DNA of 64,000 nt, taken from Sulfurospirillum cavolei. Its GTDB lineage: Bacteria > Campylobacterota > Campylobacteria > Campylobacterales > Sulfurospirillaceae. Each line of letters begins with the position of its first letter. The first letter of the stretch is position 1. Where the stretch lies: the NCBI RefSeq assembly GCF_001548055.1, contig NZ_AP014724.1:620001-684000 (forward strand), read 5' to 3'. Shown here piece by piece: positions 1-64,000 of this stretch. The notes under the pieces were generated by a model, which saw only the letters and a program-made list of their open reading frames with translations, did not search any database and had not been told where the DNA came from. The position numbers were made by a program, and so were the translations under genes.

Positions 1-1
1 G

Positions 2-736
2 TATCTGTTGGATTACAAAGGCGAACAAGTCATTAACAATATCACCGACGATCCGCATAAAAAAGGCGGGCTCGGACAAAATCGTAGCGGTAAATCTTAT
101 TATTACCGTGCGGTACGTGAAAAACGGTGCGTTTTAAGCGATCCTTACCCTTCAACGTTAACGAACGACTTAACCGTCACGGCGTCGTATCCGATTTACG
201 ACGAACAAGGAGCGTTACGTTTTATCGCATGTATCGACGTCTCGTTAGAGCATATCTTAAAAATTGCTCACCCCTCGTCGTTGCAATCGGGATTTGGAAA
301 AACGTCGAAATTGATCTATACGCTTTTTTCGATCTCTTTACTGGCAATCGCGCTTTTACTGCTTTTTAACGGTATGCGAAGTTTGTTTATGCACGGACTT
401 GCCTTCGAACTTTTGGACATTAAAGCGATGTTCGAATCGACCATTTTGATTACGCTCTCTTTGGCAATTTTCGATCTGGTAAAAACCATTTTTGAAGAGG
501 AAGTTTTAGGGCGTAACGAAAAAGACGATACCTCCGGAATGCATAAAACGATGGTACGTTTTTTAGGCTCGATTATTATCGCGTTGGCGATTGAGGCGTT
601 GATGTTGGTGTTTAAATTTGCGATTATCGACGCGTCGCATATCGTCAATGCGGTGTATCTTATCGGAGGCGTGACGTTTTTACTGTTTGGCTTGGCGTTT
701 TACGTGAAATCCGTGAATCAAAAGAGAGAATTATGA
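2..736 (+). CDS. PDC/Cache-type sensor-domain membrane protein (5' truncated by window)
   Basis: The reading frame is already open at base 2, so the start lies outside the window. The visible N-terminal ~90 residues look like the end of a PDC (double Cache) extracytoplasmic sensor fold (a DDPHKKGG-type loop, then ASYPIYDE and a GALRFIACIDVS strand). Four hydrophobic segments follow. No kinase, GGDEF or chemotaxis signalling domain follows the membrane part, which is odd for a PDC protein. Its end overlaps the hisH start by 4 nt, so the two are probably co-transcribed. Ligand and output are unknown; the family assignment is from sequence style. Confidence 0.6.
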   Translation, partial: YLLDYKGEQVINNITDDPHKKGGLGQNRSGKSYYYRAVREKRCVLSDPYPSTLTNDLTVTASYPIYDEQGALRFIACIDVSLEHILKIAHPSSLQSGFGKTSKLIYTLFSISLLAIALLLLFNGMRSLFMHGLAFELLDIKAMFESTILITLSLAIFDLVKTIFEEEVLGRNEKDDTSGMHKTMVRFLGSIIIALAIEALMLVFKFAIIDASHIVNAVYLIGGVTFLLFGLAFYVKSVNQKREL

Positions 737-1344
737 TAGGTTTAATCGATTACAATATGGGCAATCTTCGAAGCGTTACCAACGCGTTTGAGAAACTCGG
801 TACGCGTATCGAAATTGTGAAAGACGCTTCACATGTAGAAGGTTACGACAAGATTATTCTTCCGGGTGTAGGTGCCTTTAAAGATGCGATGGCGTGTTTA
901 AAAGAGCGCGAGATGGATGAAGCCGTCAAAGCGTTTGCCGCAACGAAAAAGCCTCTTTTAGGTATCTGTTTGGGGATGCAACTGTTGTTTGAAGCCAGCA
1001 CGGAATTTGGAAAAACGCAAGGTCTAGGACTCATTGAAGGGGAGGTCGTTAAATTTGACACGACGCGTTTTTCTCAACACCTTAAAGTACCGCATATGGG
1101 TTGGAACGAGCTTGAAGTGGTGCGAGATACACCGCTTTTTAAGGGGATGGCACCTCGCTTTTACCTCTACTTCGTACACAGCTTTCATGTGCAGTGCGAC
1201 GAAAAATATCAAATCGGAAAAACGACGTACGGCTATACGTTTGCGAGCGCGGTTCAAAAAGAAAATATCTACGGGTTTCAGCCGCACCCTGAAAAGTCGC
1301 ATGAAAACGGCTTGGCTATTTTAAAGAATTTTGTGGAGTTATGA
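733..1344 (+). CDS. hisH: Imidazole glycerol phosphate synthase, glutamine amidotransferase subunit HisH
   Basis: HisH hydrolyses glutamine and feeds ammonia to HisF in histidine synthesis. The 203-residue length is normal. The class I glutaminase triad is visible: nucleophile Cys79 in GICLGMQLL, and His185 and Glu187 in the HPEKS motif near the C-terminus. The oxyanion-strand motif [10 protein letters not shown] is near residues 44-53. It overlaps the upstream sensor gene by 4 nt and hisA by 4 nt, consistent with one translationally coupled operon. HisF is not in the window. Confidence 0.96.
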
Positions 1345-2054
1345 TGGAAATTTTACCGGCGATTGATTTAAAAGACGGCAAAGCGGTACGCTTGACAAAA
1401 GGACTAATGCAAAGTGCTACGGTCTATTCGAATGAACCGTGGGAAGTGGCAAAAACGTTTGAAGAAATGGGCTCAAAATGGGTTCACTTGGTCGATTTAA
1501 ACGGTGCGTTTGCGGGTGAACCGCGCAATATGGAGCAAATTCAAAAAATTCGTAAGAAATGCAACCTCAAATTGGAATTGGGCGGAGGAATTCGCGACGA
1601 AGAGACGATTCGACGTTATGTCGATCTTGGAATCGATCGGGTTATTTTGGGCTCCGTCGCGCTTAAAAATCCCGCTTTCGTCAAAGAGATGTGTCGAAAG
1701 TACCGTATTGTCGTAGGCATCGATGCGATCGACGGTTTTGTCGCAGTGGAAGGTTGGGCGGAAAAATCGACGATGTTGGCGACGGATTTAGCCAAAGAAT
1801 TTGCGAATGCCGGCGTGGAGGCAATTATTTGTACCGATGTCGGGAGAGACGGCATGTTAAGCGGCGTTAATGCGGAGTTTACGCTTTCCATTGCGGAAGC
1901 TTCGGGGATCGATACGATTGCCAGTGGAGGCGTTAAAAATTTGGACGATATAGTTTTACTAAAACACTCGCGTAAAGTCGCCGGCGTTATCGTCGGAAAA
2001 GCGTTTTACGAGGGTACTTTGGACTTACGCGAAGCCTTTGCCCGTTGCTCTTAA
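1341..2054 (+). CDS. hisA: ProFAR isomerase HisA
   Basis: HisA isomerises ProFAR to PRFAR, the step before the HisFH synthase. The 237-residue TIM barrel carries the expected acid/base aspartates, Asp9 (PAIDLKDGK) and Asp128 (VVGIDAIDG), and the phosphate-binding ELGGGIRD and IASGGVKN loops. The start ATG lies in an ATGATG, so initiation could be at 1341 or 1344. The ATGA overlap with the hisH stop indicates coupling. A short gap of about 75 nt to cheY probably holds the next promoter. Confidence 0.96.
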
Positions 2055-2129
2055 AAGAGTGCTTTAAACTAAGTTCAAACTAAAGTTCGTTAGAATGGAA
2101 GACTAAACCTTAAAGTTAAAGGAGTGACA

Positions 2130-2495
2130 TTGAAGCTGCTTGTAGTAGACGATAGCTCGACAATGCGCCGTATTATAAAAAACACTTTACAGAGATTGGG
2201 GTTTGATGACGTGTTAGAAGCAGAACACGGCGTAGAAGCCTGGCAAATTTTGGAAAGAACTCCGGATATAAACGTTTTGATTACCGATTGGAATATGCCC
2301 GAGATGAACGGACTTGATCTCGTACGAAAAGTGCGTGCCGAAAAAAAATATGAAAATATGCCGATCATCATGGTCACGACCGAAGGCGGTAAAGCCGAAG
2401 TTATTACCGCGCTTAAAGCCGGAGTCAATAACTATATCGTCAAACCGTTTACGCCCCAAGTCTTAAAAGAAAAACTCGAGGATGTTTTAGGTTAA
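2130..2495 (+). CDS. cheY: Chemotaxis response regulator CheY
   Basis: Single-domain receiver that, when phosphorylated by CheA, binds the flagellar switch. I place the start at TTG 2130 because AAAGGAG (2118-2124) lies 5 nt upstream; an in-frame GTG at 2124 overlaps this ribosome site and is unlikely. The 121-residue product has all catalytic residues: Asp7/Asp8 acidic pocket, phospho-acceptor Asp53 (LITDWNMPEMNG), Thr83 and Lys105 (VKPF). The order cheY-prmA-ftsH matches C. jejuni. Confidence 0.95.
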   Translation: MKLLVVDDSSTMRRIIKNTLQRLGFDDVLEAEHGVEAWQILERTPDINVLITDWNMPEMNGLDLVRKVRAEKKYENMPIIMVTTEGGKAEVITALKAGVNNYIVKPFTPQVLKEKLEDVLG

Positions 2496-2500
2496 TCTGA

Positions 2501-3328
2501 ATGAAACAAACCTATAACGAATTGTCCTTAACCGCTAGTAGCGAATATTCTCTTTTTATGGATTGTCTGATGAGCCTCAGCGATGAGGCCATTGAAGAAA
2601 AAGACGGCACAATGATTTTGCGTAGCGAAGAAGACCTTGAGACGATTCGCTTCGGTATGGAAACGTTTGCCCAACAACTCTCTCTTGCCTTAAATCGTTC
2701 TATAACGCTTGAAAGCACCTTGTCGGTTTGCGAGAATGAAGATTGGATTGCACAGTATCGCAATTCGGTTCAGCCGCTTTACGTCGAAAATTTATACATT
2801 CATCCCAGCTGGGTGCAAGACGATCCGAACAAAATCAATGTCGTGATCGATCCGGCGTTGGCATTCGGATCGGGACACCATGAGACGACGTACGGATGTT
2901 TGTTACTTTTACAACGCTATGTTCAACCGAATACGGCTTTGCTTGACGTTGGATGCGGGAGCGGGATTTTAGCGATAGCGGCTTCTAAATTAGGCGCTAA
3001 AGTCGATTTGTGTGATACCGATGAGCAAGCGACGCTTTCGGCGAGTGAAAATTTCCAACGCAATCATGCGACGTTTCAAACGATATGGACGGGGTCGGTA
3101 CAAAAAAGAGAACGCGAATACGATATCGTCGTTGCCAATATTATCGCCGATGTGTTAATTATGTTGGCTTCCGACTTACAAAGTGCGGTCAACGAAAACG
3201 GTCTTTTGATACTTTCTGGCATTTTAGATAAATATATCGATAAGGTCGAGCATAAATTTACGACAATGAACCTTGTCGAAAAGTACCAAAAAGACGAGTG
3301 GTTTACGCTCGTTTTACAAAGGAAATAG
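2501..3328 (+). CDS. prmA: Ribosomal protein L11 methyltransferase
   Basis: SAM-dependent methyltransferase for ribosomal protein L11. The 275-residue protein has the SAM-binding glycine motif LLDVGCGSGILAIAASKLGA in its C-terminal half and the PrmA-typical upstream stretch with PALAFGSGHHETT. A VVANIIADVL motif IV follows. The stop codon abuts the ftsH ATG directly (3328/3329). It sits 5 nt after cheY, so cheY-prmA-ftsH is one operon. Confidence 0.93.
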   Translation: MKQTYNELSLTASSEYSLFMDCLMSLSDEAIEEKDGTMILRSEEDLETIRFGMETFAQQLSLALNRSITLESTLSVCENEDWIAQYRNSVQPLYVENLYIHPSWVQDDPNKINVVIDPALAFGSGHHETTYGCLLLLQRYVQPNTALLDVGCGSGILAIAASKLGAKVDLCDTDEQATLSASENFQRNHATFQTIWTGSVQKREREYDIVVANIIADVLIMLASDLQSAVNENGLLILSGILDKYIDKVEHKFTTMNLVEKYQKDEWFTLVLQRK

Positions 3329-5290
3329 ATGAATCCCAACCCAGACAATAAAAACGATAAAAAAAATAACTTTTTCAACCAAAATCCTCTCTTAATGTTT
3401 GCGATTTTTTCCATAATCGTTATTTTACTTTTTAAAAATTTTACCGGCGGTACGAGCGATAACGGTATGGCGGCTAATTTCAACGTTCAAAACAGTGCAA
3501 CGCGTACCATCAGTTATTACGAACTTAAAGAGTTGATCCGCAACAGCCAAATCAGCTATGTAGCGATCGGACAAACGACGATTAAAGCTTTTTCCAACGA
3601 AGGTGCGCAAAAAACCGTATACGTTGTTAAAAAAGTCGGTGAAGACAGTACGTTGATTCCGTTAATGGATGAGAAAAAAGTCGGTTACGGCGGTTATAAC
3701 GAATCCAATATCTTTACCGAGATTCTCTTCTCATGGGTTTTACCCGTATTTGTCTTTTTCGGTATTTGGATGTTCCTAGCCAATCGTATGCAAAAAAATA
3801 TGGGCGGAGGGATTTTAGGCATGGGGAGCAGTAAAAAGCTCGTCAATTCCGAAAAACCGAAAGTCAAATTTGAAGACGTCGCCGGTGTCGAAGAAGCTAA
3901 AGAAGAGGTCAAAGAGATCGTCGACTTTTTAAAATACCCCGATCGTTATATGAACTTAGGAGCTAAAATTCCTAAAGGCGTACTGTTAGTAGGCCCTCCG
4001 GGTACGGGTAAAACCTTGCTTGCCAAAGCGGTTGCAGGAGAAGCAAGCGTGCCGTTTTTCTCGGTTTCGGGTTCAAGCTTTATCGAAATGTTCGTGGGTG
4101 TTGGTGCGAGTCGCGTACGCGATTTGTTTGAAAACGCTAAAAAAGAAGCACCTGCTATCGTATTCATCGACGAAATCGATGCGATCGGTAAGAGCAGGGC
4201 TGCTAGCGGTATGATGGGCGGTAACGATGAAAGAGAACAAACGCTCAATCAGCTTTTAGCGGAAATGGACGGATTTAGTTCGGATAAATCGCCCGTGATT
4301 GTTTTGGCGGCAACGAATAGACCCGAAGTCTTGGATGCCGCACTCTTGCGACCGGGACGTTTCGATCGACAGGTTTTAGTCGATAAGCCCGATTTTCAAG
4401 GTCGTAAAGATATTTTAAAGGTTCATGTCGTCGATATTAAATTAGGAAAAGATATTAATCTTGAAGAAATTGCACGCTTAACGGCGGGTCTTGCGGGTGC
4501 GGACTTGGCCAATATTATTAACGAAGCAGCACTTCTTGCGGGACGTAAGAATAAAACGTACGTCGAACAACAAGACCTTGTCGAAGCGGTAGAGCGTGCG
4601 ATTGCGGGGCTTGAGAAAAAAAGTCGCCGTATCAATCCGGAAGAAAAACGTATCGTAGCATACCATGAAAGTGGACATGCGCTTCTTGCGGAGACGACGG
4701 AAGGTGCAAAACGCGTTTCGAAAGTATCGATTATTCCAAGAGGACTTGCAGCCCTTGGATATACGCTTAACACTCCCGAAGAAAATAAATTTTTGATGCA
4801 AAAACACGAGTTGATGGCGGAAGTCGACGTTCTTTTGGGCGGTCGCGCGGCAGAAGAGGTCTTTTTGGGCGAAATTTCGACGGGTGCCGGTAACGATTTG
4901 GAACGAGCAACGGATATTATTAAGGCGATGGTAAGTATTTACGGTATGAGCGATGTCGCCGGTTTAATGGTTCTTGAAAAGCAACGCAATACGTTTTTAA
5001 ACGGCGGAACGGTCAAAGATTACAGCGATAAGATGGCGGAAAAACTTGACGAGCACATTAAAAAGACTTTACAAGAGCGTTATGAAGTCGTTAAAGTCCG
5101 TTTGGAAGAGTATCGAGAATGTATCGAACGCATTGTGATGAAATTAAACGAATTTGAGACGATTGACGGAGAGCAGTTGCGCGAAGTCATTGCTTTGTTT
5201 GAAGAAGAAAACGGCATGCCTTCAAAACTCAAACACACTAAATCCGTTCACGAAAAACCGCTGAACGAACAACCGACGAGCCATGCGTAA
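3329..5290 (+). CDS. ftsH: ATP-dependent zinc metalloprotease FtsH
   Basis: Membrane-bound AAA+ protease that degrades misfolded membrane proteins and regulatory targets. The 653-residue protein has two N-terminal membrane segments (about residues 21-36 and 128-148) enclosing a periplasmic domain, Walker A at Gly222-Thr229 (GPPGTGKT), Walker [10 protein letters not shown], the second-region-of-homology arginines (RPGRFDRQ) and the zinc site His446-Glu447-x-x-His450. The C-terminus is charged. The end overlaps the next gene by 8 nt. Confidence 0.97.
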
Positions 5291-5930
5291 CGTTTTATAT
5301 ACGACGACGCAACCGATCGCCAAAGAGGGATGGAACCGTCTCGTTTTAACGGGAATGGTGTTGCTTCTTTCGTATGCGCTTTCGTGGCTGACGTGGTTGT
5401 TTTTCCTGCTTTTCGCATGGACGCTTTTTTCCTATCGCAATCCCGAGCGTCTTGCAGACGAAGACGATGTGCGCGCTTTGATTTCGCCGATTGACGGAAG
5501 AGTAACGTCGATTGCGAAAACGACGCTTGAGAACAATCAAGAGATGTTGCGCATCGTGATTCGAAAATCGTTTTTCGACGTGGGATTGATTCGCGCTCCT
5601 CTTGCGATGAACGTCGTTGCGACGACGCATCGATTCGGTCTTTTTATGCCGCCTTCGCATGCATTGTCGGCTGCTTTAGGTGAGCGAAGTATCGTGACAT
5701 GTCAGGCACAAAATGACCAACTGTATATGGTCTGTTCTATCGGTTCTTGGGGAACTCCGGTTGCGTTTTACCGTAAAGACGGCTCTTTTAAAGCAACGGA
5801 ACGTATGGGTTTCCTCAAAGACGGGGAAATTGCCGTGCTGGTTAGTTTAGATACGCGTATCAAAGTGGTACTGAACGACACGGTTAAAGCAGGGCAAAGC
5901 GTGCTCGGCTATCTTGCGTATAAGGATTAA
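5283..5930 (+). CDS. Phosphatidylserine decarboxylase-like membrane protein lacking the pyruvoyl serine
   Basis: The 215-residue protein has N-terminal hydrophobic segments (about 20-47) and a region like the small phosphatidylserine/archaetidylserine decarboxylase family (SPIDGRVTSI, then RMGFLKDGEIAVLVSL and a VKAGQSVLG ending). In active members the C-terminal region holds an LGS or FGS self-cleavage motif whose Ser becomes the pyruvoyl group. The aligned place here reads KDGEI, with Glu instead of Ser. It lies between ftsH and pssA, as the decarboxylase-like gene does in C. jejuni. It may be a non-catalytic paralogue with another role in phospholipid handling. Confidence 0.75.
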   Translation: MRNVLYTTTQPIAKEGWNRLVLTGMVLLLSYALSWLTWLFFLLFAWTLFSYRNPERLADEDDVRALISPIDGRVTSIAKTTLENNQEMLRIVIRKSFFDVGLIRAPLAMNVVATTHRFGLFMPPSHALSAALGERSIVTCQAQNDQLYMVCSIGSWGTPVAFYRKDGSFKATERMGFLKDGEIAVLVSLDTRIKVVLNDTVKAGQSVLGYLAYKD

Positions 5931-5931
5931 G

Positions 5932-6663
5932 ATGAACGTTCAAAACGGGAACAAATTGCAATTGATGTATGTCTTTCCCAATCTTTTTACGGCGGCGAGT
6001 GCTTTTTTAGGCGTGATTAGCGTCATTGCTTCGGCTAATGCTCAATTTGATAAAGCGGCGATTTATATTCTTTTGTCGTTAATTTTTGACGGACTTGACG
6101 GTAGAGTAGCACGATTGACCAATGCGACGAGTAAATTCGGTGCCGAATTCGACTCTTTAGCGGATATCGTAGCTTTCGGCGTTGCGCCTGCGATGTTGTT
6201 TTATTTTAGTATTGCCCATGCTTATGGGAAAGTCGGCTCGCTTTTATGCGCGATGTTTGTCGTTTTCGGGGCAATCCGTTTGGCACGTTTCAACGTGATG
6301 ATCGGCACGGTGGAGCCTTCCGTTTTTATCGGTGTTCCGATTCCTACTGCCGCCGTCGTCGTTGCAATGTGGATTTTATTTTATAAAGAATATCCCGCAA
6401 TTCACGGCTATGAGAGTCTGATGCTGATTGGTTTAGGCGGACTTTCGTGCCTAATGGTCAGCAATATTCGTTATCCGAGTTTCAAGAAGATCGATTTAAA
6501 AAAAGGTCATCTAATTAAAACGCTGGTGTACCTTGTTGCGACGTTTTCGCTTCTGTATTTATACCCGATCGAAGTCGGAACGCTTCTGATTAGCCTGTAC
6601 CTTGTATACGGCTTATTACGAGGCGTTTACACGTTCATCGTTGCCAAATACTATAAAAATTGA
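5932..6663 (+). CDS. pssA: CDP-diacylglycerol--serine O-phosphatidyltransferase
   Basis: Makes phosphatidylserine from CDP-diacylglycerol and serine in the inner membrane. The start is ATG 5932, with AAGGA 5 nt upstream; an in-frame TTG at 5914 lies inside the previous gene. The CDP-alcohol phosphatidyltransferase signature is intact in the DGLDGRVARL stretch and the following GAEFDSLAD aspartates. The 243-residue product has several hydrophobic helices. The gene follows the decarboxylase-like gene by one base, so they form a phospholipid pair. Confidence 0.93.
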   Translation: MNVQNGNKLQLMYVFPNLFTAASAFLGVISVIASANAQFDKAAIYILLSLIFDGLDGRVARLTNATSKFGAEFDSLADIVAFGVAPAMLFYFSIAHAYGKVGSLLCAMFVVFGAIRLARFNVMIGTVEPSVFIGVPIPTAAVVVAMWILFYKEYPAIHGYESLMLIGLGGLSCLMVSNIRYPSFKKIDLKKGHLIKTLVYLVATFSLLYLYPIEVGTLLISLYLVYGLLRGVYTFIVAKYYKN

Positions 6664-6670
6664 GTATAAT
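6641..6670 (+). promoter_or_regulatory. Candidate sigma70 promoter for the leuA leader transcript
   Basis: TTGCCA at 6641-6646 and TATAAT at 6665-6670 are 18 bp apart, close to the sigma70 consensus. The -35 element lies inside the last codons of pssA. Transcription would start near 6677, just ahead of the hairpins and the small Leu-rich reading frame. Seen in sequence only; no expression data. Confidence 0.6.
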
Positions 6671-6680
6671 ACGTCCACTC

Positions 6681-6723
6681 TGAAGAAGTGCGTTTCACGC
6701 TCTTCTTCAAAAGAGCTATTTTT
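6681..6723 (+). promoter_or_regulatory. Two mutually exclusive hairpins in the leuA leader (possible attenuator)
   Basis: TGAAGAA (6681-6687) can pair with TTCTTCA (6703-6709), with an inner GTG/CAC. Alternatively GCTCTT (6699-6704) pairs with AAGAGC (6711-6716), followed by TATTTTT (6717-6723), which has the layout of an intrinsic terminator. The two pairings share bases 6703-6709, so only one can form at a time. The second stem could also simply terminate pssA readthrough. Confidence 0.45.
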
Positions 6724-6735
6724 AAAGGAGAAACG

Positions 6736-6834
6736 ATGAAAAACGTTACGGCGATCGGCATTATGAAATCGATTAAATGTTTACCCAAAATTGAGATTAA
6801 AAACGCTCTCCTGCAAAACCTTCTCTCCCTCTAA
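6736..6834 (+). CDS. Candidate leucine leader peptide, 32 residues
   Basis: ATG 6736 has a strong AAAGGAG site at 6724-6730, and the frame runs 32 codons to TAA 6832-6834. Six leucines are present, five in the last eight residues (LLQNLLSL), encoded by CTC, CTG, CTT, CTC and CTC rather than the TTA/TTG codons common in neighbouring genes. The stop is followed by a pyrimidine-rich, T-rich tract and then leuA. Position and composition fit a leader that senses charged tRNA-Leu. I see no strong terminator after it, so a Rho-dependent or translation-coupled mechanism would be needed. Confidence 0.55.
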   Translation: MKNVTAIGIMKSIKCLPKIEIKNALLQNLLSL

Positions 6835-6893
6835 TTTTCTTTTTTTTCATTCATTTTTAGCAACACAGATACAATCATTTAAAGGATAACCTT

Positions 6894-8453
6894 ATGAGCG
6901 ACAATACTATTATCATTTTTGATACGACGTTACGCGACGGCGAGCAAAGTCCCGGCGCGTCCATGAATACGGAAGAAAAAATTCAAATCGCCTTGCAATT
7001 GCAAAAGCTCGGCGTTGACGTAATCGAAGCGGGATTTGCAGCGGCGAGCCCCGGAGATTTTGACGCGATTGCGCGTATCAGCGAAGTGATTACCAAAAGT
7101 CGCGTCTGTTCGTTGGCGCGTGCGTTGGAGAGGGATATTAAAGCGGCGGGCGAAGCCGTTTCCAAAGCAAAATTCAATCGCATTCACACGTTTATCGCGA
7201 CAAGTCCGATTCACATGCAATACAAACTTAAAATGAGTCCGGATCAAGTCATTAAAAAAGCGGTCGAAGCGGTACAATACGCCAAAACTTTTTGTGAAGA
7301 CGTCGAATTTAGTTGTGAAGACGCGGGACGTAGCGAAATCGGTTTTATGAAAGAGGTGTTAGACGCCGTCATCAACGCCGGAGCAACGACGCTCAATATC
7401 CCCGATACGGTCGGCTATCGCTTACCGACGGAGATGGGAGCGATTATTAAGTCGTTACACGACTTTGTCGGTGCGCGTGCGATCATCTCGGTACACAACC
7501 ACAACGATTTGGGGCTTGCGGTCGCCAATTCGCTTGCATGCGTCGAAAGTGGTGCGCGTCAAATCGAGTGTACGATTAACGGGTTGGGCGAGCGTGCCGG
7601 AAATGCGGCACTTGAAGAGATCGTGATGGCACTTCGAACGCGTAAAGATCATTTCAGTGCTTACGAGACGAATATTAACATTAAAGAGATTTACCCGACC
7701 AGCCGCCTTGTCTCTTCGATTACCGGAATCGAACCGCAACCCAATAAAGCGATCGTCGGCAAAAATGCATTTTCGCATGAAAGCGGCATTCACCAAGACG
7801 GTGTTTTAAAACATACGCAAACGTATGAAATTATGAGTGCTAAAGATATCGGACTCGATAAAAACTCGATCGTTCTTGGAAAACATTCCGGTCGCCATGC
7901 GTTTAAAGACAAATTGGCAAGCTTAGGATATGAATTGCAAGACGATGAAATTAACGAAGCGTTTGAGCGTTTTAAAATTTTGGCGGATCAGAAAAAAGAG
8001 ATTTTCGACGATGATTTACGTGCGTTGGTCGCCGAAGAGATTACGAAAATTCCTCAAGTGTTCGAGTTGCTTCGCTTGCAACTTTCCGATTGTGCTCCCG
8101 GAGGCGTCCCAAGTGCGGCGGTGACGATCAATCACGACGGTAAAGAGATTACCGATGCGGCAATCGGCAACGGAACGATGGACGCTATTTTTAAAGTAAT
8201 CGATCGCGTATGCGGCGTCAGCGGAGAGCTTAAAGATTATAAAGTCGATGCGGTTTCACAAGGCAAAGATGCTATGGCGCGCGTCATCGTCAAAGTCGTT
8301 TTCGACGAGAGCAAGCCGGCGATTATGGGACACGGGCTAAGCGTCGATACGATGCTGGCAACGGCAAAAGCCTATATTGGGGCACTTAACAGTTACATGT
8401 CGATGCGCGATCGTTTGCGTAGCGTTCACAAAATGGAACAAGAAGGCATTTAA
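6894..8453 (+). CDS. leuA: 2-isopropylmalate synthase
   Basis: First committed step of leucine synthesis: condenses acetyl-CoA with 2-ketoisovalerate. The 519-residue length fits LeuA type 1. The N-terminal TIM barrel has the [15 protein letters not shown] motif and the metal-binding [13 protein letters not shown] stretch; [13 protein letters not shown] follows, and the last ~120 residues form the LeuA dimerisation/allosteric domain that binds leucine. An AAAGG site precedes ATG 6894. It stands alone, with a terminator palindrome after it. Confidence 0.96.
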
Positions 8454-8460
8454 GCCTCTC

Positions 8461-8509
8461 TGGTCTTAAACCTTACATGTCAAAACGTACATGTAAGGTT
8501 ATTTGACCA
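8461..8509. terminator. Bidirectional terminator built from an inverted pair of CTTACATGT
   Basis: AACCTTACATGT (8469-8480) and its exact complement (8489-8500) form a perfect 12-bp stem with an 8-nt loop. An outer TGGTC/GACCA (8461-8465 and 8505-8509) can extend it. It lies between the convergent ends of leuA and pflB and overlaps the pflB stop codon. Each arm contains the 9-mer that is over-represented elsewhere in the window. Confidence 0.75.
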
Positions 8510-10832
8510 ATTCGAACGTAAAATACTGCGAGATAAAACCGATATTTCCGATGCTTCGGTACTGGGCGGTTGCCGCTTCGTAATTTCCGACTTCTTGATA
8601 CAGCAAGCCAAGCGCGTACTTACTCTCCACGTTGGAGGGGTCGGTCAATTTGGAAAGCTCTAAAAGCGCGATGGCGTTTTCGCTATGGCCCGCACCGATA
8701 GCCGAGACTGAGGCGAGAAATACGGTGTAGGTATCTTTCTTATGAAAATCGTCGATGAGTTTATTGTAGAGCACAAATGCCTCTTCAAAATTGTTGGTAT
8801 AAATTTGCAAATATGCGAGCGTTTGCATAATCGACGGAATATCGACGCGCTCTTCTTCCATGCGTTTGACTACAAAATCGCGTTTTTGATGCAACAATCC
8901 GCCGATTTGCAAGAGCTTGATGTACTGTTCTTTGACGATTTTGGGGCCGTAGTAAAAAGCGTCGTAGTCTAACGGTAGTGCATTAAATTCGATTTGAATC
9001 GCTTTGGCATATTGTTTGATGTCTTGTTTATCGTGCTTGATGTTAAACAAGATGATATTGGCAAGAATGTCTTTGGGAAGCAAGGCTTGTAACTTTTGCG
9101 CATTGAGGCGATACAAGCGATTGTTGCCGAGCTTTTGCGACGCGACGATATTTAGGACAAGATGCAAAGGCGAGTCCTCTTTTTCTTGCTCAATCCAGCG
9201 CGTCAGCGAAAAATGGTTACCGTCTGTGAGGTAGATCATCGACGCGTACAGACTGTCTTGTCCGAGCGTAGGATTTTTGGTGATGCTCTCTTTCACGTCT
9301 TCGCTGAGTTTCGTGATGTCTTTGCCGATGAGATTTCCGCTCATGAGTGCAAAAACGCCGGCGAGATAGTTGCCGTTATCGAGATGGTAACTTTTGGAAA
9401 AATGGCGATATGCCGCACCGTAATCGCCCATCTGTGCATAGGTTAACGCTAAATTGTAATGTAAAATAGAGTGGTTTTTGTATTCATCGACCATTTTCAA
9501 GAAGAGCTCATTAGCTTCGTATACGTGAAAATCAAGGGCTTTTTTAATGCCTTTGGAAATAGCGATGTTGACTTTGGAAATCGTCGAGCTGGCTTTTAAA
9601 TACGAAAGAGCCGGTCCGATTTCGTCGATAAAAATATTCATACTTCCTTTTCGAATATAATCGATCGTCTGTTTCGCATCGAAAACTTTGTACGGCGCGT
9701 AGTAAAATAAAAGACTGTAGATATTCTCGTTGTCGAAGAAAAGCTCTTTTTCAAATTCGCTTTGCGCCTTGTCCACGTCAAAGAGCGTGGGTTTTAAAAT
9801 TGCGTGCATTTTGTAAATCGGGGCGGCGTTTTCGTCACGTACTTTGGCGACTTCTTGGATGAGCGAAGCCGTGTTGGCAAGATTACCGAGTTTATTTTCA
9901 ACCAAAGCAAGTGCCATTTTGACGTGCGTATTTTCAGGTTCGTTGCGAAGCGCGCGTACCAAATAGTTTTTGGCTTTGCCATAATCGCCGAGTTTTGCCT
10001 GTAAAAGTCCTAACGTAAACAGATCGCTCTCTTTGGCAACACCTTCTAAATCCTTGTACGCTTCTTGATTGTACGCTAAAGAGGCCAAGATTTTCGACGT
10101 AAGATAGTTTTGGTCTTCGCGGTAAAAATCGTTGGTAGGATGCGAGAGCGCACTTAAGGCTTCAACGTAAAAATTTTTATAATAATGCACCAAGCCCACG
10201 TAGTAGGAATAAAGCGGAGCATTGCTCTCTTCGGGAAGGTACGCGTATGCCAAATCGACGTAGTAGTGAAACAGCGTTGCGTCCCCCATTTCCAAAGCGC
10301 ATACGGCAGCATTGATAGCACTGATGCAGCGATGCTCTTGGTTTTGAATCGCTTTTTTAAAGGCGTCCAAAGCTTCGGCGTAACTTTGTTCTTTGAGCTT
10401 GGCGACGCCGATATTGTAATACGAAATCGCTTCATTATACGTCGCAATCTTTTCGTAGAGTTTCAACGCTTCGTCTTTGTTCCCTTGCTCGTAAAGCACA
10501 TGGGCTTTTTTAATCATCGAATCGACGCGGGAAGGTGAAAACTGCTCTTTGACGATCGGTTTTTCTTCGTGTTTAACGATCGGCGCGGGGGAGGGTGTCG
10601 GGTGTGATTTTAATTTTAAAATCACGATGATCGCGATAATAATCGCCAGAAGAAGTACGCCCGCGGCGACTAAGAGAATCAACAGACGTTTTTTCGCGTG
10701 TTTGGCAAGTTCGTCTTCCGCATTCTCTGCGGATGCCGTCTCCTCGGAAGCTTCCTCTTCGATAGGCGCAAAGCCTTCTTCCGTAGGAGTCGAAGGATCC
10801 GCTTCGAGGATGACGACTTCTTCTTCCGCCAT
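8499..10832 (-). CDS. pflB: Flagellar motor-associated TPR protein PflB
   Basis: The 777-residue protein has an acidic N-terminal cytoplasmic tail (~45 residues), one membrane helix (about 49-72), a Pro-rich linker, then a long array of tetratricopeptide repeats filling the rest. The order der-aroK-trpS-serS-TPR protein is that of C. jejuni, where this gene (Cj0390) is PflB, a scaffold of the flagellar motor needed for stator recruitment. The assignment rests on synteny and topology. Its ATG is one base from the serS stop, so it is co-transcribed with serS. Confidence 0.8.
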   Translation of the reverse strand: MAEEEVVILEADPSTPTEEGFAPIEEEASEETASAENAEDELAKHAKKRLLILLVAAGVLLLAIIIAIIVILKLKSHPTPSPAPIVKHEEKPIVKEQFSPSRVDSMIKKAHVLYEQGNKDEALKLYEKIATYNEAISYYNIGVAKLKEQSYAEALDAFKKAIQNQEHRCISAINAAVCALEMGDATLFHYYVDLAYAYLPEESNAPLYSYYVGLVHYYKNFYVEALSALSHPTNDFYREDQNYLTSKILASLAYNQEAYKDLEGVAKESDLFTLGLLQAKLGDYGKAKNYLVRALRNEPENTHVKMALALVENKLGNLANTASLIQEVAKVRDENAAPIYKMHAILKPTLFDVDKAQSEFEKELFFDNENIYSLLFYYAPYKVFDAKQTIDYIRKGSMNIFIDEIGPALSYLKASSTISKVNIAISKGIKKALDFHVYEANELFLKMVDEYKNHSILHYNLALTYAQMGDYGAAYRHFSKSYHLDNGNYLAGVFALMSGNLIGKDITKLSEDVKESITKNPTLGQDSLYASMIYLTDGNHFSLTRWIEQEKEDSPLHLVLNIVASQKLGNNRLYRLNAQKLQALLPKDILANIILFNIKHDKQDIKQYAKAIQIEFNALPLDYDAFYYGPKIVKEQYIKLLQIGGLLHQKRDFVVKRMEEERVDIPSIMQTLAYLQIYTNNFEEAFVLYNKLIDDFHKKDTYTVFLASVSAIGAGHSENAIALLELSKLTDPSNVESKYALGLLYQEVGNYEAATAQYRSIGNIGFISQYFTFELVK

Positions 10833-10833
10833 C

Positions 10834-12078
10834 TTACATGTACTCTTTTAAAACGTCGGGAATCGCGATGCTCCCGTCTTCTTGTTGGTAATTTTCCATC
10901 AGTGCGATTAACGTACGTCCGACGGCTAACGAAGAGCCGTTGAGCGTATGAACGAGACGGTTTTTACCGTTATCTTTGAAGCGAATTTTCGCGCGTCTGG
11001 CTTGAAAATCAAAGGTGTTGGAGACAGAGCTGATCTCACGGTAACGGTTTTGTCCGGGAAGCCAAACTTCCAAATCGACCGTTTTGGCGGCACTAAAACC
11101 GAGGTCTCCGCCGCAGAGCATTAAATGGCGGTGCGGAAGCCCCAAAGAGGTCAACAAATCGGAAGCGCACGAGAGCATCTCGTCAAAAACGGCTTCGCTT
11201 TGCTCGGGCGTCGTGATGCTGACCAGCTCGACTTTATCGAACTGATGTTGGCGAATCATACCGCGAGTATCTTTACCGGCACTGCCCGCTTCTTTACGAA
11301 AACACGCCGAATAACATGTCATTTTAATAGGCAACTCTTCTTGCGTTAGAATTTCGTCTCGAAAGAGGTTGGTTACGGGTACTTCGGCGGTCGGAATGAG
11401 AAAAAGCTCTTCGCCTTCGATTTTAAACAGATCGTCTTCGAATTTGGGCAATTGTCCCGTTCCCATCAAGGTTTCGCGGTTGACGATGTACGGAACGCAC
11501 ACCTCGTGAAAGCCGCGTTTACGGTTAAAATCCAACATGTAATTAATTAAGGCGCGTTCAAGCCGTGCCGCTTCGTTTTTCAGAACGCTAAAACGGCTTT
11601 TGGAGAGTTTGACGCCGCGCTCAAAATCGATCCAATTTTGTTTGATATCCAAATCCCAATGCTCTTTGGGCGTAAAAGAGAAGACGCGAGGTTCTAAAAC
11701 GCGTTTGAGTTCGACGTTATCGTTTTCGTCTTCTCCTTCGGGAACAAGAGAAGAGGGCATATTGGGAATGACGGAGGCTTGTATTTCCATTTGTTCTTCC
11801 AATGCCCGAACGATCTCTTGTGCTTCGGCAATTTTTGCTTTATTGTCCGCGAGTTCCGCTTTGAGTGCGCTCACGTCTTTACCTTCTTTCGCGTAAACGC
11901 CGAAGAGTTTGCTTTTGGCGTTTTGCTCCGCTTGCAAAGGCTCCAGCACGATGCGCGCATTTTTAAGCTCCAACGAGAGCGTTCGAAGATTTTCCAACAG
12001 ACTTTCGTCGACTTTTTTCTTGCGAAGCGCGGTCGCTACGGTTTCAAAATCATTTTGTATCAGTTTAATATCTAACAT
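10834..12078 (-). CDS. serS: Seryl-tRNA synthetase
   Basis: Charges tRNA-Ser. The 414-residue class II synthetase starts with the typical [12 protein letters not shown] and an N-terminal coiled-coil arm (about 30-100). Motif 2 ([21 protein letters not shown]) and motif 3 ([19 protein letters not shown]) are clear. It lies 8 nt after trpS and one base before pflB. Its last codons (EYM then stop) contain one of the CTTACATGT copies. Confidence 0.97.
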
Positions 12079-12086
12079 AAAAGTTC

Positions 12087-13052
12087 CTAACGATAAATTC
12101 CGACAAGGTCGCGTGCGATTTTCATTTTTTCAGAAGCGATGGTGCGGGCTTTTTGCGCGCCGGCTTCTAAAATCTCGATCACTTCGTTTGGATGGTCTAA
12201 AAAGTAGGCACGTTTTTCGCGCGCGCTTGCAAAATAGTTCCAAACCAATTCGTTCAAATAGGCTTTAAAATGGCCGTATCCTTCGCCGCCTTTTGCGTAA
12301 CGTTCTTTTAACGCCTCTACTTCGTCATTTTTCAAAAAGAGTTTAGCCAAAGCAAAAACGTTACATGTCGTGTAGTCTTTGGGCTCTTCTAAGGGAGTGG
12401 AATCGGTAACGACACGGGCAATCGTCTTTTTGAGCTCTTTTTCGCCGCAAAAAATATCGATCGTATTGCCGTAGCTTTTACTCATTTTCGCACCGTCGAT
12501 ACCCGGAACCGTGGCGACTTCTTCTTCGACTTTAAAGGTTGGAACGGTAAAAATTTCCCCGAAATCGTTGTTGAATTTGATGGCAATGTCGCGTGCGATT
12601 TCGACATGTTGAATCTGATCTTTGCCGACTGGAATCACGTCTGCGTCGTAGAGCAAAATATCTGCCGCCATTAAGACGGGATACGAAAAGAGCGAATGGT
12701 TTGCGGCAATGCCCTTGGCAACTTTGTCTTTATAGCTGTGCGCACGCTCCAATAAGCCCATCGGCGTGTAACCGGAGAGAATCCAATAGAGCTCCAATAC
12801 TTCTTTGACGTCCGATTGTACCCATAGCGTGGACTTGGAGGGATCGATACCTAAAGCCATAAAATTGATCGCCGCGTCTAGCGTGTTTTGTTTAAGTGCC
12901 GGAGCGTTTTTTAACGAAGTGAGCGCATGGTAGTTCGGAATAAAAATAAACAAATCGCTCTTTTCCTGTAAATCGACCATTTGTTTGATCGCACCGAAGT
13001 AATTGCCGATATGAAGGGCACCGGAGGGTTGAATTCCCGTTAAGACTCGCAT
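12087..13052 (-). CDS. trpS: Tryptophanyl-tRNA synthetase
   Basis: Charges tRNA-Trp. The 321-residue class I synthetase has the HIGH-type motif at His14 (GALHIGNY) and KMSKS at Lys189-Ser193. The length is typical of bacterial TrpRS. The start overlaps the aroK end by 13 nt, and serS follows after 8 nt, so the set is a single operon. Confidence 0.97.
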
Positions 13053-13591
13053 CGTTTTTTAATCCTTTTTAATTTTAAAACTTTGATGATTTCCGCGACG
13101 ATCTCTTGGACAGAGCGGTTTTCGACGTCGATCATCACGTCGGCTTTTTTTGCGTACAAAGGAGCACGCTCTTCAAACAAAGCCTTGGCTTTTGCTTCGT
13201 CGCTTAAAAGCGGTCGTTTGGCAAGCTTTAAGTCCGCTTTTTCGTGTGTCAGCAGTCGCGCCATAATGCCCTCGTACGAAGAGCGAAGGTAGACGACGGT
13301 GCCGATTTTGTCCAAATTGTCGGTTTTAAAAAAGCCTCCGCCGGTTGAAATGACAGCATTTTGAACGTTTTTTTGAAGCCATTTGGCAGTTTTTTTCTCA
13401 AGTTTTCGAAACGCCGCTTCGCCGTCTTTTTCAAAAATCTCTTTGATTTTTCGGTTTTCCATGCTCTCGATCAGATCGTCCGTGTCCAGTCCGAAACGAT
13501 CGGTTGCTTGAATCAACGCACGCGCGATTGTTCCTTTGCCCACGCCCATAAAGCCGATAAAAACGATGTTTTTATTTTTTGGATCAAGCAT
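13040..13591 (-). CDS. aroK: Shikimate kinase
   Basis: Phosphorylates shikimate in aromatic amino acid synthesis. The 183-residue P-loop kinase has GFMGVGKGT at 13-21, the shikimate-binding Asp pair (DTDD, near residue 36), the GGG substrate motif (ISTGGGFF) and a RPLL lid region. It overlaps der by 8 nt and trpS by 13 nt. Confidence 0.95.
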   Translation of the reverse strand: MLDPKNKNIVFIGFMGVGKGTIARALIQATDRFGLDTDDLIESMENRKIKEIFEKDGEAAFRKLEKKTAKWLQKNVQNAVISTGGGFFKTDNLDKIGTVVYLRSSYEGIMARLLTHEKADLKLAKRPLLSDEAKAKALFEERAPLYAKKADVMIDVENRSVQEIVAEIIKVLKLKRIKKRCES

Positions 13592-15014
13592 CGTCTTGCT
13601 CGTTTTGTTCGTCTTTTTCGCCTTTGGCGCGCGGATAGATCAAAATAGGCGTGCCCTCGAGGTTAAACGTGTCGCGAAGGCGGTTTGCCAAATAGCGTCG
13701 ATAGCTAAAGTGCAAGGATCGCGGTTTGTTCATTACCAGTACGATGCGCGGCGGTTTGCTTTGGTACTGGGTGGCAAAATAGATTTTAACGACTTTGGCG
13801 TGATCGCTCGGGATTTGATGTTTGATCGTCGCTTCTTTGATGACTTCGTTAAGACGGGCGGTCGGAATGCGTTGCGCATAGTTTTCGTAAACGCTCAAAA
13901 GCATCTCTTTGATCTTGGAGACGCGTTGCTTCGTCAATGCTGAAACGCTAATCAGCGGCGCGTAAGAGAGAAATTTAAAACGATCTCTGACTTCTTTCAT
14001 GATCTCTTCATACTCGACGTTCGCTTTATCCCATTTGTTTAAAACGATGATGCATGCGAGGTTGTTCTCTTCTACGAGTCCGGCGATGCGTTCGTCGAGT
14101 TCTTTAAAAGGCTCGCTGGCGTCTAACACCAATAAAGCGATATTGGCACGCTCTAACATCTCTTTGGTGCGCATTAAAGCGAATTTTTCGATACCTTCGA
14201 TTTTTCCGCGACGGCGAAGTCCCGCCGTATCGACGAAATTGATGATTTTTTCGTTGTACTCTATGGCTTCGTCGACCGGATCGATCGTCGTTCCTTCGAT
14301 GCTGCTGACGACGGCGCGTTGTTTCCCGACCAAAGCGTTCAGTAGCGAGCTTTTTCCGACGTTGACGCGTCCGATAATCGCGACGTTGATGCGGTTGTCG
14401 GGGACGGTTTCTTCTTCGATCGCTTCGGGAAGCTCTTCTTCTTCATTCCAATCGTCCTCTTCGTCCCAATCCTCGTCATCGTCTTCTTCGTCGCTTTCAC
14501 TCGCTTCGCTTACGATCGATCCTTCCGGTGTCGGCAGATACGCGGCGATCCATTCCAAGAGTGCGCTTACGCCTCTATTGTGCGAAACGGAGATTGGAAA
14601 AACGTTTTCCGCGCCGAATTCGCTAAATTCCCAAGCGCGTTCCATCTCTTTGTCGTTGTCGATTTTGTTGATAACAAGCGCGATCGGTTTATTGCGTGCT
14701 TGCAGGGCGTAAAAAATCTTTTTCTCTTCATCGCTCGGAAGCCGTTTCCCGTCAACGACCATGAGTAAAATGTCGGCTTTTTTGGACGTTTCCATCGACA
14801 TGTCGTGAACGTTGGCAAACAATTCCGAAGAGCGATCGAGCCCACCGGTATCCAAAATAATGCACGGTTTTTCGCCGATGAAGACTTCATGGGATTTGAT
14901 ATCGCGCGTCGTGCCGCTAAAATCGGAGGTAATAGCGATACGTTGTTTGGCGATGCGGTTGAATAACGAGCTTTTGCCCACGTTGGGCAGCCCGATAATG
15001 GCTATTTTTTTCAT
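13584..15014 (-). CDS. der: Ribosome-assembly GTPase Der (EngA)
   Basis: Double GTPase needed for 50S subunit assembly. The 476-residue protein has two G domains, with P-loops GLPNVGKSS near the start and GRVNVGKSS after residue 200, each followed by a DTAG/DTGG switch and an NKxD motif (NKID, NKWD). The linker between the two domains is very acidic (runs of Asp/Glu such as DEEDDDEDWDEED). A C-terminal KH-like domain follows. It is the first gene of the der-aroK-trpS-serS-pflB operon. Confidence 0.96.
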   Translation of the reverse strand: MKKIAIIGLPNVGKSSLFNRIAKQRIAITSDFSGTTRDIKSHEVFIGEKPCIILDTGGLDRSSELFANVHDMSMETSKKADILLMVVDGKRLPSDEEKKIFYALQARNKPIALVINKIDNDKEMERAWEFSEFGAENVFPISVSHNRGVSALLEWIAAYLPTPEGSIVSEASESDEEDDDEDWDEEDDWNEEEELPEAIEEETVPDNRINVAIIGRVNVGKSSLLNALVGKQRAVVSSIEGTTIDPVDEAIEYNEKIINFVDTAGLRRRGKIEGIEKFALMRTKEMLERANIALLVLDASEPFKELDERIAGLVEENNLACIIVLNKWDKANVEYEEIMKEVRDRFKFLSYAPLISVSALTKQRVSKIKEMLLSVYENYAQRIPTARLNEVIKEATIKHQIPSDHAKVVKIYFATQYQSKPPRIVLVMNKPRSLHFSYRRYLANRLRDTFNLEGTPILIYPRAKGEKDEQNEQDDA

Positions 15015-15069
15015 ACGAACCTTTTGTCAAGATAACCTAAATGAGATACATTATAGCGTTGCTTTGCTG

Positions 15070-16143
15070 TTATTTTGGTAAACTCTCGACGTAGAGCGTC
15101 TGAGAAGGGAACGCAAACTGCGCGCCGTTACGCTCGACGATGCGCATAATTTTAAGATTGACGTCTTGCCTGACATGTAAGAATTCCGCCCAAACCGTCG
15201 TTTTAGTGAAAAAGTAAAGAAAGATGCTAAGCGCGCTGTCTTGAAATTCATCGAAATAGACCAAAATCGTCTCTTGGTGAATATCGGGATGGTTTTTGAG
15301 CATTGCGGTAATCTCTTCGACGATCGTTTGAATTTGTTCGACGCCGGTAGCATACGTCAGACCGATGCGGGTATTGATGCGGCGTTTGCCCATACGCGTC
15401 CAATTGGTAATGGGCGTATTGGCGACCGTGGCGTTAGGCACGCTTACTAAGGCTTGCGCGAAGGTGCGTACTTTGGTAGATCGAATGCCGATCTCTTCGA
15501 TAATGCCTTCCACGACGGGTGTTTGAATCCAATCGCCGACTTTAAACGGGCGGTCGCTGAAGATAACCAACGAACCGAATAAATTGGCGATCGTGTCTTT
15601 GGCCGCCAATGCAAATGCCAAACCTCCGAGTCCCAAAGAGGCGACAAACGCACTCACGTTAATGCCCCATTCTTGTAAAATCGCCATCACGCCGATAGCA
15701 ATAATAAGAACGCGAAGCGTTTTAATCAAAAAGTTTTGAATGTCCGAGTGAAGTTCTTTGCCGAATTTGGACGAAAAGAGGTTGAAAAGGTTTGAAAACG
15801 CTTCGACCAAACGGTACAAAATCCAAAAAACGACGAAGCTAAGACACGAACGCACAAACAGCTCTAAAAAGCGGTCGATATTTTTAAACGGCAACCACTT
15901 GATCGCAAAATAAAGACCGAATAAGACGATGGAGAGTTTGAGCGGTTCTTCGATAACGTCGAGAATTTTATTTTGGTTGTCCTCTTTTTTGCCTTGACGC
16001 GAACGCTTGCGCAGCGGTTTTAGCAACAGTTTACTGATGATGCGGCGAAAGAGCAGCGACGAGAAAAAAATGAGCAGTGCGATACCGACGTTGGCGATCG
16101 GAAAGCCCCAAAGCGAATAATTCAAGATGGATTCAATATTCAT
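15070..16143 (-). CDS. MscS-family mechanosensitive channel
   Basis: The 357-residue protein has about four hydrophobic segments in the first ~170 residues, then the MscS pore-lining helix (NVSAFVASLGLGGLAFALAA) and the beta domain with RPFKVGDWIQ. The C-terminal domain is the usual MscS vestibule. It probably releases solutes on hypo-osmotic shock. It lies just upstream of der on the same strand, about 55 nt apart. The exact subfamily is not assignable. Confidence 0.88.
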   Translation of the reverse strand: MNIESILNYSLWGFPIANVGIALLIFFSSLLFRRIISKLLLKPLRKRSRQGKKEDNQNKILDVIEEPLKLSIVLFGLYFAIKWLPFKNIDRFLELFVRSCLSFVVFWILYRLVEAFSNLFNLFSSKFGKELHSDIQNFLIKTLRVLIIAIGVMAILQEWGINVSAFVASLGLGGLAFALAAKDTIANLFGSLVIFSDRPFKVGDWIQTPVVEGIIEEIGIRSTKVRTFAQALVSVPNATVANTPITNWTRMGKRRINTRIGLTYATGVEQIQTIVEEITAMLKNHPDIHQETILVYFDEFQDSALSIFLYFFTKTTVWAEFLHVRQDVNLKIMRIVERNGAQFAFPSQTLYVESLPK

Positions 16144-16231
16144 GACGTCTCCAAGCTAAGAGGTAAAAATCAACGAATTTTAACACGGAAAGGATTAAGA
16201 TAACGCATTTTAGGTTACATGTGGAGTCGGT

Positions 16232-17125
16232 GTGGGAGCGTTTATTTCAGGGATGAACCGCGGCGTTTTGTTTATGCTCGTTTCATCGTTTAGTTTTGCA
16301 ATCGACGGGGCATTTGCAAAAGTGCTGAGTCAAGATTTCGATTCGATCGAGGTGGTTTTTTTTCGTAACGGACTGACGATGTGCCTTATGGCGGCGACGT
16401 TTTTACGAAAACCTCTCAAACAAGTCGGCGGAAAGCCTTGGTTACTTCTCTTTCGTGCACTCATCGGCTTTTTTTCGATGCTGGTTTTTTTCTACAATAT
16501 CGCGCATATTCCGTTGGCGGACGCGATGACGTTTTCACGAACCGCGCCTATTTTTACCGCTATTTTGGCATTTTTCTTTCTGAAAGAACATATCGGCTGG
16601 AAAGGTTGGGTTGCGGTTTTTTTCGGTTTTGTGGGGATCGTCATGGTGATGAAACCCGGCGAATTGATGCTTTCTAAAACCGATTTTTTCGGCATTATGA
16701 GCGGTTTAGGCGCGGCATTGGCGTACACGAGCGTTCGCGAACTCAATAAAGTTTACGATACGCGCATTATCGTTTTGGCGTTTGTCTCGACCGGAACGGT
16801 TTTTCCGGCGTTGTTTATGCTTTTGAGCGAATTTTACCATACGCCGATGTTTGATTTTATGCTCGGAAATTTTAAAATGCCCTCAGGAATTCAGTGGCTT
16901 TACATCGGTTTAATGGGCTTTTCGGGTGCGGTAGGACAACTGTATATGACCAAAGCGTTCGGGACGACCAAAGCGGGTATCGTCGGGGCGGCTGGGTATT
17001 CGATTATCTTCTTTTCGCTCTTGATCGGATTGTTTTTGGGCGATCCTTTACCGGATTTTATGGGTCTATTGGGTATACTCTTGGTTATTTTGAGCGGCGT
17101 TATCGTTGCTAAGGAGAAAGAATGA
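16232..17125 (+). CDS. EamA/DMT-family permease
   Basis: The 297-residue membrane protein has about ten hydrophobic helices in two EamA repeats, typical of drug/metabolite transporters. The start is GTG 16232 with GGAG 5 nt upstream; ATG 16253 is a weaker alternative. Its 3' end overlaps kdsA by 4 nt, so it may be co-transcribed with kdsA. The substrate is unknown. A TTACATGT copy lies just upstream (16214-16221). Confidence 0.85.
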
Positions 17126-17922
17126 TTTTAATTGCAGGACCGTGTGTTATCGAAAGTCGCGAAAATCTTTTTCGGGTTGCCGAAAAATTGATGACGTACC
17201 ATGAAGATTCTACCGTCGATTTTTACTTTAAATCCAGTTTCGATAAAGCCAATCGTACCAGCATCGACAGTTTCAGAGGTCCAGGGCTTGACGCGGGACT
17301 CAAACTGCTCGATGAAGTTAGAACGCAGTTTGGCTACAAGCTTTTGACGGATATTCACGACTACACGCAAGCAAAGCCCGTAGGGGAAGTCGTCGACGTG
17401 TTGCAAATTCCCGCTTTTTTATGCCGCCAAACCGATTTGTTGGTTGCCGCCGCGCAGACGAAATGCGTCGTGAACATTAAAAAAGGTCAATTTTTAAATC
17501 CCGCCGATATGCGTTATTCGGTCAAAAAAGTGTTGGATACGCGCGGCGTGAAAGAAGAAGGGTACGATGCCGCCAAACAAGCGGGTGTGTGGTTGACCGA
17601 GCGAGGCTCGACCTTTGGATACGGCAATTTGGTCGTGGATATGCGCAGTTTCGAAATTATGCGCTCGTTTGCTCCGGTCATCTTCGATGCGACGCATTCG
17701 GTTCAAATGCCCGGAACCGAGGGCGGTAAAAGCGGAGGAAAACGCGAGTTCGTGCGTCCACTTTCGCGTGCGGCTGCTGCCGTGGGCGTGGACGGGTTCT
17801 TTTTTGAGACCCATTTTGATCCGTGCATCGCGTTATGCGACGGGCCGAACATGCTTTACTTGGAAGATTTAGATGCGGCGATTAAAGACATTCAAGCGAT
17901 TCAAAACAGCCTAAAGGCCTAA
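17122..17922 (+). CDS. kdsA: 2-dehydro-3-deoxyphosphooctonate aldolase (KDO-8-P synthase)
   Basis: Condenses phosphoenolpyruvate with arabinose-5-phosphate to give KDO-8-phosphate for lipopolysaccharide. The 266-residue barrel has the IAGPCVIES start, the [13 protein letters not shown] substrate motif, TDIHD, and the [10 protein letters not shown] and ETHFDP motifs. It is followed by ovoA after 1 nt. In C. jejuni kdsA is directly followed by ribH, so ovoA interrupts the ancestral order here. Confidence 0.96.
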
Positions 17923-17923
17923 C

Positions 17924-20014
17924 ATGCAACTCGTTCCCACGCGCAATATCCTGCTCAACGTCGGAAGTGCGGCAGAAAAAAGGCAAGAGATACGCGACTA
18001 TTTTCTGAAAACTTATACGGTTTACGAAAGATTGTTCGAGGTGATGAAAGAAGACGAAAGTTATTACGTGACCGCCGATTCTTTGCGGCATCCTTTGGTC
18101 TTTTATTTCGGACATACGGCGACGTTTTTCATTAACAAACTGGTGCTTGCCAAATTAATCGATAAACGCATCAACCCGACCTACGAGTCGATTTTTGCGA
18201 TCGGCGTGGACGAAATGAGCTGGGACGATCTGGATCAAGCGCATTATCAATGGCCGAAAATTGACGAAATTCGTGCCTACCGCGATGCGGTCAAAACCAA
18301 AGTATTAGAGCTGATCGACACCTTGCCGTTGCAGATGCCGATTTCGTGGGAAAGCCCGTTTTGGGCGATCTTGATGGGGATCGAGCATGAGCGGATTCAC
18401 TTGGAGACCTCTTCGGTTTTAATACGCCAATTGCCCTTAGAGTACGTGCAAACGCATCTGTTTTGGAAAATATGTCCGATCGACACGCCCGTCGTGCAAA
18501 ACCGTTTGATCGATGTTGCGGGCACGACGCTTCGTTTGGAAAAACGCAAAGACGATGCGCTTTACGGTTGGGATAACGAATACGGCTTACATGTCAAAGA
18601 GGTTCACGACTTCAAAGCTTCCCGATTTCTCGTTTCCAATGCCGAATTTTTGGCGTTTGTGGAAGAAGGCGGATACGAAGAAGCGCGTTTTTGGAGCGAA
18701 GAAGGTTGGAAATGGCGAACCTACAAAGAGGCGAGAATGCCGCTTTTTTGGAGAAAAACCGATGCGGGTTATTCCTTGCGAACGATGGTCGAAGAGATCA
18801 CAATGCCGTGGAGCTGGCCGGTAGACGTTAACTTCCTCGAAGCCGAGGCGTTTTGCAACTGGAAAAGTGCCAAAGAAGCTAAAAGCATTCGCTTACCGAG
18901 CGAGGACGAATGGTACGTGCTTCGAGACTTACATGTACAAAACGACGAACCGTTTTGGGACAAAGCACCGGGTAACGTGAACCTCGAATACTTCGCTTCT
19001 TCCGTACCCGTGGATACGTTTGCGTTCGGCGATTTTTACGATATTATCGGTAACGTCTGGCAATGGACGCAAACGCCGATCAACGGATTTGACGGATTTA
19101 GCGTTCATCCGCTGTACGACGATTTTTCCGTACCGACGTTTGACGACAGACACAATCTCATCAAAGGCGGCTCGTGGATCAGCACGGGAAATGAGCTCAT
19201 TCGCGCTTCGCGTTATGCGTTTCGCCGCCATTTTTACCAACATGCGGGATTTCGCTACGTCGAGTCGGAAGAAAGCGTTGAGACGCATTCGGTCTTTTAC
19301 GAAACCGATCCGCAGCTCTCTTTACTATGCCATGCGCATTTCGGAGAGAAAGAAAATAATTACTACGAAGCGATAGCGCGTGTCTGCAAAGGGCTTGAAG
19401 GAGAAAAGAACAAAGCTTTGGAAATCGGATGCGGTGCGGGACGAGCGACGTTTGCGCTGGCATCGGATTACAAAATGGTGCACGGCGTAGAGTTTACCGC
19501 ACGCGTGGTTCGTTTGGCGACGAATTTCAAAGAGAGCGGAAAGCTCAAATACGCGCTCAAAGTCGAAGGCGAATTGTGCTGTTTTGAGGAACGCGATTTG
19601 AGCGATTTTAACATCGATCCCGCGCGGCAAAAAGTCGAATTTTGGCAAGCCGATCCGCACAATATGAAGCCTTATTTTGACGGATACGATTTGGTTTTGC
19701 TCAACGATGCTTTGGACACGCTTTACGATCCGGCACTTTTTCTCAAAACGATCGGCACACGCATGCGTACGGGGGCGTTTTTAGTCATCGCGAGCGGTTA
19801 CGACTGGGATGAGAGTGAAACACCTCGCGCAAAATGGCTGGGCGGCTTTAAGAAAAACGGCGAAAAATATAGCACGTTCGATGCTTTACACGAGCATTTG
19901 GAACCGACGTTTGAATTGGCGCAAAAAGCGTTTGATATGCCTTTAATACGCTATGAAAATGAACGTATGAGCGTGATAAAAACCTTACATGTCAGTGTCT
20001 GGAAAAAGCACTAA
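17924..20014 (+). CDS. ovoA: Ovothiol synthase OvoA (5-histidylcysteine sulfoxide synthase with methyltransferase domain)
   Basis: Iron-dependent sulfoxide synthase that joins cysteine to histidine in ovothiol synthesis. The 696-residue protein has an N-terminal DinB-like domain with likely iron ligands His64, His155 and His159 (HERIHLET motif), a central formylglycine-generating-enzyme-like domain (ending with [23 protein letters not shown]), and a C-terminal SAM methyltransferase domain (LEIGCGAGRATFALAS) matching the mercaptohistidine N-methyltransferase part of OvoA. It lies between kdsA and ribH. The lyase OvoB is not visible in the window. Two LHV tripeptides and a third near the C-terminus are encoded by TTACATGT copies. 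Confidence 0.88.
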   Translation: MQLVPTRNILLNVGSAAEKRQEIRDYFLKTYTVYERLFEVMKEDESYYVTADSLRHPLVFYFGHTATFFINKLVLAKLIDKRINPTYESIFAIGVDEMSWDDLDQAHYQWPKIDEIRAYRDAVKTKVLELIDTLPLQMPISWESPFWAILMGIEHERIHLETSSVLIRQLPLEYVQTHLFWKICPIDTPVVQNRLIDVAGTTLRLEKRKDDALYGWDNEYGLHVKEVHDFKASRFLVSNAEFLAFVEEGGYEEARFWSEEGWKWRTYKEARMPLFWRKTDAGYSLRTMVEEITMPWSWPVDVNFLEAEAFCNWKSAKEAKSIRLPSEDEWYVLRDLHVQNDEPFWDKAPGNVNLEYFASSVPVDTFAFGDFYDIIGNVWQWTQTPINGFDGFSVHPLYDDFSVPTFDDRHNLIKGGSWISTGNELIRASRYAFRRHFYQHAGFRYVESEESVETHSVFYETDPQLSLLCHAHFGEKENNYYEAIARVCKGLEGEKNKALEIGCGAGRATFALASDYKMVHGVEFTARVVRLATNFKESGKLKYALKVEGELCCFEERDLSDFNIDPARQKVEFWQADPHNMKPYFDGYDLVLLNDALDTLYDPALFLKTIGTRMRTGAFLVIASGYDWDESETPRAKWLGGFKKNGEKYSTFDALHEHLEPTFELAQKAFDMPLIRYENERMSVIKTLHVSVWKKH

Positions 20015-20076
20015 AGCGTCCCTAACAAAAAATAGGGTATGATTAAAGACTTTATCCATTTTATTAAAGGATTGCT

Positions 20077-20541
20077 ATGAATATCGTTGAAGGAAAATTA
20101 TCGTTAAACGGCACGGAAAAGGTCGCCATTATCAATAGCCGATTTAACCACATTATTACCGATCGTTTGGTCGAAGGTGCGCGTGACGCGTTTATTCGTC
20201 ACGGAGGCGACGAGAAAAATTTAGATCTTATTTTGGTTCCGGGTGCATTTGAAATTCCGATGGCTTTGGACAGGCTTTTAAACGGTGGAAAATACGACGC
20301 GGTTTGTTGCGTCGGTGCCGTTATTCGCGGAAGTACGCCGCATTTTGACTATGTTGCCGCGGAAACGACCAAAGGCGTCGCCAATACGGCTTTGAAGTAC
20401 CAAAAACCGGTCACTTTCGGCGTTTTAACGACCGATACGATCGAACAAGCCATTGAACGAGCGGGCAGCAAAGCCGGCAATAAAGGCTTTGAGGCGATGA
20501 CGGGATTGATTGAATTGATCAGTCTTTATAAACATTTTTAA
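20077..20541 (+). CDS. ribH: 6,7-dimethyl-8-ribityllumazine synthase
   Basis: Penultimate step of riboflavin synthesis. The 154-residue protein has the family motifs [40 protein letters not shown] and the [12 protein letters not shown] stretch. The catalytic His is in the THFDYV-type segment (PHFDYVA). It starts a ribH-nusB-pyrF operon, as in C. jejuni. Confidence 0.96.
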
Positions 20542-20557
20542 TTTTTAAGGAAAACGT

Positions 20558-20968
20558 TTGGCAACACGACATCAAGCGAGAGAAACGATTATCGGCATTT
20601 TGTATGCCGAGGATATCGGCAATGCCGGTATCGAAAAATTTATGGACGAGCTTTTCGAAGACAAAAAAATTCGCAATCAGCAAAAAGAGTTTGCTTTAGG
20701 ACTTTACCACGGCGTGAAAGAGCACTTAATCAATGTCGATGCGTCGATTAACCGCCATTTAAAAGAGTGGAATTTGAGCGAAATCGGAACGATCGAACGA
20801 GCGATTTTACGTTTAGGTTGCTATGAGGTTCTTTACACTTCTTTGGACAATGCCGTCGTCATCAACGAAGCAATCGAATTGGCAAAAAAACTGTGTAACG
20901 AAACCAGCCCGAAATTTATCAACGGCGTTTTGGATGCCGTGTGTAAAGAGCAGGAAGTGAGTGCATGA
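20558..20968 (+). CDS. nusB: Transcription antitermination/ribosome biogenesis factor NusB
   Basis: All-helical RNA-binding protein that acts with NusE at boxA in rRNA operons. The 136-residue protein starts with TTG (20558) after an AAGGA site, giving MATRHQARETIIGILYAED. The signature ERAILRLGCYEVLY and the VVINEAIELAKKL stretch are present. It overlaps pyrF by 4 nt. Confidence 0.95.
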   Translation: MATRHQARETIIGILYAEDIGNAGIEKFMDELFEDKKIRNQQKEFALGLYHGVKEHLINVDASINRHLKEWNLSEIGTIERAILRLGCYEVLYTSLDNAVVINEAIELAKKLCNETSPKFINGVLDAVCKEQEVSA

Positions 20969-21651
20969 AGCTATGCGTTGCCCTTGATCTACCTGAAAAA
21001 TCCGACAACCTTGCGTTAGCACATACCTTAAAAAGCGAAGACATTTGGCTCAAAGTCGGTCTTCGCTCGTTTATTCGCGACGGAAAACCTCTTTTAGAGG
21101 AACTCAAGGCGATCAATCCTTCGTTTAAAATCTTTTTAGACCTCAAACTTCACGATATTCCCAATACGATGGCGGATGCGGCGGAGTCGATCGTCGCATT
21201 GAATGTTGATATGTTCAACGTTCACGCCTCAAGCGGTAGAAAAGCGATGCAAACGGTTATGCAGCGCGTCAATGCACTTTCCAACCCTCCGATCGTCTTG
21301 GCGGTTACCGCTTTGACAAGCTTCGATAACGCTTCTTTTGAGGCGATTTACCGTACGCCGATTGCGCAAAAAGCCGTTGATTTTGCCACGGATGCGTATG
21401 AGAGCGGTATTCACGGCGTCGTATGTTCGGCGTATGAAAGTTTGGATATTAAAGCGCATACGAGCGAGCATTTTTTAACGTTAACGCCCGGTATTCGTCC
21501 GTTCAACGAGGCAAGCAATGATCAAGAACGCGTCGCGGACTTGAAGGTAGCTAAAGCGCAAAAGTCTGATTTTATCGTTGTCGGTCGACCGATCTATCAT
21601 CACGCCGATCCGTTAAGCGTTGTTCGAAAAATTTTAGAGTCTATCGCATAA
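20965..21651 (+). CDS. pyrF: Orotidine 5'-phosphate decarboxylase
   Basis: Last step of UMP synthesis. The 228-residue TIM barrel has the catalytic DLKLHDIPNT motif, CVALDLPEKSDN at the N-terminus and a phosphate-binding FIVVGRPIY motif near the C-terminus. It is coupled to nusB by an ATGA overlap. Confidence 0.96.
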   Translation: MKLCVALDLPEKSDNLALAHTLKSEDIWLKVGLRSFIRDGKPLLEELKAINPSFKIFLDLKLHDIPNTMADAAESIVALNVDMFNVHASSGRKAMQTVMQRVNALSNPPIVLAVTALTSFDNASFEAIYRTPIAQKAVDFATDAYESGIHGVVCSAYESLDIKAHTSEHFLTLTPGIRPFNEASNDQERVADLKVAKAQKSDFIVVGRPIYHHADPLSVVRKILESIA

Positions 21652-21661
21652 AGAGGTAAAT

Positions 21662-23122
21662 ATGATTCAGAAAATTGTGCTAAGTATCGTTTTGTTTTGT
21701 GCAGTATCGATCGTTGCATTTTTTTTACTGATCAAAGTTATCGATTTTAACGAATATAAACCGAAGATTCAAAAAGCCATTAAAGAGAGTACGGGATACG
21801 AGATTATGATTCGAGGCGACATCACGCTCTCGTTATCTCCGGTCGGCGTTAGCCTCTCCGACATTGAAGTCGCCAATCCCTCTTACCGTTCCGATGTCTC
21901 GTTTGCCAAGCTCGGTAGCTTTGACGTAGCTCTTGATATTGCGGCATTGCTTAAAAAAGAGATTAAGATCAAGTATCTTGTTATCGATAACCTTTCCCTG
22001 TCGATTGAAAAGAATAAAGAGGGTAAATTGAATTACCTTTTGCCTCCGGTAACCAAAGAAGTCACCCATAAAAATTCTTCCGCGAAAAGTAAAAAAGTCG
22101 AAGAAATCGAAGCCGAAGAAGATGCTCTTTTTATTAACGTGAATAAGGTTAAATTTACCCATGCTTCGATGACGTATACGGACTTGAGCGATAACGCTAA
22201 AATGGTGTTTGAAAATATCGATGTCGAGATGAACGATATTCATTTTGATCCGAGTAAGCACTCTCTAAACGGGCTTGTCTTTTTATCTCAAATGCATATC
22301 GATAAAATCTCTTACGATCGTTACGTTTTTAACGACGTTTCTATGTCAATGGAGATGAAAGATGCGGTCGGCGTCAGCGAAAATCTTAAATACACGCTTT
22401 TCGAAACACTCTTCCAAGGAAGCGGAAAATTCGACTTTAGCGGGAAACAACCGAAAATTTCGTTAAAGCATAAAATTGAAGGCCTAAAACTGGCACCGTT
22501 TATAAAAGGAATGTTTCAACAAGATATTGCAGAAGGTACGGCTGAAGGTGATTTGAAGCTTTCTTTTACGGCGGGTGATATGTTGAGCTTTAAAACAACG
22601 CTAAACGGCTACGTCAATCTTTTCGCTAAAAACATAACGCTAAAAGGCTACGATCTCGATCAAATCGCTCCTCTTGTCGATACGCATGCTTCAAAAAATT
22701 TAGGCAATATCCTGAACAGCTCGCTAAACGGTGTGCAAGGCGGGAAAACGACGGTTCAAGAGATGAGTATGCGGGTCGATGTCGGTTATTCCGAAGTTCA
22801 GCTTAGCGACGTAGCGTTTAGCACCGCAAAGAACAGAGTCGCCCTAAAAGGTAAAATCAATATCGTCGAAGAGAAATTTGTCGATTTGAAAGCCGCGTTA
22901 CTCAATGCCAAAGGATGCAGCGTTTTTGAGCAAAAAATAAGCGGTACGTTTGCAAAACCGAAGGTCAAAATGGACGAATCGAACGCGAAAATTTTAACCA
23001 ACGTGGCATTATCGTTTTTTACTAAAAACGATAAAAGTACGGCGGATAGTAATTGTACGGTTTTTTACGAAGGCGTTATTGCCCAGCCCGTACCGTTGAA
23101 AGAAGATACGAAGCTAGAATAG
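21662..23122 (+). CDS. AsmA-like outer-membrane-assembly protein
   Basis: The 486-residue protein has one N-terminal membrane helix (about 5-25), then FNEYKPKIQKAIKESTGYEIMIRG, the typical start of AsmA proteins, and a long predicted beta region. AsmA-like proteins are thought to help move phospholipids or assemble the outer membrane. It follows pyrF by 10 nt. A Lys/Glu-rich segment near 140-155 separates two parts. Specific role unknown. Confidence 0.75.
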   Translation: MIQKIVLSIVLFCAVSIVAFFLLIKVIDFNEYKPKIQKAIKESTGYEIMIRGDITLSLSPVGVSLSDIEVANPSYRSDVSFAKLGSFDVALDIAALLKKEIKIKYLVIDNLSLSIEKNKEGKLNYLLPPVTKEVTHKNSSAKSKKVEEIEAEEDALFINVNKVKFTHASMTYTDLSDNAKMVFENIDVEMNDIHFDPSKHSLNGLVFLSQMHIDKISYDRYVFNDVSMSMEMKDAVGVSENLKYTLFETLFQGSGKFDFSGKQPKISLKHKIEGLKLAPFIKGMFQQDIAEGTAEGDLKLSFTAGDMLSFKTTLNGYVNLFAKNITLKGYDLDQIAPLVDTHASKNLGNILNSSLNGVQGGKTTVQEMSMRVDVGYSEVQLSDVAFSTAKNRVALKGKINIVEEKFVDLKAALLNAKGCSVFEQKISGTFAKPKVKMDESNAKILTNVALSFFTKNDKSTADSNCTVFYEGVIAQPVPLKEDTKLE

Positions 23123-23168
23123 GTTTTGCTTTTTAAAGCTCGTAAACGATCTTTAAAAGGAGTACCCT

Positions 23169-23312
23169 ATGCATTTTATAGAAGGTGTCGAGCTTATCGT
23201 AATGCTCAAAAGTAAAATAGAAGAGGCGAAAAAAACGGATCAAGATTCGGTCAAAAAACTTCAAAAACTGCTTGATAAGCTCTTACAATCTAAAGATCCG
23301 GTCTATATTTGA
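23169..23312 (+). CDS. Conserved-looking small protein, 47 residues, unknown function
   Basis: ATG 23169 has AAAGGAG at 23156-23162, 6 nt upstream, and the frame runs to TGA 23310-23312. The product starts MHFIEGVELIVMLKSKIEEA and is a highly charged amphipathic helix or coiled coil ending in SKDPVYI. It sits right after the AsmA-like gene and before a strong terminator, so it is probably the last gene of the ribH operon. I do not recognise the family. Confidence 0.65.
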   Translation: MHFIEGVELIVMLKSKIEEAKKTDQDSVKKLQKLLDKLLQSKDPVYI

Positions 23313-23320
23313 CCGCCGCA

Positions 23321-23351
23321 AAGAGCTTAAGAAAGGCTTTAAGCTCTTTGT
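23321..23351 (+). terminator. Intrinsic terminator after the 47-residue gene
   Basis: AAAGAGCTTAA and its complement TTTAAGCTCTTT form an 11-bp stem with a short GAAAGGC loop. It ends the ribH-nusB-pyrF-asmA operon ahead of the tRNA promoter. Confidence 0.75.
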
Positions 23352-23364
23352 TATCTATGTTTGC

Positions 23365-23370
23365 TATAAT
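23365..23370 (+). promoter_or_regulatory. -10 element of the tRNA-Ser gene
   Basis: A perfect TATAAT lies 18 nt before the first base of the tRNA. The expected start of transcription is near 23377. No clear -35 is visible, which is usual for Campylobacterota promoters. Confidence 0.6.
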
Positions 23371-23388
23371 TGCACTCTACTTTTTCTT

Positions 23389-23478
23389 GGACAGATGGGT
23401 GAGTGGCTGAAACCACACCCCTGCTAAGGGTGCGTCGGGGCAACCTGACCGAGGGTTCAAATCCCTCTCTGTCCGCCA
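23389..23478 (+). tRNA. tRNA-Ser (anticodon GCU)
   Basis: The acceptor stem GGACAGA pairs with TCTGTCC, followed by discriminator G and an encoded CCA. The anticodon stem CACCC/GGGTG encloses the loop CTGCTAA, so the anticodon is GCT and it reads AGC/AGU serine codons. A long variable arm (GTCGGGGCAACCTGAC region) and the T-arm GAGGGTTCAAATCCCTC are present, as expected for a class II tRNA. Confidence 0.95.
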
Positions 23479-23675
23479 CCACATTTTTAATCTCCATATA
23501 TACACTTTATATGTTACTTCCATTTAGAATTTACGCTATTGGCTTTAAAAATATTATTTTCAAATGCAACACGTAAGTGAAAAAATGTTATTACTTAAAG
23601 ACTCTCCATGTATGCATCAGAAGAATAAAAGATAGATAGTTAAAATTAATTATTTAGCAAAACAAGGCACTTTCA

Positions 23676-24458
23676 TTGGCTTATAAATATTACAAAGGAA
23701 AAAAAGAAGATAAAAGAATAGAAGCTATAGCATATCTTATTATTCTTGCTTTATTTTTCATGTATTATTATCGTGAAACTATTATCAAAGTATTAAGCAT
23801 TATAATTGGCATTGCTTTTATAATTGTTCTTTTATATCTTCTTTTTAAACCAAAATTTATAAAAAAATCTATTCCTGAAGTAAACAATGTAGGCGTTAAA
23901 ATTATTGTTACTGATGAAGATCATATAACACGAAGAAATGAAAAAAATACCACAGTACATGAACCCATAAAGAGACAATCAATTAACAAAGAGACAACTC
24001 AAAATTCTTTACATGTAAATGAAGATATTCAAAGTAGGGAAAAAATATTTTTCAGTCAAATATCAAGAAAAAATCCAAGTTACCAAGAAAAGAAAAAGCG
24101 CGGAGACGCCTATGAAATGCATGTAGGAAAGTATTATGAAACTCAAGGGTATCAGATTGATTACCATGGATTAAAATACGGTAAAAAAGATGGCGGTATT
24201 GACCTTATAGCAGAAAATGAGCATGAAATATTGTTGATTCAGTGTAAAGGGTGGAATCAAACAATAGAAATGAAGCGAAGGTATGTTGTTGAATTTATGG
24301 GTAATTGCTCAACATTTTTAATGGATAATCCACATTTAAAAGAAAAAAATATAAAAAGAATTTTTGTAACCTCTAGCGAAAAAAGTGAATTGGGACTTGA
24401 TAAATACCTTATACAACATGTAGGAAAAATCGAATATATCATTATGCCTTTTTCATAA
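23676..24458 (+). CDS. Membrane-anchored Mrr-type restriction endonuclease-like protein
   Basis: The 260-residue protein has two N-terminal hydrophobic helices (about 18-32 and 36-57), a charged linker, then a PD-(D/E)xK nuclease domain from about residue 138: Glu147, Asp176 in GGIDLIAE, and Gln189-x-Lys191 in LIQCKGW. This is the Mrr_cat pattern. The start is TTG 23676. The gene is much richer in A+T than its neighbours and lies just downstream of a tRNA, suggesting acquisition by transfer. Mrr-like enzymes cut DNA, often methylated DNA. With the next gene it may form a small defence unit. Confidence 0.7.
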   Translation: MAYKYYKGKKEDKRIEAIAYLIILALFFMYYYRETIIKVLSIIIGIAFIIVLLYLLFKPKFIKKSIPEVNNVGVKIIVTDEDHITRRNEKNTTVHEPIKRQSINKETTQNSLHVNEDIQSREKIFFSQISRKNPSYQEKKKRGDAYEMHVGKYYETQGYQIDYHGLKYGKKDGGIDLIAENEHEILLIQCKGWNQTIEMKRRYVVEFMGNCSTFLMDNPHLKEKNIKRIFVTSSEKSELGLDKYLIQHVGKIEYIIMPFS

Positions 24459-24481
24459 AAAAACTATTATAAGGAGTCAAT

Positions 24482-25153
24482 ATGGCGAAGTTTTTAAATA
24501 CAAGTGCGACCAACTACTTTTTAGAAGAGCTTATCAAATCTACCAATGATAAATTGATTTTAATAAGTCCTTTTTTAAAGCTCAACAATCGCATCAAAGA
24601 ACTTCTTGAAGATAAAAATAGAATGAAAATAGACATAAGAATTGTCTATGGAAAAATCGAAATGAAAAACGAAGAGATCAATTGGCTCAAAGAGCTTTCT
24701 TTTGTACGAACGAGCTTTTGTGAGAACTTACACGCTAAATGCTATATGAATGAAAAAATGTGCATTGTGACCAGTATGAATCTCTATGAATTTAGCCAAG
24801 TCAACAATAATGAAATGGGTATTTTAATCAAGAGAGATGATGATCAAGAACTTTACAATGACACAAAAGAGGAAGCAGAGAGAATTATACGCATCAGCGA
24901 TGAAGTGAGAATGTCCGTTGAAAAAATCGAAAAAGAGGCTGATGAAGAGCACGATAAACTAACCACTTCAAAACTTGCCGTTAAACTCAAACTTAAAACC
25001 GATGAACTTTTGGAAAAACTTGTATCTTTAGGATTTTTAGAAAGAAAAGGTGAAAAAGAGTATATCACGCAAAAAGGTAAAGAAGCTGGAGGCGAATTTA
25101 GAGCTAATAAACATGGCGGATATTTTCTTTGGGACAAAGAGATGAAGCTATAA
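24482..25153 (+). CDS. Phospholipase D-like nuclease with C-terminal winged-helix-like region
   Basis: The 223-residue protein has a PLDc_2-type domain: LILISPFLKL strand, a single HxK motif (His84, Lys86 in ENLHAKCY) and a following S-x-N (Ser98, Asn100). One HKD half-site means it must dimerise to be active. The segment after ~150 (LTTSKLAVKLKLKTDELLEKLVSLGFLERKG) looks like a winged helix, ending in an EFRANKHGGYFLWDK tail. It follows the Mrr-like gene by 23 nt. A nuclease role is inferred. Confidence 0.65.
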   Translation: MAKFLNTSATNYFLEELIKSTNDKLILISPFLKLNNRIKELLEDKNRMKIDIRIVYGKIEMKNEEINWLKELSFVRTSFCENLHAKCYMNEKMCIVTSMNLYEFSQVNNNEMGILIKRDDDQELYNDTKEEAERIIRISDEVRMSVEKIEKEADEEHDKLTTSKLAVKLKLKTDELLEKLVSLGFLERKGEKEYITQKGKEAGGEFRANKHGGYFLWDKEMKL

Positions 25154-25388
25154 AATGGGAATTATTTCACGTTTTTTAAAGATTTATATTTGAGTTCAAG
25201 ATCGTTAAATAAAATAAACGCTACCAATAACTGCTTAAAATTTTCATGAGCAGAAGAGACGCTTAATCCTTACATGTACCCAAGCCTTGAGGCGCGTTGA
25301 ATGAGGGCAATTTATAGTGTATAAGTCTGAAAATAGGACTCTTGGGATATAATTTAGCTTTTAAAATGTTCAGTGTGTTAGGTAACGA

Positions 25389-26342
25389 ATGAAAAAAACT
25401 ATCTTGACTGTAAGTTTGGCGGTTTTAATATGCTCATGGGCACGAGCCGATACCGTTTCTTTGGTCTTGGAAAACGACGCTATCGTAGGGCAGGATCATC
25501 ATTATACCAACGGAATGTATATGACGTGGATGAGTGATGCCGATACGACGTTTCCGGATCTTTTGAGTTTTATCGATTTGGGGCAGAAAAATGTCGCTTT
25601 GTCGCTTTCGCATGCGATATTTACTCCCGAAAATAAAGATATCCGTACGCGGGATTTAGATGACTTACCCTATGCGGGTTATCTTGATTTAAATTTTCTC
25701 GCGTATAAATCTTCCGCCAATTTTTTCCATGAAGTTGGGCTTAATGTAGGAATGGTCGGCCCTTCTACGCAAGCCGATACTCTTCAGAAGCGTTTTCATA
25801 CCGTCTTTAGATTCGATAAACCCGAAGGCTGGGACAATCAGCTTCGAGATGAATTTTTGTACGGCGCGTCATATCAAATAGGGTATAAAACCGATCCCGT
25901 ATCGCTTGGCGATTTAAGCTTTGATTGGACGACAAACGCCAAAGCCGATCTTGGAAATTTTTATACCGGAGCGTTGGCGGGCACGACGTTGCGGCTTAGC
26001 AGTAAAGCAATGCGTAGTTTCAGCACGGCAGGGAATTTCATCGGTGCCAACGAAAGCTCGCTTCTTAATTACGAACCGCAAAAGAGTTTTACGTGGGCAG
26101 TGTCCCTGGGGGTATTTTACAATAAATTTCATACCTACTATTTAATCGACGAGGCAATCGACGAAGGGTATCGACTCGATAAGCTTGACGATATGGTCGG
26201 CGAAAAACTCGCTTTAGATCTTTTATGGTCAGATGTTAAACTTTCGTTTTACCTCAAATCGGTCGATACCGACATGAAAGGAACGAAGCATTCGAGCAAT
26301 GAGCAAACCGGCGGCATCGGTCTTGTTTGGAAGTGGGATTAA
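25389..26342 (+). CDS. lpxR: LpxR-like lipid A 3'-O-deacylase, outer membrane
   Basis: The 317-residue protein has a signal peptide (cleavage probably after Ala20) and the LpxR pattern LENDAIVGQDHHYTNGMYMTW, then LPYAGYLDLNF. Counted from Asp21, Asn29 and Asp30 become residues 9 and 10, matching the catalytic-site Asn9/Asp10 of Salmonella LpxR. The C-terminus ends in a beta-strand with Trp (GLVWKWD), typical of an outer membrane barrel. It would remove the 3' acyloxyacyl group of lipid A. It is a single gene with its own terminator. A TATAAT-like element lies near 25347. Confidence 0.8.
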   Translation: MKKTILTVSLAVLICSWARADTVSLVLENDAIVGQDHHYTNGMYMTWMSDADTTFPDLLSFIDLGQKNVALSLSHAIFTPENKDIRTRDLDDLPYAGYLDLNFLAYKSSANFFHEVGLNVGMVGPSTQADTLQKRFHTVFRFDKPEGWDNQLRDEFLYGASYQIGYKTDPVSLGDLSFDWTTNAKADLGNFYTGALAGTTLRLSSKAMRSFSTAGNFIGANESSLLNYEPQKSFTWAVSLGVFYNKFHTYYLIDEAIDEGYRLDKLDDMVGEKLALDLLWSDVKLSFYLKSVDTDMKGTKHSSNEQTGGIGLVWKWD

Positions 26343-26350
26343 ACCTCGGC

Positions 26351-26388
26351 GTCGGTCTTTCAAGGGCATTGCTTGTTCAAGACCGACG
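26351..26388 (+). terminator. Terminator hairpin after lpxR-like gene
   Basis: CGTCGGTCTT and AAGACCGACG form a 10-bp perfect stem around a ~18-nt loop. A T-rich stretch follows weakly. Confidence 0.6.
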
Positions 26389-26513
26389 TTGCGTATTTCC
26401 TATAAGTTAATTTAGGCTAAAATACCGCAAAATCACAGGGCTCGTCACCATTTTCGCCTCTTTTGAAGCCCATTTATCTTACATGTCACGATTTAAAAAC
26501 GAGAGTTCATAGT

Positions 26514-28997
26514 ATGATCAAACTGTACATTCATTTTATTACGACGCATTTTAAAGTCGTTTTGCTTGCGTTAGCAATTTTAACGGGCATTTTCGGCTAT
26601 TATGCCCGCGATTTGAGCATCGACGCTTCGGCTGAAACGTTGCTCTTGGAAAACGATCAAGATTTAAAGTTAACGCGGGAAGTTCACGGGCGCTACATTA
26701 GTCCCGATTATCTCGTTATTTCGTTTAGCCCGAAAGCGTATTTGCTGGACGATACAACCCTTAAAACGATTCAAAGTCTTAAAAACGATTTGCTCAAAAT
26801 TGAAGGCGTTGAAAGTGTCACGTCGCTTCTTGACGTTCCCTTATTGCAAAGTCCGCCGCAAAAAGTTCAAGACGTCGTCTCCAACGTACGAACGATCGCT
26901 GCTTCCGACATCAATAAAAGTATGGTTCAAGAAGAGCTGACGACGAGCCCTTTGTATGCCGCCAATCTCGTAAGCCGCGATTTTAAAACAACGGCCGTGG
27001 TGGTCAATCTCAAAGACGACGCGCGGTATACGGAGCTTTTGGGTAAGCGTAACGAATGGTTGACGCTTTCGCAGGAACGTGCTTTAAATGCGGAGGAAAC
27101 CCGAGCGTTTGAGTCCGTAAAAGCCGAGTTTAAAGCCTACCGCGACAGTTCGCGCGAGTCGACGCACCAACTGATCGTTAACGTTCGAGAGACGCTCAAG
27201 CCCTATCAGCCGACGGGCGAGCTTTTTTTAGGCGGCGTCATGATGATCGCGGACGATATGATTCATTTCGTTAAAGACGATATCGCTATCTACGGCGGGG
27301 CTATCTTGGTCATTATGCTTTTGGTGCTTTGGGTCATCTTTAGGCAGATGCGCTTTGTCGTGCTTCCCATCGTCGTATCGTTTGTCGCTGTCGTCGTAAC
27401 GACGGGAATTAACGCGCTTTTGGGATTGGAAGTGACCGTCATCTCTTCCAATTACGTCGCGATGCAGCTGATTACCACGCTTTCGTTGGTTATTCACTTG
27501 ATTGTGTGTTACCGCGAAGAGTACGCGCTTTATCCAAACGCTTCGCAACAAGAATTGCTCGAAATTACGTTGGGTCGGATGAGCGTTCCTTCCGTATTCG
27601 TTATTTTAACGTCCGTTGCGGGATTCGGTTCGTTAATGACATGTGATATTTTACCGATCATTGATTTGGGAAATATGATGAATATCGGCGTGACCGTTTC
27701 GTTGATCGCCGCGTATCTGCTCTTTCCGGCGATGATGATGTTGCTCAAAAAAGAGCCTCCGGTATTGACTTTCGATCATCTCTTTACGCTCAACCAAACG
27801 TTCGCCCGCATTGTCGAGCATCACGGGAAAATCATTATTACTGTCGTGATCGGACTTTTTGTCTTTAGCGGATACGGCGTTACGCACCTTGTCGTAGAAA
27901 ATAGTTTTATCAACTATTTTAAAAAAGGTACCGAAATTTATAAAGGTATGGATAAAATCGACAATAATTTAGGCGGAACGACACCGCTTGAAGTGGTCGT
28001 CAAATTTCCGAAAACGGCAGAAGAGACGACGTCAAATTCGAGTGCTACAACGCCGATGGATAGTTTTGAAGCCGAATTTAACGCTATGGACGACAAAGCG
28101 CAGTATTGGTTTACCGCGCAGAAAATGGAGACGATTTTAAAAGTACACGACTATTTGCTCTCACTGCCCGAAGTCGGGCATGTTTCCTCTTTGGGGACAC
28201 TCTCTAAAGTCGGACGTATTTTAAAGGACGGAAAGGATTTTGACGGCGTAGAGTTGGCACTTTTGTACAATCAGCTTCCCGAAAAAGACAAACGATTGCT
28301 GATTTCGCCTTTTGTCAATATCGAACATAACGAAGCGCGCTTCGTGATCCGCGTCGTAGATTCCAATCCGAATTTGCATCGTAACGAACTTTTAGAGCGT
28401 ATTCAAACCGAGCTGCATACGAAAGTCGGTTTGGAGGTCGAGAATTATAAACTGGTCGGTATGATGGTGCTGTACAACAATATGCTTCAATCGCTTTTCA
28501 GCTCGCAAATTTCAACCTTAGGCTTTGCACTGCTCTCTTTGGGCGGTATGTTTTTATTTTTATTTCGCTCGTTTAAAATCGCGACGGTTGCGATGATCGT
28601 TAATATGGTTCCCGTAAGCGTTATTTTCGGCATTATGGGAATTTTCGATATTCCTTTGGATATGATGAGCATTACGATCGCCTCGATCGCCTTAGGTATT
28701 ACGGTGGACAATACCATTCATTACTATTACCGCTTTAGAGAAGAACTTGCGCGTGATGGCGATTATGTCGCTTCGATGCATCGTGCGCACGGTACGATAG
28801 CGTTCGGTATGTTTTACTACTCGTTGGCGACGATTATCGGGTTTTTGGTTTTGGTCACGTCTAACTTCATTCCGACGTTGATTTTCGGTCTTTTGACGGT
28901 GCTTGTTTTATTGGTTGCCATCGTCTCGGATTTACTTTTCTCGCCGTTTTTGGTTCTCTTTTTCAAACCGTTCGGCAAGCCTAAGCTCAAGAAGTAG
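26514..28997 (+). CDS. RND/MMPL-superfamily exporter
   Basis: The 827-residue protein has the layout of a single-gene RND permease: helix 1 (about 10-27), a large periplasmic loop, helices 2-6, a second periplasmic loop and helices 8-12. I chose ATG 26514 because the helix begins right after it; a TTG at 26463 would add 17 residues and overlap a TTACATGT copy. The family (COG1033, HpnN-like) exports lipids or hydrophobic compounds. No adaptor or outer membrane gene is adjacent. Substrate unknown. Confidence 0.8.
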   Translation: MIKLYIHFITTHFKVVLLALAILTGIFGYYARDLSIDASAETLLLENDQDLKLTREVHGRYISPDYLVISFSPKAYLLDDTTLKTIQSLKNDLLKIEGVESVTSLLDVPLLQSPPQKVQDVVSNVRTIAASDINKSMVQEELTTSPLYAANLVSRDFKTTAVVVNLKDDARYTELLGKRNEWLTLSQERALNAEETRAFESVKAEFKAYRDSSRESTHQLIVNVRETLKPYQPTGELFLGGVMMIADDMIHFVKDDIAIYGGAILVIMLLVLWVIFRQMRFVVLPIVVSFVAVVVTTGINALLGLEVTVISSNYVAMQLITTLSLVIHLIVCYREEYALYPNASQQELLEITLGRMSVPSVFVILTSVAGFGSLMTCDILPIIDLGNMMNIGVTVSLIAAYLLFPAMMMLLKKEPPVLTFDHLFTLNQTFARIVEHHGKIIITVVIGLFVFSGYGVTHLVVENSFINYFKKGTEIYKGMDKIDNNLGGTTPLEVVVKFPKTAEETTSNSSATTPMDSFEAEFNAMDDKAQYWFTAQKMETILKVHDYLLSLPEVGHVSSLGTLSKVGRILKDGKDFDGVELALLYNQLPEKDKRLLISPFVNIEHNEARFVIRVVDSNPNLHRNELLERIQTELHTKVGLEVENYKLVGMMVLYNNMLQSLFSSQISTLGFALLSLGGMFLFLFRSFKIATVAMIVNMVPVSVIFGIMGIFDIPLDMMSITIASIALGITVDNTIHYYYRFREELARDGDYVASMHRAHGTIAFGMFYYSLATIIGFLVLVTSNFIPTLIFGLLTVLVLLVAIVSDLLFSPFLVLFFKPFGKPKLKK

Positions 28998-29015
28998 CTT
29001 ACGCATTTTTGAGAA

Positions 29016-29052
29016 CACTTTGCCTCAACATCATGACATGTAAGGCAAAGTG
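29016..29052. terminator. Bidirectional terminator between exporter and TonB receptor
   Basis: CACTTTGCCT (29016-29025) pairs with AGGCAAAGTG (29043-29052), a perfect 10-bp stem lying between convergent genes. The loop and 3' arm hold one reverse copy of CTTACATGT. Confidence 0.7.
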
Positions 29053-29060
29053 AACGCGTT

Positions 29061-31313
29061 TTAGAATTTAAGCGTAACGCTTACGTAAGCACCGAAAGGC
29101 GCACCTGTTAAGTAAGAAGTGGTTACACCGTCGGCAGAAAGAGCATTGTCCGGGGTAATAATGGACGCAATGTATTCTCTGTCCAAAAGATTGACCAGAT
29201 TTAACTGTACGTTACCCTCTTTAAACCCTTGTATTTTAGGTAATTTGTAATCGACGTTGAAATCGACCGTCGTAAAAGAGGGAATCTCTTCCGTATGATC
29301 GACCGTTCCGTATCTGCTTGCCGTGTAGCGAACGATCGGCGTAAATTTCCAACTTCCGATTTTATACGTCATTGAACCTTTAAGTCCGTGCATCGGAGCG
29401 TCGGGAACTTGATTGTTTTTAATAGACGTCGTAGCGGTTGCCGTTGTTTGGAACTCGTCGGTATAGTAGTAACGATTGTAAAACGCACTTGCCAAGAAGT
29501 CGAAATGTTCGCTCAATGCACCGCTAATCGCAAACTCGGCACCGTAGCTGGCAGCATCGATGCTATTGGTCGGGTATTTGACGCCGTATTGCGTGTCGTA
29601 AACGGTGGCTTGTTTACCGGAAACTTTGGTATAAAAAAGATTCGGTGCCAAGACGATGTCGCCTACTTTATACTTAAGCCCGATGTCGAAGTTATCCGAG
29701 ATCTCTAACTCTTGTTTATCCCATAATTGTTGAAGCGTAACGTGTTTCCCGACATACGTCGCGCGTCCGGAGATATACGAAGGGAAGAGGTTTACGTCGT
29801 ATCCGTAGCTTCTGCCGTAATCAAAATAGATTTCGGTATTGGGTGTGAGTTTATAGCCTAAATACGCACTCGGTAGCCATTCGGTAAAATTTTTTGAAGC
29901 AACGCTCGACCACGGATCAAGCGGAATTTGTCCTAAAGCGGTATCGTAATCGGAGCTGATCGTCGAACCGGTTGCATTGGCACTATGGCTGTTGATTTTT
30001 GCCAAGGTGAAGTCAAGGTAACGCAACCCGAAAGCGTAACTAAAGTCGTTAATATCGCCGCTTAGTTGTACAAACGGTGAGCTAAATTCGTGAGAAGACT
30101 CTTCAGCTAGCATTCCCCAGCCGTTGTATTTGAGTGCTCCCGTTGATGTTACGCCGTAGACTCTACGACTCGTCGGCGGTCCTGGTAAGTCTTGTTTCCC
30201 GTACCAGTAACCGATTTTCATCGCCATCTCTTCGATAATCGGTATTTCGTACGCTAAAACCGCTCCGTAACGTTCGTGATCGATCAGCCATTGCGTAACG
30301 GGTGAGGTTGTAGGGCTTGTCGGAGTATTGGTAAACCAATATTCGCCTTTATCTTTTGAATAATACGGTTTGAAGCTTAAAACAGAGTCGTTGGCAAAGC
30401 GGTATTCGAAGTTGGCGGTTACGACATCATCGGTGAAAGATTGTCGGTTCCAATCGTAATAGTTCGCATTTTTCGTTGTCGGATATGCGGTATTCCAATC
30501 TTTTTTAGAGTACATGTCAAGATTTTTTGCTTCAGCGTAAGAAAGACTATAGTAGTTATGGTGATCGTCTTCGCTATGAACGAAAAAGAGCTCGCTTTTG
30601 AAATTGTCGTTCGGCGTATAGGTCATACCCAACATAACATTGGTTCGATCCAGATCGCCTTCGCCTTTCCATTTGTCGCCCGTGGTTTTAGAAACCGATC
30701 CAAAAGCCGATACGTCACCCATTTGACCCGTATCGAAACGTAAGAAGGTGCGTAAAGCGTTATCCGAACCCACCGTTTGGGAGACCGTCGTTTCCATCTC
30801 TTTTTTCGGTCGCTCGACGATCATATCGACTTTTCCGATGAGGTTTGAAAAACCAAGACTTTTATCGGCGGGCATGTAGCCTTTGTACAAATCGATCCAT
30901 GCGATATTTTCCAGATCGAACATCGTTTTCCCGCCGCCAGGATTTCCGCTGATCGGAAGCGATTCTAACATGTAAACGCCGCCGGGACCCGATTGGCTTT
31001 TACCGCGGATACGTAAAGGATCATGGAACGATGTCTCGTTCGATCCGAAGACTTCTGCCGGTTGATAATCGACCGAGGGCGACATTCCGACGACTTTAAG
31101 TGCGGACATACCGATCGGTCCGCTGTAAAGCTCGATGGCGTCTTTATTGTAACCCTGAGAATTGATGTTCTCTTTACTCTGCGTTTCAAATGCCGTAGCA
31201 CTTCCCGTTTTTCCCGTCGCGACGACTTCTCCTAGCGTGTACGAATCTTCTCCGTGAAGTGTACATGCGGCGACAAGACTTAGCACGAATGCTGCTTGTA
31301 CCTGTTTTTTCAT
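29061..31313 (-). CDS. TonB-dependent outer membrane receptor
   Basis: The 750-residue protein has a signal peptide (cleavage near residue 21), a plug domain (about 45-170, with RIRGKSQSGPGGVYMLESLPI) and a beta-barrel ending in a terminal Phe (GAYVSVTLKF). It imports a siderophore, metal complex or other ligand using TonB energy. A TonB box is not obvious. No transport partner is adjacent. The substrate cannot be told from sequence; a Fur box was not found in the upstream region. Confidence 0.88.
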   Translation of the reverse strand: MKKQVQAAFVLSLVAACTLHGEDSYTLGEVVATGKTGSATAFETQSKENINSQGYNKDAIELYSGPIGMSALKVVGMSPSVDYQPAEVFGSNETSFHDPLRIRGKSQSGPGGVYMLESLPISGNPGGGKTMFDLENIAWIDLYKGYMPADKSLGFSNLIGKVDMIVERPKKEMETTVSQTVGSDNALRTFLRFDTGQMGDVSAFGSVSKTTGDKWKGEGDLDRTNVMLGMTYTPNDNFKSELFFVHSEDDHHNYYSLSYAEAKNLDMYSKKDWNTAYPTTKNANYYDWNRQSFTDDVVTANFEYRFANDSVLSFKPYYSKDKGEYWFTNTPTSPTTSPVTQWLIDHERYGAVLAYEIPIIEEMAMKIGYWYGKQDLPGPPTSRRVYGVTSTGALKYNGWGMLAEESSHEFSSPFVQLSGDINDFSYAFGLRYLDFTLAKINSHSANATGSTISSDYDTALGQIPLDPWSSVASKNFTEWLPSAYLGYKLTPNTEIYFDYGRSYGYDVNLFPSYISGRATYVGKHVTLQQLWDKQELEISDNFDIGLKYKVGDIVLAPNLFYTKVSGKQATVYDTQYGVKYPTNSIDAASYGAEFAISGALSEHFDFLASAFYNRYYYTDEFQTTATATTSIKNNQVPDAPMHGLKGSMTYKIGSWKFTPIVRYTASRYGTVDHTEEIPSFTTVDFNVDYKLPKIQGFKEGNVQLNLVNLLDREYIASIITPDNALSADGVTTSYLTGAPFGAYVSVTLKF

Positions 31314-31662
31314 TACACAGAACCCCCAATTTATGTATTTTTATATATAACGCATAACAATCGAATTATGGTTGATCGCCTCTTTTGATCTTACGCACGT
31401 CAAGGGTGAATATTTAAAAGTCAATACCCGAGACACTCAGAAAAGAAGGTTTATTTTAATCTATATTAATAATAATATAACGATATGGTAAAGTTCCTTT
31501 CGTTAAGATGTCCTTAAACCTGTAAACGTACATACGATCAATGCCTGATAATGCAAGAAAGATTCCGTGCCTGATAGATGCGGTAAAATCGCTTCGTAAA
31601 CAATGCATTAACATTTCAATGGCTATAATTACGTAAATTGAATTCGTGTATGGGATGTGCCG
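31314..31662. other. Divergent regulatory region, TonB receptor / TolC exporter
   Basis: This 349-bp AT-rich gap separates two divergent genes and holds no supported gene. A TATAAT at about 31624-31629 (GGCTATAATTACG) is a good -10 for the tolC-macAB operon. An AT-rich run (ATTAATAATAATATAA, near 31466) could bind a regulator, but I cannot name one. On the minus strand an AT-rich stretch near 31330-31350 is a possible receptor promoter. Confidence 0.5.
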
Positions 31663-33018
31663 ATGCGTTTATATGGATGGGGATTCATACTTGTCGTAAG
31701 CTTAGCGTATGCAAGCGATAACGATCCTTTTGAAACTCACAAATTACTTCCGCCTTCTTCCGTGCTTTCGTGTGAAAATGTCGATACCAAGCGGACGTTA
31801 TCCCTTGAAGACGTCGTCAATCTAGCGTTGTGTCGCAATCCGCAAACGCAAATTGCATGGCAGTCGCTTTTGTACCAAGCGGCACTTGTCGGACAAGCCA
31901 AAGCCTCGTTTTTACCGACGATCGATGCGACGGGTTCGAGTGCTCAAACCGAAAGTTCCGAAAAATACTCTTCGGGTCGCGTGGATAAAGCGGCGTTGGA
32001 ACTTTCGTATTTACTGTACGACTTTGGAAAACGCGATGCTAACGAGCAAAGCGCAAGGCAGCTTTTAAATGCCACCGCCGCCTCAAACGACGGTACCGTT
32101 CAGGCGGTTTTTTTAGAAGCGTTGCAGGCCTATTATTCGCTTTTTGGCTCTAAAGCTTCTTTGGACGCGGCCGTTGAAGCGGAACGTTATGCCAAAGAGA
32201 GTTTGAGTGCCTCCGAAGTTCGACTTCGCGTCGGAACGGCAACCCAAGCGGATATGTTGCAGGCAAAAACGGCGTATTCGCAAGCGGTATTGACGCGCAT
32301 TAAAGCCGAAGGTAACCTTCGAAGCGCTCAGGGAACATTGGCATCGGTTTTAGGGTTCGCTCCCGATACGAGCGTCGCGTTGTTTGAACCCTCTATGAAT
32401 CCTCCGACGCACGATTTTGAGAAAAACGTCCATGCTATGATGGACGAAGCACAAATAAAACACCCCGATCTTTTAGCCGCCGAGGCAACGATTAAAGCCA
32501 AGGAAGCCGACGTTAAAGCCGCTAAAGCCGACGGGAAGCCTTATTTTTCACTCAGCTCTTCGATCGGACGTACCGATTCAAAAATCAGCGATCAAGATTC
32601 ACGCGTATCGACGATCGGTTTGTACGTTACGATTCCTATTTTTACGGGATACGCTACCAAATATAAAGTCCAAGCCGCGAAAGAGCAATTGCTTTTGAGT
32701 AAAGCGCAATACGAAAAAACACGCCAAGACGTTGCTTTGAACGTTTATCAAACGTATCAAACGCTTGTAAGCGAGACGCAAACGATTCAAGCAAGTCAAG
32801 ATACGCTCATCAGTGCCGAAGCCTCGCACAACGTCGCGTTAGGGCGTTACAAAGCGGGCGTGGGCTCTATTTTGGATCTTTTGAGTGCTCAAAGTGCGCT
32901 TGCCAACGCCAAGCAAGAGTACATTCAGGCTTTGTACAATTGGTATATCGAAAAAGCAACGCTTGCCAAAGCGATCGGCGTCTTAAATTTGTCAGCGATT
33001 AAAGGAGAAAACGAATGA
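31663..33018 (+). CDS. TolC-like outer membrane efflux channel
   Basis: The protein begins MRLYGWGFILVVSLAYASDND, a signal peptide; I chose ATG 31663 over the GTG two codons earlier. The 451-residue mature region shows two OEP repeats with long coiled-coil helices rich in Ala, Glu and Lys, and the typical RYKAGVGSILDLLSAQSALANA motif near the C-terminus. It overlaps the adaptor gene by 4 nt and forms a tolC-macA-macB operon, a complete tripartite exporter. Confidence 0.9.
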   Translation: MRLYGWGFILVVSLAYASDNDPFETHKLLPPSSVLSCENVDTKRTLSLEDVVNLALCRNPQTQIAWQSLLYQAALVGQAKASFLPTIDATGSSAQTESSEKYSSGRVDKAALELSYLLYDFGKRDANEQSARQLLNATAASNDGTVQAVFLEALQAYYSLFGSKASLDAAVEAERYAKESLSASEVRLRVGTATQADMLQAKTAYSQAVLTRIKAEGNLRSAQGTLASVLGFAPDTSVALFEPSMNPPTHDFEKNVHAMMDEAQIKHPDLLAAEATIKAKEADVKAAKADGKPYFSLSSSIGRTDSKISDQDSRVSTIGLYVTIPIFTGYATKYKVQAAKEQLLLSKAQYEKTRQDVALNVYQTYQTLVSETQTIQASQDTLISAEASHNVALGRYKAGVGSILDLLSAQSALANAKQEYIQALYNWYIEKATLAKAIGVLNLSAIKGENE

Positions 33019-34205
33019 AAAAATACCTCTGGAACCGATGGACGTTTTTTCTCCTTCTCATCGGAGTAACGATCGGTGCTTACATGTGGTGGCAACGCTT
33101 TCACGATATTCCCGTAGAAGCGAAATACAAGTTTCAAACGATTACGCAAGGCGATTTAACGCAAACGGTCTCTGCCAACGGCACGCTTAACCCTTTGGTT
33201 CTCGTTACGGTAGGATCGCAAGTCTCGGGGAAAATCATTCGTTTATATGCCGATTTCAACGATCGCGTTAAAGAGGGACAAGTCCTTGCCGAATTGGATC
33301 CGGCACTGTTTGAGGCGCAATTGGCGCAAAGCGATGCGAATTTAAAAAGTGCACAAGCTTCCTTGGAACTTGCCGATGCCAACTTGAAACGCATGCGTGA
33401 ATTGTTTGCGCAGGCATATATCTCCAAACAAGAACTCGATGGCTCGATTCAAGCGCAAAAGGCCGCACGTGCCGCCGTGGATTTAGCCGCGGCACAACGC
33501 CAAAAAGATGCGACGAATTTGGCTTATACCGTGATCAAATCGCCGGTTTCGGGTGTTGTTATCGACCGTCAAATCGATGTCGGACAGACCGTCGCGGCAA
33601 GCTTACAAGCTCCGACGCTTTTTAAAATTGCCCAAGATTTAAGGCAAATGCAAATCGACTCCAGCTTTGCCGAAGCGGACATCGGACGGATTAAAGAAGG
33701 TCAAAGCGTCAATTTTTCGGTCGATGCTTTTCCCGATCGCATTTTTCAAGGTACGGTCAAGCAAGTACGCCTCAATGCGACGACAACCTCTAACGTCGTT
33801 ACCTACGATGTCGTCGTGACCGTTGAAAATCCCGAAGAAATTTTAGCACCCGGTATGACGGCATACGTCAACGTCGTATTGGCGCAACGTCAAAATGCTC
33901 TTTTGGTTCCCAATGCGGCGTTACGCTATAAGCCGACGAGCCTTAAACCCAAACCGATCGGCACGGATGCTAAAGGAACGGCTTTAACGCAACATAAAGA
34001 TAAAAAAGAGAAAAAGACTTCGACGGTGTACATGTTAGAAAACGGTTTACCGAAGCCTATCGAGGTTAAAGTCGGTATTACGGACAATCGTTTGAGCGAG
34101 ATTATTAGCGATGAGCTTCACGCAGGCGATCAAATTATCGTGGAAGAGGTCAAAGACGCTTCGGCGAAAAAGGTCGCAACACCGCCGATGGGAAGGCCGT
34201 TTTAA
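33015..34205 (+). CDS. macA: MacA-like periplasmic adaptor protein
   Basis: The 396-residue membrane fusion protein has an N-terminal membrane anchor (about 10-27), a lipoyl half-motif pair, a coiled-coil hairpin (about 90-165) and a beta-barrel region (VSGVVIDRQIDVGQTVAAS). The TVSANGTLNPLVLVTVGSQVSGKI stretch is typical of MacA. It links the TolC protein to the MacB-type ABC transporter encoded next. A Lys-rich insert (DKKEKKTST) lies near residue 335. The start overlaps tolC by 4 nt. Confidence 0.9.
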   Translation: MKKYLWNRWTFFLLLIGVTIGAYMWWQRFHDIPVEAKYKFQTITQGDLTQTVSANGTLNPLVLVTVGSQVSGKIIRLYADFNDRVKEGQVLAELDPALFEAQLAQSDANLKSAQASLELADANLKRMRELFAQAYISKQELDGSIQAQKAARAAVDLAAAQRQKDATNLAYTVIKSPVSGVVIDRQIDVGQTVAASLQAPTLFKIAQDLRQMQIDSSFAEADIGRIKEGQSVNFSVDAFPDRIFQGTVKQVRLNATTTSNVVTYDVVVTVENPEEILAPGMTAYVNVVLAQRQNALLVPNAALRYKPTSLKPKPIGTDAKGTALTQHKDKKEKKTSTVYMLENGLPKPIEVKVGITDNRLSEIISDELHAGDQIIVEEVKDASAKKVATPPMGRPF

Positions 34206-34915
34206 TGGCTGAAGTCATTCGTATCGAAGCGTTAACGAAAAATTATCATACCGATGCGGGCGAAGTTTGCGTGCTAAAAGGTGTCGATATTACGATTCAA
34301 AGCGGCGAATTTGTGGCGATTATGGGACCTTCCGGTTCGGGAAAATCGACGTTTATGAATATTTTGGGATGCTTGGATAAGGCAACGTCTGGAAACTATT
34401 TTCTTAACGAAACGGATACGACGACCTTGGATAAAGATGCACTTGCGTCGCTTCGCAATCATGTCATCGGTTTTGTGTTTCAAGGCTTTAACCTCTTAGC
34501 ACGTAAAAATTTGATCGATAACGTCGCTTTGCCTTTAGTGTATGCCGGTATTGGTGCTAAAGAGCGCAAAGTACGCGCGCTTGAAGTGCTCAAAAGCGTA
34601 GGGCTCGAAGCGTACGCGACCTATCTTCCCAATCAGATTTCAGGCGGTCAACAGCAACGCGTCGCCATTGCACGTGCACTGATCAATCGTCCGAAATTGA
34701 TTTTAGCGGATGAGCCGACGGGAAATCTGGATACGAAAACCAGTCAAGAGATTATGGATCTATTTTGCAAACTCAACGATCAAGAAAAAATTACGATCGT
34801 TTTGGTTACACACGAACCGGACATTGCCGCGTATTCCAAGCGTTTGGTCAATTTTGTCGACGGACGCATTCAACACGACGGATTGACCGAACATTTTCAA
34901 GCGAGTCTCGTATGA
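34205..34915 (+). CDS. macB: MacB-type ABC transporter ATP-binding protein
   Basis: The 236-residue ATPase has Walker [11 protein letters not shown]-loop FQGFNLL, signature SGGQQQR, Walker [13 protein letters not shown] and the H-loop (THEP). It belongs to the MacB/LolD family. Unlike E. coli MacB, where ATPase and permease are fused, the permease is a separate downstream gene overlapping by 4 nt. It powers export of antibiotics, peptides or lipoprotein-like substrates through MacA and TolC. Confidence 0.9.
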
Positions 34916-36132
34916 TTTTTATGATGTTGCAAGAGGCATGGAGTGCGATGAGTGCTAACCGTTTACGGACGTTTTTGACGATGCTCGGTATGGTCATCGG
35001 CGTAGGGGCGGTTATTTTGATGTCTTCCATTGGAGCCGGAACGCAGGCAAAAGTCAAAGAGTCGATCGCGTCGATGGGAAGCAACTTGTTTATCGTTTTA
35101 GCGGGTTCGATGACATCCGGAGGCGTTCGTATCGGAAGCGGCGGGGTTCAAACCTTGAAGATGAACGACGCAAGCGCGATCGAAGAGCTCTCTAGCATTA
35201 AAGCCGCCGCTCCGGTCGTTCCGGGTACGGCGCAGCTGGTGTATCAGTCTTCCAACTGGAATACGCAAGTCTCCGGAACGACGCCGGCGTTTTTCGAGGT
35301 ACGAGACTGGCCGAGCGAAGAGGGAAGCGTTTTCTCCGACTCGGACGTTAGAAGTGCGACGCGTGTCGCGGTACTCGGTAAAACCGTTGCGACCAATCTG
35401 TTCGGTGACGAAAGTCCCGTCGGAAAAACGATTCGTATCAAAAACAGTCCGTATATCGTTTTGGGCGTGCTTGCCTCCAAAGGGCAGAGTTTGGACGGGC
35501 GCGACCAAGACGATACGGTCATGGTTCCGATTACGACGGCGCAAACCAAGTTATTCGGAAGTCAGTTTAAAGGCGTCGTGCGTTTTATTATGGTAGAAGC
35601 GGTTTCGGAGAGTGTGATGGATAAAGCCGAAGAGGAGATGCAAGTCTTGTTGCGCGAAAATCATAAATTGCGACCTAACGCCGAGGACGATTTTACGATT
35701 CGCAACTTGACCGCACTCGCCAATACCGCGGCGGAGACGACCAAAGCGATGTCGTTGATGTTGGCGGCGATCGCTTCGATTTCGTTGTTGGTCGGCGGTA
35801 TCGGCATTATGAACATTATGCTGGTTTCCGTGACGGAGCGAACGCGCGAGATCGGTATTCGTATCGCAATCGGTGCCAAACAACGCAATATTTTGCTTCA
35901 ATTTTTGCTTGAAGCCTTGATGATCTCTATTATCGGGTGTTTGATCGGCGTGTGCGTCGGAATCGGCGGAGCGTACGGGGTGGGTGCCTTTTTCCCTATC
36001 AGCGTCGTGATTACGCAAAGCTCGATCGTCATCTCCTTTTTGGTGGCAACGTGCGTGGGCGTCTTTTTCGGATTTTATCCCGCACGAAAAGCCGCCAATT
36101 TAGAGCCGATCGAGGCGTTGCGCTATCAATAG
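34912..36132 (+). CDS. MacB-type ABC transporter permease
   Basis: I chose ATG 34912, which overlaps the ATPase stop in ATGA; the open frame extends further upstream but lies inside the ATPase gene. The 406-residue protein has helix 1 (about 22-42), a large periplasmic MacB core domain (about 45-275) and three C-terminal helices with the conserved ERTREIGIRIAIGAKQRNI coupling loop. It completes the exporter. Substrate unknown. Confidence 0.9.
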   Translation: MIFMMLQEAWSAMSANRLRTFLTMLGMVIGVGAVILMSSIGAGTQAKVKESIASMGSNLFIVLAGSMTSGGVRIGSGGVQTLKMNDASAIEELSSIKAAAPVVPGTAQLVYQSSNWNTQVSGTTPAFFEVRDWPSEEGSVFSDSDVRSATRVAVLGKTVATNLFGDESPVGKTIRIKNSPYIVLGVLASKGQSLDGRDQDDTVMVPITTAQTKLFGSQFKGVVRFIMVEAVSESVMDKAEEEMQVLLRENHKLRPNAEDDFTIRNLTALANTAAETTKAMSLMLAAIASISLLVGGIGIMNIMLVSVTERTREIGIRIAIGAKQRNILLQFLLEALMISIIGCLIGVCVGIGGAYGVGAFFPISVVITQSSIVISFLVATCVGVFFGFYPARKAANLEPIEALRYQ

Positions 36133-36156
36133 CGGTTTGCAAATCTACAAAAATAT

Positions 36157-36786
36157 TTATCCTATCGTGAAAGCAACGAAATCTCGGTAAAGGTGCCAAA
36201 CGCTAAAAGCGATTAGCACCGCTCCGATGATTTTTTGCAAAGTATGCAGGTACGCAAAGAAGCGAGACTGCTTGGCATGAGCAAACAACACCGCAACGCT
36301 CATGTCCCACGCCAATAACATTGCCGTCATCCATACCGCGTAAAAAATCTTGACATGTAAAGACGTTTCGGGTTTGATAATCGTAAAAAGCAACGAGAAA
36401 TAAAAGAGAATATTTTTGGGATTGAGCAGTGCCGACAACACTCCTTGGACAAAAAGTTTGAAAGCTATTGTGACGTTGGGGCGCGTTTTACGATCGAGTG
36501 CGGGTGCGGGCGCGAACAGTAAGAGACATCCAAGATAGCCTAAAAAAATCGCACCGCCCGTTTCGACGAAGCGAAGCAGTGTCGGGTACGTGCTTAAAAA
36601 TTCGTGCCCGATATAGGCAAGTGCGATGTAAAACGCATTGCCGGAGGCAATCCCCAAGCAACTCCACCACGCTTTGCGATACCCGTGCGCTAAAGCGTGT
36701 TTGACGATGAGAAAAAAGTCTTGCCCCGGACTGAGAAGCGCTAAAAAGTAAAGAGAGGTCAGGGTGAAAAATTGCGGTTCGAACAT
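36157..36786 (-). CDS. LysE/RhtB-family amino acid exporter
   Basis: The 209-residue protein has about six hydrophobic helices and the family motif LLSPGQDFFLIVKHALAHGYRKAWWSCLGIASGN near the N-terminus. It exports an amino acid or derivative. It converges with the macB permease gene. The 5' region contains a TTTACATGTAAG site (36798-36809). Confidence 0.85.
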   Translation of the reverse strand: MFEPQFFTLTSLYFLALLSPGQDFFLIVKHALAHGYRKAWWSCLGIASGNAFYIALAYIGHEFLSTYPTLLRFVETGGAIFLGYLGCLLLFAPAPALDRKTRPNVTIAFKLFVQGVLSALLNPKNILFYFSLLFTIIKPETSLHVKIFYAVWMTAMLLAWDMSVAVLFAHAKQSRFFAYLHTLQKIIGAVLIAFSVWHLYRDFVAFTIG

Positions 36787-36831
36787 AAGGTTCCTTTTTT
36801 ACATGTAAGTATAAAAAAAACCCGTCAAATA

Positions 36832-37644
36832 TTATTGTACGAAATTGACCTGATACTCTTTGGGCGTCAGTGCGGTACGGCGTTTGAAAAAGCGGTGAAA
36901 ATGGCTTTGATCGCTAAAGCCGCAGTATTGCGCGCACATCGCGATCGAAACGCCTTTTTGCAACAACTCTTTGGCGTGTTCGATACGTTGATCGAGTCCG
37001 TAGTGTTTGGGCGTACAAGCGTAAGAGGCTTTGAAACGACGCAATAGAACAAAAGGGTTGTATCCGAAACGTTGCGCAAGGCTTGCAAGGCTTAAAGGTT
37101 CGTCAATGCGACTTTCTAAAAAATGGGCAATTTCACGCATGGAAGAGGGTGTCTTTTGCGGCGAATCAGGTTCGCTGTAAATCCATAAAAACTCTTTAAG
37201 CCATCCTTCGAGCGCACGCACATGAAGTGCCGAATAGCTCTTTAGGAGCGAAGCTATCAGATGTTCAAACGTTTCGCATAAGCGTTGATGAAACACTAAG
37301 GGTGTGCGAAGCGGAAGCAGGGTTTGGGTTGGGCCGAAAAGTTCGGATTGGATTTTGAGGCAAAATGTGGCGTCGAAATAGACCATCACGTAGCTACGTC
37401 GGGTGTGCTCTAGCGGATTGCACGCATGTTGCGTATGCGGTTCGATCAGTGCAAGGGCTCCTTTTTGCAGTAAAAACGCTCCTTGCGGAAGCCTAAAGCG
37501 GGTTTTCCCTTCTAACATGTAGCCGATCGAGAGGCTTGAGTGAGCGTGGGATTCGTAGGCTCGGTCGCTTTGAAGCGTTTGGCGTATTTGGAAAAAAGGT
37601 GCTTTTGCATAATGCACGGTGAGGGTTTGGGTAGGATTATTCAT
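36832..37644 (-). CDS. AraC-family transcriptional regulator
   Basis: I place the start at ATG 37644 (MNNPTQTLTVHYAK); the open frame continues 35 codons upstream, but those overlap the divergent promoter of the Sel1 gene. The 270-residue protein has an AraC_binding cupin-like N-terminal domain (about 15-150) and two C-terminal helix-turn-helix motifs (SLASLAQRFGYNPFVLLRRFK and IAMCAQYCGFSDQSHFHRFFK). It is next to the LysE gene on the same strand and could control it; this is the usual layout for exporter regulators. Confidence 0.87.
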   Translation of the reverse strand: MNNPTQTLTVHYAKAPFFQIRQTLQSDRAYESHAHSSLSIGYMLEGKTRFRLPQGAFLLQKGALALIEPHTQHACNPLEHTRRSYVMVYFDATFCLKIQSELFGPTQTLLPLRTPLVFHQRLCETFEHLIASLLKSYSALHVRALEGWLKEFLWIYSEPDSPQKTPSSMREIAHFLESRIDEPLSLASLAQRFGYNPFVLLRRFKASYACTPKHYGLDQRIEHAKELLQKGVSIAMCAQYCGFSDQSHFHRFFKRRTALTPKEYQVNFVQ

Positions 37645-37690
37645 AAAAGTATTGTAATATAATAATCCAAATGAAGGCAAGGAGAAGAGG

Positions 37691-38365
37691 ATGAAATCAT
37701 GGATAGCGATGTGCTTTTTAGCTTCCGCACTGTTTGCTTTAGACTTCAACCGAGAGAGTTATTTTCAAAACCTGTGCGACCAAAACGACGCGAAAGCTTG
37801 CTTGGCGTTAGGCGCGATGTACCATGTGGGCGACGGCGTCCATCAAAATTTCCCCAAAGCAAGAGAGCTTTACACCAAAGCATGCCAGCTTGAACTTGCC
37901 GAAGGGTGTACGCACCTTGCTTACATGTACGAAAACGGCCATGCCGGAATTCATCCCGCTAAAGCACTCGATCTGTACGCGAAAGCCTGCGAAATGGGCG
38001 ACATGAGCGCATGCGCGAGCGCGGCGAAATTGTACGAAAACGGTGTCGGTACCGACGAAAATATGCAAAAAGCCGTGGACTATTACGACAAAGCCTGCGA
38101 AGCCGCCGATGCGAAAAGTTGCGCGCATTTGGGTACCTTGTACGAACAAGACGGCAACGACGCGTATGCGGTTTTGTATTATCAAAAAGCGTGCGACGCA
38201 AACGACGCATCGACATGTACTAATCTTGGGATGATGTATTTAAGCGGAAAAGGCATCAACGTCAATGAAAAAAAAGCGTACCAACTGTTTCAACAAGCAT
38301 GCAGTTTAGGTGACGAAGCGGGGTGCAAAAATTATGAGAGCATGAAAAACGCCCAATGGTATTAA
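37691..38365 (+). CDS. Secreted cysteine-rich Sel1-repeat protein (Hcp-like)
   Basis: The 224-residue protein has a signal peptide (cut near residue 16) and about five Sel1-like repeats of ~36 residues, each with a pair of cysteines (ACLALGAMYHVGDGV, GCTHLAYMYENGHAG, and so on), like the disulfide-stabilised Hcp proteins of Helicobacter. It is predicted periplasmic. Divergent from the AraC gene with 46 nt between starts. Partner or enzyme activity unknown; penicillin binding is reported for Hcp proteins but is not shown here. Confidence 0.85.
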   Translation: MKSWIAMCFLASALFALDFNRESYFQNLCDQNDAKACLALGAMYHVGDGVHQNFPKARELYTKACQLELAEGCTHLAYMYENGHAGIHPAKALDLYAKACEMGDMSACASAAKLYENGVGTDENMQKAVDYYDKACEAADAKSCAHLGTLYEQDGNDAYAVLYYQKACDANDASTCTNLGMMYLSGKGINVNEKKAYQLFQQACSLGDEAGCKNYESMKNAQWY

Positions 38366-38455
38366 TCGCTAAAAAGACGTATGCCGCTACAATTGAGGCT
38401 CATTAACTTTTTCGATCGGTCGATATTAAAAAAAAGATTTTCTAAAGGAGTATTT

Positions 38456-39598
38456 GTGAGTCTCACGATTTCCTCTTCTCTCTCACAAACGGAAACATAC
38501 AAAACTCCTAGAGTAAAGCTCAGTATGCGAGAATTGGAAGCACTCAAAAAACTACCGACCGAAATATCAACCGAAGGCGAAATTTACGCTTCGGTAGCAT
38601 TTTCTTCCCACAAACTTTCTCTTGCCGAGCTCAAAAATGAACAACTGGTCGTCGATACATCAAAACTGACGTACGTGAGCTATTCCGACAGTAAGAAAAA
38701 CGAACCTAACCGTACCGTAGTGATCCGCGATCCCGAAAACAAAAATGCGTATATGACGCTTGAACTTTCAAAAGCCAATGTCGAAAGATTGAAAGAAAAA
38801 TTTGACGGAGAGAACAACTTTTTCGAGCGCAGTGAGGGCGTTTTACGCCTCAATGGAGAAGCGGAAGCATTTGTCGCAGGATGGTTGCACAATATCGCGA
38901 TAGATCGTAATTATGCTGCGTCCGATACCGACGGAAACGGGTTGATCGAAAAGGATGAAGCTAAAACGTTGACGATTGGATTTGAACGCCAGACGAACTA
39001 CGATTATATCGGCAAAAAATTGGTGAAGATCTCACTTGGATCGGGAGCTCATTATCGTGCTTTAGATTTGACACCTGACGCTCATAGTCTTTTTGTAGAT
39101 ACCGAGGCAAGCGAGCAACAAAACGGAAAAAGTAGTGCCGCTTCTGCCCAATACGTCGCGTTTGAAAACAGTATTGAAAAAGAGTTGGAACATACGCTTA
39201 TGATGGATACGAACCTTGACGGGAAAGTGACGTTGGAAGAAGGATTGCTTGATAAATTCGGACAAAATTATCGCAAAAACGTTTTGCGCGATATGAACAA
39301 ATTTCATCAAGATTTGTTAGAAAAGTATGCGGATTTGAACGATGATACCAAGCTACAAAATTACGATTTCGGGCTTTATAAAACGATTTCTCGCGAGGAT
39401 GAAGAAACATTACGTGCACAGATGCGCCAAGATTCCTTAAAAATAAGCACGGAGTCTTTACTCGACGCTACGCGTAACAATACTCAAACGATCTCTGATA
39501 TGTTCGAACAACTTCAAAAGCAAACTTCCGAAAATCCCTATGCATTCAAGCCTGAAGGGTACGGTTTTCCTTTTGATCTTGCCGATTTTCGCGGTTGA
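38456..39598 (+). CDS. EF-hand-like cytoplasmic protein of unknown function
   Basis: I chose GTG 38456, which has AAAGGAG 5 nt upstream; the open frame begins 25 codons earlier. The 380-residue protein has no signal peptide or membrane helix. Two EF-hand-type calcium loops are visible: DTDGNGLIEKDE and DTNLDGKVTLEE. The rest has no motif I recognise. Neighbours (Sel1 protein, GGDEF protein) give no clear link. Calcium sensing is an inference from the loops alone. Confidence 0.7.
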   Translation: MSLTISSSLSQTETYKTPRVKLSMRELEALKKLPTEISTEGEIYASVAFSSHKLSLAELKNEQLVVDTSKLTYVSYSDSKKNEPNRTVVIRDPENKNAYMTLELSKANVERLKEKFDGENNFFERSEGVLRLNGEAEAFVAGWLHNIAIDRNYAASDTDGNGLIEKDEAKTLTIGFERQTNYDYIGKKLVKISLGSGAHYRALDLTPDAHSLFVDTEASEQQNGKSSAASAQYVAFENSIEKELEHTLMMDTNLDGKVTLEEGLLDKFGQNYRKNVLRDMNKFHQDLLEKYADLNDDTKLQNYDFGLYKTISREDEETLRAQMRQDSLKISTESLLDATRNNTQTISDMFEQLQKQTSENPYAFKPEGYGFPFDLADFRG

Positions 39599-39622
39599 GC
39601 GTTCAGCGTAATAATGCCTCGC

Positions 39623-40804
39623 TTAAGGGTTAAAAACACGGTGATCCTTGTGTTTATCGGCGTACATGCGCTCGTCGGCAAGGCGGATGAGGGCTTCGAC
39701 GTCATTGGCGTCGATCGGGTATAATGCCGCTCCGACGCTGGTGCTGCTTGTGATTTCGACGGCGTTGATCGTGTAGACTTTTTTCAAAAGGGCTTTAAGC
39801 GTGAGCATCGTCTCTTCAAGCACCGTATAGCTATGGCACTCTCTCAGAACGACGATAAACTCGTCGCCTCCCAAACGTCCCAAGCACGCAGATTTCGGTA
39901 ACGTAGGTTGCATCGTTTGAACAAAACCGATCAAGAGTTCGTCGCCGAACGCGTGTCCGTACGTATCGTTGATCTCTTTAAAATAATTCATATCGAGCAA
40001 AATAATACCGAACGTGCGACGCTCTTTTCGTAAAGCATCGATGAAGTTTTCGATGTAGCGTCGATTCCATACGCCGGTGAGGTGGTCGTGGTATGCGAGG
40101 TATTCGATGCGTTTTTTGGCTTCGGCGGATGCAAGAATTTCGTCTTTGAGTTTTTCGTTTAAGACGATAACGCGTACGGCGGTTTTAGCGTTAACGAGTG
40201 CTTTGAGAAATAAAACCCCTTCGCACAGCATAAAAATGGCCGCCAAGATCGCAAAAAACGGGTCGTCGGTTTTGAAATATTCGCTGACTAACGTGGCTTC
40301 AAAGGGCAAAAGCACGCCTAAAAAATTGATGCAAAACTGCATGGGAATCAGGCTAAAACTTAAAAACCCGATATGCACGAAAGTCGACATCGCGATATAC
40401 GAAAGCGTGTACGCCAATTTGGAAGATTCGGGCATTAAGGGAATAAACAGACCCCAAACCAATGCGATACCAAAGCTAATGCCCAAACGTTTCGCAATTA
40501 ATATTCCGACGTTTTGAGGGGTTAACGTCAGAGCGTGTACGTGTTGTTCATAGCGAAACAGCACGATGCCGAGTGTGCTAAGTGCCAGCGACCAGAGCGT
40601 AATTAAGGTCCATGAAACCTTAAAAAAGTCGAGTAAAACGACGCCGATAATAAGGCCGAGAAAAAGCGATAAAAGGCTGATCTTGGTATGGCTGAAATAG
40701 ATTTTGGCGCGTTCAAGATTGATGCGATCGTTTAAATCATTTGAGTCGATTTCCGACCGAGGCGCACCGAAAAAAATAAGAGAATGGAGGATGCTCATGA
40801 GCAT
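39623..40804 (-). CDS. Diguanylate cyclase (GGDEF) with membrane sensor
   Basis: The 393-residue protein has about five or six hydrophobic helices in the first ~215 residues, then a GGDEF domain with an intact active-site motif LGGDEFIVVL and the substrate DMNYFKEINDTYGH stretch. It likely makes cyclic-di-GMP. The N-terminal membrane domain is not of a named type I can recognise. ATG 40804 is followed by a second ATG at 40798; either may be used. Confidence 0.88.
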   Translation of the reverse strand: MLMSILHSLIFFGAPRSEIDSNDLNDRINLERAKIYFSHTKISLLSLFLGLIIGVVLLDFFKVSWTLITLWSLALSTLGIVLFRYEQHVHALTLTPQNVGILIAKRLGISFGIALVWGLFIPLMPESSKLAYTLSYIAMSTFVHIGFLSFSLIPMQFCINFLGVLLPFEATLVSEYFKTDDPFFAILAAIFMLCEGVLFLKALVNAKTAVRVIVLNEKLKDEILASAEAKKRIEYLAYHDHLTGVWNRRYIENFIDALRKERRTFGIILLDMNYFKEINDTYGHAFGDELLIGFVQTMQPTLPKSACLGRLGGDEFIVVLRECHSYTVLEETMLTLKALLKKVYTINAVEITSSTSVGAALYPIDANDVEALIRLADERMYADKHKDHRVFNP

Positions 40805-40894
40805 CGTATTAAAAAATAAGGATTCATAGGTCGGATAGTAGCACGTGAATGCTTGATGTAAGATATGGTTTAAAAAATAATCTCAAAAAAGTTG

Positions 40895-40921
40895 AAAGAA
40901 GCATCTAAGCGATGCTTCTTT
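40895..40921 (-). terminator. Terminator of the cytochrome bd operon
   Basis: AAAGAAGCATC and GATGCTTCTTT form a perfect 11-bp stem with a 5-nt loop, directly after the tiny subunit gene on the minus strand. T-rich sequence follows in the direction of transcription. Confidence 0.8.
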
Positions 40922-40926
40922 ATTGG

Positions 40927-41025
40927 CTATTTGAGGTGCTTCAAATTAAAACGAACAAAACGGTAAGCGGCAAAAATGACGATCGGCCATGCGATAAGCC
41001 ATAGAATCGATGCAGTATAGTCCAT
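40927..41025 (-). CDS. Small cytochrome bd subunit (CydX/CioY-like), 32 residues
   Basis: Minus-strand ATG at 41025 is preceded by AAGGAG, and the frame ends at TAG 40927. The 32-residue product (starting MDYTASILWLIAWPIVIF) is one membrane helix followed by a basic tail (YRFVRFNLKHLK). It lies 9 nt after cydB and just before the terminator. Small third subunits of cytochrome bd (CydX in E. coli, CioY in C. jejuni) have this size and place. The link is by position and topology. Confidence 0.75.
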   Translation of the reverse strand: MDYTASILWLIAWPIVIFAAYRFVRFNLKHLK

Positions 41026-41034
41026 ACTTTCTCC

Positions 41035-42165
41035 TTAATAATGATGCGATGCCGAATCGGTCATTTCGGCTTCATCGATACGTTTTCGATCCATTGCGTA
41101 CCATGCGTAAGCGATGTAAGATAAGACGAAAGGGATCAAAAGTGCGACGTAACTCATCGCAACGAGCGTATAAAAACTGCCGCTGGCGTTTTGGATCGTC
41201 AGTGAGCTTTGAAGCGACGAGAGCGAGGGATAAAATGCCGTTTGGTTCAATCCCGCGAGTAAGAAAACGGACGTAACGGCAAGAACGATACCCGTTCCCA
41301 TAAGCTTAATCGCTTGCCGATGCGCTTTGACGATTCCAAGATAGAGTGCAACGAGTACGAAGCTAATGCCGAGTACGAGCATCAAAGCGACAAGCGGCAT
41401 TGCAAGAAGATTGTCGCAATATTTGAAAGCGATGATATATACGACGCCGTTATCGTCGTAGCCGTAGCCGTCTTTGAGAAAAATCCACGCTAAAAACCCG
41501 AGAAAGAAAGGCAAAAAGAAAAGCGTATTGCGTAAAAGCATCGATTGGATTCTTACATGTAAGGTTTGAGATGCGATATTGCTCAAAAAGTAAAGTCCGG
41601 CACACAATCTTGCTAAAAAGAAAAGGGTAAACGCCAAAAGATAATTTTGCGGTACGAACAGGGCTTCAAGACCCCGAAACGAGCCTTCCCATCGGACGAA
41701 GAAATTTTCGTCGAGACGAAATGCTGCCCCGCTAAAAAGCGTGCTTAACGCAACGCCTATGAGTATCACGCCGAGCGAACCGTTGAGGTATAAAAATGCC
41801 TCGTAGGTTTTTTGCCCTAAAAAATTATGGGGCTTTTTGCGGTATTCGTAACTGACGGCTTGGACGATGAAACAAAACAAAATCGCAAGCCAAACCCAGT
41901 AGGCGCCTCCGAAACTCGTGGCGTAAAACAGCGGAAATGCTGCAAAAATCGCACCGCCGAAAAGAACGAGCGTCGTAAAGCCCAGCTCCCATTTACGTCC
42001 TAAAGAGTTGACGAGCATGCTCTTTTCGGTTTCGTTTTGCGGAAGGCTAAACAACAAGGTTTGACCGCCTTGAATAAAGAGTAAAAAGGCAAAAATGCCG
42101 CCTAAGAGACTAAGAATCATCCACCATAATTGTTGGAGGTGGATATACGAGAGCGTTTCAAACAT
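41035..42165 (-). CDS. cydB: Cytochrome bd ubiquinol oxidase subunit II
   Basis: The 376-residue membrane protein has about eight helices and the CydB features (LQQLWWMILSLLGGIFAF start; FALTFFFLARLCAGLYFL region). It pairs with CydA to form a quinol oxidase working at low oxygen and insensitive or less sensitive to cyanide in the Cio type. The stop of cydA overlaps its start by 1 nt. One LHV is encoded by TTACATGT. Confidence 0.93.
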   Translation of the reverse strand: MFETLSYIHLQQLWWMILSLLGGIFAFLLFIQGGQTLLFSLPQNETEKSMLVNSLGRKWELGFTTLVLFGGAIFAAFPLFYATSFGGAYWVWLAILFCFIVQAVSYEYRKKPHNFLGQKTYEAFLYLNGSLGVILIGVALSTLFSGAAFRLDENFFVRWEGSFRGLEALFVPQNYLLAFTLFFLARLCAGLYFLSNIASQTLHVRIQSMLLRNTLFFLPFFLGFLAWIFLKDGYGYDDNGVVYIIAFKYCDNLLAMPLVALMLVLGISFVLVALYLGIVKAHRQAIKLMGTGIVLAVTSVFLLAGLNQTAFYPSLSSLQSSLTIQNASGSFYTLVAMSYVALLIPFVLSYIAYAWYAMDRKRIDEAEMTDSASHHY

Positions 42166-43694
42166 CAGTGACCTCCGTTGGGACCGAGAGCGATTTGCTT
42201 CAGCATAATTTTAATTTCGGCAATCAGCAACGCCGTAAACAAAAGTGCAAATAAGCTAAACGAAAGCGCGATATTTCCGCTTCCTAAATGCGTCGCGGCA
42301 ATGTGCGTGGGCATCAGATCTTGAATCGCCCACGGTTGCCTGCCGACTTCGGCGACGATCCAACCCGCCTCGGCGGCAATATAGCCTAAAGGGATGCTCC
42401 AAAGAGCGGCGTAAAGAAGCGGTTTTTTGGTTTGAACGTCGCGTTTGAGCGTCAAGAAAAGCGTTAATGCAAAAAGGACGATAAACCACATGCCAAGAGA
42501 AACCATGATGTGAAAACTGTAAAACGAAAGGGCGATCGGCGGTACGATTTGTTCGGGTTTCTCAAAATACCCGTAACCGAAATCTTTCATATGCGCTTGT
42601 AAAATCGCTTCGTGCGTCTTCATCGCGTCCGTATCGTTTTGTGCTTTGGCGGTTCTAAAATCGCTTAAAGCTTTAAGCGCGATCTTTCCGCTATCGATGC
42701 GTTCTTGAGCCGAAGGCAATCCGTGCGCCGCATTGCCGTAGACCAAATCTTCCAATCCGGCAACGAAAGCATCGACGTTTCGATGTCCGAGTAACGATAA
42801 CATGTAAGGCAGTTCGATATCGCCTAAAAATTCGTGTGCGTCGTCGCCGAGACGTTTGTCGGGATTTAAAATACCAAACGCGATAATCCCCGCACGCGAC
42901 TCTCCTTGATACAATCCTTCCATTGCCGCCAGTTTGACCGGTTGGTGTTGTGCGACTTGGTACGCACTCTCATCTCCGCTAATCGTTAAAAAAAGAGAGG
43001 TTAAAAGTCCAAAAGACGCGCCTACGACCAAAGAGCGTTTGGCAAAAAGCACGTCGCGGTTTTTGAGTAAAAACCATGCCGAAATTCCGATAACGAAAAG
43101 CGCGCCGATGACGTAACCGCTAGCAACGGTATGTAAAAATTTGGCGATAGCGACGGGAGAAAAAATGACGTCAAAAAAGTTTGCCATCTCGTTACGCGCG
43201 GCGGCGGGATTAAAATGCATACCGATAGGATACTGCATCCAGCCGTTGGCGACTAATATCCAAAAGGCCGAAAGATTGGAGCCTACGGCGACGAGCCAGG
43301 TCGAAAGAAGGTGAAATTTGGGACTGACTTTATTCCAGCCGAAAAACATCACGGCAAAAAAGGTTGACTCCATGAAAAACGCCAAAATGCCCTCGATCGC
43401 TAAAGGCGCGCCGAAAATATCGCCGACGAACCATGCATAATTTGCCCAGTTCGTACCGAACTCAAATTCCATAATCAATCCCGTCGCGACGCCGATGGCA
43501 AAGTTGATAGCAAAAAGACCCATCCAAAATTGCGTGATCTTTTTCCACGCACTCTCTTTTGTGGTAACGTAAATCGTCTCCATAATCGCGATGATAAAAC
43601 TCAATCCCAAGGTTAAAGGAACAAATAAAAAATGGTAAATTGCCGTCAGCGCAAACTGCGCACGACTCCAATCTACCGAAGTAAGCTCGTTCAT
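42165..43694 (-). CDS. cydA: Cytochrome bd ubiquinol oxidase subunit I
   Basis: The 509-residue subunit carries the haems b558, b595 and d. Visible markers are the N-terminal DWSRAQFALTAIYHFLFVPLTLG (haem His), GRQPWAIQDLMPTH and the FYSFHIMVSLGMW region. The quinol loop is moderate in length. Typical of Campylobacterota CioA. Overlap of 4 nt with the DUF4492 gene upstream indicates coupling. Confidence 0.94.
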   Translation of the reverse strand: MNELTSVDWSRAQFALTAIYHFLFVPLTLGLSFIIAIMETIYVTTKESAWKKITQFWMGLFAINFAIGVATGLIMEFEFGTNWANYAWFVGDIFGAPLAIEGILAFFMESTFFAVMFFGWNKVSPKFHLLSTWLVAVGSNLSAFWILVANGWMQYPIGMHFNPAAARNEMANFFDVIFSPVAIAKFLHTVASGYVIGALFVIGISAWFLLKNRDVLFAKRSLVVGASFGLLTSLFLTISGDESAYQVAQHQPVKLAAMEGLYQGESRAGIIAFGILNPDKRLGDDAHEFLGDIELPYMLSLLGHRNVDAFVAGLEDLVYGNAAHGLPSAQERIDSGKIALKALSDFRTAKAQNDTDAMKTHEAILQAHMKDFGYGYFEKPEQIVPPIALSFYSFHIMVSLGMWFIVLFALTLFLTLKRDVQTKKPLLYAALWSIPLGYIAAEAGWIVAEVGRQPWAIQDLMPTHIAATHLGSGNIALSFSLFALLFTALLIAEIKIMLKQIALGPNGGH

Positions 43695-43906
43695 TTTCTC
43701 TCCTTCGTAAGATTTTCTAAAACAAAATCACTCCGCTCCTCGTCGTTAGAAAAGCGCGTGTGCAAGGTCGTGTGAAAGAACAAGAGTTTAAACACGACCG
43801 CCATAATCAACAATTTGACGAAGAGAATTTTCCAAAGCGTTTTGCCGAGGGTTAAATGCGCAAAACCCTCTTTATAGAAGTCAAACAAAGCAAATAAAAG
43901 GTGCAT
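43691..43906 (-). CDS. DUF4492 membrane protein of the cytochrome bd operon
   Basis: The 71-residue protein has a single helix (about 25-45, KILFVKLLIMAVVFKLLFF) followed by a charged tail. An AGGAG site lies before its ATG. DUF4492 genes commonly precede cydA in Campylobacterota and Bacteroidota. The function is unknown; a role in assembly or as an accessory subunit is an inference from the overlap with cydA. Confidence 0.75.
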   Translation of the reverse strand: MHLLFALFDFYKEGFAHLTLGKTLWKILFVKLLIMAVVFKLLFFHTTLHTRFSNDEERSDFVLENLTKERK

Positions 43907-43924
43907 GGATTTCTCCTAAAGCTC

Positions 43925-44317
43925 TCAGGCAACGTTGATCAGCGATTTGACCCAAGCCTCCATCGTTGCGTGCATTTGTTCTTTGGGAGCTTCAAGAAAA
44001 TCGAGAATAAAACGCTCTTTCGTTTCGCAAATGCCGATGGAACGCGGGCGAACCGCTAGAATTTTAGAGTTTGGAATCGCTTGTCCAAAGCAAAAAACAA
44101 GATTTCTAGCATCAAGAATTTCCGGAGCGATTTCTCCCTCAAGGCTTTTGGTATGCTCGTAATTATTAAAAACGGCAATAAATTTTGCAATCGGATGGGC
44201 TTCGACTTTCGCTTTTAACGCCTCCAAAATAGCCTCGATCGTATCGTATTGACACTCGCTCTTTTCGATACTCAAACTAAAGATCGGGTATTTATCCATG
44301 TAAACGGTTTTGGTCAT
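43925..44317 (-). CDS. Conserved protein of unknown function, 130 residues
   Basis: A soluble protein (no signal or membrane helix) beginning MTKTVYMDKYPIFSLSIEKS. I do not recognise its family. It contains a two-cysteine region (NLVFCFGQAI and SIGICETKE). It precedes the DUF4492 gene by about 18 nt on the same strand, so it may be the first gene of the cytochrome bd operon. A link with redox or metal chemistry is only a guess. Confidence 0.6.
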   Translation of the reverse strand: MTKTVYMDKYPIFSLSIEKSECQYDTIEAILEALKAKVEAHPIAKFIAVFNNYEHTKSLEGEIAPEILDARNLVFCFGQAIPNSKILAVRPRSIGICETKERFILDFLEAPKEQMHATMEAWVKSLINVA

Positions 44318-44550
44318 ATTTTTTCCTTTTTATAGATTTATTTGATTAGAATAATAATTTATTTTAATTAATAAAAACTAGACGATTTGACTCTAGAAAG
44401 AAATATTCAGATATTTTTTATCCTTTTACATATGTTCATTTCATTTCGAAAAAAACGTTAAGAGAGAGTATGCTATGCTTTGGGTAGTGAAATAAACCTC
44501 TTCACCCTAAAATTTGAAAGATGACGGAAAAGATGTCAGAAAGATGTCGG
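44318..44550. other. AT-rich upstream region of cytochrome bd operon
   Basis: Holds no gene. It is AT-rich (ATTAGAATAATAATTTATTTTAATTAA near 44345), so the minus-strand promoter of the operon is probably here. Nothing more specific can be supported. Confidence 0.4.
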
Positions 44551-44919
44551 ATAAAAAGCACCGAAGGTGCGTGGGCACTCTGCCGAAGAGAACCCAGTGT
44601 TAACGTAGCTTTTAGAGCTTAGCTCTAAAGGCGTGTTAAAGATAAAAAAGCACCGAAGGTGCGTGGGCACTCTGCCGAAGAGAACCCAGTGTTAACGTAG
44701 CTTTTAGAGCTTAGCTCTAAAGGCGTGTTAAAGATAAAAAAGCACCGAAGGTGCGTGGGCACTCCGTCTTGGAGAACCCAGCGTTAGCGTAGCTTTTAGA
44801 GCTTAGCTCTAAAGGCGTGTTAAAGATAAAAAAGCACCGAAGGTGCGTGGGCACTCCGTCTTGGAGAACTCAGCGTTAGCGTAGCTTTTGGAGCTTTGCT
44901 TCAAACGCGTGTCAAAAGA
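44551..44919 (+). repeat. Four tandem 92-bp repeats with conserved RNA-like hairpins
   Basis: GCACCGAAGGTGC recurs at 44558, 44650, 44742 and 44834, exactly 92 bp apart. Each unit has three hairpins on the + strand: GCACC-gaa-GGTGC; TGGG-CA-CTCT...AGAG-AA-CCCA; and TTTAGAGC-tta-GCTCTAAA, extendable by GCT/GGC. Copies 3 and 4 change CTCT/AGAG to CTCC/GGAG together. Copy 4 changes CCCA to CTCA and TTTAGAGC/GCTCTAAA to TTTGGAGC/GCTTCAAA, each keeping pairs or G-U wobbles valid only for + strand RNA. Located between the cytochrome bd operon and mscS; function unknown. Confidence 0.8.
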
Positions 44920-44941
44920 TAATAAACTGAAGGAGAACGAA

Positions 44942-45784
44942 GTGGAACACGAACTTAAAAGCCTTCAAAAAGTCTACGGCGTCGTGATCGAATTTTTGAC
45001 GCAGTACAGTTTCCAGCTTATCGGTGCGCTGATCGTCGTCGTGATCGGATGGTTCGGCGCAAAATACGTTTACGCGCTTTTGATGCGTTTGTTTGCGAAA
45101 TATCGCTTGGATATGACCTTGGCGCGCTTTTTAGCGAACGTCGCCAAAGTATTGGTTTTAACGGCGATGATCGTGGTTGCCTTAGGTAAAGTCGGTATCT
45201 CGATCGCACCTTTCGTTGCGGCAATCGGCGCAGCTTCGCTCACGGCCGGATTGGCGTTGCAAGGAAGCGTTTCTAATTATGCCGCGGGTGTTTTGCTGAT
45301 CGTTTCGCGCCCGTTTAAAGTCGGCGATACGCTCTTGGTTGCAGGCGTTTACGGCGTGGTGGAGGAGATTAAGCTCTCGTATACGATGCTTCGTAACGAA
45401 GACGAAGAGCTCATCAGCGTTCCTAATAAAAAGATGATCGGCGATATTTTGGTTAATTCGTTTGAGGAACGAGTTGTTGAGAGTCGATTGTTTCTGACAT
45501 ACGAAAGCGATCCGCTTAAAGCGATTGCATTGATCCAAACGACGCTCAATGCTTGTCCCGACGTTTCACAAACGCATCCACCCTTGGTCGGCATCGCGCA
45601 GTTGGCGCAAGGTGCGATTGAAATCGGGCTTCGCTATTGGGTTCCGACGAAGCGTTATTTTAAAACGCAATACGACGTTAATTTGGCGATTTATCAAGCG
45701 TTGCGACACGAAGGCATTGCCGTTTCTTACCCGAAACACGAAATTCAAATCGTAGGAGGTACGTTTGATCCCCAAAAAGTATGA
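44942..45784 (+). CDS. mscS: MscS-family small-conductance mechanosensitive channel
   Basis: I chose GTG 44942 with GAAGGAG 6 nt upstream; the open frame reaches back into the last 92-bp repeat. The 280-residue protein has three helices and the pore motif APFVAAIGAASLTAGLALQGSVSNYAAGVLLIVSRPFKVGDTL, which is nearly the E. coli MscS pore. It is the canonical small MscS size. The stop overlaps the next gene. Confidence 0.92.
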   Translation: MEHELKSLQKVYGVVIEFLTQYSFQLIGALIVVVIGWFGAKYVYALLMRLFAKYRLDMTLARFLANVAKVLVLTAMIVVALGKVGISIAPFVAAIGAASLTAGLALQGSVSNYAAGVLLIVSRPFKVGDTLLVAGVYGVVEEIKLSYTMLRNEDEELISVPNKKMIGDILVNSFEERVVESRLFLTYESDPLKAIALIQTTLNACPDVSQTHPPLVGIAQLAQGAIEIGLRYWVPTKRYFKTQYDVNLAIYQALRHEGIAVSYPKHEIQIVGGTFDPQKV

Positions 45785-45992
45785 GTTTATTACCTTTGCT
45801 TTTTTGATGTCTTTTTTTATGACCCTTTTGATGTCGTTTGTGATCACGTTGATTAACGTCGGTTTGATCGACGGTTTTGGGATGAAATGGTTTCAGGCGT
45901 TTTGGAGAGCGTATGTTGTAGCTTTTCCTGCCGTTTTAACGGTTGTCCCGATTGTTCGAAAAATCGTGAATAAGGTTGTAGCGAAGCATTAG
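45765..45992 (+). CDS. DUF2798 membrane protein
   Basis: The 75-residue protein starts at TTG 45765 after an AGGAGG site and overlaps the mscS end by 20 nt. Two hydrophobic helices (about 10-32 and 45-62) and the pattern FMTLLMSFVITLINVG with AFPAVLTVVPIVRKIV fit DUF2798. Function unknown. Confidence 0.75.
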   Translation: MIPKKYEFITFAFLMSFFMTLLMSFVITLINVGLIDGFGMKWFQAFWRAYVVAFPAVLTVVPIVRKIVNKVVAKH

Positions 45993-46028
45993 GCGACTTG
46001 CTTGTTTGCGAAGAACAAAAGTCGTCTA

Positions 46029-46820
46029 TCAGGCTTTGAAGAATTCGATCAGGCCCATAACGATTTCAAAACCGATCAGTACGATAATAATCCACTCTAA
46101 AACTTCGCTATGCCTATGGTTAATCAGATCGAGTGCCATGGAAATATCGTCTTTGAGATGCGAAAGTTTGTGTTCGACGATTTCAAAGCGATCTTTCAGT
46201 TCCAAAATCGACGAAAGGCGGTTGTAAAGTTTTTCGGCTTCCGCGTTGTCCCATAAAATGTTGGGTTTGTCGAGTAAAAACAAGTCGCTCACCATTGCGT
46301 GTTGGATGGCACTTAAGGTGCGTGCAAAAACAATGATTTTGGAACGGCGAAAAAGTGAGTAGTGTTGCGTCAAATCCAATAAACGTTGACTCTCTTCAAA
46401 ATGAAGGCTCAAATCTTGTTCGTATTTTTCGAGTCCGACGCTTTGCGAAACGATCAAGGCAATGATCACGAGATAAAGCGTTAAGGGTTCTTTTAAGACG
46501 ATGCGTTCGTTATAAACGTTGCACGCGCTGGAGAGCGACGCATCGATTTCGATAGGGTAATCTTGATAAAGATAGTGCCGCTCAAACGCGGGTGCATTTT
46601 CAACGCCGAGCTTTTCTAAAGCTTTAACGATCGAATCTTTGTTCCAATTGATAAACGTGATGACGTTAAAGCGCGTGTACACAAGATAGGTCTCTTTATA
46701 TTCGGTGTAAAACGCCTGTTCGATGCCTTTTTTCATCGAACAGGCCAAACGCATTTCAATTTCGTCTTTGCGGTAAGGCTTGGGAAGGTAAATCGAAACA
46801 AGCGGAAGCGTTTGCGCCAT
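46029..46820 (-). CDS. RMD1/YagE-family (DUF155) membrane protein
   Basis: I placed the start at ATG 46820 (MAQTLPLVSIYLPK); the open frame runs nine codons further. The ~263-residue protein has the DUF155 pattern (about 90-220, with VLKEPLTLYLVIIALIVSQSVGLEKYEQDL) and a C-terminal membrane helix (WIIIVLIGFEIVMGLIEFF). The eukaryotic homologue RMD1 acts in mitochondria. Bacterial role unknown. Confidence 0.72.
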   Translation of the reverse strand: MAQTLPLVSIYLPKPYRKDEIEMRLACSMKKGIEQAFYTEYKETYLVYTRFNVITFINWNKDSIVKALEKLGVENAPAFERHYLYQDYPIEIDASLSSACNVYNERIVLKEPLTLYLVIIALIVSQSVGLEKYEQDLSLHFEESQRLLDLTQHYSLFRRSKIIVFARTLSAIQHAMVSDLFLLDKPNILWDNAEAEKLYNRLSSILELKDRFEIVEHKLSHLKDDISMALDLINHRHSEVLEWIIIVLIGFEIVMGLIEFFKA

Positions 46821-46943
46821 CGTACGATCCTTGCATAGAGTAAACATAGTATAACGCTTTTTGGTTTCACAAGGGTTACGGCAGACTCAAAAGCGGACTT
46901 AACGAAATTTGCGTTATAATTTTTTCAAAAACGAGGATAAGGA

Positions 46944-47690
46944 ATGAAACTACTGTTAATCGGTGCCGGAAATATGGGCGGAGCGATGCTTCAAAGCTTA
47001 CATGTCAAAGATATTACGGTCGTAGAACAAAACGAAAAACGCGCGCACGTTTTAAAAGAGATGTTTCCGAACGTAACGATTGTGAACGAAACGCCTTCGC
47101 TAGAGAACTATGTCGTTATTTTAGCGATCAAACCCCAGTCGTTTCCCGCTTTACGAACGCAAGGCGTTGCACAAGGCGTTATCTCGATTATGGCGGGTGT
47201 AAGCTTAGCGCAACTTAAAGAAGGAATTCAAGCTCAACATTACGTACGCGCTATGCCGAATATGGCGGCATCGGTGCGTAAATCCGTCACCTCTTTATGC
47301 GGCGACGAAGCGTTAAAGCCGATCGCTTTGGAAGTCTTGGAAACGATCGGCAGTTGTTTTTGGCTTGGAAGCGAAAAAGAGCTTGACGTAGCGATGGGGC
47401 TTGGAGGCTGTGCGCCGGCTTGGATTGCCTTGGTTGCCGAAGCGTTAAGCGACGGCGCGGTCAATTTGGGACTTAAACGGGAATTGACGTTTCCGATGAT
47501 CGCCGCATTATTTGAGGGAATCGGCGAAGTTTTAAAAAGTGAACACCCCGCACTGTTGAAAGATAAAGTCATGTCGCCGGCGGGTACGACGGTTGCCGGA
47601 TATATGAAATTGGAAGAGGGCAAAGTGCGCGACAGTTTTATCAAAGCGATGGATGCCGCGTACGAAAGAGCAAAAGATTTGAGCCGTTAA
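46944..47690 (+). CDS. proC: Pyrroline-5-carboxylate reductase
   Basis: Last step of proline synthesis. The 248-residue protein starts with the Rossmann motif LLLIGAGNMGGAMLQS and has the VRAMPNMAASV substrate loop and the family end motif DKVMSPAGTTVAGYMKLEEG. A CTTACATGT copy encodes SLHV near residue 20. Confidence 0.94.
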   Translation: MKLLLIGAGNMGGAMLQSLHVKDITVVEQNEKRAHVLKEMFPNVTIVNETPSLENYVVILAIKPQSFPALRTQGVAQGVISIMAGVSLAQLKEGIQAQHYVRAMPNMAASVRKSVTSLCGDEALKPIALEVLETIGSCFWLGSEKELDVAMGLGGCAPAWIALVAEALSDGAVNLGLKRELTFPMIAALFEGIGEVLKSEHPALLKDKVMSPAGTTVAGYMKLEEGKVRDSFIKAMDAAYERAKDLSR

Positions 47691-47710
47691 GCTCGATTTA
47701 TTTGGCGTTA

Positions 47711-47734
47711 AAAAGCTCGCTTAGGCGAGCTTTT
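47711..47734. terminator. Bidirectional terminator between proC and dacA-like gene
   Basis: AAAAGCTCGC and GCGAGCTTTT form a 10-bp perfect stem with a TTAG loop. It overlaps the stop region of the convergent carboxypeptidase gene. T-runs follow in both directions. Confidence 0.85.
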
Positions 47735-48638
47735 GAGCCTTTTTTTTTGCCGAAGACGCCTTCTTTGTCGCCTTCTTCGGCGTTACGACCGCTTTTTTTG
47801 CAACGGGTTTGTCCTCGGTAATATCGGGTAGTACGTCTTCAAAAATGGTTTTAATATCGTTCCAACGGTGTTCGGAATTGAGCATGACGACCAGAATATC
47901 TTTGTTATCTTTTTTGGCACGTGCAATGAGACACGGTCCTGCTTTTTGCGTGTATCCCGTTTTGATTCCGACTGCGTATTTGTAGTTATTGAGCAATTTA
48001 TTGTGCGTGTACGCCGCATAACTGCGTTTGGTATTGAGTGCCCTAAAATCATGGCGTTTGAGTTTTGCCATATCGTTGAACTGGCTGTTTTTGATTGCGT
48101 ATTCGCTGAGTGCCAATAAATCTTGTGCGGTCGAGTAGTGGTTGCCGATGTCAAAACCGCACGGATTGGTAAAATTGGTATTTTTCATACCGATTTTTTT
48201 AGCTTTTTGGTTCATTTGTTTGACAAAATTGTCCACGTCGCCGTCGCCTAAATAGACGCCGATCGACATTGCCGCATCGTTAGCGGACATAACCATGGCC
48301 GCCTTGACAAGGTCTCGTAAATAAAATTTTTCGCCGACGCGTAAGTTGGCTTTGGTAGGTTCGACTTGAATCATCTCGCGCGTAATCGTCACGACGTCGT
48401 TCATACGTCCGCTTTCGATCGCCAACATCGCCGTCATGATTTTCGTCAAGCTTGCGGGTTGGTTGATTTTTTGTTCGTCTTTGGCAAAAATAAGTTGTTT
48501 ATTGTTCAAATCTTTTGCAATAATCGCATCGGTATTTTTTTTAATACGATCGGCTGTCTCTTTGTCTAAATAGGCTGCATTCAAACCGGTAACTAAAAGG
48601 GTTGTTCCGCAAAAAAGCGTCAATAACGGTCGGATCAT
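47721..48638 (-). CDS. D-alanyl-D-alanine carboxypeptidase (PBP5/PBP6 type)
   Basis: Trims D-Ala from peptidoglycan peptides. The 305-residue protein has a signal peptide (to about residue 21), Ser63-x-x-Lys66 (PASLTKIM), Ser118-x-Asn120 (SAND) and Lys225-Thr-Gly. There is no PBP5-type C-terminal domain and no amphipathic anchor; instead the last ~27 residues are very rich in Lys and Ala (KKATKKASSAKKKAQKLA). Confidence 0.9.
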   Translation of the reverse strand: MIRPLLTLFCGTTLLVTGLNAAYLDKETADRIKKNTDAIIAKDLNNKQLIFAKDEQKINQPASLTKIMTAMLAIESGRMNDVVTITREMIQVEPTKANLRVGEKFYLRDLVKAAMVMSANDAAMSIGVYLGDGDVDNFVKQMNQKAKKIGMKNTNFTNPCGFDIGNHYSTAQDLLALSEYAIKNSQFNDMAKLKRHDFRALNTKRSYAAYTHNKLLNNYKYAVGIKTGYTQKAGPCLIARAKKDNKDILVVMLNSEHRWNDIKTIFEDVLPDITEDKPVAKKAVVTPKKATKKASSAKKKAQKLA

Positions 48639-48806
48639 GGGACTCTTTTCAAAAAAATTTTTTTCATTTTAATCAAAAAACCTTAAGTCTTTCTTTTTGA
48701 AACGGCTAAAATAGCCGATTTGCTCAAATTGCGTCGTTTTAGAAAAACATCGACGCGTCTTTACGATCGTCAAAGCATTGGAGTGGGCAAAAATTCATCA
48801 TAAAAT

Positions 48807-48838
48807 CGTTATATCTTTTAAGGTAATAACGTTATAAT
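48807..48838 (+). promoter_or_regulatory. Promoter overlapped by a ModE-box-like palindrome (site 1)
   Basis: CGTTATAT (48807-48814), 9 nt, then TAATAACG (48824-48831), nearly an inverted repeat of the ModE half-site known from E. coli (CGTTATAT). It abuts a TATAAT at 48833-48838. A repressor bound here would block the modE promoter; control by molybdate is an inference. Confidence 0.55.
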
Positions 48839-48877
48839 GCCTCGATATTTAACCGTTTTAAGGTTAATTCGATCCAT

Positions 48878-48902
48878 CGTTATATACTACAACTACATAA
48901 GG
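48878..48902 (+). promoter_or_regulatory. Second ModE-box-like site upstream of modE
   Basis: CGTTATAT (48878-48885), again 9 nt, then ACATAAGG (48895-48902). The first half-site is perfect and the second is degenerate. The spacing equals that of site 1. The downstream half-site overlaps the modE ribosome site region. Confidence 0.4.
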
Positions 48903-48914
48903 ATAGAGGACGTT

Positions 48915-49694
48915 ATGGAAAACTTCGGTACGGGACTTTTAAGCTTTGATAAACCGGCACTCCTTGAAAAGCGGATTCGGCTTTTAGAGGCGATCGCAAC
49001 GACAGGATCGATCAGCAGTGCCGCTAAAAGCGTCGGTCTTAGTTACAAAGCGGCTTGGGAAGCCGTCGACACGATGAACAACCTCTCGGATCATCCTTTG
49101 GTCGTACGCGTAACGGGAGGAAGCGGCGGCGGCGGAACGACGCTGACTTCTTTTGGGCAAGAGGTCGTTGCCAACTACGCCGTTTTAAAAAAAGAGTATG
49201 AGAGGTTTTTAAATCGGCTTTCTGATGTGGGTAATTTTGAAAAAGGTTTTCTTAAACACATACAAAGGATAGCCATGCAAATCAGTGCACGAAATCAGTT
49301 AATGGGAAAAGTCGGCGACATTAAGCTGGCAAAAGTGAATGCGGAAGTTAGCATCGTTCTTAAAAGCGGCGTGATTTTAGTTTCGACCATTACGCATAGC
49401 GCGGTGGAAGAGATGGGATTAAATATCGGCGACGAGGTTGTCGGTATTATCAAAGCCTCTTCGGTATTGATTTCAAATCAAATCGAACTTGCGACCAGTG
49501 CGCGCAATAAACTTTTAGGTATGGTCACCGACGTCAAACTCGGCGAAGTCAATGCCCAAGTGAGCGTCGACATCGGGCAAAACGACGTGATCGTCGCTAC
49601 CATCACGACCGAGTCGGTAAAAAGCCTTGCTCTTTGCGTCGGCTCACGGGTATGTGCCATCATTAAATCCAGCAGTATCTTAATCGGAAAATAA
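48915..49694 (+). CDS. modE: Molybdate-responsive regulator ModE
   Basis: I chose ATG 48915 (MENFGTGLLSF), after an AGAGG site. The 259-residue protein has a winged helix-turn-helix (about 20-85, with GSISSAAKSVGLSYKAAWEAVDTM) and two Mop domains (SARNQLMGKVGDIKLAKVNAEV and SARNKLLGMVTDVKLGEVNAQV) that bind oxyanions, the E. coli ModE layout. It leads the mod operon and probably controls it through the palindromes upstream. Confidence 0.93.
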   Translation: MENFGTGLLSFDKPALLEKRIRLLEAIATTGSISSAAKSVGLSYKAAWEAVDTMNNLSDHPLVVRVTGGSGGGGTTLTSFGQEVVANYAVLKKEYERFLNRLSDVGNFEKGFLKHIQRIAMQISARNQLMGKVGDIKLAKVNAEVSIVLKSGVILVSTITHSAVEEMGLNIGDEVVGIIKASSVLISNQIELATSARNKLLGMVTDVKLGEVNAQVSVDIGQNDVIVATITTESVKSLALCVGSRVCAIIKSSSILIGK

Positions 49695-49714
49695 AATTAT
49701 TCTAAGGAGTCTAC

Positions 49715-50464
49715 ATGTTAAAGTTTTTTCTTTCAAGCGTTCTTCTTTCCGTCTCCCTTCTTGCGGGAGAAATCAGCGTTGCCGTTGCGGCGAATCTGAG
49801 CGATGCGATTGAGGTTTTAAAAACGGAGTTTGCCAAAACCAACCCTAACACTAAGGTCAATACGATTTTAGGGGCAAGCGGAAAATTTACGACGCAAATT
49901 AAAAGCGGTGCACCGTTCGATCTTTTCTTAAGTGCAGATATGAAATTCCCCGAAAATCTTTATGCGGAACAATTTGCGATCACCAAGCCGGTCGTTTACG
50001 CCAGCGGTGCTTTAGCGATGGTGAGTACGAAAGGGTTGGATCTGAGCCGAGGAATGGCGGTTTTAAACGATCCGAAAGTCGAAAAAGTCGCTATTGCCAA
50101 TCCCACGACCGCACCGTACGGAACGGCGAGCATTGAAGCATTTAAAAATGCCAAGGTGTTTGAAAAAACCGAACCCAAATTGGTTTACGGCGATAGCATT
50201 TCTCAAGCATTACAATTTTCGATTACCGCGGCTGACGTAGGATTTGTCAATGCATCGGCATTTTACAGCGATAAAATGAAAAATTATAAAGAGGGCAAAG
50301 AGTGGGTGATGGTCGATGCCAAACTTTATACGCCGATTGCACAAGGTATCGTCGTCTTGAAACAAGCCGAGCATAACGCGGAAGCCAAAGCGTTTTACGA
50401 TTTTATTTTGAGTGCTCCCGCCAAAAAAATCTTCAAAAGCTACGGATATTTGGTGAATGAATAA
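49715..50464 (+). CDS. modA: Molybdate-binding periplasmic protein ModA
   Basis: The 249-residue protein has a signal peptide (to about residue 18, then GEISVAVAANLSDAIEVLK) and ModA motifs: ILGASGKFTTQIKSGAPFDLFLSAD, NPTTAPYGTASIEAFK and YGDSISQALQF. It captures molybdate for ModBC. An AAGGAG site lies before ATG. It overlaps the Mop gene. Confidence 0.92.
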   Translation: MLKFFLSSVLLSVSLLAGEISVAVAANLSDAIEVLKTEFAKTNPNTKVNTILGASGKFTTQIKSGAPFDLFLSADMKFPENLYAEQFAITKPVVYASGALAMVSTKGLDLSRGMAVLNDPKVEKVAIANPTTAPYGTASIEAFKNAKVFEKTEPKLVYGDSISQALQFSITAADVGFVNASAFYSDKMKNYKEGKEWVMVDAKLYTPIAQGIVVLKQAEHNAEAKAFYDFILSAPAKKIFKSYGYLVNE

Positions 50465-50858
50465 GCTACCGGCACGTATCAGTCAAATCGAAGAAGCGCA
50501 AAATCTTCATATCGTGCATTTTGAGGGGGAAAATTACTCCCTCAAAATGATGGGATTGGAGCTACCAAAAAATGTACATGTAGGTTCGAACGTTATCTTA
50601 GGCGTCAAACCTTCCCACGTTGCTATCGCCAAAAATCTTTCGGGAGAATTGAGCTACTCCAATCAAATTTACGCAACGGTTCATCGTATCGAAGAAGGAA
50701 CGCTTTTGTGTAACGTCGAGCTACATGTCGGTTCATCTGTGATGCAAAGCCTCATGACGATGGCATCGTGCAAACGCATGCGTTTACAGGTGGGCGATGA
50801 AGTCGTCTTATTGATGAAGGCGAGCGAAGTCTTTATCACGGAGGTTCTCGATGTTTGA
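50457..50858 (+). CDS. Mop/TOBE-domain protein
   Basis: The 133-residue protein contains two TOBE-like stretches (about 1-65, with VGSNVILGVKPSHVAIAK, and 75-130, ending RLQVGDEVVLLMKASEVFI). It may bind or store molybdate or tungstate, like a molbindin. It overlaps modA by 8 nt and modB by 8 nt. Whether it acts in regulation or storage cannot be told. Confidence 0.75.
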   Translation: MNKLPARISQIEEAQNLHIVHFEGENYSLKMMGLELPKNVHVGSNVILGVKPSHVAIAKNLSGELSYSNQIYATVHRIEEGTLLCNVELHVGSSVMQSLMTMASCKRMRLQVGDEVVLLMKASEVFITEVLDV

Positions 50859-51549
50859 AAAAATAACGGCATTGGAATTGACCCCATTTTTCATTTCATT
50901 CAAGCTTGCGAGCATCACAACGGTTATCCTCTTGATTATTTCATTGTTTTTAGCATGGAAATTATCGCAGACTCGGTCACGTTATAAGCCTATTTTTGAA
51001 GCAATAACCGCTCTGCCTATTGTTTTGCCTCCTTCTGTTTTAGGTTTTTATATTCTGTTCACTCTTTCGTTTCACTCTCCTATCGGTCAATTTTTTAGAG
51101 ACGTGTTCGGTATAAAATTAGTTTTTAATTTTACGGGTTTGGTTGTAGCAAGTTGTTTTTATTCTCTCCCTTTTATGGTACAACCTTTACAAAGCGGCTT
51201 TGAAGCTCTACCGAAAAATATGCTCGAAGCTTCTTATATCGCCGGTAAAAGCAAGCTCTCTACACTCTTTCGCGTCGCGCTGCCCAATATTAAACCTTCT
51301 ATGCTTACCGCCGTCGTCATTACGTTTGCTCATACGGTCGGCGAATTCGGCGTTGTGTTAATGGTGGGCGGGAGTATTCCGAGTGAAACCAAAGTCGCAT
51401 CGGTTGCCATTTACGAGATGGTGGAGATTATGGATTACCAAGGTGCGCATATCTATAGCGGTATTATGGTGTTCATTAGTTTTTGCGTTTTGTTATTGGT
51501 CTATATCTTTAACCGTAAACAGAACAGCCATTTCGGTGGTCTATCATGA
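50851..51549 (+). CDS. modB: Molybdate ABC transporter permease ModB
   Basis: The 232-residue membrane protein has five helices and the EAA loop (EASYIAGKSKLSTLFRVALPNIKPSML). It pairs with ModC, whose start it overlaps by 4 nt. The AVVITFAHTVGEFGVVLMVGGSIPSETKVAS stretch is characteristic of ModB. Confidence 0.92.
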   Translation: MFEKITALELTPFFISFKLASITTVILLIISLFLAWKLSQTRSRYKPIFEAITALPIVLPPSVLGFYILFTLSFHSPIGQFFRDVFGIKLVFNFTGLVVASCFYSLPFMVQPLQSGFEALPKNMLEASYIAGKSKLSTLFRVALPNIKPSMLTAVVITFAHTVGEFGVVLMVGGSIPSETKVASVAIYEMVEIMDYQGAHIYSGIMVFISFCVLLLVYIFNRKQNSHFGGLS

Positions 51550-52400
51550 TCGAAATCAGCATCGAAAAAGAGCTTTTAGGCTCTTTAGGAAAGATGGATC
51601 TTTGCATCGACCTTCGTATTGATCGGCAAAGCTTTGTCGCTTTGTCGGGTCAAAGCGGTAGCGGTAAAACGACATTGCTTCGTATTATCGCGGGATTGGA
51701 AAAAGCCAAAGGTCGTATTTGCGTCGACGGGGAGGTTTGGCTCGATCAAAACGTTTACCGTGCGCCGCAAAAACGCGGGATCGGTTTTGTTTTTCAAGAC
51801 TATGCGCTTTTCCCGAATATGAGTGTTTTGGAAAACCTGCTTTTCGTTAAAAAAGACAAAGCTTTAGCAGAGCAACTTCTTGAAATGACGGAGCTAAGCG
51901 AACTGGCGCATCGAAAACCGGCAACGCTTTCTGGCGGACAAAAACAGCGCGTGAGTTTGTGTCGCGCGATGATGAACCGACCGAAGCTTTTATTGATGGA
52001 CGAACCGCTCTCGGCACTCGATCCTTCGATGCGAACCAAGCTTCAGCATGAAATACTCAGTTTACACAAAGCGTTTGAAACGACGACGATCATGGTCAGT
52101 CACGATCCAAGCGAGATGTATAAGCTTAGCTCTCGCGTCGTCGTTCTCTCACAAGGAAAAATCGTTCAAGACGGCGATGCTAAAAGCGTGTTGCTGCGTA
52201 CGCAAGGCAGTCAAAAATTTTCGTTTGAGGGCGAGCTTTTAGACATCGTGAAAGTCGACGTGATTTATGTCGCGATCGTTGCAATCGGTCAACAAATCGT
52301 TGAAGTCGTATTGGACGAGGGCGAGGCGCAAAATTTGCGTGCGGGAGATATCGTCAATATCGGTACGAAAGCATTTGCACCGATTTTACATAAGAAATAA
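51546..52400 (+). CDS. modC: Molybdate ABC transporter ATPase ModC
   Basis: The 284-residue ATPase has Walker A SGQSGSGKTT, Q-loop FQDYALFPNMSV, signature LSGGQKQRVSLCRAM, Walker B LLLMDEPLSALD and the H-loop (SHDPSEMY). The final ~60 residues form a TOBE-like domain. It is the only ATPase in the locus, so it may power both permeases. Confidence 0.92.
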   Translation: MIEISIEKELLGSLGKMDLCIDLRIDRQSFVALSGQSGSGKTTLLRIIAGLEKAKGRICVDGEVWLDQNVYRAPQKRGIGFVFQDYALFPNMSVLENLLFVKKDKALAEQLLEMTELSELAHRKPATLSGGQKQRVSLCRAMMNRPKLLLMDEPLSALDPSMRTKLQHEILSLHKAFETTTIMVSHDPSEMYKLSSRVVVLSQGKIVQDGDAKSVLLRTQGSQKFSFEGELLDIVKVDVIYVAIVAIGQQIVEVVLDEGEAQNLRAGDIVNIGTKAFAPILHKK

Positions 52401-52411
52401 GGAGCTCTAAG

Positions 52412-53128
52412 ATGAAGAGATGGTACGTTGGCTTGCTCGCAAGCGCATTATTGTCGGTTTGTTCGTATGCCGATGCGCTAAAAATCGCCGCGGGTGCAGG
52501 GTATAAAAAACCCGTCCAAGAAGTCCTCAAACTCTACGAAGCGAAATATCCGAAAGTCGAAGCGATTTACGGCAATATGGCGCAAATTTTTGCCCAAGCC
52601 AAACAGATGGATATTGCCGTCGTGATTGCCGATAAAAAGTTTTTGGAAAAGCAAAAAGAGTTAACGTTCGTCGAGTATCAAACGATCGGAGAAGGCAAAG
52701 CGGTCATCGCATACGCTAAGGGAGTGCATCTTGAAAAAGCAGAGGACATTGCCGATGCTTCGATTAAGAGTGTAGGAATGCCCGAAGCGAAAAAAGCGAT
52801 TTACGGCGATGCGGGTATCGAGTTTTTAGAGAATGCAAAATTGACGGACAAAGTCAAAGACAAACTCATCGTCGTCGCAACCGTTCCTCAAGTGAGTGCG
52901 TATGTCGGTTCGCACGAAGTGGATGCGGGTATTATGAATCTAACGGCCGCGCTGGATAGTTTTGATAAAATCGGCGGTTACGTCAAAATTCCGGAACACT
53001 ACTACGGTAAAATCGAGATCGTCGCCGGTAGTTTAAAAGCATGCGAAAACGATGCTACATGTCGTCAGTTTAAAGCTTTTTTGAAAACACCCGAAGCCAA
53101 AGCCGTATTTGAAAAATATGGACTTTGA
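52412..53128 (+). CDS. Second molybdate/tungstate-type substrate-binding protein
   Basis: The 238-residue protein has a signal peptide (to about residue 22) and weak ModA similarity (LKIAAGAGYKKPVQEVLKLYE; AIYGDAGIEFLENAK; VSAYVGSHEVDAGIM). It differs from modA upstream. An AAGGAG site precedes ATG. It precedes a permease but no ATPase gene. It may bind tungstate, molybdate or another oxyanion. Confidence 0.75.
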   Translation: MKRWYVGLLASALLSVCSYADALKIAAGAGYKKPVQEVLKLYEAKYPKVEAIYGNMAQIFAQAKQMDIAVVIADKKFLEKQKELTFVEYQTIGEGKAVIAYAKGVHLEKAEDIADASIKSVGMPEAKKAIYGDAGIEFLENAKLTDKVKDKLIVVATVPQVSAYVGSHEVDAGIMNLTAALDSFDKIGGYVKIPEHYYGKIEIVAGSLKACENDATCRQFKAFLKTPEAKAVFEKYGL

Positions 53129-53795
53129 GTGGATGCAGGTTTGGCACCCTTTGGTGCTAAGCCTCAAAACATTGGGATGTGTCGGACTACTTTTAGTGGT
53201 TTTAGGCATTCCTTTGGCGTATTTGCTCTCGAAAGAAGAACTCAAATACAAATGGTTCTTAGAAACGCTCGTGACCTTACCCTTGATTTTCCCTCCGATC
53301 GCAATCGGTTTTTTGCTTTTGCTTTTACTGGGAAAATACGGCTGGATCGGCACGTATTTGAACCAAATAGGCATTCGTTTTATTTTTGATTTTAAAGGGC
53401 TCGTGTTAGCGGGATTTGTTGCGGCACTCCCTTTGATGGTCAAACCGCTACAATCGGCGATAGAACTTTTCCCCAAAGCGATCAAAGAAGCCGCATACAT
53501 GAGCGGAAAATCGCCGCTTTACACCTTATGTTTTATCGTCTTACCCTCTATTCGTAAAAGCCTGATCGCCGCACTGTTGATCGCTCTTGCCCGCGCTTTA
53601 GGCGAAGTCGGCATTACACTCATGTTGGGAGGTAATATCGTCGGTAAAACCGATACGATCTCGCTCGCGATCTACAATGCCGTTTTCGACGGAGATTATC
53701 CGCTTGCTTTAAGTTTGTGTACGATTTTGATCGTCGTCTCTTTAGCGGTATTTGCGGCATTGCATTTTTTAGAACGCCGCGATAAAGTGCTTTAA
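53118..53795 (+). CDS. Second ModB-type permease
   Basis: I chose ATG 53118 (MDFEWMQVWHPL), which overlaps the previous stop; a TTG lies three codons earlier. The ~225-residue protein has five helices and the EAA motif (EAAYMSGKSPLYTLCFIVLPSIRKSL), then ALARALGEVGITLMLGGNIVGKTDTIS. It lacks its own ATPase gene, so it probably uses ModC. The paired binding protein is directly upstream. Confidence 0.85.
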   Translation: MDFEWMQVWHPLVLSLKTLGCVGLLLVVLGIPLAYLLSKEELKYKWFLETLVTLPLIFPPIAIGFLLLLLLGKYGWIGTYLNQIGIRFIFDFKGLVLAGFVAALPLMVKPLQSAIELFPKAIKEAAYMSGKSPLYTLCFIVLPSIRKSLIAALLIALARALGEVGITLMLGGNIVGKTDTISLAIYNAVFDGDYPLALSLCTILIVVSLAVFAALHFLERRDKVL

Positions 53796-53906
53796 CCCAT
53801 CGGAACAAAGTTTTTTTACAAGTAACGGAAGCAATGGATTAAAGTTAGGCAATAGAAACTTTCGTTAAAATAAAAAAATGATTTTAATAGACAAAGGTTA
53901 TACGTT

Positions 53907-54728
53907 ATGATGGATATGATTCGAGAAGATATCGGCTTGATGGATGTAACGACCGTAGGTCTAGGCATCGGACATTTGGATGCAAAAATTACCTTTGCAC
54001 CGAAACGTCCGGTCGTTTTATGCGGTGCGGAAATCGTCGAGACGATGTGCAAAGAGATGCATCTAAGCGTCAAACGCTTTTGTAAAAGCGGCGATTTTGT
54101 GGAAGCAAATACACTTATTTTAGAAGCTTACGGAAGTGCGGCACAGGTTCATCAGGTTTGGAAAGTGTGTCAAAATATTTTAGAATATTTGTGCGGGATT
54201 GCGACGAAAACATCGGAGATGCTTACGCAAGCACGCCTTTACAATCCGCATATCGAACTGTTAACCACGCGTAAAATTTTTCCCCGTACTAAAGAATTAG
54301 CCCTTCAAGCCGTATACGCCGGCGGCGGAGCACATCATCGTTTGGGATTGTACGACTCTATTTTGGTTTTTAAACAGCATCGCGTTTTTTTCGACGACAA
54401 GGCGTCGTTTGAAGCACAATTTCGCAAAATGAAACAACAATTTTTGGAAAAGAAAATCGTCGTCGAGGTTGAAAATGCAGATGAAGCACTCTATTTTGCG
54501 CGTTTAGGCGCGGATATTTTGCAGTGTGAAAAAATGACGCCCGAAGAGTTTAGCGCATGCGTTGCGTCGGTACGCCGCGAAGTTCCTTCCGTCTTTTTTT
54601 CCGCAACGGGCGGCGTGAACGAGAAAAATATCGGCGAATACGCTCAAGCGGGAGCCGATTGTATCGTGACGTCTTCGCCCTATCATGCCAAACCCGCCGA
54701 TATACGCGTGATTATCGAGAAGTGCTGA
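53907..54728 (+). CDS. modD: ModD-family (quinolinate phosphoribosyltransferase-like) protein
   Basis: The 273-residue protein resembles nicotinate-nucleotide pyrophosphorylase: TTRKIFPRTKELALQAVYAGGGAHHRLGLYDSILVFKQHR and a C-terminal ATGGVNEKNIGEYAQAGADCI phosphate site. ModD proteins occur in molybdate loci; their reaction is not settled. Start is ATG 53907 or 53910. The stop codon overlaps the yigZ ATG by one base. Confidence 0.82.
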   Translation: MMDMIREDIGLMDVTTVGLGIGHLDAKITFAPKRPVVLCGAEIVETMCKEMHLSVKRFCKSGDFVEANTLILEAYGSAAQVHQVWKVCQNILEYLCGIATKTSEMLTQARLYNPHIELLTTRKIFPRTKELALQAVYAGGGAHHRLGLYDSILVFKQHRVFFDDKASFEAQFRKMKQQFLEKKIVVEVENADEALYFARLGADILQCEKMTPEEFSACVASVRREVPSVFFSATGGVNEKNIGEYAQAGADCIVTSSPYHAKPADIRVIIEKC

Positions 54729-55312
54729 TGCAGACGGTGCAAGCCGTTTACCATGCTTCGTCGGAAGAAAAAAAGTCGACGTTTATCGCGTTTTTGTGCC
54801 CGATAGAAGCGTTTGAGGCTTTACATGTCAGATTAAAAAACGAACATCCCAAAGCCGCGCACATTGTTTGGGCTAAAAGGGTTTTTAACGAATACCGTCA
54901 AATCGTTGAAAATAACAGTGACGACGGCGAACCGAAAGGAACCTCTGGACCTCCGATTTTAAGCGTTATGCGAGGTTTTGAAATCGTCAATGCGGGCATT
55001 TTAATCGTTCGTTATTTCGGAGGTATCAAACTGGGAACGGGCGGTTTGGTACGTGCGTACGGCAATGCCGCCAAAGAGGCGATCAGTGCTTCGACGCTTG
55101 TGACGTTCGAGTTTCAAACCGCGGTAGAATTTTTTACGCCTTTTGCGCTTCTCGCGCGTTTTGAACATTATTGTAGCACGCAAACGCTTCTGTTTCAACG
55201 CACGTTCGATACGCAAGGAGCTTATTGGAAGATGACGCTCAGCGAAGCTCAAAAAGAGGCTTTTGTACGTTTCGCCGGCGTGTTTGAATCGGAAGGATTT
55301 AAACTTTTATAA
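54728..55312 (+). CDS. yigZ: YigZ/IMPACT-family protein
   Basis: The 194-residue protein starts at ATG 54728, one base into the modD stop; the open frame continues upstream inside modD. It has the IMPACT motif NNSDDGEPKGTSGPPIL and the following VRYFGGIKLGTGGLVRAYGNAAKEA. In other organisms this family affects translation control; here the function is unknown. It converges with yceI and overlaps it by 6 nt. Confidence 0.88.
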   Translation: MQTVQAVYHASSEEKKSTFIAFLCPIEAFEALHVRLKNEHPKAAHIVWAKRVFNEYRQIVENNSDDGEPKGTSGPPILSVMRGFEIVNAGILIVRYFGGIKLGTGGLVRAYGNAAKEAISASTLVTFEFQTAVEFFTPFALLARFEHYCSTQTLLFQRTFDTQGAYWKMTLSEAQKEAFVRFAGVFESEGFKLL

Positions 55313-55873
55313 CTCGATCGCTTCGACTTCTATCGCGATTTTGACGATCTCGTCGACCGTTAAGCCGCCGCCTTCTAAGAGTTTATTCCAATTCAATCCA
55401 AAATCTTTGCGGTTGATTTGCCCTTCCAAACTAAAACCGATGCGTTGATGTCCTTGAAAATCTTTAACGACTCCGTGAACGGTGGCATTTAAGACGACTT
55501 CTTTCGTAACGCCGTGCATCGAAAGCTTGCCGTAGACTTTTCCGTCTTTATAGCCGCTCATCGTAAAATCAATCGTTTTAAACTGGTCAACGTTGAAAAA
55601 ATCAGCACTTCGCAAGTGATCGTCGCGTTTGGTAATGCCCGTATCGATCGAAGAGGCGTTGATTTTGGCGTTGAGTTTGGTAAAGACCTTCTTATCGACG
55701 TCGTAGTCGATATCGGCGGAGTAATTTTCGAACGAACCTTTGACGTTGGATATCATCATATGCTTGATGCTAAATCCGATATTGGAGTGCGTATTGTCGA
55801 TGACGAATTCTTTTGCATGTGCAAATGAGAAGAAAAGTGCCGTAGCACTTAAAAAAAGTACGATATGCCTCAT
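55307..55873 (-). CDS. YceI-family periplasmic protein
   Basis: The 188-residue protein has a signal peptide (to about residue 20, AHAKE) and the YceI lipocalin-like motifs: FVIDNTHSNIGFSIKHM, FENYSADIDYDVDK and GYKDGKVYGKLSMHGVTKEV. YceI proteins bind polyisoprenoid-type lipids. It stands alone on this strand. Confidence 0.9.
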   Translation of the reverse strand: MRHIVLFLSATALFFSFAHAKEFVIDNTHSNIGFSIKHMMISNVKGSFENYSADIDYDVDKKVFTKLNAKINASSIDTGITKRDDHLRSADFFNVDQFKTIDFTMSGYKDGKVYGKLSMHGVTKEVVLNATVHGVVKDFQGHQRIGFSLEGQINRKDFGLNWNKLLEGGGLTVDEIVKIAIEVEAIEL

Positions 55874-55957
55874 AGACGATCCTTTCGAGTAAAGTAATGA
55901 CGTCTATAGTATAATCGTACCTTCCTTACGGCTCTGCTACGGGGGAAAAGTAATTTT

Positions 55958-56413
55958 TTAGATTAAAGGCGTTACAAGTTGGTAGAGTGCGGCACTGCTG
56001 ATACCCGCAAGTACGCCCGCTAACATGTCGTCTCCCATCACGCCGAGCGCGCCTTTAACGTTGCGATCGATGCGTCCGATTAACGAGGGTTTCCAAATGT
56101 CGTAAAGCCTAAAAAAGAGAAAACTCAAAACGATTTGAAGCAGGGTTTGCGAACTGAGGATCAATGCGATCCACACGCCGACCGCTTCATCGATCACGAT
56201 GCGCGAATCGTCGTGATTGCCGCTTTGTTCTTCGTACGCGTTAATCTGTTTAAAAGCAATCATCGTCACTAAAATCGTTAGCAATACCAGCGTTTCCATC
56301 GAAATATAGCGTATCAGGACGACACCTAAAACGGTGGCAAGCAAGCTCCCCGCCGTTCCGGGTGCTTTAGGGGAGAGTCCGCTGTAAAAAAAGGTTAAAA
56401 AGCTATTGGGCAT
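55958..56413 (-). CDS. pgpA: Phosphatidylglycerophosphatase A
   Basis: Dephosphorylates phosphatidylglycerophosphate. The 151-residue membrane protein has the PgpA motifs (FFYSGLSPKAPGTAGSL, VIDEAVGVWIAL and DDMLAGVLAGI). Its ribosome site TAGGA lies in the stop codon of the ancestral sat tail, 5 nt upstream of ATG. The gene was probably translated from the sat operon. It is now next to the left end of the integrative element, so its transcription may come from the element. Confidence 0.9.
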   Translation of the reverse strand: MPNSFLTFFYSGLSPKAPGTAGSLLATVLGVVLIRYISMETLVLLTILVTMIAFKQINAYEEQSGNHDDSRIVIDEAVGVWIALILSSQTLLQIVLSFLFFRLYDIWKPSLIGRIDRNVKGALGVMGDDMLAGVLAGISSAALYQLVTPLI

Positions 56414-56430
56414 GAAAATCCTAAGTCAGT

Positions 56431-56441
56431 GAAGTCGTTTG
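56431..56441. other. attL core (11-bp direct repeat with attR)
   Basis: GAAGTCGTTTG at 56431-56441 is repeated at 61554-61564. Read on the minus strand from 56441 to 56421 the sequence still encodes the final QTTSLT and stop of sat (CAA ACG ACT TCA CTG ACT TAG). This is therefore the displaced original end of sat. Confidence 0.85.
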
Positions 56442-56492
56442 ATATATATTTTGCATTAAAGTCCTTTAAATAGTGATTTTGTAGTTTAAGAA

Positions 56493-56921
56493 TTATTTTT
56501 TGTGTACTTTTTTATGTATATCTCTTGTTCTGCTTTTATTATTTCTTTCAAACCAAGAAGTACATTCTTCTAAGACAAAATAAATTTTTCCCCCTGTATC
56601 ATATTGATGATAGGGAAGAGGGTCAATAGTTCTTTGCGTATACTCTTCCAATGTTCTTACACTCATACCACAATATTCCGCAAATTCTTTTTTAGCAAAG
56701 TGATTTCTTGGTTTGCCAATCTCATCTTTTAGTGCATCGTAAGCATTTGCTAGGCTTTGTAATGTAGCATAAAGATTTTCGTATTCTTGATTTTTTTTAC
56801 TTAATGCCTCATTCGCTTCTTTAAGACTAGCTATCCTAATCTTTTTAGCACTAATCAGGGCATTTTTATCTGCTATCCATTGATTTAAAAAACTTATTGT
56901 ACTAAATTCTTCTTCTTCCAT
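56493..56921 (-). CDS. Excisionase-like protein with coiled coil
   Basis: The 142-residue protein has a coiled-coil segment (about 20-70) followed by a MerR/excisionase-like helix-turn-helix (FAKKEFAEYCGMSVRTLEEYTQR) and a wing (YDTGGKIYFVLEEC). It is 50 nt inside attL. It could direct excision of the element; another role (replication or repression) is possible. Its transcript may now drive pgpA, which lies just downstream on the same strand. Confidence 0.55.
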   Translation of the reverse strand: MEEEEFSTISFLNQWIADKNALISAKKIRIASLKEANEALSKKNQEYENLYATLQSLANAYDALKDEIGKPRNHFAKKEFAEYCGMSVRTLEEYTQRTIDPLPYHQYDTGGKIYFVLEECTSWFERNNKSRTRDIHKKVHKK

Positions 56922-57128
56922 GATTAGCCATTTTATTAAGATTTTGAATTACTGTAATTCTACATAAACTAAGATTTTAAGTTTGTTAAAATGATGGTAT
57001 GAGATGATGAGGTGAAACAAATCTAAAATAAGTATGATATACGGGGTGGTTGAGTTAAGAAACACTCGTTTGCGTAGGACGATGGGCTATTAAGTATATT
57101 AGTATCGCTAAATACGATAATGTCGCTA

Positions 57129-57314
57129 TTAATCTTTCTGTAGTTTTCCTTCTAACTCTTTTAGTTTTTTGAGATTATTTTCTTCTGTTTTGATTAACTC
57201 ATCAAAAGCAAGACCTTTTATAAGTGTTTTATATAAATTTGGTTTTGTTTTTTTCCAATTTCTAAGAGTTTTAACATCTATCCCAAAAAAACCAGCCATA
57301 TCCCTTTGAGTCAT
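57129..57314 (-). CDS. Small helix-turn-helix protein, 61 residues
   Basis: Begins MTQRDMAGFFGIDVKTLRNWKK, a plain HTH that resembles phage Cro/regulator type domains, then a coiled-coil tail (EENNLKKLKELEGKLQKD). It probably controls the element's genes. The direct repeats upstream (57366-57416) may be its operators. Confidence 0.5.
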   Translation of the reverse strand: MTQRDMAGFFGIDVKTLRNWKKTKPNLYKTLIKGLAFDELIKTEENNLKKLKELEGKLQKD

Positions 57315-57365
57315 TTAAAACCTTTTTTTATTTGAAAGGTACAAAATGAGACTTTATATCTCAAC

Positions 57366-57416
57366 AAGGTAATAAAGCCCTTTGTTTTCAAAATAAAAGG
57401 TAAATAAGCCCCTTTT
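57366..57416 (+). repeat. Imperfect direct repeats, possible operator or iteron
   Basis: AAGGTAATAAAGCCCTTTG (57366-57384) and AAGGTAAATAAGCCCCTTTT (57397-57416) are 31 bp apart start to start. They lie between the divergent HTH gene and the lipoprotein gene. Two copies suit an operator; a replication iteron is less likely. Confidence 0.45.
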
Positions 57417-57473
57417 AATATTTTTGCCAATAAAATACTTAGACTAGTAAAATAATATTTTTAAGGAGCACTC

Positions 57474-57890
57474 ATGCAAAAGTTAATCATTTCATTTTTC
57501 ATATTGTTTTTTATATTTGGTTGTAGACAACCGCCATCTCCTGAGCAAATAAGACAAGCGGATTATGGAATATATCCAGAAAAATATAAAGAATTAGTAA
57601 CAGAATATATTACTGCAAATTTAATTGACCCAACAAGCCCAATTTTTTCAAATTGGACAGGTCCTGAAAAAGGATGGTATCAACAGCCTTACTCTCAGAA
57701 TGGAAAAGTCTATTATGGCTATAAAGTCTGTGTGTATGTTAATGCGAAAAATAGAATGGGTGGTTATACTGGGGCAAGTCCATTTTTTGTAGTTATTAAT
57801 AATAACCAAGTTGTATATTTAGACAGTGCCTCAAGTTATAAAAGAGGTACTATAGGTGAGGAAGAAGCATATAGACGATGTAATTTTTAA
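57474..57890 (+). CDS. Putative lipoprotein, unknown function
   Basis: The 138-residue protein starts MQKLIISFFILFFIFGCRQ, a lipoprotein signal (lipobox-like FIFGC). TAAGGAG lies before the ATG. The rest has no motif I recognise; the end reads GEEEAYRRCNF. It is a cargo gene of the element. Confidence 0.6.
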   Translation: MQKLIISFFILFFIFGCRQPPSPEQIRQADYGIYPEKYKELVTEYITANLIDPTSPIFSNWTGPEKGWYQQPYSQNGKVYYGYKVCVYVNAKNRMGGYTGASPFFVVINNNQVVYLDSASSYKRGTIGEEEAYRRCNF

Positions 57891-57911
57891 AAAATTTTAC
57901 GAATAAAAAAT

Positions 57912-58054
57912 AGTGGTTTAATAGTCATATGTGCCCTATGCGAGTTTATCTAGGGATGTTGGGTAACTAGGCAAAGACCATAAAATGCTTCACATAAACT
58001 TTATAGAGAATAAATTAATTTTATGAATTAATCAGGTGTGCGAAACCAGTTACC
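57912..58054 (+). ncRNA. Structured element A, ~140 nt
   Basis: Similar to element B (58611). Both start with GTGGTTTAA and end with AAACCA, so a TGGTTT/AAACCA stem closes them. In A, CCCTA and TAGGG enclose a loop with GCGAGTTTATC; in B the matching stem is AGCCTTAG/CTAAGGCT around GTGAGCTTATC. A TAAAATGCTTCACATAAAC block is identical. The changed stem bases stay complementary, which supports an RNA or single-strand fold. Confidence 0.55.
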
Positions 58055-58097
58055 AATAGAATTATATTATTAAGATTTATTTTATAAAGGTTAATCA

Positions 58098-58610
58098 ATG
58101 GCAATGATAAATTGTTCAGAATGTGGTAATCAAGTTTCAGACCAAGCACTCACATGCCCACATTGTGGCATTTCTTCTCCAATTTCATTAGAAGAAAGAA
58201 ATAAAAGAGAGGAAGAGTTAAGACTTATTGAGGAAGAACGAATTAAACAAGAAGAGTGGGAAAAAATTATAGAGGAAGAATTAAAAAAGAAGAAAGAAAT
58301 AGCAAATCAAATGAGGAAGAAAAGTAATCCTATCCTTTTTGCTATAGCAGGAGGAATGACGCTTATATGGTATTTTGCATATTCTTATTTTACTCCTAAT
58401 ATAAGAAGCAATGTAAACACTCCAAGTGTAAGTACTTCAAATAATTCATCTTATTGTTATGACATGTGGTATAAATATGGCTCTTGTGTGTATCGCTCAT
58501 CAAATGGATTACCCTGCAAGTCGGGGACTGATGTGTCAATACCAACAGAATGTCAAAATTTTGCTGGTAAGAATGAAGCATCAAAAGCGGGTATGCTATC
58601 AAGTAGATAA
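58098..58610 (+). CDS. Zinc-ribbon protein with coiled coil and membrane helix
   Basis: The 170-residue protein starts with a zinc ribbon (MAMINCSECGNQVSDQALTCPHCG, two CxxC pairs), then a charged coiled coil (about 34-80) and one membrane helix (PILFAIAGGMTLIWYFAYSYF). Four further cysteines lie in the C-terminal region. It lies between elements A and B, suggesting a cassette. Function unknown. Confidence 0.65.
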   Translation: MAMINCSECGNQVSDQALTCPHCGISSPISLEERNKREEELRLIEEERIKQEEWEKIIEEELKKKKEIANQMRKKSNPILFAIAGGMTLIWYFAYSYFTPNIRSNVNTPSVSTSNNSSYCYDMWYKYGSCVYRSSNGLPCKSGTDVSIPTECQNFAGKNEASKAGMLSSR

Positions 58611-58750
58611 CAGTGGTTTAAGTGCCTCCATATGAGCCTTAGGTGAGCTTATCTTATCTAAGGCTGTAGGGGAATTAGGGCAAGACTATAAAATGCTTCA
58701 CATAAACTGTAGAGTATTTTTACGAATTGATGAGGTGTGCAAAACCATTA
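58611..58750 (+). ncRNA. Structured element B, ~140 nt
   Basis: Diverged copy of element A (57912) placed after the zinc-ribbon gene and before rep. Same closing stem, a stronger inner hairpin (8-bp AGCCTTAG/CTAAGGCT) and the same TAAAATGCTTCACATAAAC block. It could be a regulatory RNA, or a single-strand replication signal of the element. Confidence 0.55.
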
Positions 58751-58911
58751 TGTTCTTATTAAATGAAATTATTTAGCTTTAATGATATAATGAATTTTCG
58801 AAAAAGTTTCAGTGATTTTTTTAAACAATAAAATTGTATTTCAAAGCCCATATAAAGCCTTTTAAAACGTATAATCGATATAAGTAACTCACTACTAGGT
58901 AGGTAAAAGTT

Positions 58912-59931
58912 ATGAATGATGTTTTAGATGAAGTTCCTAAAATTTATACGTCTTATAATATATCTGGTATAGACTCTTTTAATATTACTCTTAGAGAAAA
59001 AAATAAAAATAATCTTACAAGCTTTTTATTTCAATGTATCGAAGATAAAATAATCTCACGGTTCACGACCAACAAAATCTTTTTTGATGATGGTAATTCT
59101 ATTGATAAAAGAGATGTTTACCAAAGAGGATTAAGAGGGGATGTTAATACTACCTTTGAGATTGGTGGCATTTTAAGTTATCAATTTGCTTCTGCGCCTA
59201 TTTGGAATTTCATTAAAGCTTTAGTTATAAAATACGGTAAACAATTAATACTCAATCGAATTGATTATTGTATTGATTTCAAGATGGATGATTATAATAA
59301 GTCTCTAAATATTAAAGAATTTTATCTTTATTTTACGAAATATTCATTAGGTCGTATTAAACTTAAAGAGCCAAAAAATAATAAGGAACATAATACCCAA
59401 TATGTTTTATATGATAACCCTTATTTTAAAATTTATTGGTATAACAAACATATTAAAAAGGGTAAAGTAAGAACCATCAATGCTATTGTAAGGGTCGAAA
59501 TAAGCCTTAAAAGAAAATACCTTAGTCGTAGCACTATTGGGTGTGGCACAATGGATGAGTTTGTTTACAACTATAATAACATCACTAAAGAGCTACTTAG
59601 TAAAATCAATGTGAATATTATGGGAGATGAGGTTTACTTTAATACTGAGACAACGGATCAAAAACTTAAACAATTTGTAAAATATATACAAGATGAAATT
59701 CCTTATCCCCCTTATATGATGCGAAACGATAGTAATAATGTTGAAAATACTAAATTGATTAAAGAAGTTATTGCACTCTCTAAAAGAACAGAGTATCAAA
59801 CAAAGAGCACAAACCGACCTAATGTTCAAAAGATTAGTGAATCATTAGGGGAAAATAAAAATAAAGTAGGAAATATCATTAAATTTTTAGCATTGTGTAA
59901 AGAAGAAGAAAAAATGCAAAGTGAAAAGTAA
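58912..59931 (+). CDS. Rolling-circle replication initiator (Rep_trans/RstA-like)
   Basis: The 339-residue protein resembles replication initiation proteins of filamentous phages and small plasmids: LILNRIDYCIDFKMDD (R-x-D-x-x-x-D), NAIVRVEISLKRKYL (R-x-E) and GLRGDVNTTFEIGG. A Lys-rich helical end may bind DNA. A TATAAT-like promoter is near 58869. It would nick the origin of the element and start rolling-circle replication. Assigned by motif pattern, not by search. Confidence 0.7.
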   Translation: MNDVLDEVPKIYTSYNISGIDSFNITLREKNKNNLTSFLFQCIEDKIISRFTTNKIFFDDGNSIDKRDVYQRGLRGDVNTTFEIGGILSYQFASAPIWNFIKALVIKYGKQLILNRIDYCIDFKMDDYNKSLNIKEFYLYFTKYSLGRIKLKEPKNNKEHNTQYVLYDNPYFKIYWYNKHIKKGKVRTINAIVRVEISLKRKYLSRSTIGCGTMDEFVYNYNNITKELLSKINVNIMGDEVYFNTETTDQKLKQFVKYIQDEIPYPPYMMRNDSNNVENTKLIKEVIALSKRTEYQTKSTNRPNVQKISESLGENKNKVGNIIKFLALCKEEEKMQSEK

Positions 59932-59971
59932 TTTTTTTACGAAAAATTATAAAGCAAAAGGAGAGTAAACA

Positions 59972-60217
59972 ATGAAAGATTTCATTTTAGAAATGGGTGA
60001 AAAGCTTTTAGGATTAATTGTTATTGTAGGAATGATTTCTGCTGGAGCTATTGTAATTCATAAAGGGTTACTTGGACTTCTAACAGCATTAGCTATTATG
60101 ATAGGGGTTGTAAGTACTACATTTTTTCTATACCTTTTAATAGACATTAGAGATAAAAATGTAGAAACTAATGATTTATTAAAAAAGCTCATTGAGCAAA
60201 ATGGGCGGATAAATTAA
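59972..60217 (+). CDS. Small membrane protein, unknown function
   Basis: The 81-residue protein has two membrane helices (about 12-31 and 32-57) and a charged C-terminus (EQNGRIN). AAAGGAG lies 8 nt before ATG. It converges with the integrase and overlaps its end by 4 nt. It does not look like a major coat protein. Confidence 0.6.
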   Translation: MKDFILEMGEKLLGLIVIVGMISAGAIVIHKGLLGLLTALAIMIGVVSTTFFLYLLIDIRDKNVETNDLLKKLIEQNGRIN

Positions 60218-61353
60218 TCTTTAGTAATATAGTCATATAGTTTTTCTAGTGCTTCCAAAGTTTTATCTTTGGTTGACCTTGAGTAGATACCTGTGATGCT
60301 TTTATTTTGATGACTTAGTACTTCTTGAATAGTGAAGGGATGTATATCTAATTCTATAAGAAGAGAACTCCCTAAATGCCTAAAATCGTGAGTGTGAAAT
60401 TTTTTATCTCGTAGGCTTTGAATATTACCAAGAAACTTTTTCTTTTCAAAGCCTATAAGAGTTTTATTAACTGGTTTTGGCATTTTCCCATTTGATACAT
60501 TTGTTACAAAATCACTTTGAAAAATAAAAATATCTTTTGGATATTGTTTTCTTAATTTGTGTAATTCATCTAAAAGAGATTGAGGTATAGACCATTGTTG
60601 TATTCTTTTTGTTTTTGTAATTTCAGCTCGTGATAATATTGTATTATTGTCTAAGTCTATATCTGACCATTTTAACTCTAAGAGTTCGCCCATTCGTCTA
60701 CATGTGAATAGAATCATCAGAAAATAAACACGGTATTTAAAATTTTTAATTTCTAGGATAGCTTGATAAAATTCTTTTGCAGTTTGAAGATTGTTATTAG
60801 TTAATGTTCTTACGTCTCTTTGCGCTTTGGGTTCACCTTTTACAAATTGTGTAGGTGATTTTTGAATAATATCATTTTTCATAGCTTCGTTAAATACAAA
60901 ACCAACATATCTTTTGACGTTGTTTATATAACTAGAAGCATAGCCTTCTTCTTTTAGCTTACTGATAATTTCAATGATATCTAGGCGACTAATATCTTCT
61001 AATCTTTTTTTGTGTAAAGACTTTAAGTGCTTTTCGCTAAATACTTTAATGTTCTTTTGGTATTCACCTTTTTTACTGTCTATAATTTCATTCATATAAT
61101 CAACAAATTTTTTATCTTTTTTATATGATATTTTTTCAAAAGGATTATTCCCTTTACGAATTTCTGCTTTTACATCAGATAATGCAGTTTTTGCTTTAGA
61201 AAGAGTTGTAGCATTAAATAGCTTAGTAAGATTCTTTTTATTGAATCTTTGAGCATTGCATCTAAACGTAGCGATATACTCTTTTTTGCCATCATGACTA
61301 TGTGTTTCATAGATTCCATTTGCTACTTTTTTATATTCTCTATTATCTGCCAT
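60214..61353 (-). CDS. int: Tyrosine-recombinase integrase
   Basis: I chose the ATG at 61353, with AAGGA upstream, rather than 61392. The 379-residue protein has an N-terminal arm-binding region, a SAM-like core-binding domain and the catalytic residues Arg220 (CRRMGELLELKWSDI), His322-x-x-Arg325 (HDFRHLG), His348 (SHQNKS) and Tyr357 (ITGIYSRS). It lies ~200 nt from attR, as expected, and integrates into the sat 3' end. Confidence 0.92.
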   Translation of the reverse strand: MADNREYKKVANGIYETHSHDGKKEYIATFRCNAQRFNKKNLTKLFNATTLSKAKTALSDVKAEIRKGNNPFEKISYKKDKKFVDYMNEIIDSKKGEYQKNIKVFSEKHLKSLHKKRLEDISRLDIIEIISKLKEEGYASSYINNVKRYVGFVFNEAMKNDIIQKSPTQFVKGEPKAQRDVRTLTNNNLQTAKEFYQAILEIKNFKYRVYFLMILFTCRRMGELLELKWSDIDLDNNTILSRAEITKTKRIQQWSIPQSLLDELHKLRKQYPKDIFIFQSDFVTNVSNGKMPKPVNKTLIGFEKKKFLGNIQSLRDKKFHTHDFRHLGSSLLIELDIHPFTIQEVLSHQNKSITGIYSRSTKDKTLEALEKLYDYITKD

Positions 61354-61485
61354 TTTCATTTCCTTCGGCTTTCTAAAAGATATTGTACACAAAAATAAAA
61401 AATAAATGTATTAATAAAATAAATTTTGTGTACAATTTGTGTACGTTAAGATGTGGTAGAATGTTTGAAAATGTGAGATAGGTTG

Positions 61486-61517
61486 ATAAGTAATCCCTAA
61501 TTAAAGGGATTACTTAT
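61486..61517. terminator. Terminator downstream of sat
   Basis: ATAAGTAATCCC and its exact complement form a 12-bp stem with an 8-nt loop. It lies on the element side of attR, so the element brings a terminator that ends sat transcription before the integrase. Confidence 0.65.
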
Positions 61518-61543
61518 TGTGTATTGGTATTTAAGAAAAGTGA

Positions 61544-62737
61544 TTACGTTAAAGAAGTCGTTTGGTGCAAGCGCATCAGCTCAAGGTAAAATTCGCGTTC
61601 GTCATGGTTTTCCAACAACCCGCTGTTCGGGAAAATCGCATCGTAAATTTTACCGATATTTTCGAAACGCTTTTTAAAGAGCTCGCTTAAAATCAGTGCC
61701 GAAATATCTTTGCGCATAAAAATCGCTGGAGGTAGCATACCGGCTTTGAGAATCTCTAAAAGCGATTCGGCATGGTATTTGATGTGGTGATGCGCGCCGT
61801 GAGGACACGTATTGGTGCTCACCAACGTTTTGCATTCGTTACAGTAAACAAATTCGGTAATAATCTCGACGTCGATCTCTAAATCTTTGTAGTGGTTTAA
61901 AATAGATCGCATTTCGTTTTTGTCGTAGTACGCGCCGATACCGCTGTGATTTTGCCCTAAGATGAGTTTGTTACACCCGAAATTCGAAGCGCAAATAGCA
62001 TCTAAAACGGCATTTTTATAGCTTGAAAAAAGGTAGGTATTTTCAAACGGGACGATGACGACGCGATTTTTCGGCAAATAGTTGTCGACAAAATACTGCA
62101 ACGCTTTAAAGCGTAAATCATAGGAGAGAATGTCTTGCTTGTAAGGTTTGAGCAGAAAAATGACAAGCATGTCGCATTTTTCCAACGTGATGCGCATCAC
62201 GCGTTCATGTGCTCTGTGAAAAGGTTTTGCGTTAATCATCATTGCCGAGACGCTTTTGGCACCGAGTTGCTCTTTGGCATCGGCAATTTTGGCTTTAACG
62301 TTTTTAATATCGTCGAAAACGAGTTCGTACTCTCCGCAAACGGCAACGTCCCCAAGACGTTTTAAAAAGGTTAGCGTTTCGGGGTTAGAAACGTCGTACG
62401 TTCCGAAAATTTGTTCGATGCGTCGTTTTTTATCGACTTCAAAGACTTCATCGACGATGATGGTTCCTTTGATTTTTCCGTCGACGATAAAATCAAGCGG
62501 TTCGCCTTTGTAGGCGGTGGTGAGAATTTCTCGGTTTTTTTCTCCTGCCGGTGCGATGATAAACGGGAACGGGAAGGGTTTTCCTTTATAATAGCCGCTT
62601 TGCGCGACCTCTTCGTATTCGGCTTTGTTCATCAGCTTGTCTACGGGATGCAAGATGCCTTCTTTGGCGAGGGCTAAGGTGGCGATAAACTCTTTGTCTA
62701 AGAAGAGTTGCCGATTATTTTTTCTTGTTGATTCCAT
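61544..62737 (-). CDS. sat: ATP-sulfurylase-like protein (sat)
   Basis: The 397-residue protein has an N-terminal PUA-like domain, the HxxH motif (AKPFHRAHE, His174 and His177) and a C-terminal ATP-sulfurylase core with FVYCNECKTLVSTNTCPHGAHHH (Cys299, Cys302, Cys311: possible zinc site) and SLLEILKAGMLPPAIFMRK. The expected GRDHAG loop reads GQNHSG (261-266), which is unusual. The matching C. jejuni gene (Cj1609) is annotated sulfate adenylyltransferase. Its last seven codons come from the integrative element. Confidence 0.8.
   Translation of the reverse strand: MESTRKNNRQLFLDKEFIATLALAKEGILHPVDKLMNKAEYEEVAQSGYYKGKPFPFPFIIAPAGEKNREILTTAYKGEPLDFIVDGKIKGTIIVDEVFEVDKKRRIEQIFGTYDVSNPETLTFLKRLGDVAVCGEYELVFDDIKNVKAKIADAKEQLGAKSVSAMMINAKPFHRAHERVMRITLEKCDMLVIFLLKPYKQDILSYDLRFKALQYFVDNYLPKNRVVIVPFENTYLFSSYKNAVLDAICASNFGCNKLILGQNHSGIGAYYDKNEMRSILNHYKDLEIDVEIITEFVYCNECKTLVSTNTCPHGAHHHIKYHAESLLEILKAGMLPPAIFMRKDISALILSELFKKRFENIGKIYDAIFPNSGLLENHDEREFYLELMRLHQTTSLT
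61554..61564. other. attR core (11-bp direct repeat with attL)
   Basis: GAAGTCGTTTG at the 3' end of sat. On the minus strand from 61564 to 61544 the codons are CAA ACG ACT TCT TTA ACG TAA, encoding QTTSLT and stop: the same peptide as the displaced ancestral end, in different codons. Confidence 0.85.
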
Positions 62738-63602
62738 ACTTCTTCCTTTTTTCCCATAAACTTTTACGTGATATGCCTAATTTTTTCGAGAGCTCGGTAT
62801 CGGGGAATTTATGTTGAAAATTACAAATCACGTATTTCACGTAATCGTCGATACATAAAATATCGCCTTGATCCAAGATTTTACTGTCGCTGGTGATTTC
62901 GATCGTATTCAAGTCGCTCTCTTCGTTCGGGTCGGTACTGCATATGATAGCACGTTTGCCTTCGATCATAGCGTAGATTTTGAGTTTTTCGCTCTTTTTG
63001 AGGTTTTGAAGATCGACGATGTAGAGTAACTCCTCACTATCGGCACGGGTAATCTTTTCAAAGGCGTTAGGGTGCATCAACGAAATGAAGCTAAACGTTT
63101 CGTTTTGGGAATTGGCGTAGTTAAAGACAAGGGCGTCGGCATGTTTTTGAAAGTTCGTTTTAATCAAGATCGGAAATTTCGTTTTTTTATCCAAAGGCTC
63201 TAAATGCGCGCTACTAAAGAGGTTCTTAACATACTCCTTGTAGGTCTCGTTCTCTTTTTTGAGGCTTTTAAATTGGTTGAGATGTTGAAGTTTGCGAATC
63301 AACTCTTCGATCATAAAAGGTTTTTGGATATAGTCGCATGCACCGGCTTTGATCGGGTTGGTAACGGTGTCGTTGCTGATATAGGAGATCATTAAAATAA
63401 TAATAGATGCACGGTGCTTTTCGATGACGGGGTAAAAATTTTGTCCCGAAATATTCGTAGAGAGTAAAATTGCGTCGTACTTTTCATCTTTGAGCGCGTC
63501 TTTAATGCTGGTAGCGATTTCACAGATATGCCCGATTTCCATTAACTTAGAGGCGATACTTTGAGCGAGGTAAATCTCATTTTCAACGATTAAAATCTTC
63601 AT
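62715..63602 (-). CDS. Atypical response regulator with Fis-type DNA-binding end
   Basis: The 295-residue protein has a receiver domain lacking the phospho-Asp: the position after AILL is Ser48 (LLSTNISG), and the acidic pocket is Glu7-Asn8 instead of Asp-Asp. Lys94 is kept. A middle region (about 125-250) may be a degenerate AAA-like domain without Walker motifs. It ends with a Fis-type helix-turn-helix (LSKKLGISRKSLWEKRKKYGI). It lies between ispDF and sat as in C. jejuni (Cj1608). It overlaps sat by 23 nt. Probably not phospho-controlled. Confidence 0.75.
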   Translation of the reverse strand: MKILIVENEIYLAQSIASKLMEIGHICEIATSIKDALKDEKYDAILLSTNISGQNFYPVIEKHRASIIILMISYISNDTVTNPIKAGACDYIQKPFMIEELIRKLQHLNQFKSLKKENETYKEYVKNLFSSAHLEPLDKKTKFPILIKTNFQKHADALVFNYANSQNETFSFISLMHPNAFEKITRADSEELLYIVDLQNLKKSEKLKIYAMIEGKRAIICSTDPNEESDLNTIEITSDSKILDQGDILCIDDYVKYVICNFQHKFPDTELSKKLGISRKSLWEKRKKYGINKKK

Positions 63603-64000
63603 CTATTCTTCCAATCATAGTATTTTAACGTAGCCGTTGCACTGACCGCAACACCTTCTTTTCTGCCCACGAATCCCAATTTTTCCGTTGTCGTCGCTTT
63701 GACGTTGACGTGAACGGGCGCAATGCCTAAAATATCGGCAAGGCAAAAGCGTATGGGATCTTTAAAACCGCTTAGCCTTGGAAATTCCGCCATGACCGTA
63801 AGATCGCAATGAGTGATCGTAAAACCGACTTTGGCTAAAAAGGAGCATACTTCGCGTAAGAGTATTTTCGAATCGATATTTTTATACCGTAGATCGTTAT
63901 CGGGAAAGAGTTCGCCGATGTCGCCGGCTCCCGCTGCGCCTAAAAGCGCGTCGATTAAAGCGTGAATTGCCACATCGCCGTCGGAATGTGCTTTAAAGCC
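63599..64000 (-). CDS. ispDF: 2-C-methyl-D-erythritol 2,4-cyclodiphosphate synthase domain (ispDF, cut by the window)
   Basis: The visible ~130 residues are the C-terminal IspF domain: HSDGDVAIHALIDALLGAAGAGDIGELFPD and KATTTEKLGFVGRKEGVA. IspF makes MEcPP in isoprenoid synthesis; in Campylobacterota it is normally fused to IspD (ispDF), but the N-terminal half lies beyond the window. It overlaps the regulator gene by 4 nt. Confidence 0.88.
   Translation of the reverse strand, partial: GFKAHSDGDVAIHALIDALLGAAGAGDIGELFPDNDLRYKNIDSKILLREVCSFLAKVGFTITHCDLTVMAEFPRLSGFKDPIRFCLADILGIAPVHVNVKATTTEKLGFVGRKEGVAVSATATLKYYDWKNR

Follow-up and report, generated by a model that had tools for sequence, protein, structure and literature searches.

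The tandem array that precedes an mscS-like gene of Sulfurospirillum cavolei is, in the reading that we favour and consider fairly probable, the tandemly amplified inner module of a mobile repeat that is non-autonomous and BOX-like; the element would need its single-strand fold for its own spread or upkeep. Judged against Rfam 15 and the open-access papers that were searched, the 80-nt folded core of this module looks like an undescribed element. The window referred to below is the whole stretch of DNA that was analysed, 64,000 nucleotides in length; coordinates without a prefix are positions in it, and core position 1 corresponds to window position 44555.

Tandem array upstream of mscS

Tandem Repeats Finder located the array at 44553-44926 (period 92, 4.1 copies, 94% matches, score 585), and the four 92-bp direct repeats occupy 44555-44922, with unit starts at 44555, 44647, 44739 and 44831. 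Units 1 and 2 are exactly the same; unit 3 differs from them at 7 bases and unit 4 at 18. The array and its surroundings contain the following features:

44555-44646, + strand: repeat unit 1, consisting of the 80-nt folded core and a linker (Tandem Repeats Finder; 101.3 bits)
44647-44738, + strand: repeat unit 2, same sequence as unit 1 (unit comparison)
44739-44830, + strand: repeat unit 3 (96.7 bits)
44831-44922, + strand: repeat unit 4, last in the array and most divergent (96.1 bits)
44635-44646, + strand: linker between array units, about GTTAAAGATAAA
44929-44935, + strand: GAAGGAG, likely ribosome-binding site of mscS directly 3' of the array, as deduced from the sequence
44942-45784, + strand: mscS-like mechanosensitive channel gene (PF00924, 2.2e-15) with a GTG start at 44942; neighbour, outside the element
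43925-44317, - strand: DUF6858 gene (PF21651, 1.4e-55); divergent neighbour, outside the element

An earlier note on this DNA had described four 92-bp tandem repeats whose differences mostly keep pairs on the + strand, and both the repeat search and the comparison of units confirmed this. All the base changes that it listed are present: in core numbering, 27-33 goes from U-A to C-G, 20-40 from G-C to G-U, 60-72 from A-U to G-C and 61-71 from G-C to G-U. It had missed a further covarying site at 44-49 (U-A to C-G), a G-C to G-U change in the pseudoknot pair 21-29, the broken pair 56-76 (U-C) of unit 4 and, most importantly, the dispersal of the unit over the genome. Folded as RNA, a single array unit gives -36.1 kcal/mol against a mean of -21.5 for shuffled sequences (z -4.85), a value equalled in 0 of 200 shuffles.

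On the minus strand each copy of hairpin H1 (described below) reads as a GC-rich stem of 5 bp with a run of T after it and is therefore terminator-like (44558-44570, 44650-44662, 44742-44754 and 44834-44846). An A-rich stretch preceding H1 is frequent in other genera too.

Fold of the core

The core consists, from 5' to 3', of hairpin H1, a small H-type pseudoknot formed around hairpin H2, the mini-hairpin GYGUURRC and hairpin H3. In unit 1 these parts are positioned as follows:

44558-44570, + strand: hairpin H1 (core 4-8 with 12-16), 5 of 5 pairs doubly changed across genera
44574-44576, + strand: 5' strand of the pseudoknot (core 20-22), partner at 44582-44584
44582-44584, + strand: 3' strand of the pseudoknot (core 28-30)
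44578-44590, + strand: hairpin H2 (core 24-27 with 33-36), whose loop is the pseudoknot partner; covariation
44597-44604, + strand: conserved mini-hairpin GYGUURRC (core 43-44 with 49-50), in which 44-49 alternates between UA and CG
44608-44632, + strand: hairpin H3 (core 54-64 with 68-78), with GTAG at its 5' foot; covariation

The GTAG at the foot of H3 is nearly invariant among copies. The helices were recovered by mutual information without prior input from 156 distinct copies, mostly of Sulfurospirillum, and the covariation score of alignment A1 was 0.456 compared with 0.232 in shuffled data. A second alignment, A2, was composed of 57 copies mostly from genera other than Sulfurospirillum. 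Here the score rose to 0.751 against 0.232 for shuffles, and it never exceeded 0.152 when the partners were slid by 1-3 columns. Double changes were present in 23 of the 25 pairs, so that the sequence has been rewritten and the pairs kept. With the pseudoknot included, 96.5% of the cells of A2 are paired as opposed to 69.4% in shuffles; A2 was aligned to a covariance model that is biased towards nested helices and from which the pseudoknot is absent. The pseudoknot pair 20-30 is GC in 28 rows of A2, AU in 23, GU in 2 and other in 2.

G-U mismatches outnumber A-C mismatches by 155 to 26 (p 1.5e-23), and by 62 to 7 within A2. Such a bias is unexplained by a double-stranded palindrome and is expected of RNA or single-stranded DNA; the fold thus belongs to one strand. 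The view that a structured single strand in the + orientation is maintained by compensatory changes is therefore upheld by covariation, by the ratio of GU to AC and by its extension across genera. The earlier note had also named homologues with broken pairs in other genomes as the finding that would speak against it; at orthologous sites the structure held, with 110 of 132 stem changes keeping the pair.

A divergent second form of the core was observed in genome G008, at L203:218-306 and L207:129-209 (both - strand; 27.9 and 34.6 bits with the core model). Its first hairpin is TGCCTC..GAGGCA, and it has the part comprising GTAG and H3 in common with the main form.

Distribution

When one array unit was used as a query against the S. 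cavolei genome, about three dozen more matches were obtained. With covariance model R1 the genome holds 43 core copies, and the unit is thus not confined to the surroundings of mscS; the counts in eight further complete genomes of Sulfurospirillum range from 15 to 62. Within the class Campylobacteria 76 of the 397 genomes sampled carry the core; the carriers, which are relatives of Campylobacter associated with sulfur, belong to 12 of 68 genera. In those other genera that were examined closely the number of copies was 6-28. Genomes of named species were scanned with a degenerate sequence pattern; among the matches listed were Sulfurospirillum, Sulfurovum and others labelled Campylobacterales or Epsilonproteobacteria, and a few carried broader labels only. 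A plasmid of Sulfurovum mangrovi gave one weak core match. Viral contigs yielded no match to an exact, moderately degenerate core pattern, and a phage origin of the core was rejected on these grounds.

Other repeats were also present. A dispersed repeat, TTTGTTCCCCTTCTTTTTTGCTTRTCCAAAAAAGAAGCCGAACCGGGAAGAAAAAAGGAYAA.., is abundant in genus g53 (for example L248:776-849), and the palindrome TTTACATGTAAA recurs in intergenic DNA of Sulfurospirillum beside many copies and empty sites (L088, L120, L160 and others).

No Rfam 15 family was detected on the window array at gathering scores, and at 12 divergent core loci the only family found was the 23S rRNA around one of the cores. A permissive Rfam search returned unrelated sub-threshold matches only. 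As far as Rfam 15 goes, the earlier statement that no described class could be recognised thus stands. The open-access papers searched for intergenic repeats of Sulfurospirillum or Campylobacterota contained nothing relevant apart from a GTAG/CGTC survey that names Sulfurovum. An attC-like recombination site was considered on account of the motif GTTRRC; the idea was abandoned, since the core does not form a single imperfect palindrome.

Sites, neighbours and the mscS gene

An mscS gene is present in 22 of 24 Sulfurospirillum genomes. Among these 22 the array precedes it in S. cavolei (4 units) and in G002 (2 units), and a partial remnant was found in G008. The proposal of a regulatory array tied to mscS was accordingly not supported: the array stands at 2 of 22 mscS genes, with one remnant in addition, and copies elsewhere adjoin unrelated genes in both orientations with folds that are similarly intact. 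A partner gene that travels with the core was also sought and rejected, since no protein family recurs beside the core in 92 independent site groups, as judged by eye. The only recurrent neighbours in these groups were a few resembling common sensor kinases and chemoreceptors.

Orthologous cores are often 0.88-0.94 alike at sites where the adjoining non-coding DNA can hardly be aligned. They are slightly more alike than the genus background and are seldom the best matches of each other; owing to the latter, gene conversion may have taken part. The likeness can be due to host-level selection or to gene conversion, instead of selfish spread. Concerted evolution as the sole cause was set aside, the orthologues being a little above the genus background and rarely best matches.

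End hairpins and the 914-bp IS

Core sites present in one genome are empty in a relative. The earlier note had suggested comparing copy number between strains; at the same sites it varies, with 4 units against 2, 3 against 2 and 2 against 1. In Sulfurospirillum a hairpin stands on either side of many single copies: TAGACTTCTTGCAAAAC..TTTTGCAAGAAG precedes the core and AGAGTTCTTGC..GCAAGAACTCTA follows it. The ends TAGACTTCTTGCAAAA are common to this Sulfurospirillum element and to a 914-bp insertion sequence (IS), and TA is found at both outer edges of the IS as well as at the edges of many elements. No clean target-site duplication of the element was recovered from the empty sites, which align poorly. 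In one orthologous core (L267 and L268, in G320 and G303, near L248:1501-1580 of G374) extra inserts were observed in the middle of the core; the site is empty in G216.

The IS itself is located as follows:

L191:319-1232 and L192-L196 (G023, G008): 914-bp IS5-type IS

Its ORFs match HTH_Tnp_4 and DDE_Tnp_4, and IS5-family models were matched below the curated cut-off. Identical copies occupy many places, 5 in G008 and 6 in G023. Two of the ORFs overlap, which suggests a frameshift. Of 24 Sulfurospirillum genomes, 5 were found to contain the IS; that of S. cavolei does not, and G020 has a distant relative.

The terminal inverted repeats that many Sulfurospirillum single copies share with this autonomous IS make the Sulfurospirillum element MITE-like. 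The array in the window is without such ends. The interior showed no derivation from the parent IS and no dependence on it: the core model found no match in the IS (L191 included), and the core is present in genera in which the IS was not found. Since the IS was found only within Sulfurospirillum and the core occurs elsewhere without these ends, the core is independent of the IS, and it is probably older. The IS cannot explain the spread of the core outside Sulfurospirillum, where the end modules are missing.

Core pair in a 23S rRNA gene

In genome G269 two cores lie head to head within a 23S rRNA gene:

L236:1501-1658 (G269:C1, within 464002-467080): head-to-head core pair

The insertion, of about 165 nt, falls at position 1218/1219 of the LSU model consensus, which is a helix tip, and it folds as one long hairpin. 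Judging from this case, the element inserts at sites that tolerate a hairpin, and it is transcribed there.

Alternative explanations

It is rather unlikely that the arrays are cis-acting leader RNAs, which would bind a protein or ligand in the 5' leader (as an operator, a sponge or in a riboswitch-like manner) with the dispersed copies forming a regulon. In the S. cavolei genome 7 of 7 arrays of at least two units do have a gene immediately downstream and in the same orientation; the cases are few, and their position gives a hint that this subset may function in leaders. The retention of the + strand fold alone and the conservation of cores at orthologous sites agree with such RNAs as well. 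However, position and orientation before related genes were not consistent, as a cis-regulatory leader or riboswitch would require. Single copies are without orientation preference relative to their neighbours (co/co 39, anti/anti 30, anti/co 29, co/anti 26), and orientation is mixed in other genera too. The paired fraction is 0.97-0.99 across all four arrangements, and copies antisense to both neighbours are still folded (0.971, compared with 0.989 for those in line with both). Downstream genes had no common theme by eye, mscS being the only name tested with a profile, and the link to mscS is not conserved. Small RNA genes that form a family, every member having a promoter of its own, would account for a compact fold confined to a single strand at many loci, but the DNA 5' of the core lacks conservation, no common promoter was seen by eye, and within the window the + strand has no terminator-like site after H3; we regard this reading as very improbable.

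The fold could instead be a single-stranded DNA substrate, resembling a large REP, that is copied by a Y1 (HUH) transposase of the RAYT or IS200-like kind, although we hold this to be quite unlikely. It would fit with a strand-specific fold, with a nearly invariant GTAG at the foot of H3 and with the absence of terminal repeats outside Sulfurospirillum, and Y1_Tnp is enriched among core carriers (51 of 76 genomes, against 73 of 321 others, in a hand count that ignores the kinship of genomes). Yet 25 of the 76 carriers have no Y1_Tnp, including G216 and G374 with 20-21 copies. REP sequences are palindromes of 20-40 bp with an unpaired GTAG, whereas the last G of the GTAG of the core is paired within H3 in 56 of 56 rows. 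A RAYT gene would moreover be framed by the repeat that it moves. The only Y1 gene of S. cavolei is framed by an inverted repeat of its own and has no core beside it:

L054:1108-1866, - strand (S. cavolei genome, near 2417474): RAYT-like Y1 transposase gene, flanked by inverted repeat GGGGTCAGGGCTAAACTTTT

This gene fits the TIRYT class with GGGGWSAS ends, as that class is described in PMC3733652. RAYT as the mover of the core was rejected because its inverted repeat is unrelated, the core is not beside it and the enzyme is not universal among carriers. In a plain MITE, terminal repeats and neutral copying would have left a structure in which the core fold has no role. The ends in common with an IS5-type IS, the TA at both outer edges, the lack of coding capacity and the presence/absence sites are all as expected of a MITE. 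Cores without ends in other genera, with helices that have been rewritten, are not; neutral copies should also gain AC as often as GU and lose pairs with age, and neither is seen. A plain MITE is accordingly highly improbable.

Proposed mechanism

In the BOX-like reading that we prefer, the transposase of the 914-bp IS, or a more ancient relative of this enzyme, would have dispersed the composite element, and the core would have been multiplied by slippage or unequal recombination to give an end module, n cores and an end module. The window array would represent an amplified core from which the end modules have gone. Selection on the fold would come from a protein that recognises the single strand, either RNA or single-stranded DNA, for the copying or upkeep of the element. 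The similarly intact folds in either orientation to neighbouring genes point to selection for the element's own copying or upkeep. In the leader of mscS the array may be co-transcribed with the gene as a by-product. Several findings weigh against this reading: the narrow occurrence of the IS, which S. cavolei lacks, the cores of other genera that have no end modules, the missing target-site duplication, the likeness of orthologous cores, and the orientation of all S. cavolei arrays towards a downstream gene. A bolder version, which we think unlikely, takes the core to be a self-spreading pseudoknotted RNA or single-stranded DNA that is copied through recognition of its fold, does not depend on any one IS family and can enter rRNA genes as a head-to-head pair; it would in effect be a bacterial counterpart of SINEs.

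As a rule, the intergenic repeats of bacteria are simple palindromes or what is left of an IS. That a pseudoknotted fold of several helices is conserved over many genera and lies outside Rfam implies that something in the cells recognises it, and its partner, if found, would represent a new mobility route or a new RNA-binding system. Campylobacterota includes environmental bacteria and pathogens of importance, and a covariance model of the core would annotate dozens of now blank loci per genome.

Comparison with known systems

Intervening sequences occur in the rRNA of Campylobacterota, and the head-to-head cores of G269 resemble those of 23S rRNA in being inserted at a helix tip. They differ in that this is one case only and that, taken overall, the element is mostly found between genes.

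REP and GTAG palindromes, as described in PMC3733652 and PMC8266576, are likewise dispersed and intergenic, with a strand-specific hairpin, GTAG at its foot and dimers in various orientations. In contrast, the core has 80 nt with several helices and a pseudoknot, its GTAG is partly paired, and many carriers have no Y1 transposase. GTAG repeats are reported from Sulfurovum NBC37-1 in PMC3733652, and these might overlap with hairpin H3. MRSC-65-2 (PMC11109978), one of the mobile/repeat candidates that came out of screens for structured motifs in bacteria, is also a multi-copy covarying motif with inconsistent orientation to genes and has been proposed to be a selfish element, but it forms a single long stem with UYCCGG repeats, whereas the fold described here is multi-helix and pseudoknotted and so far found only in Campylobacterota.

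The element shares with IS5-family MITEs its shortness, the lack of coding sequence, the terminal inverted repeats in common with an IS and the TA at its edges. BrickBuilt of Porphyromonas is a MITE in which leader and tail enclose a tandem array (PMC4596501), a layout that the present element resembles. Unlike MITEs and BrickBuilt, the window array has no terminal repeats, the range of the core exceeds that of the ends, and the covariation is of the RNA type.

BOX elements of Streptococcus are likewise multi-copy intergenic repeats that are folded when transcribed and have ends like those of a resident IS (PMC3049150). In BOX an inner module in variable tandem number lies between two end modules, a layout that the present element resembles, and in both the copy number varies by strain. 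Compared by layout with the BOX order boxA-boxB(n)-boxC, single copies consist of an end hairpin, the core and an end hairpin, n is variable, and arrays are without clear ends. The present element differs from BOX in belonging to another phylum and in having as its inner module a pseudoknotted fold that occurs in 12 genera and, outside Sulfurospirillum, stands on its own without end modules.
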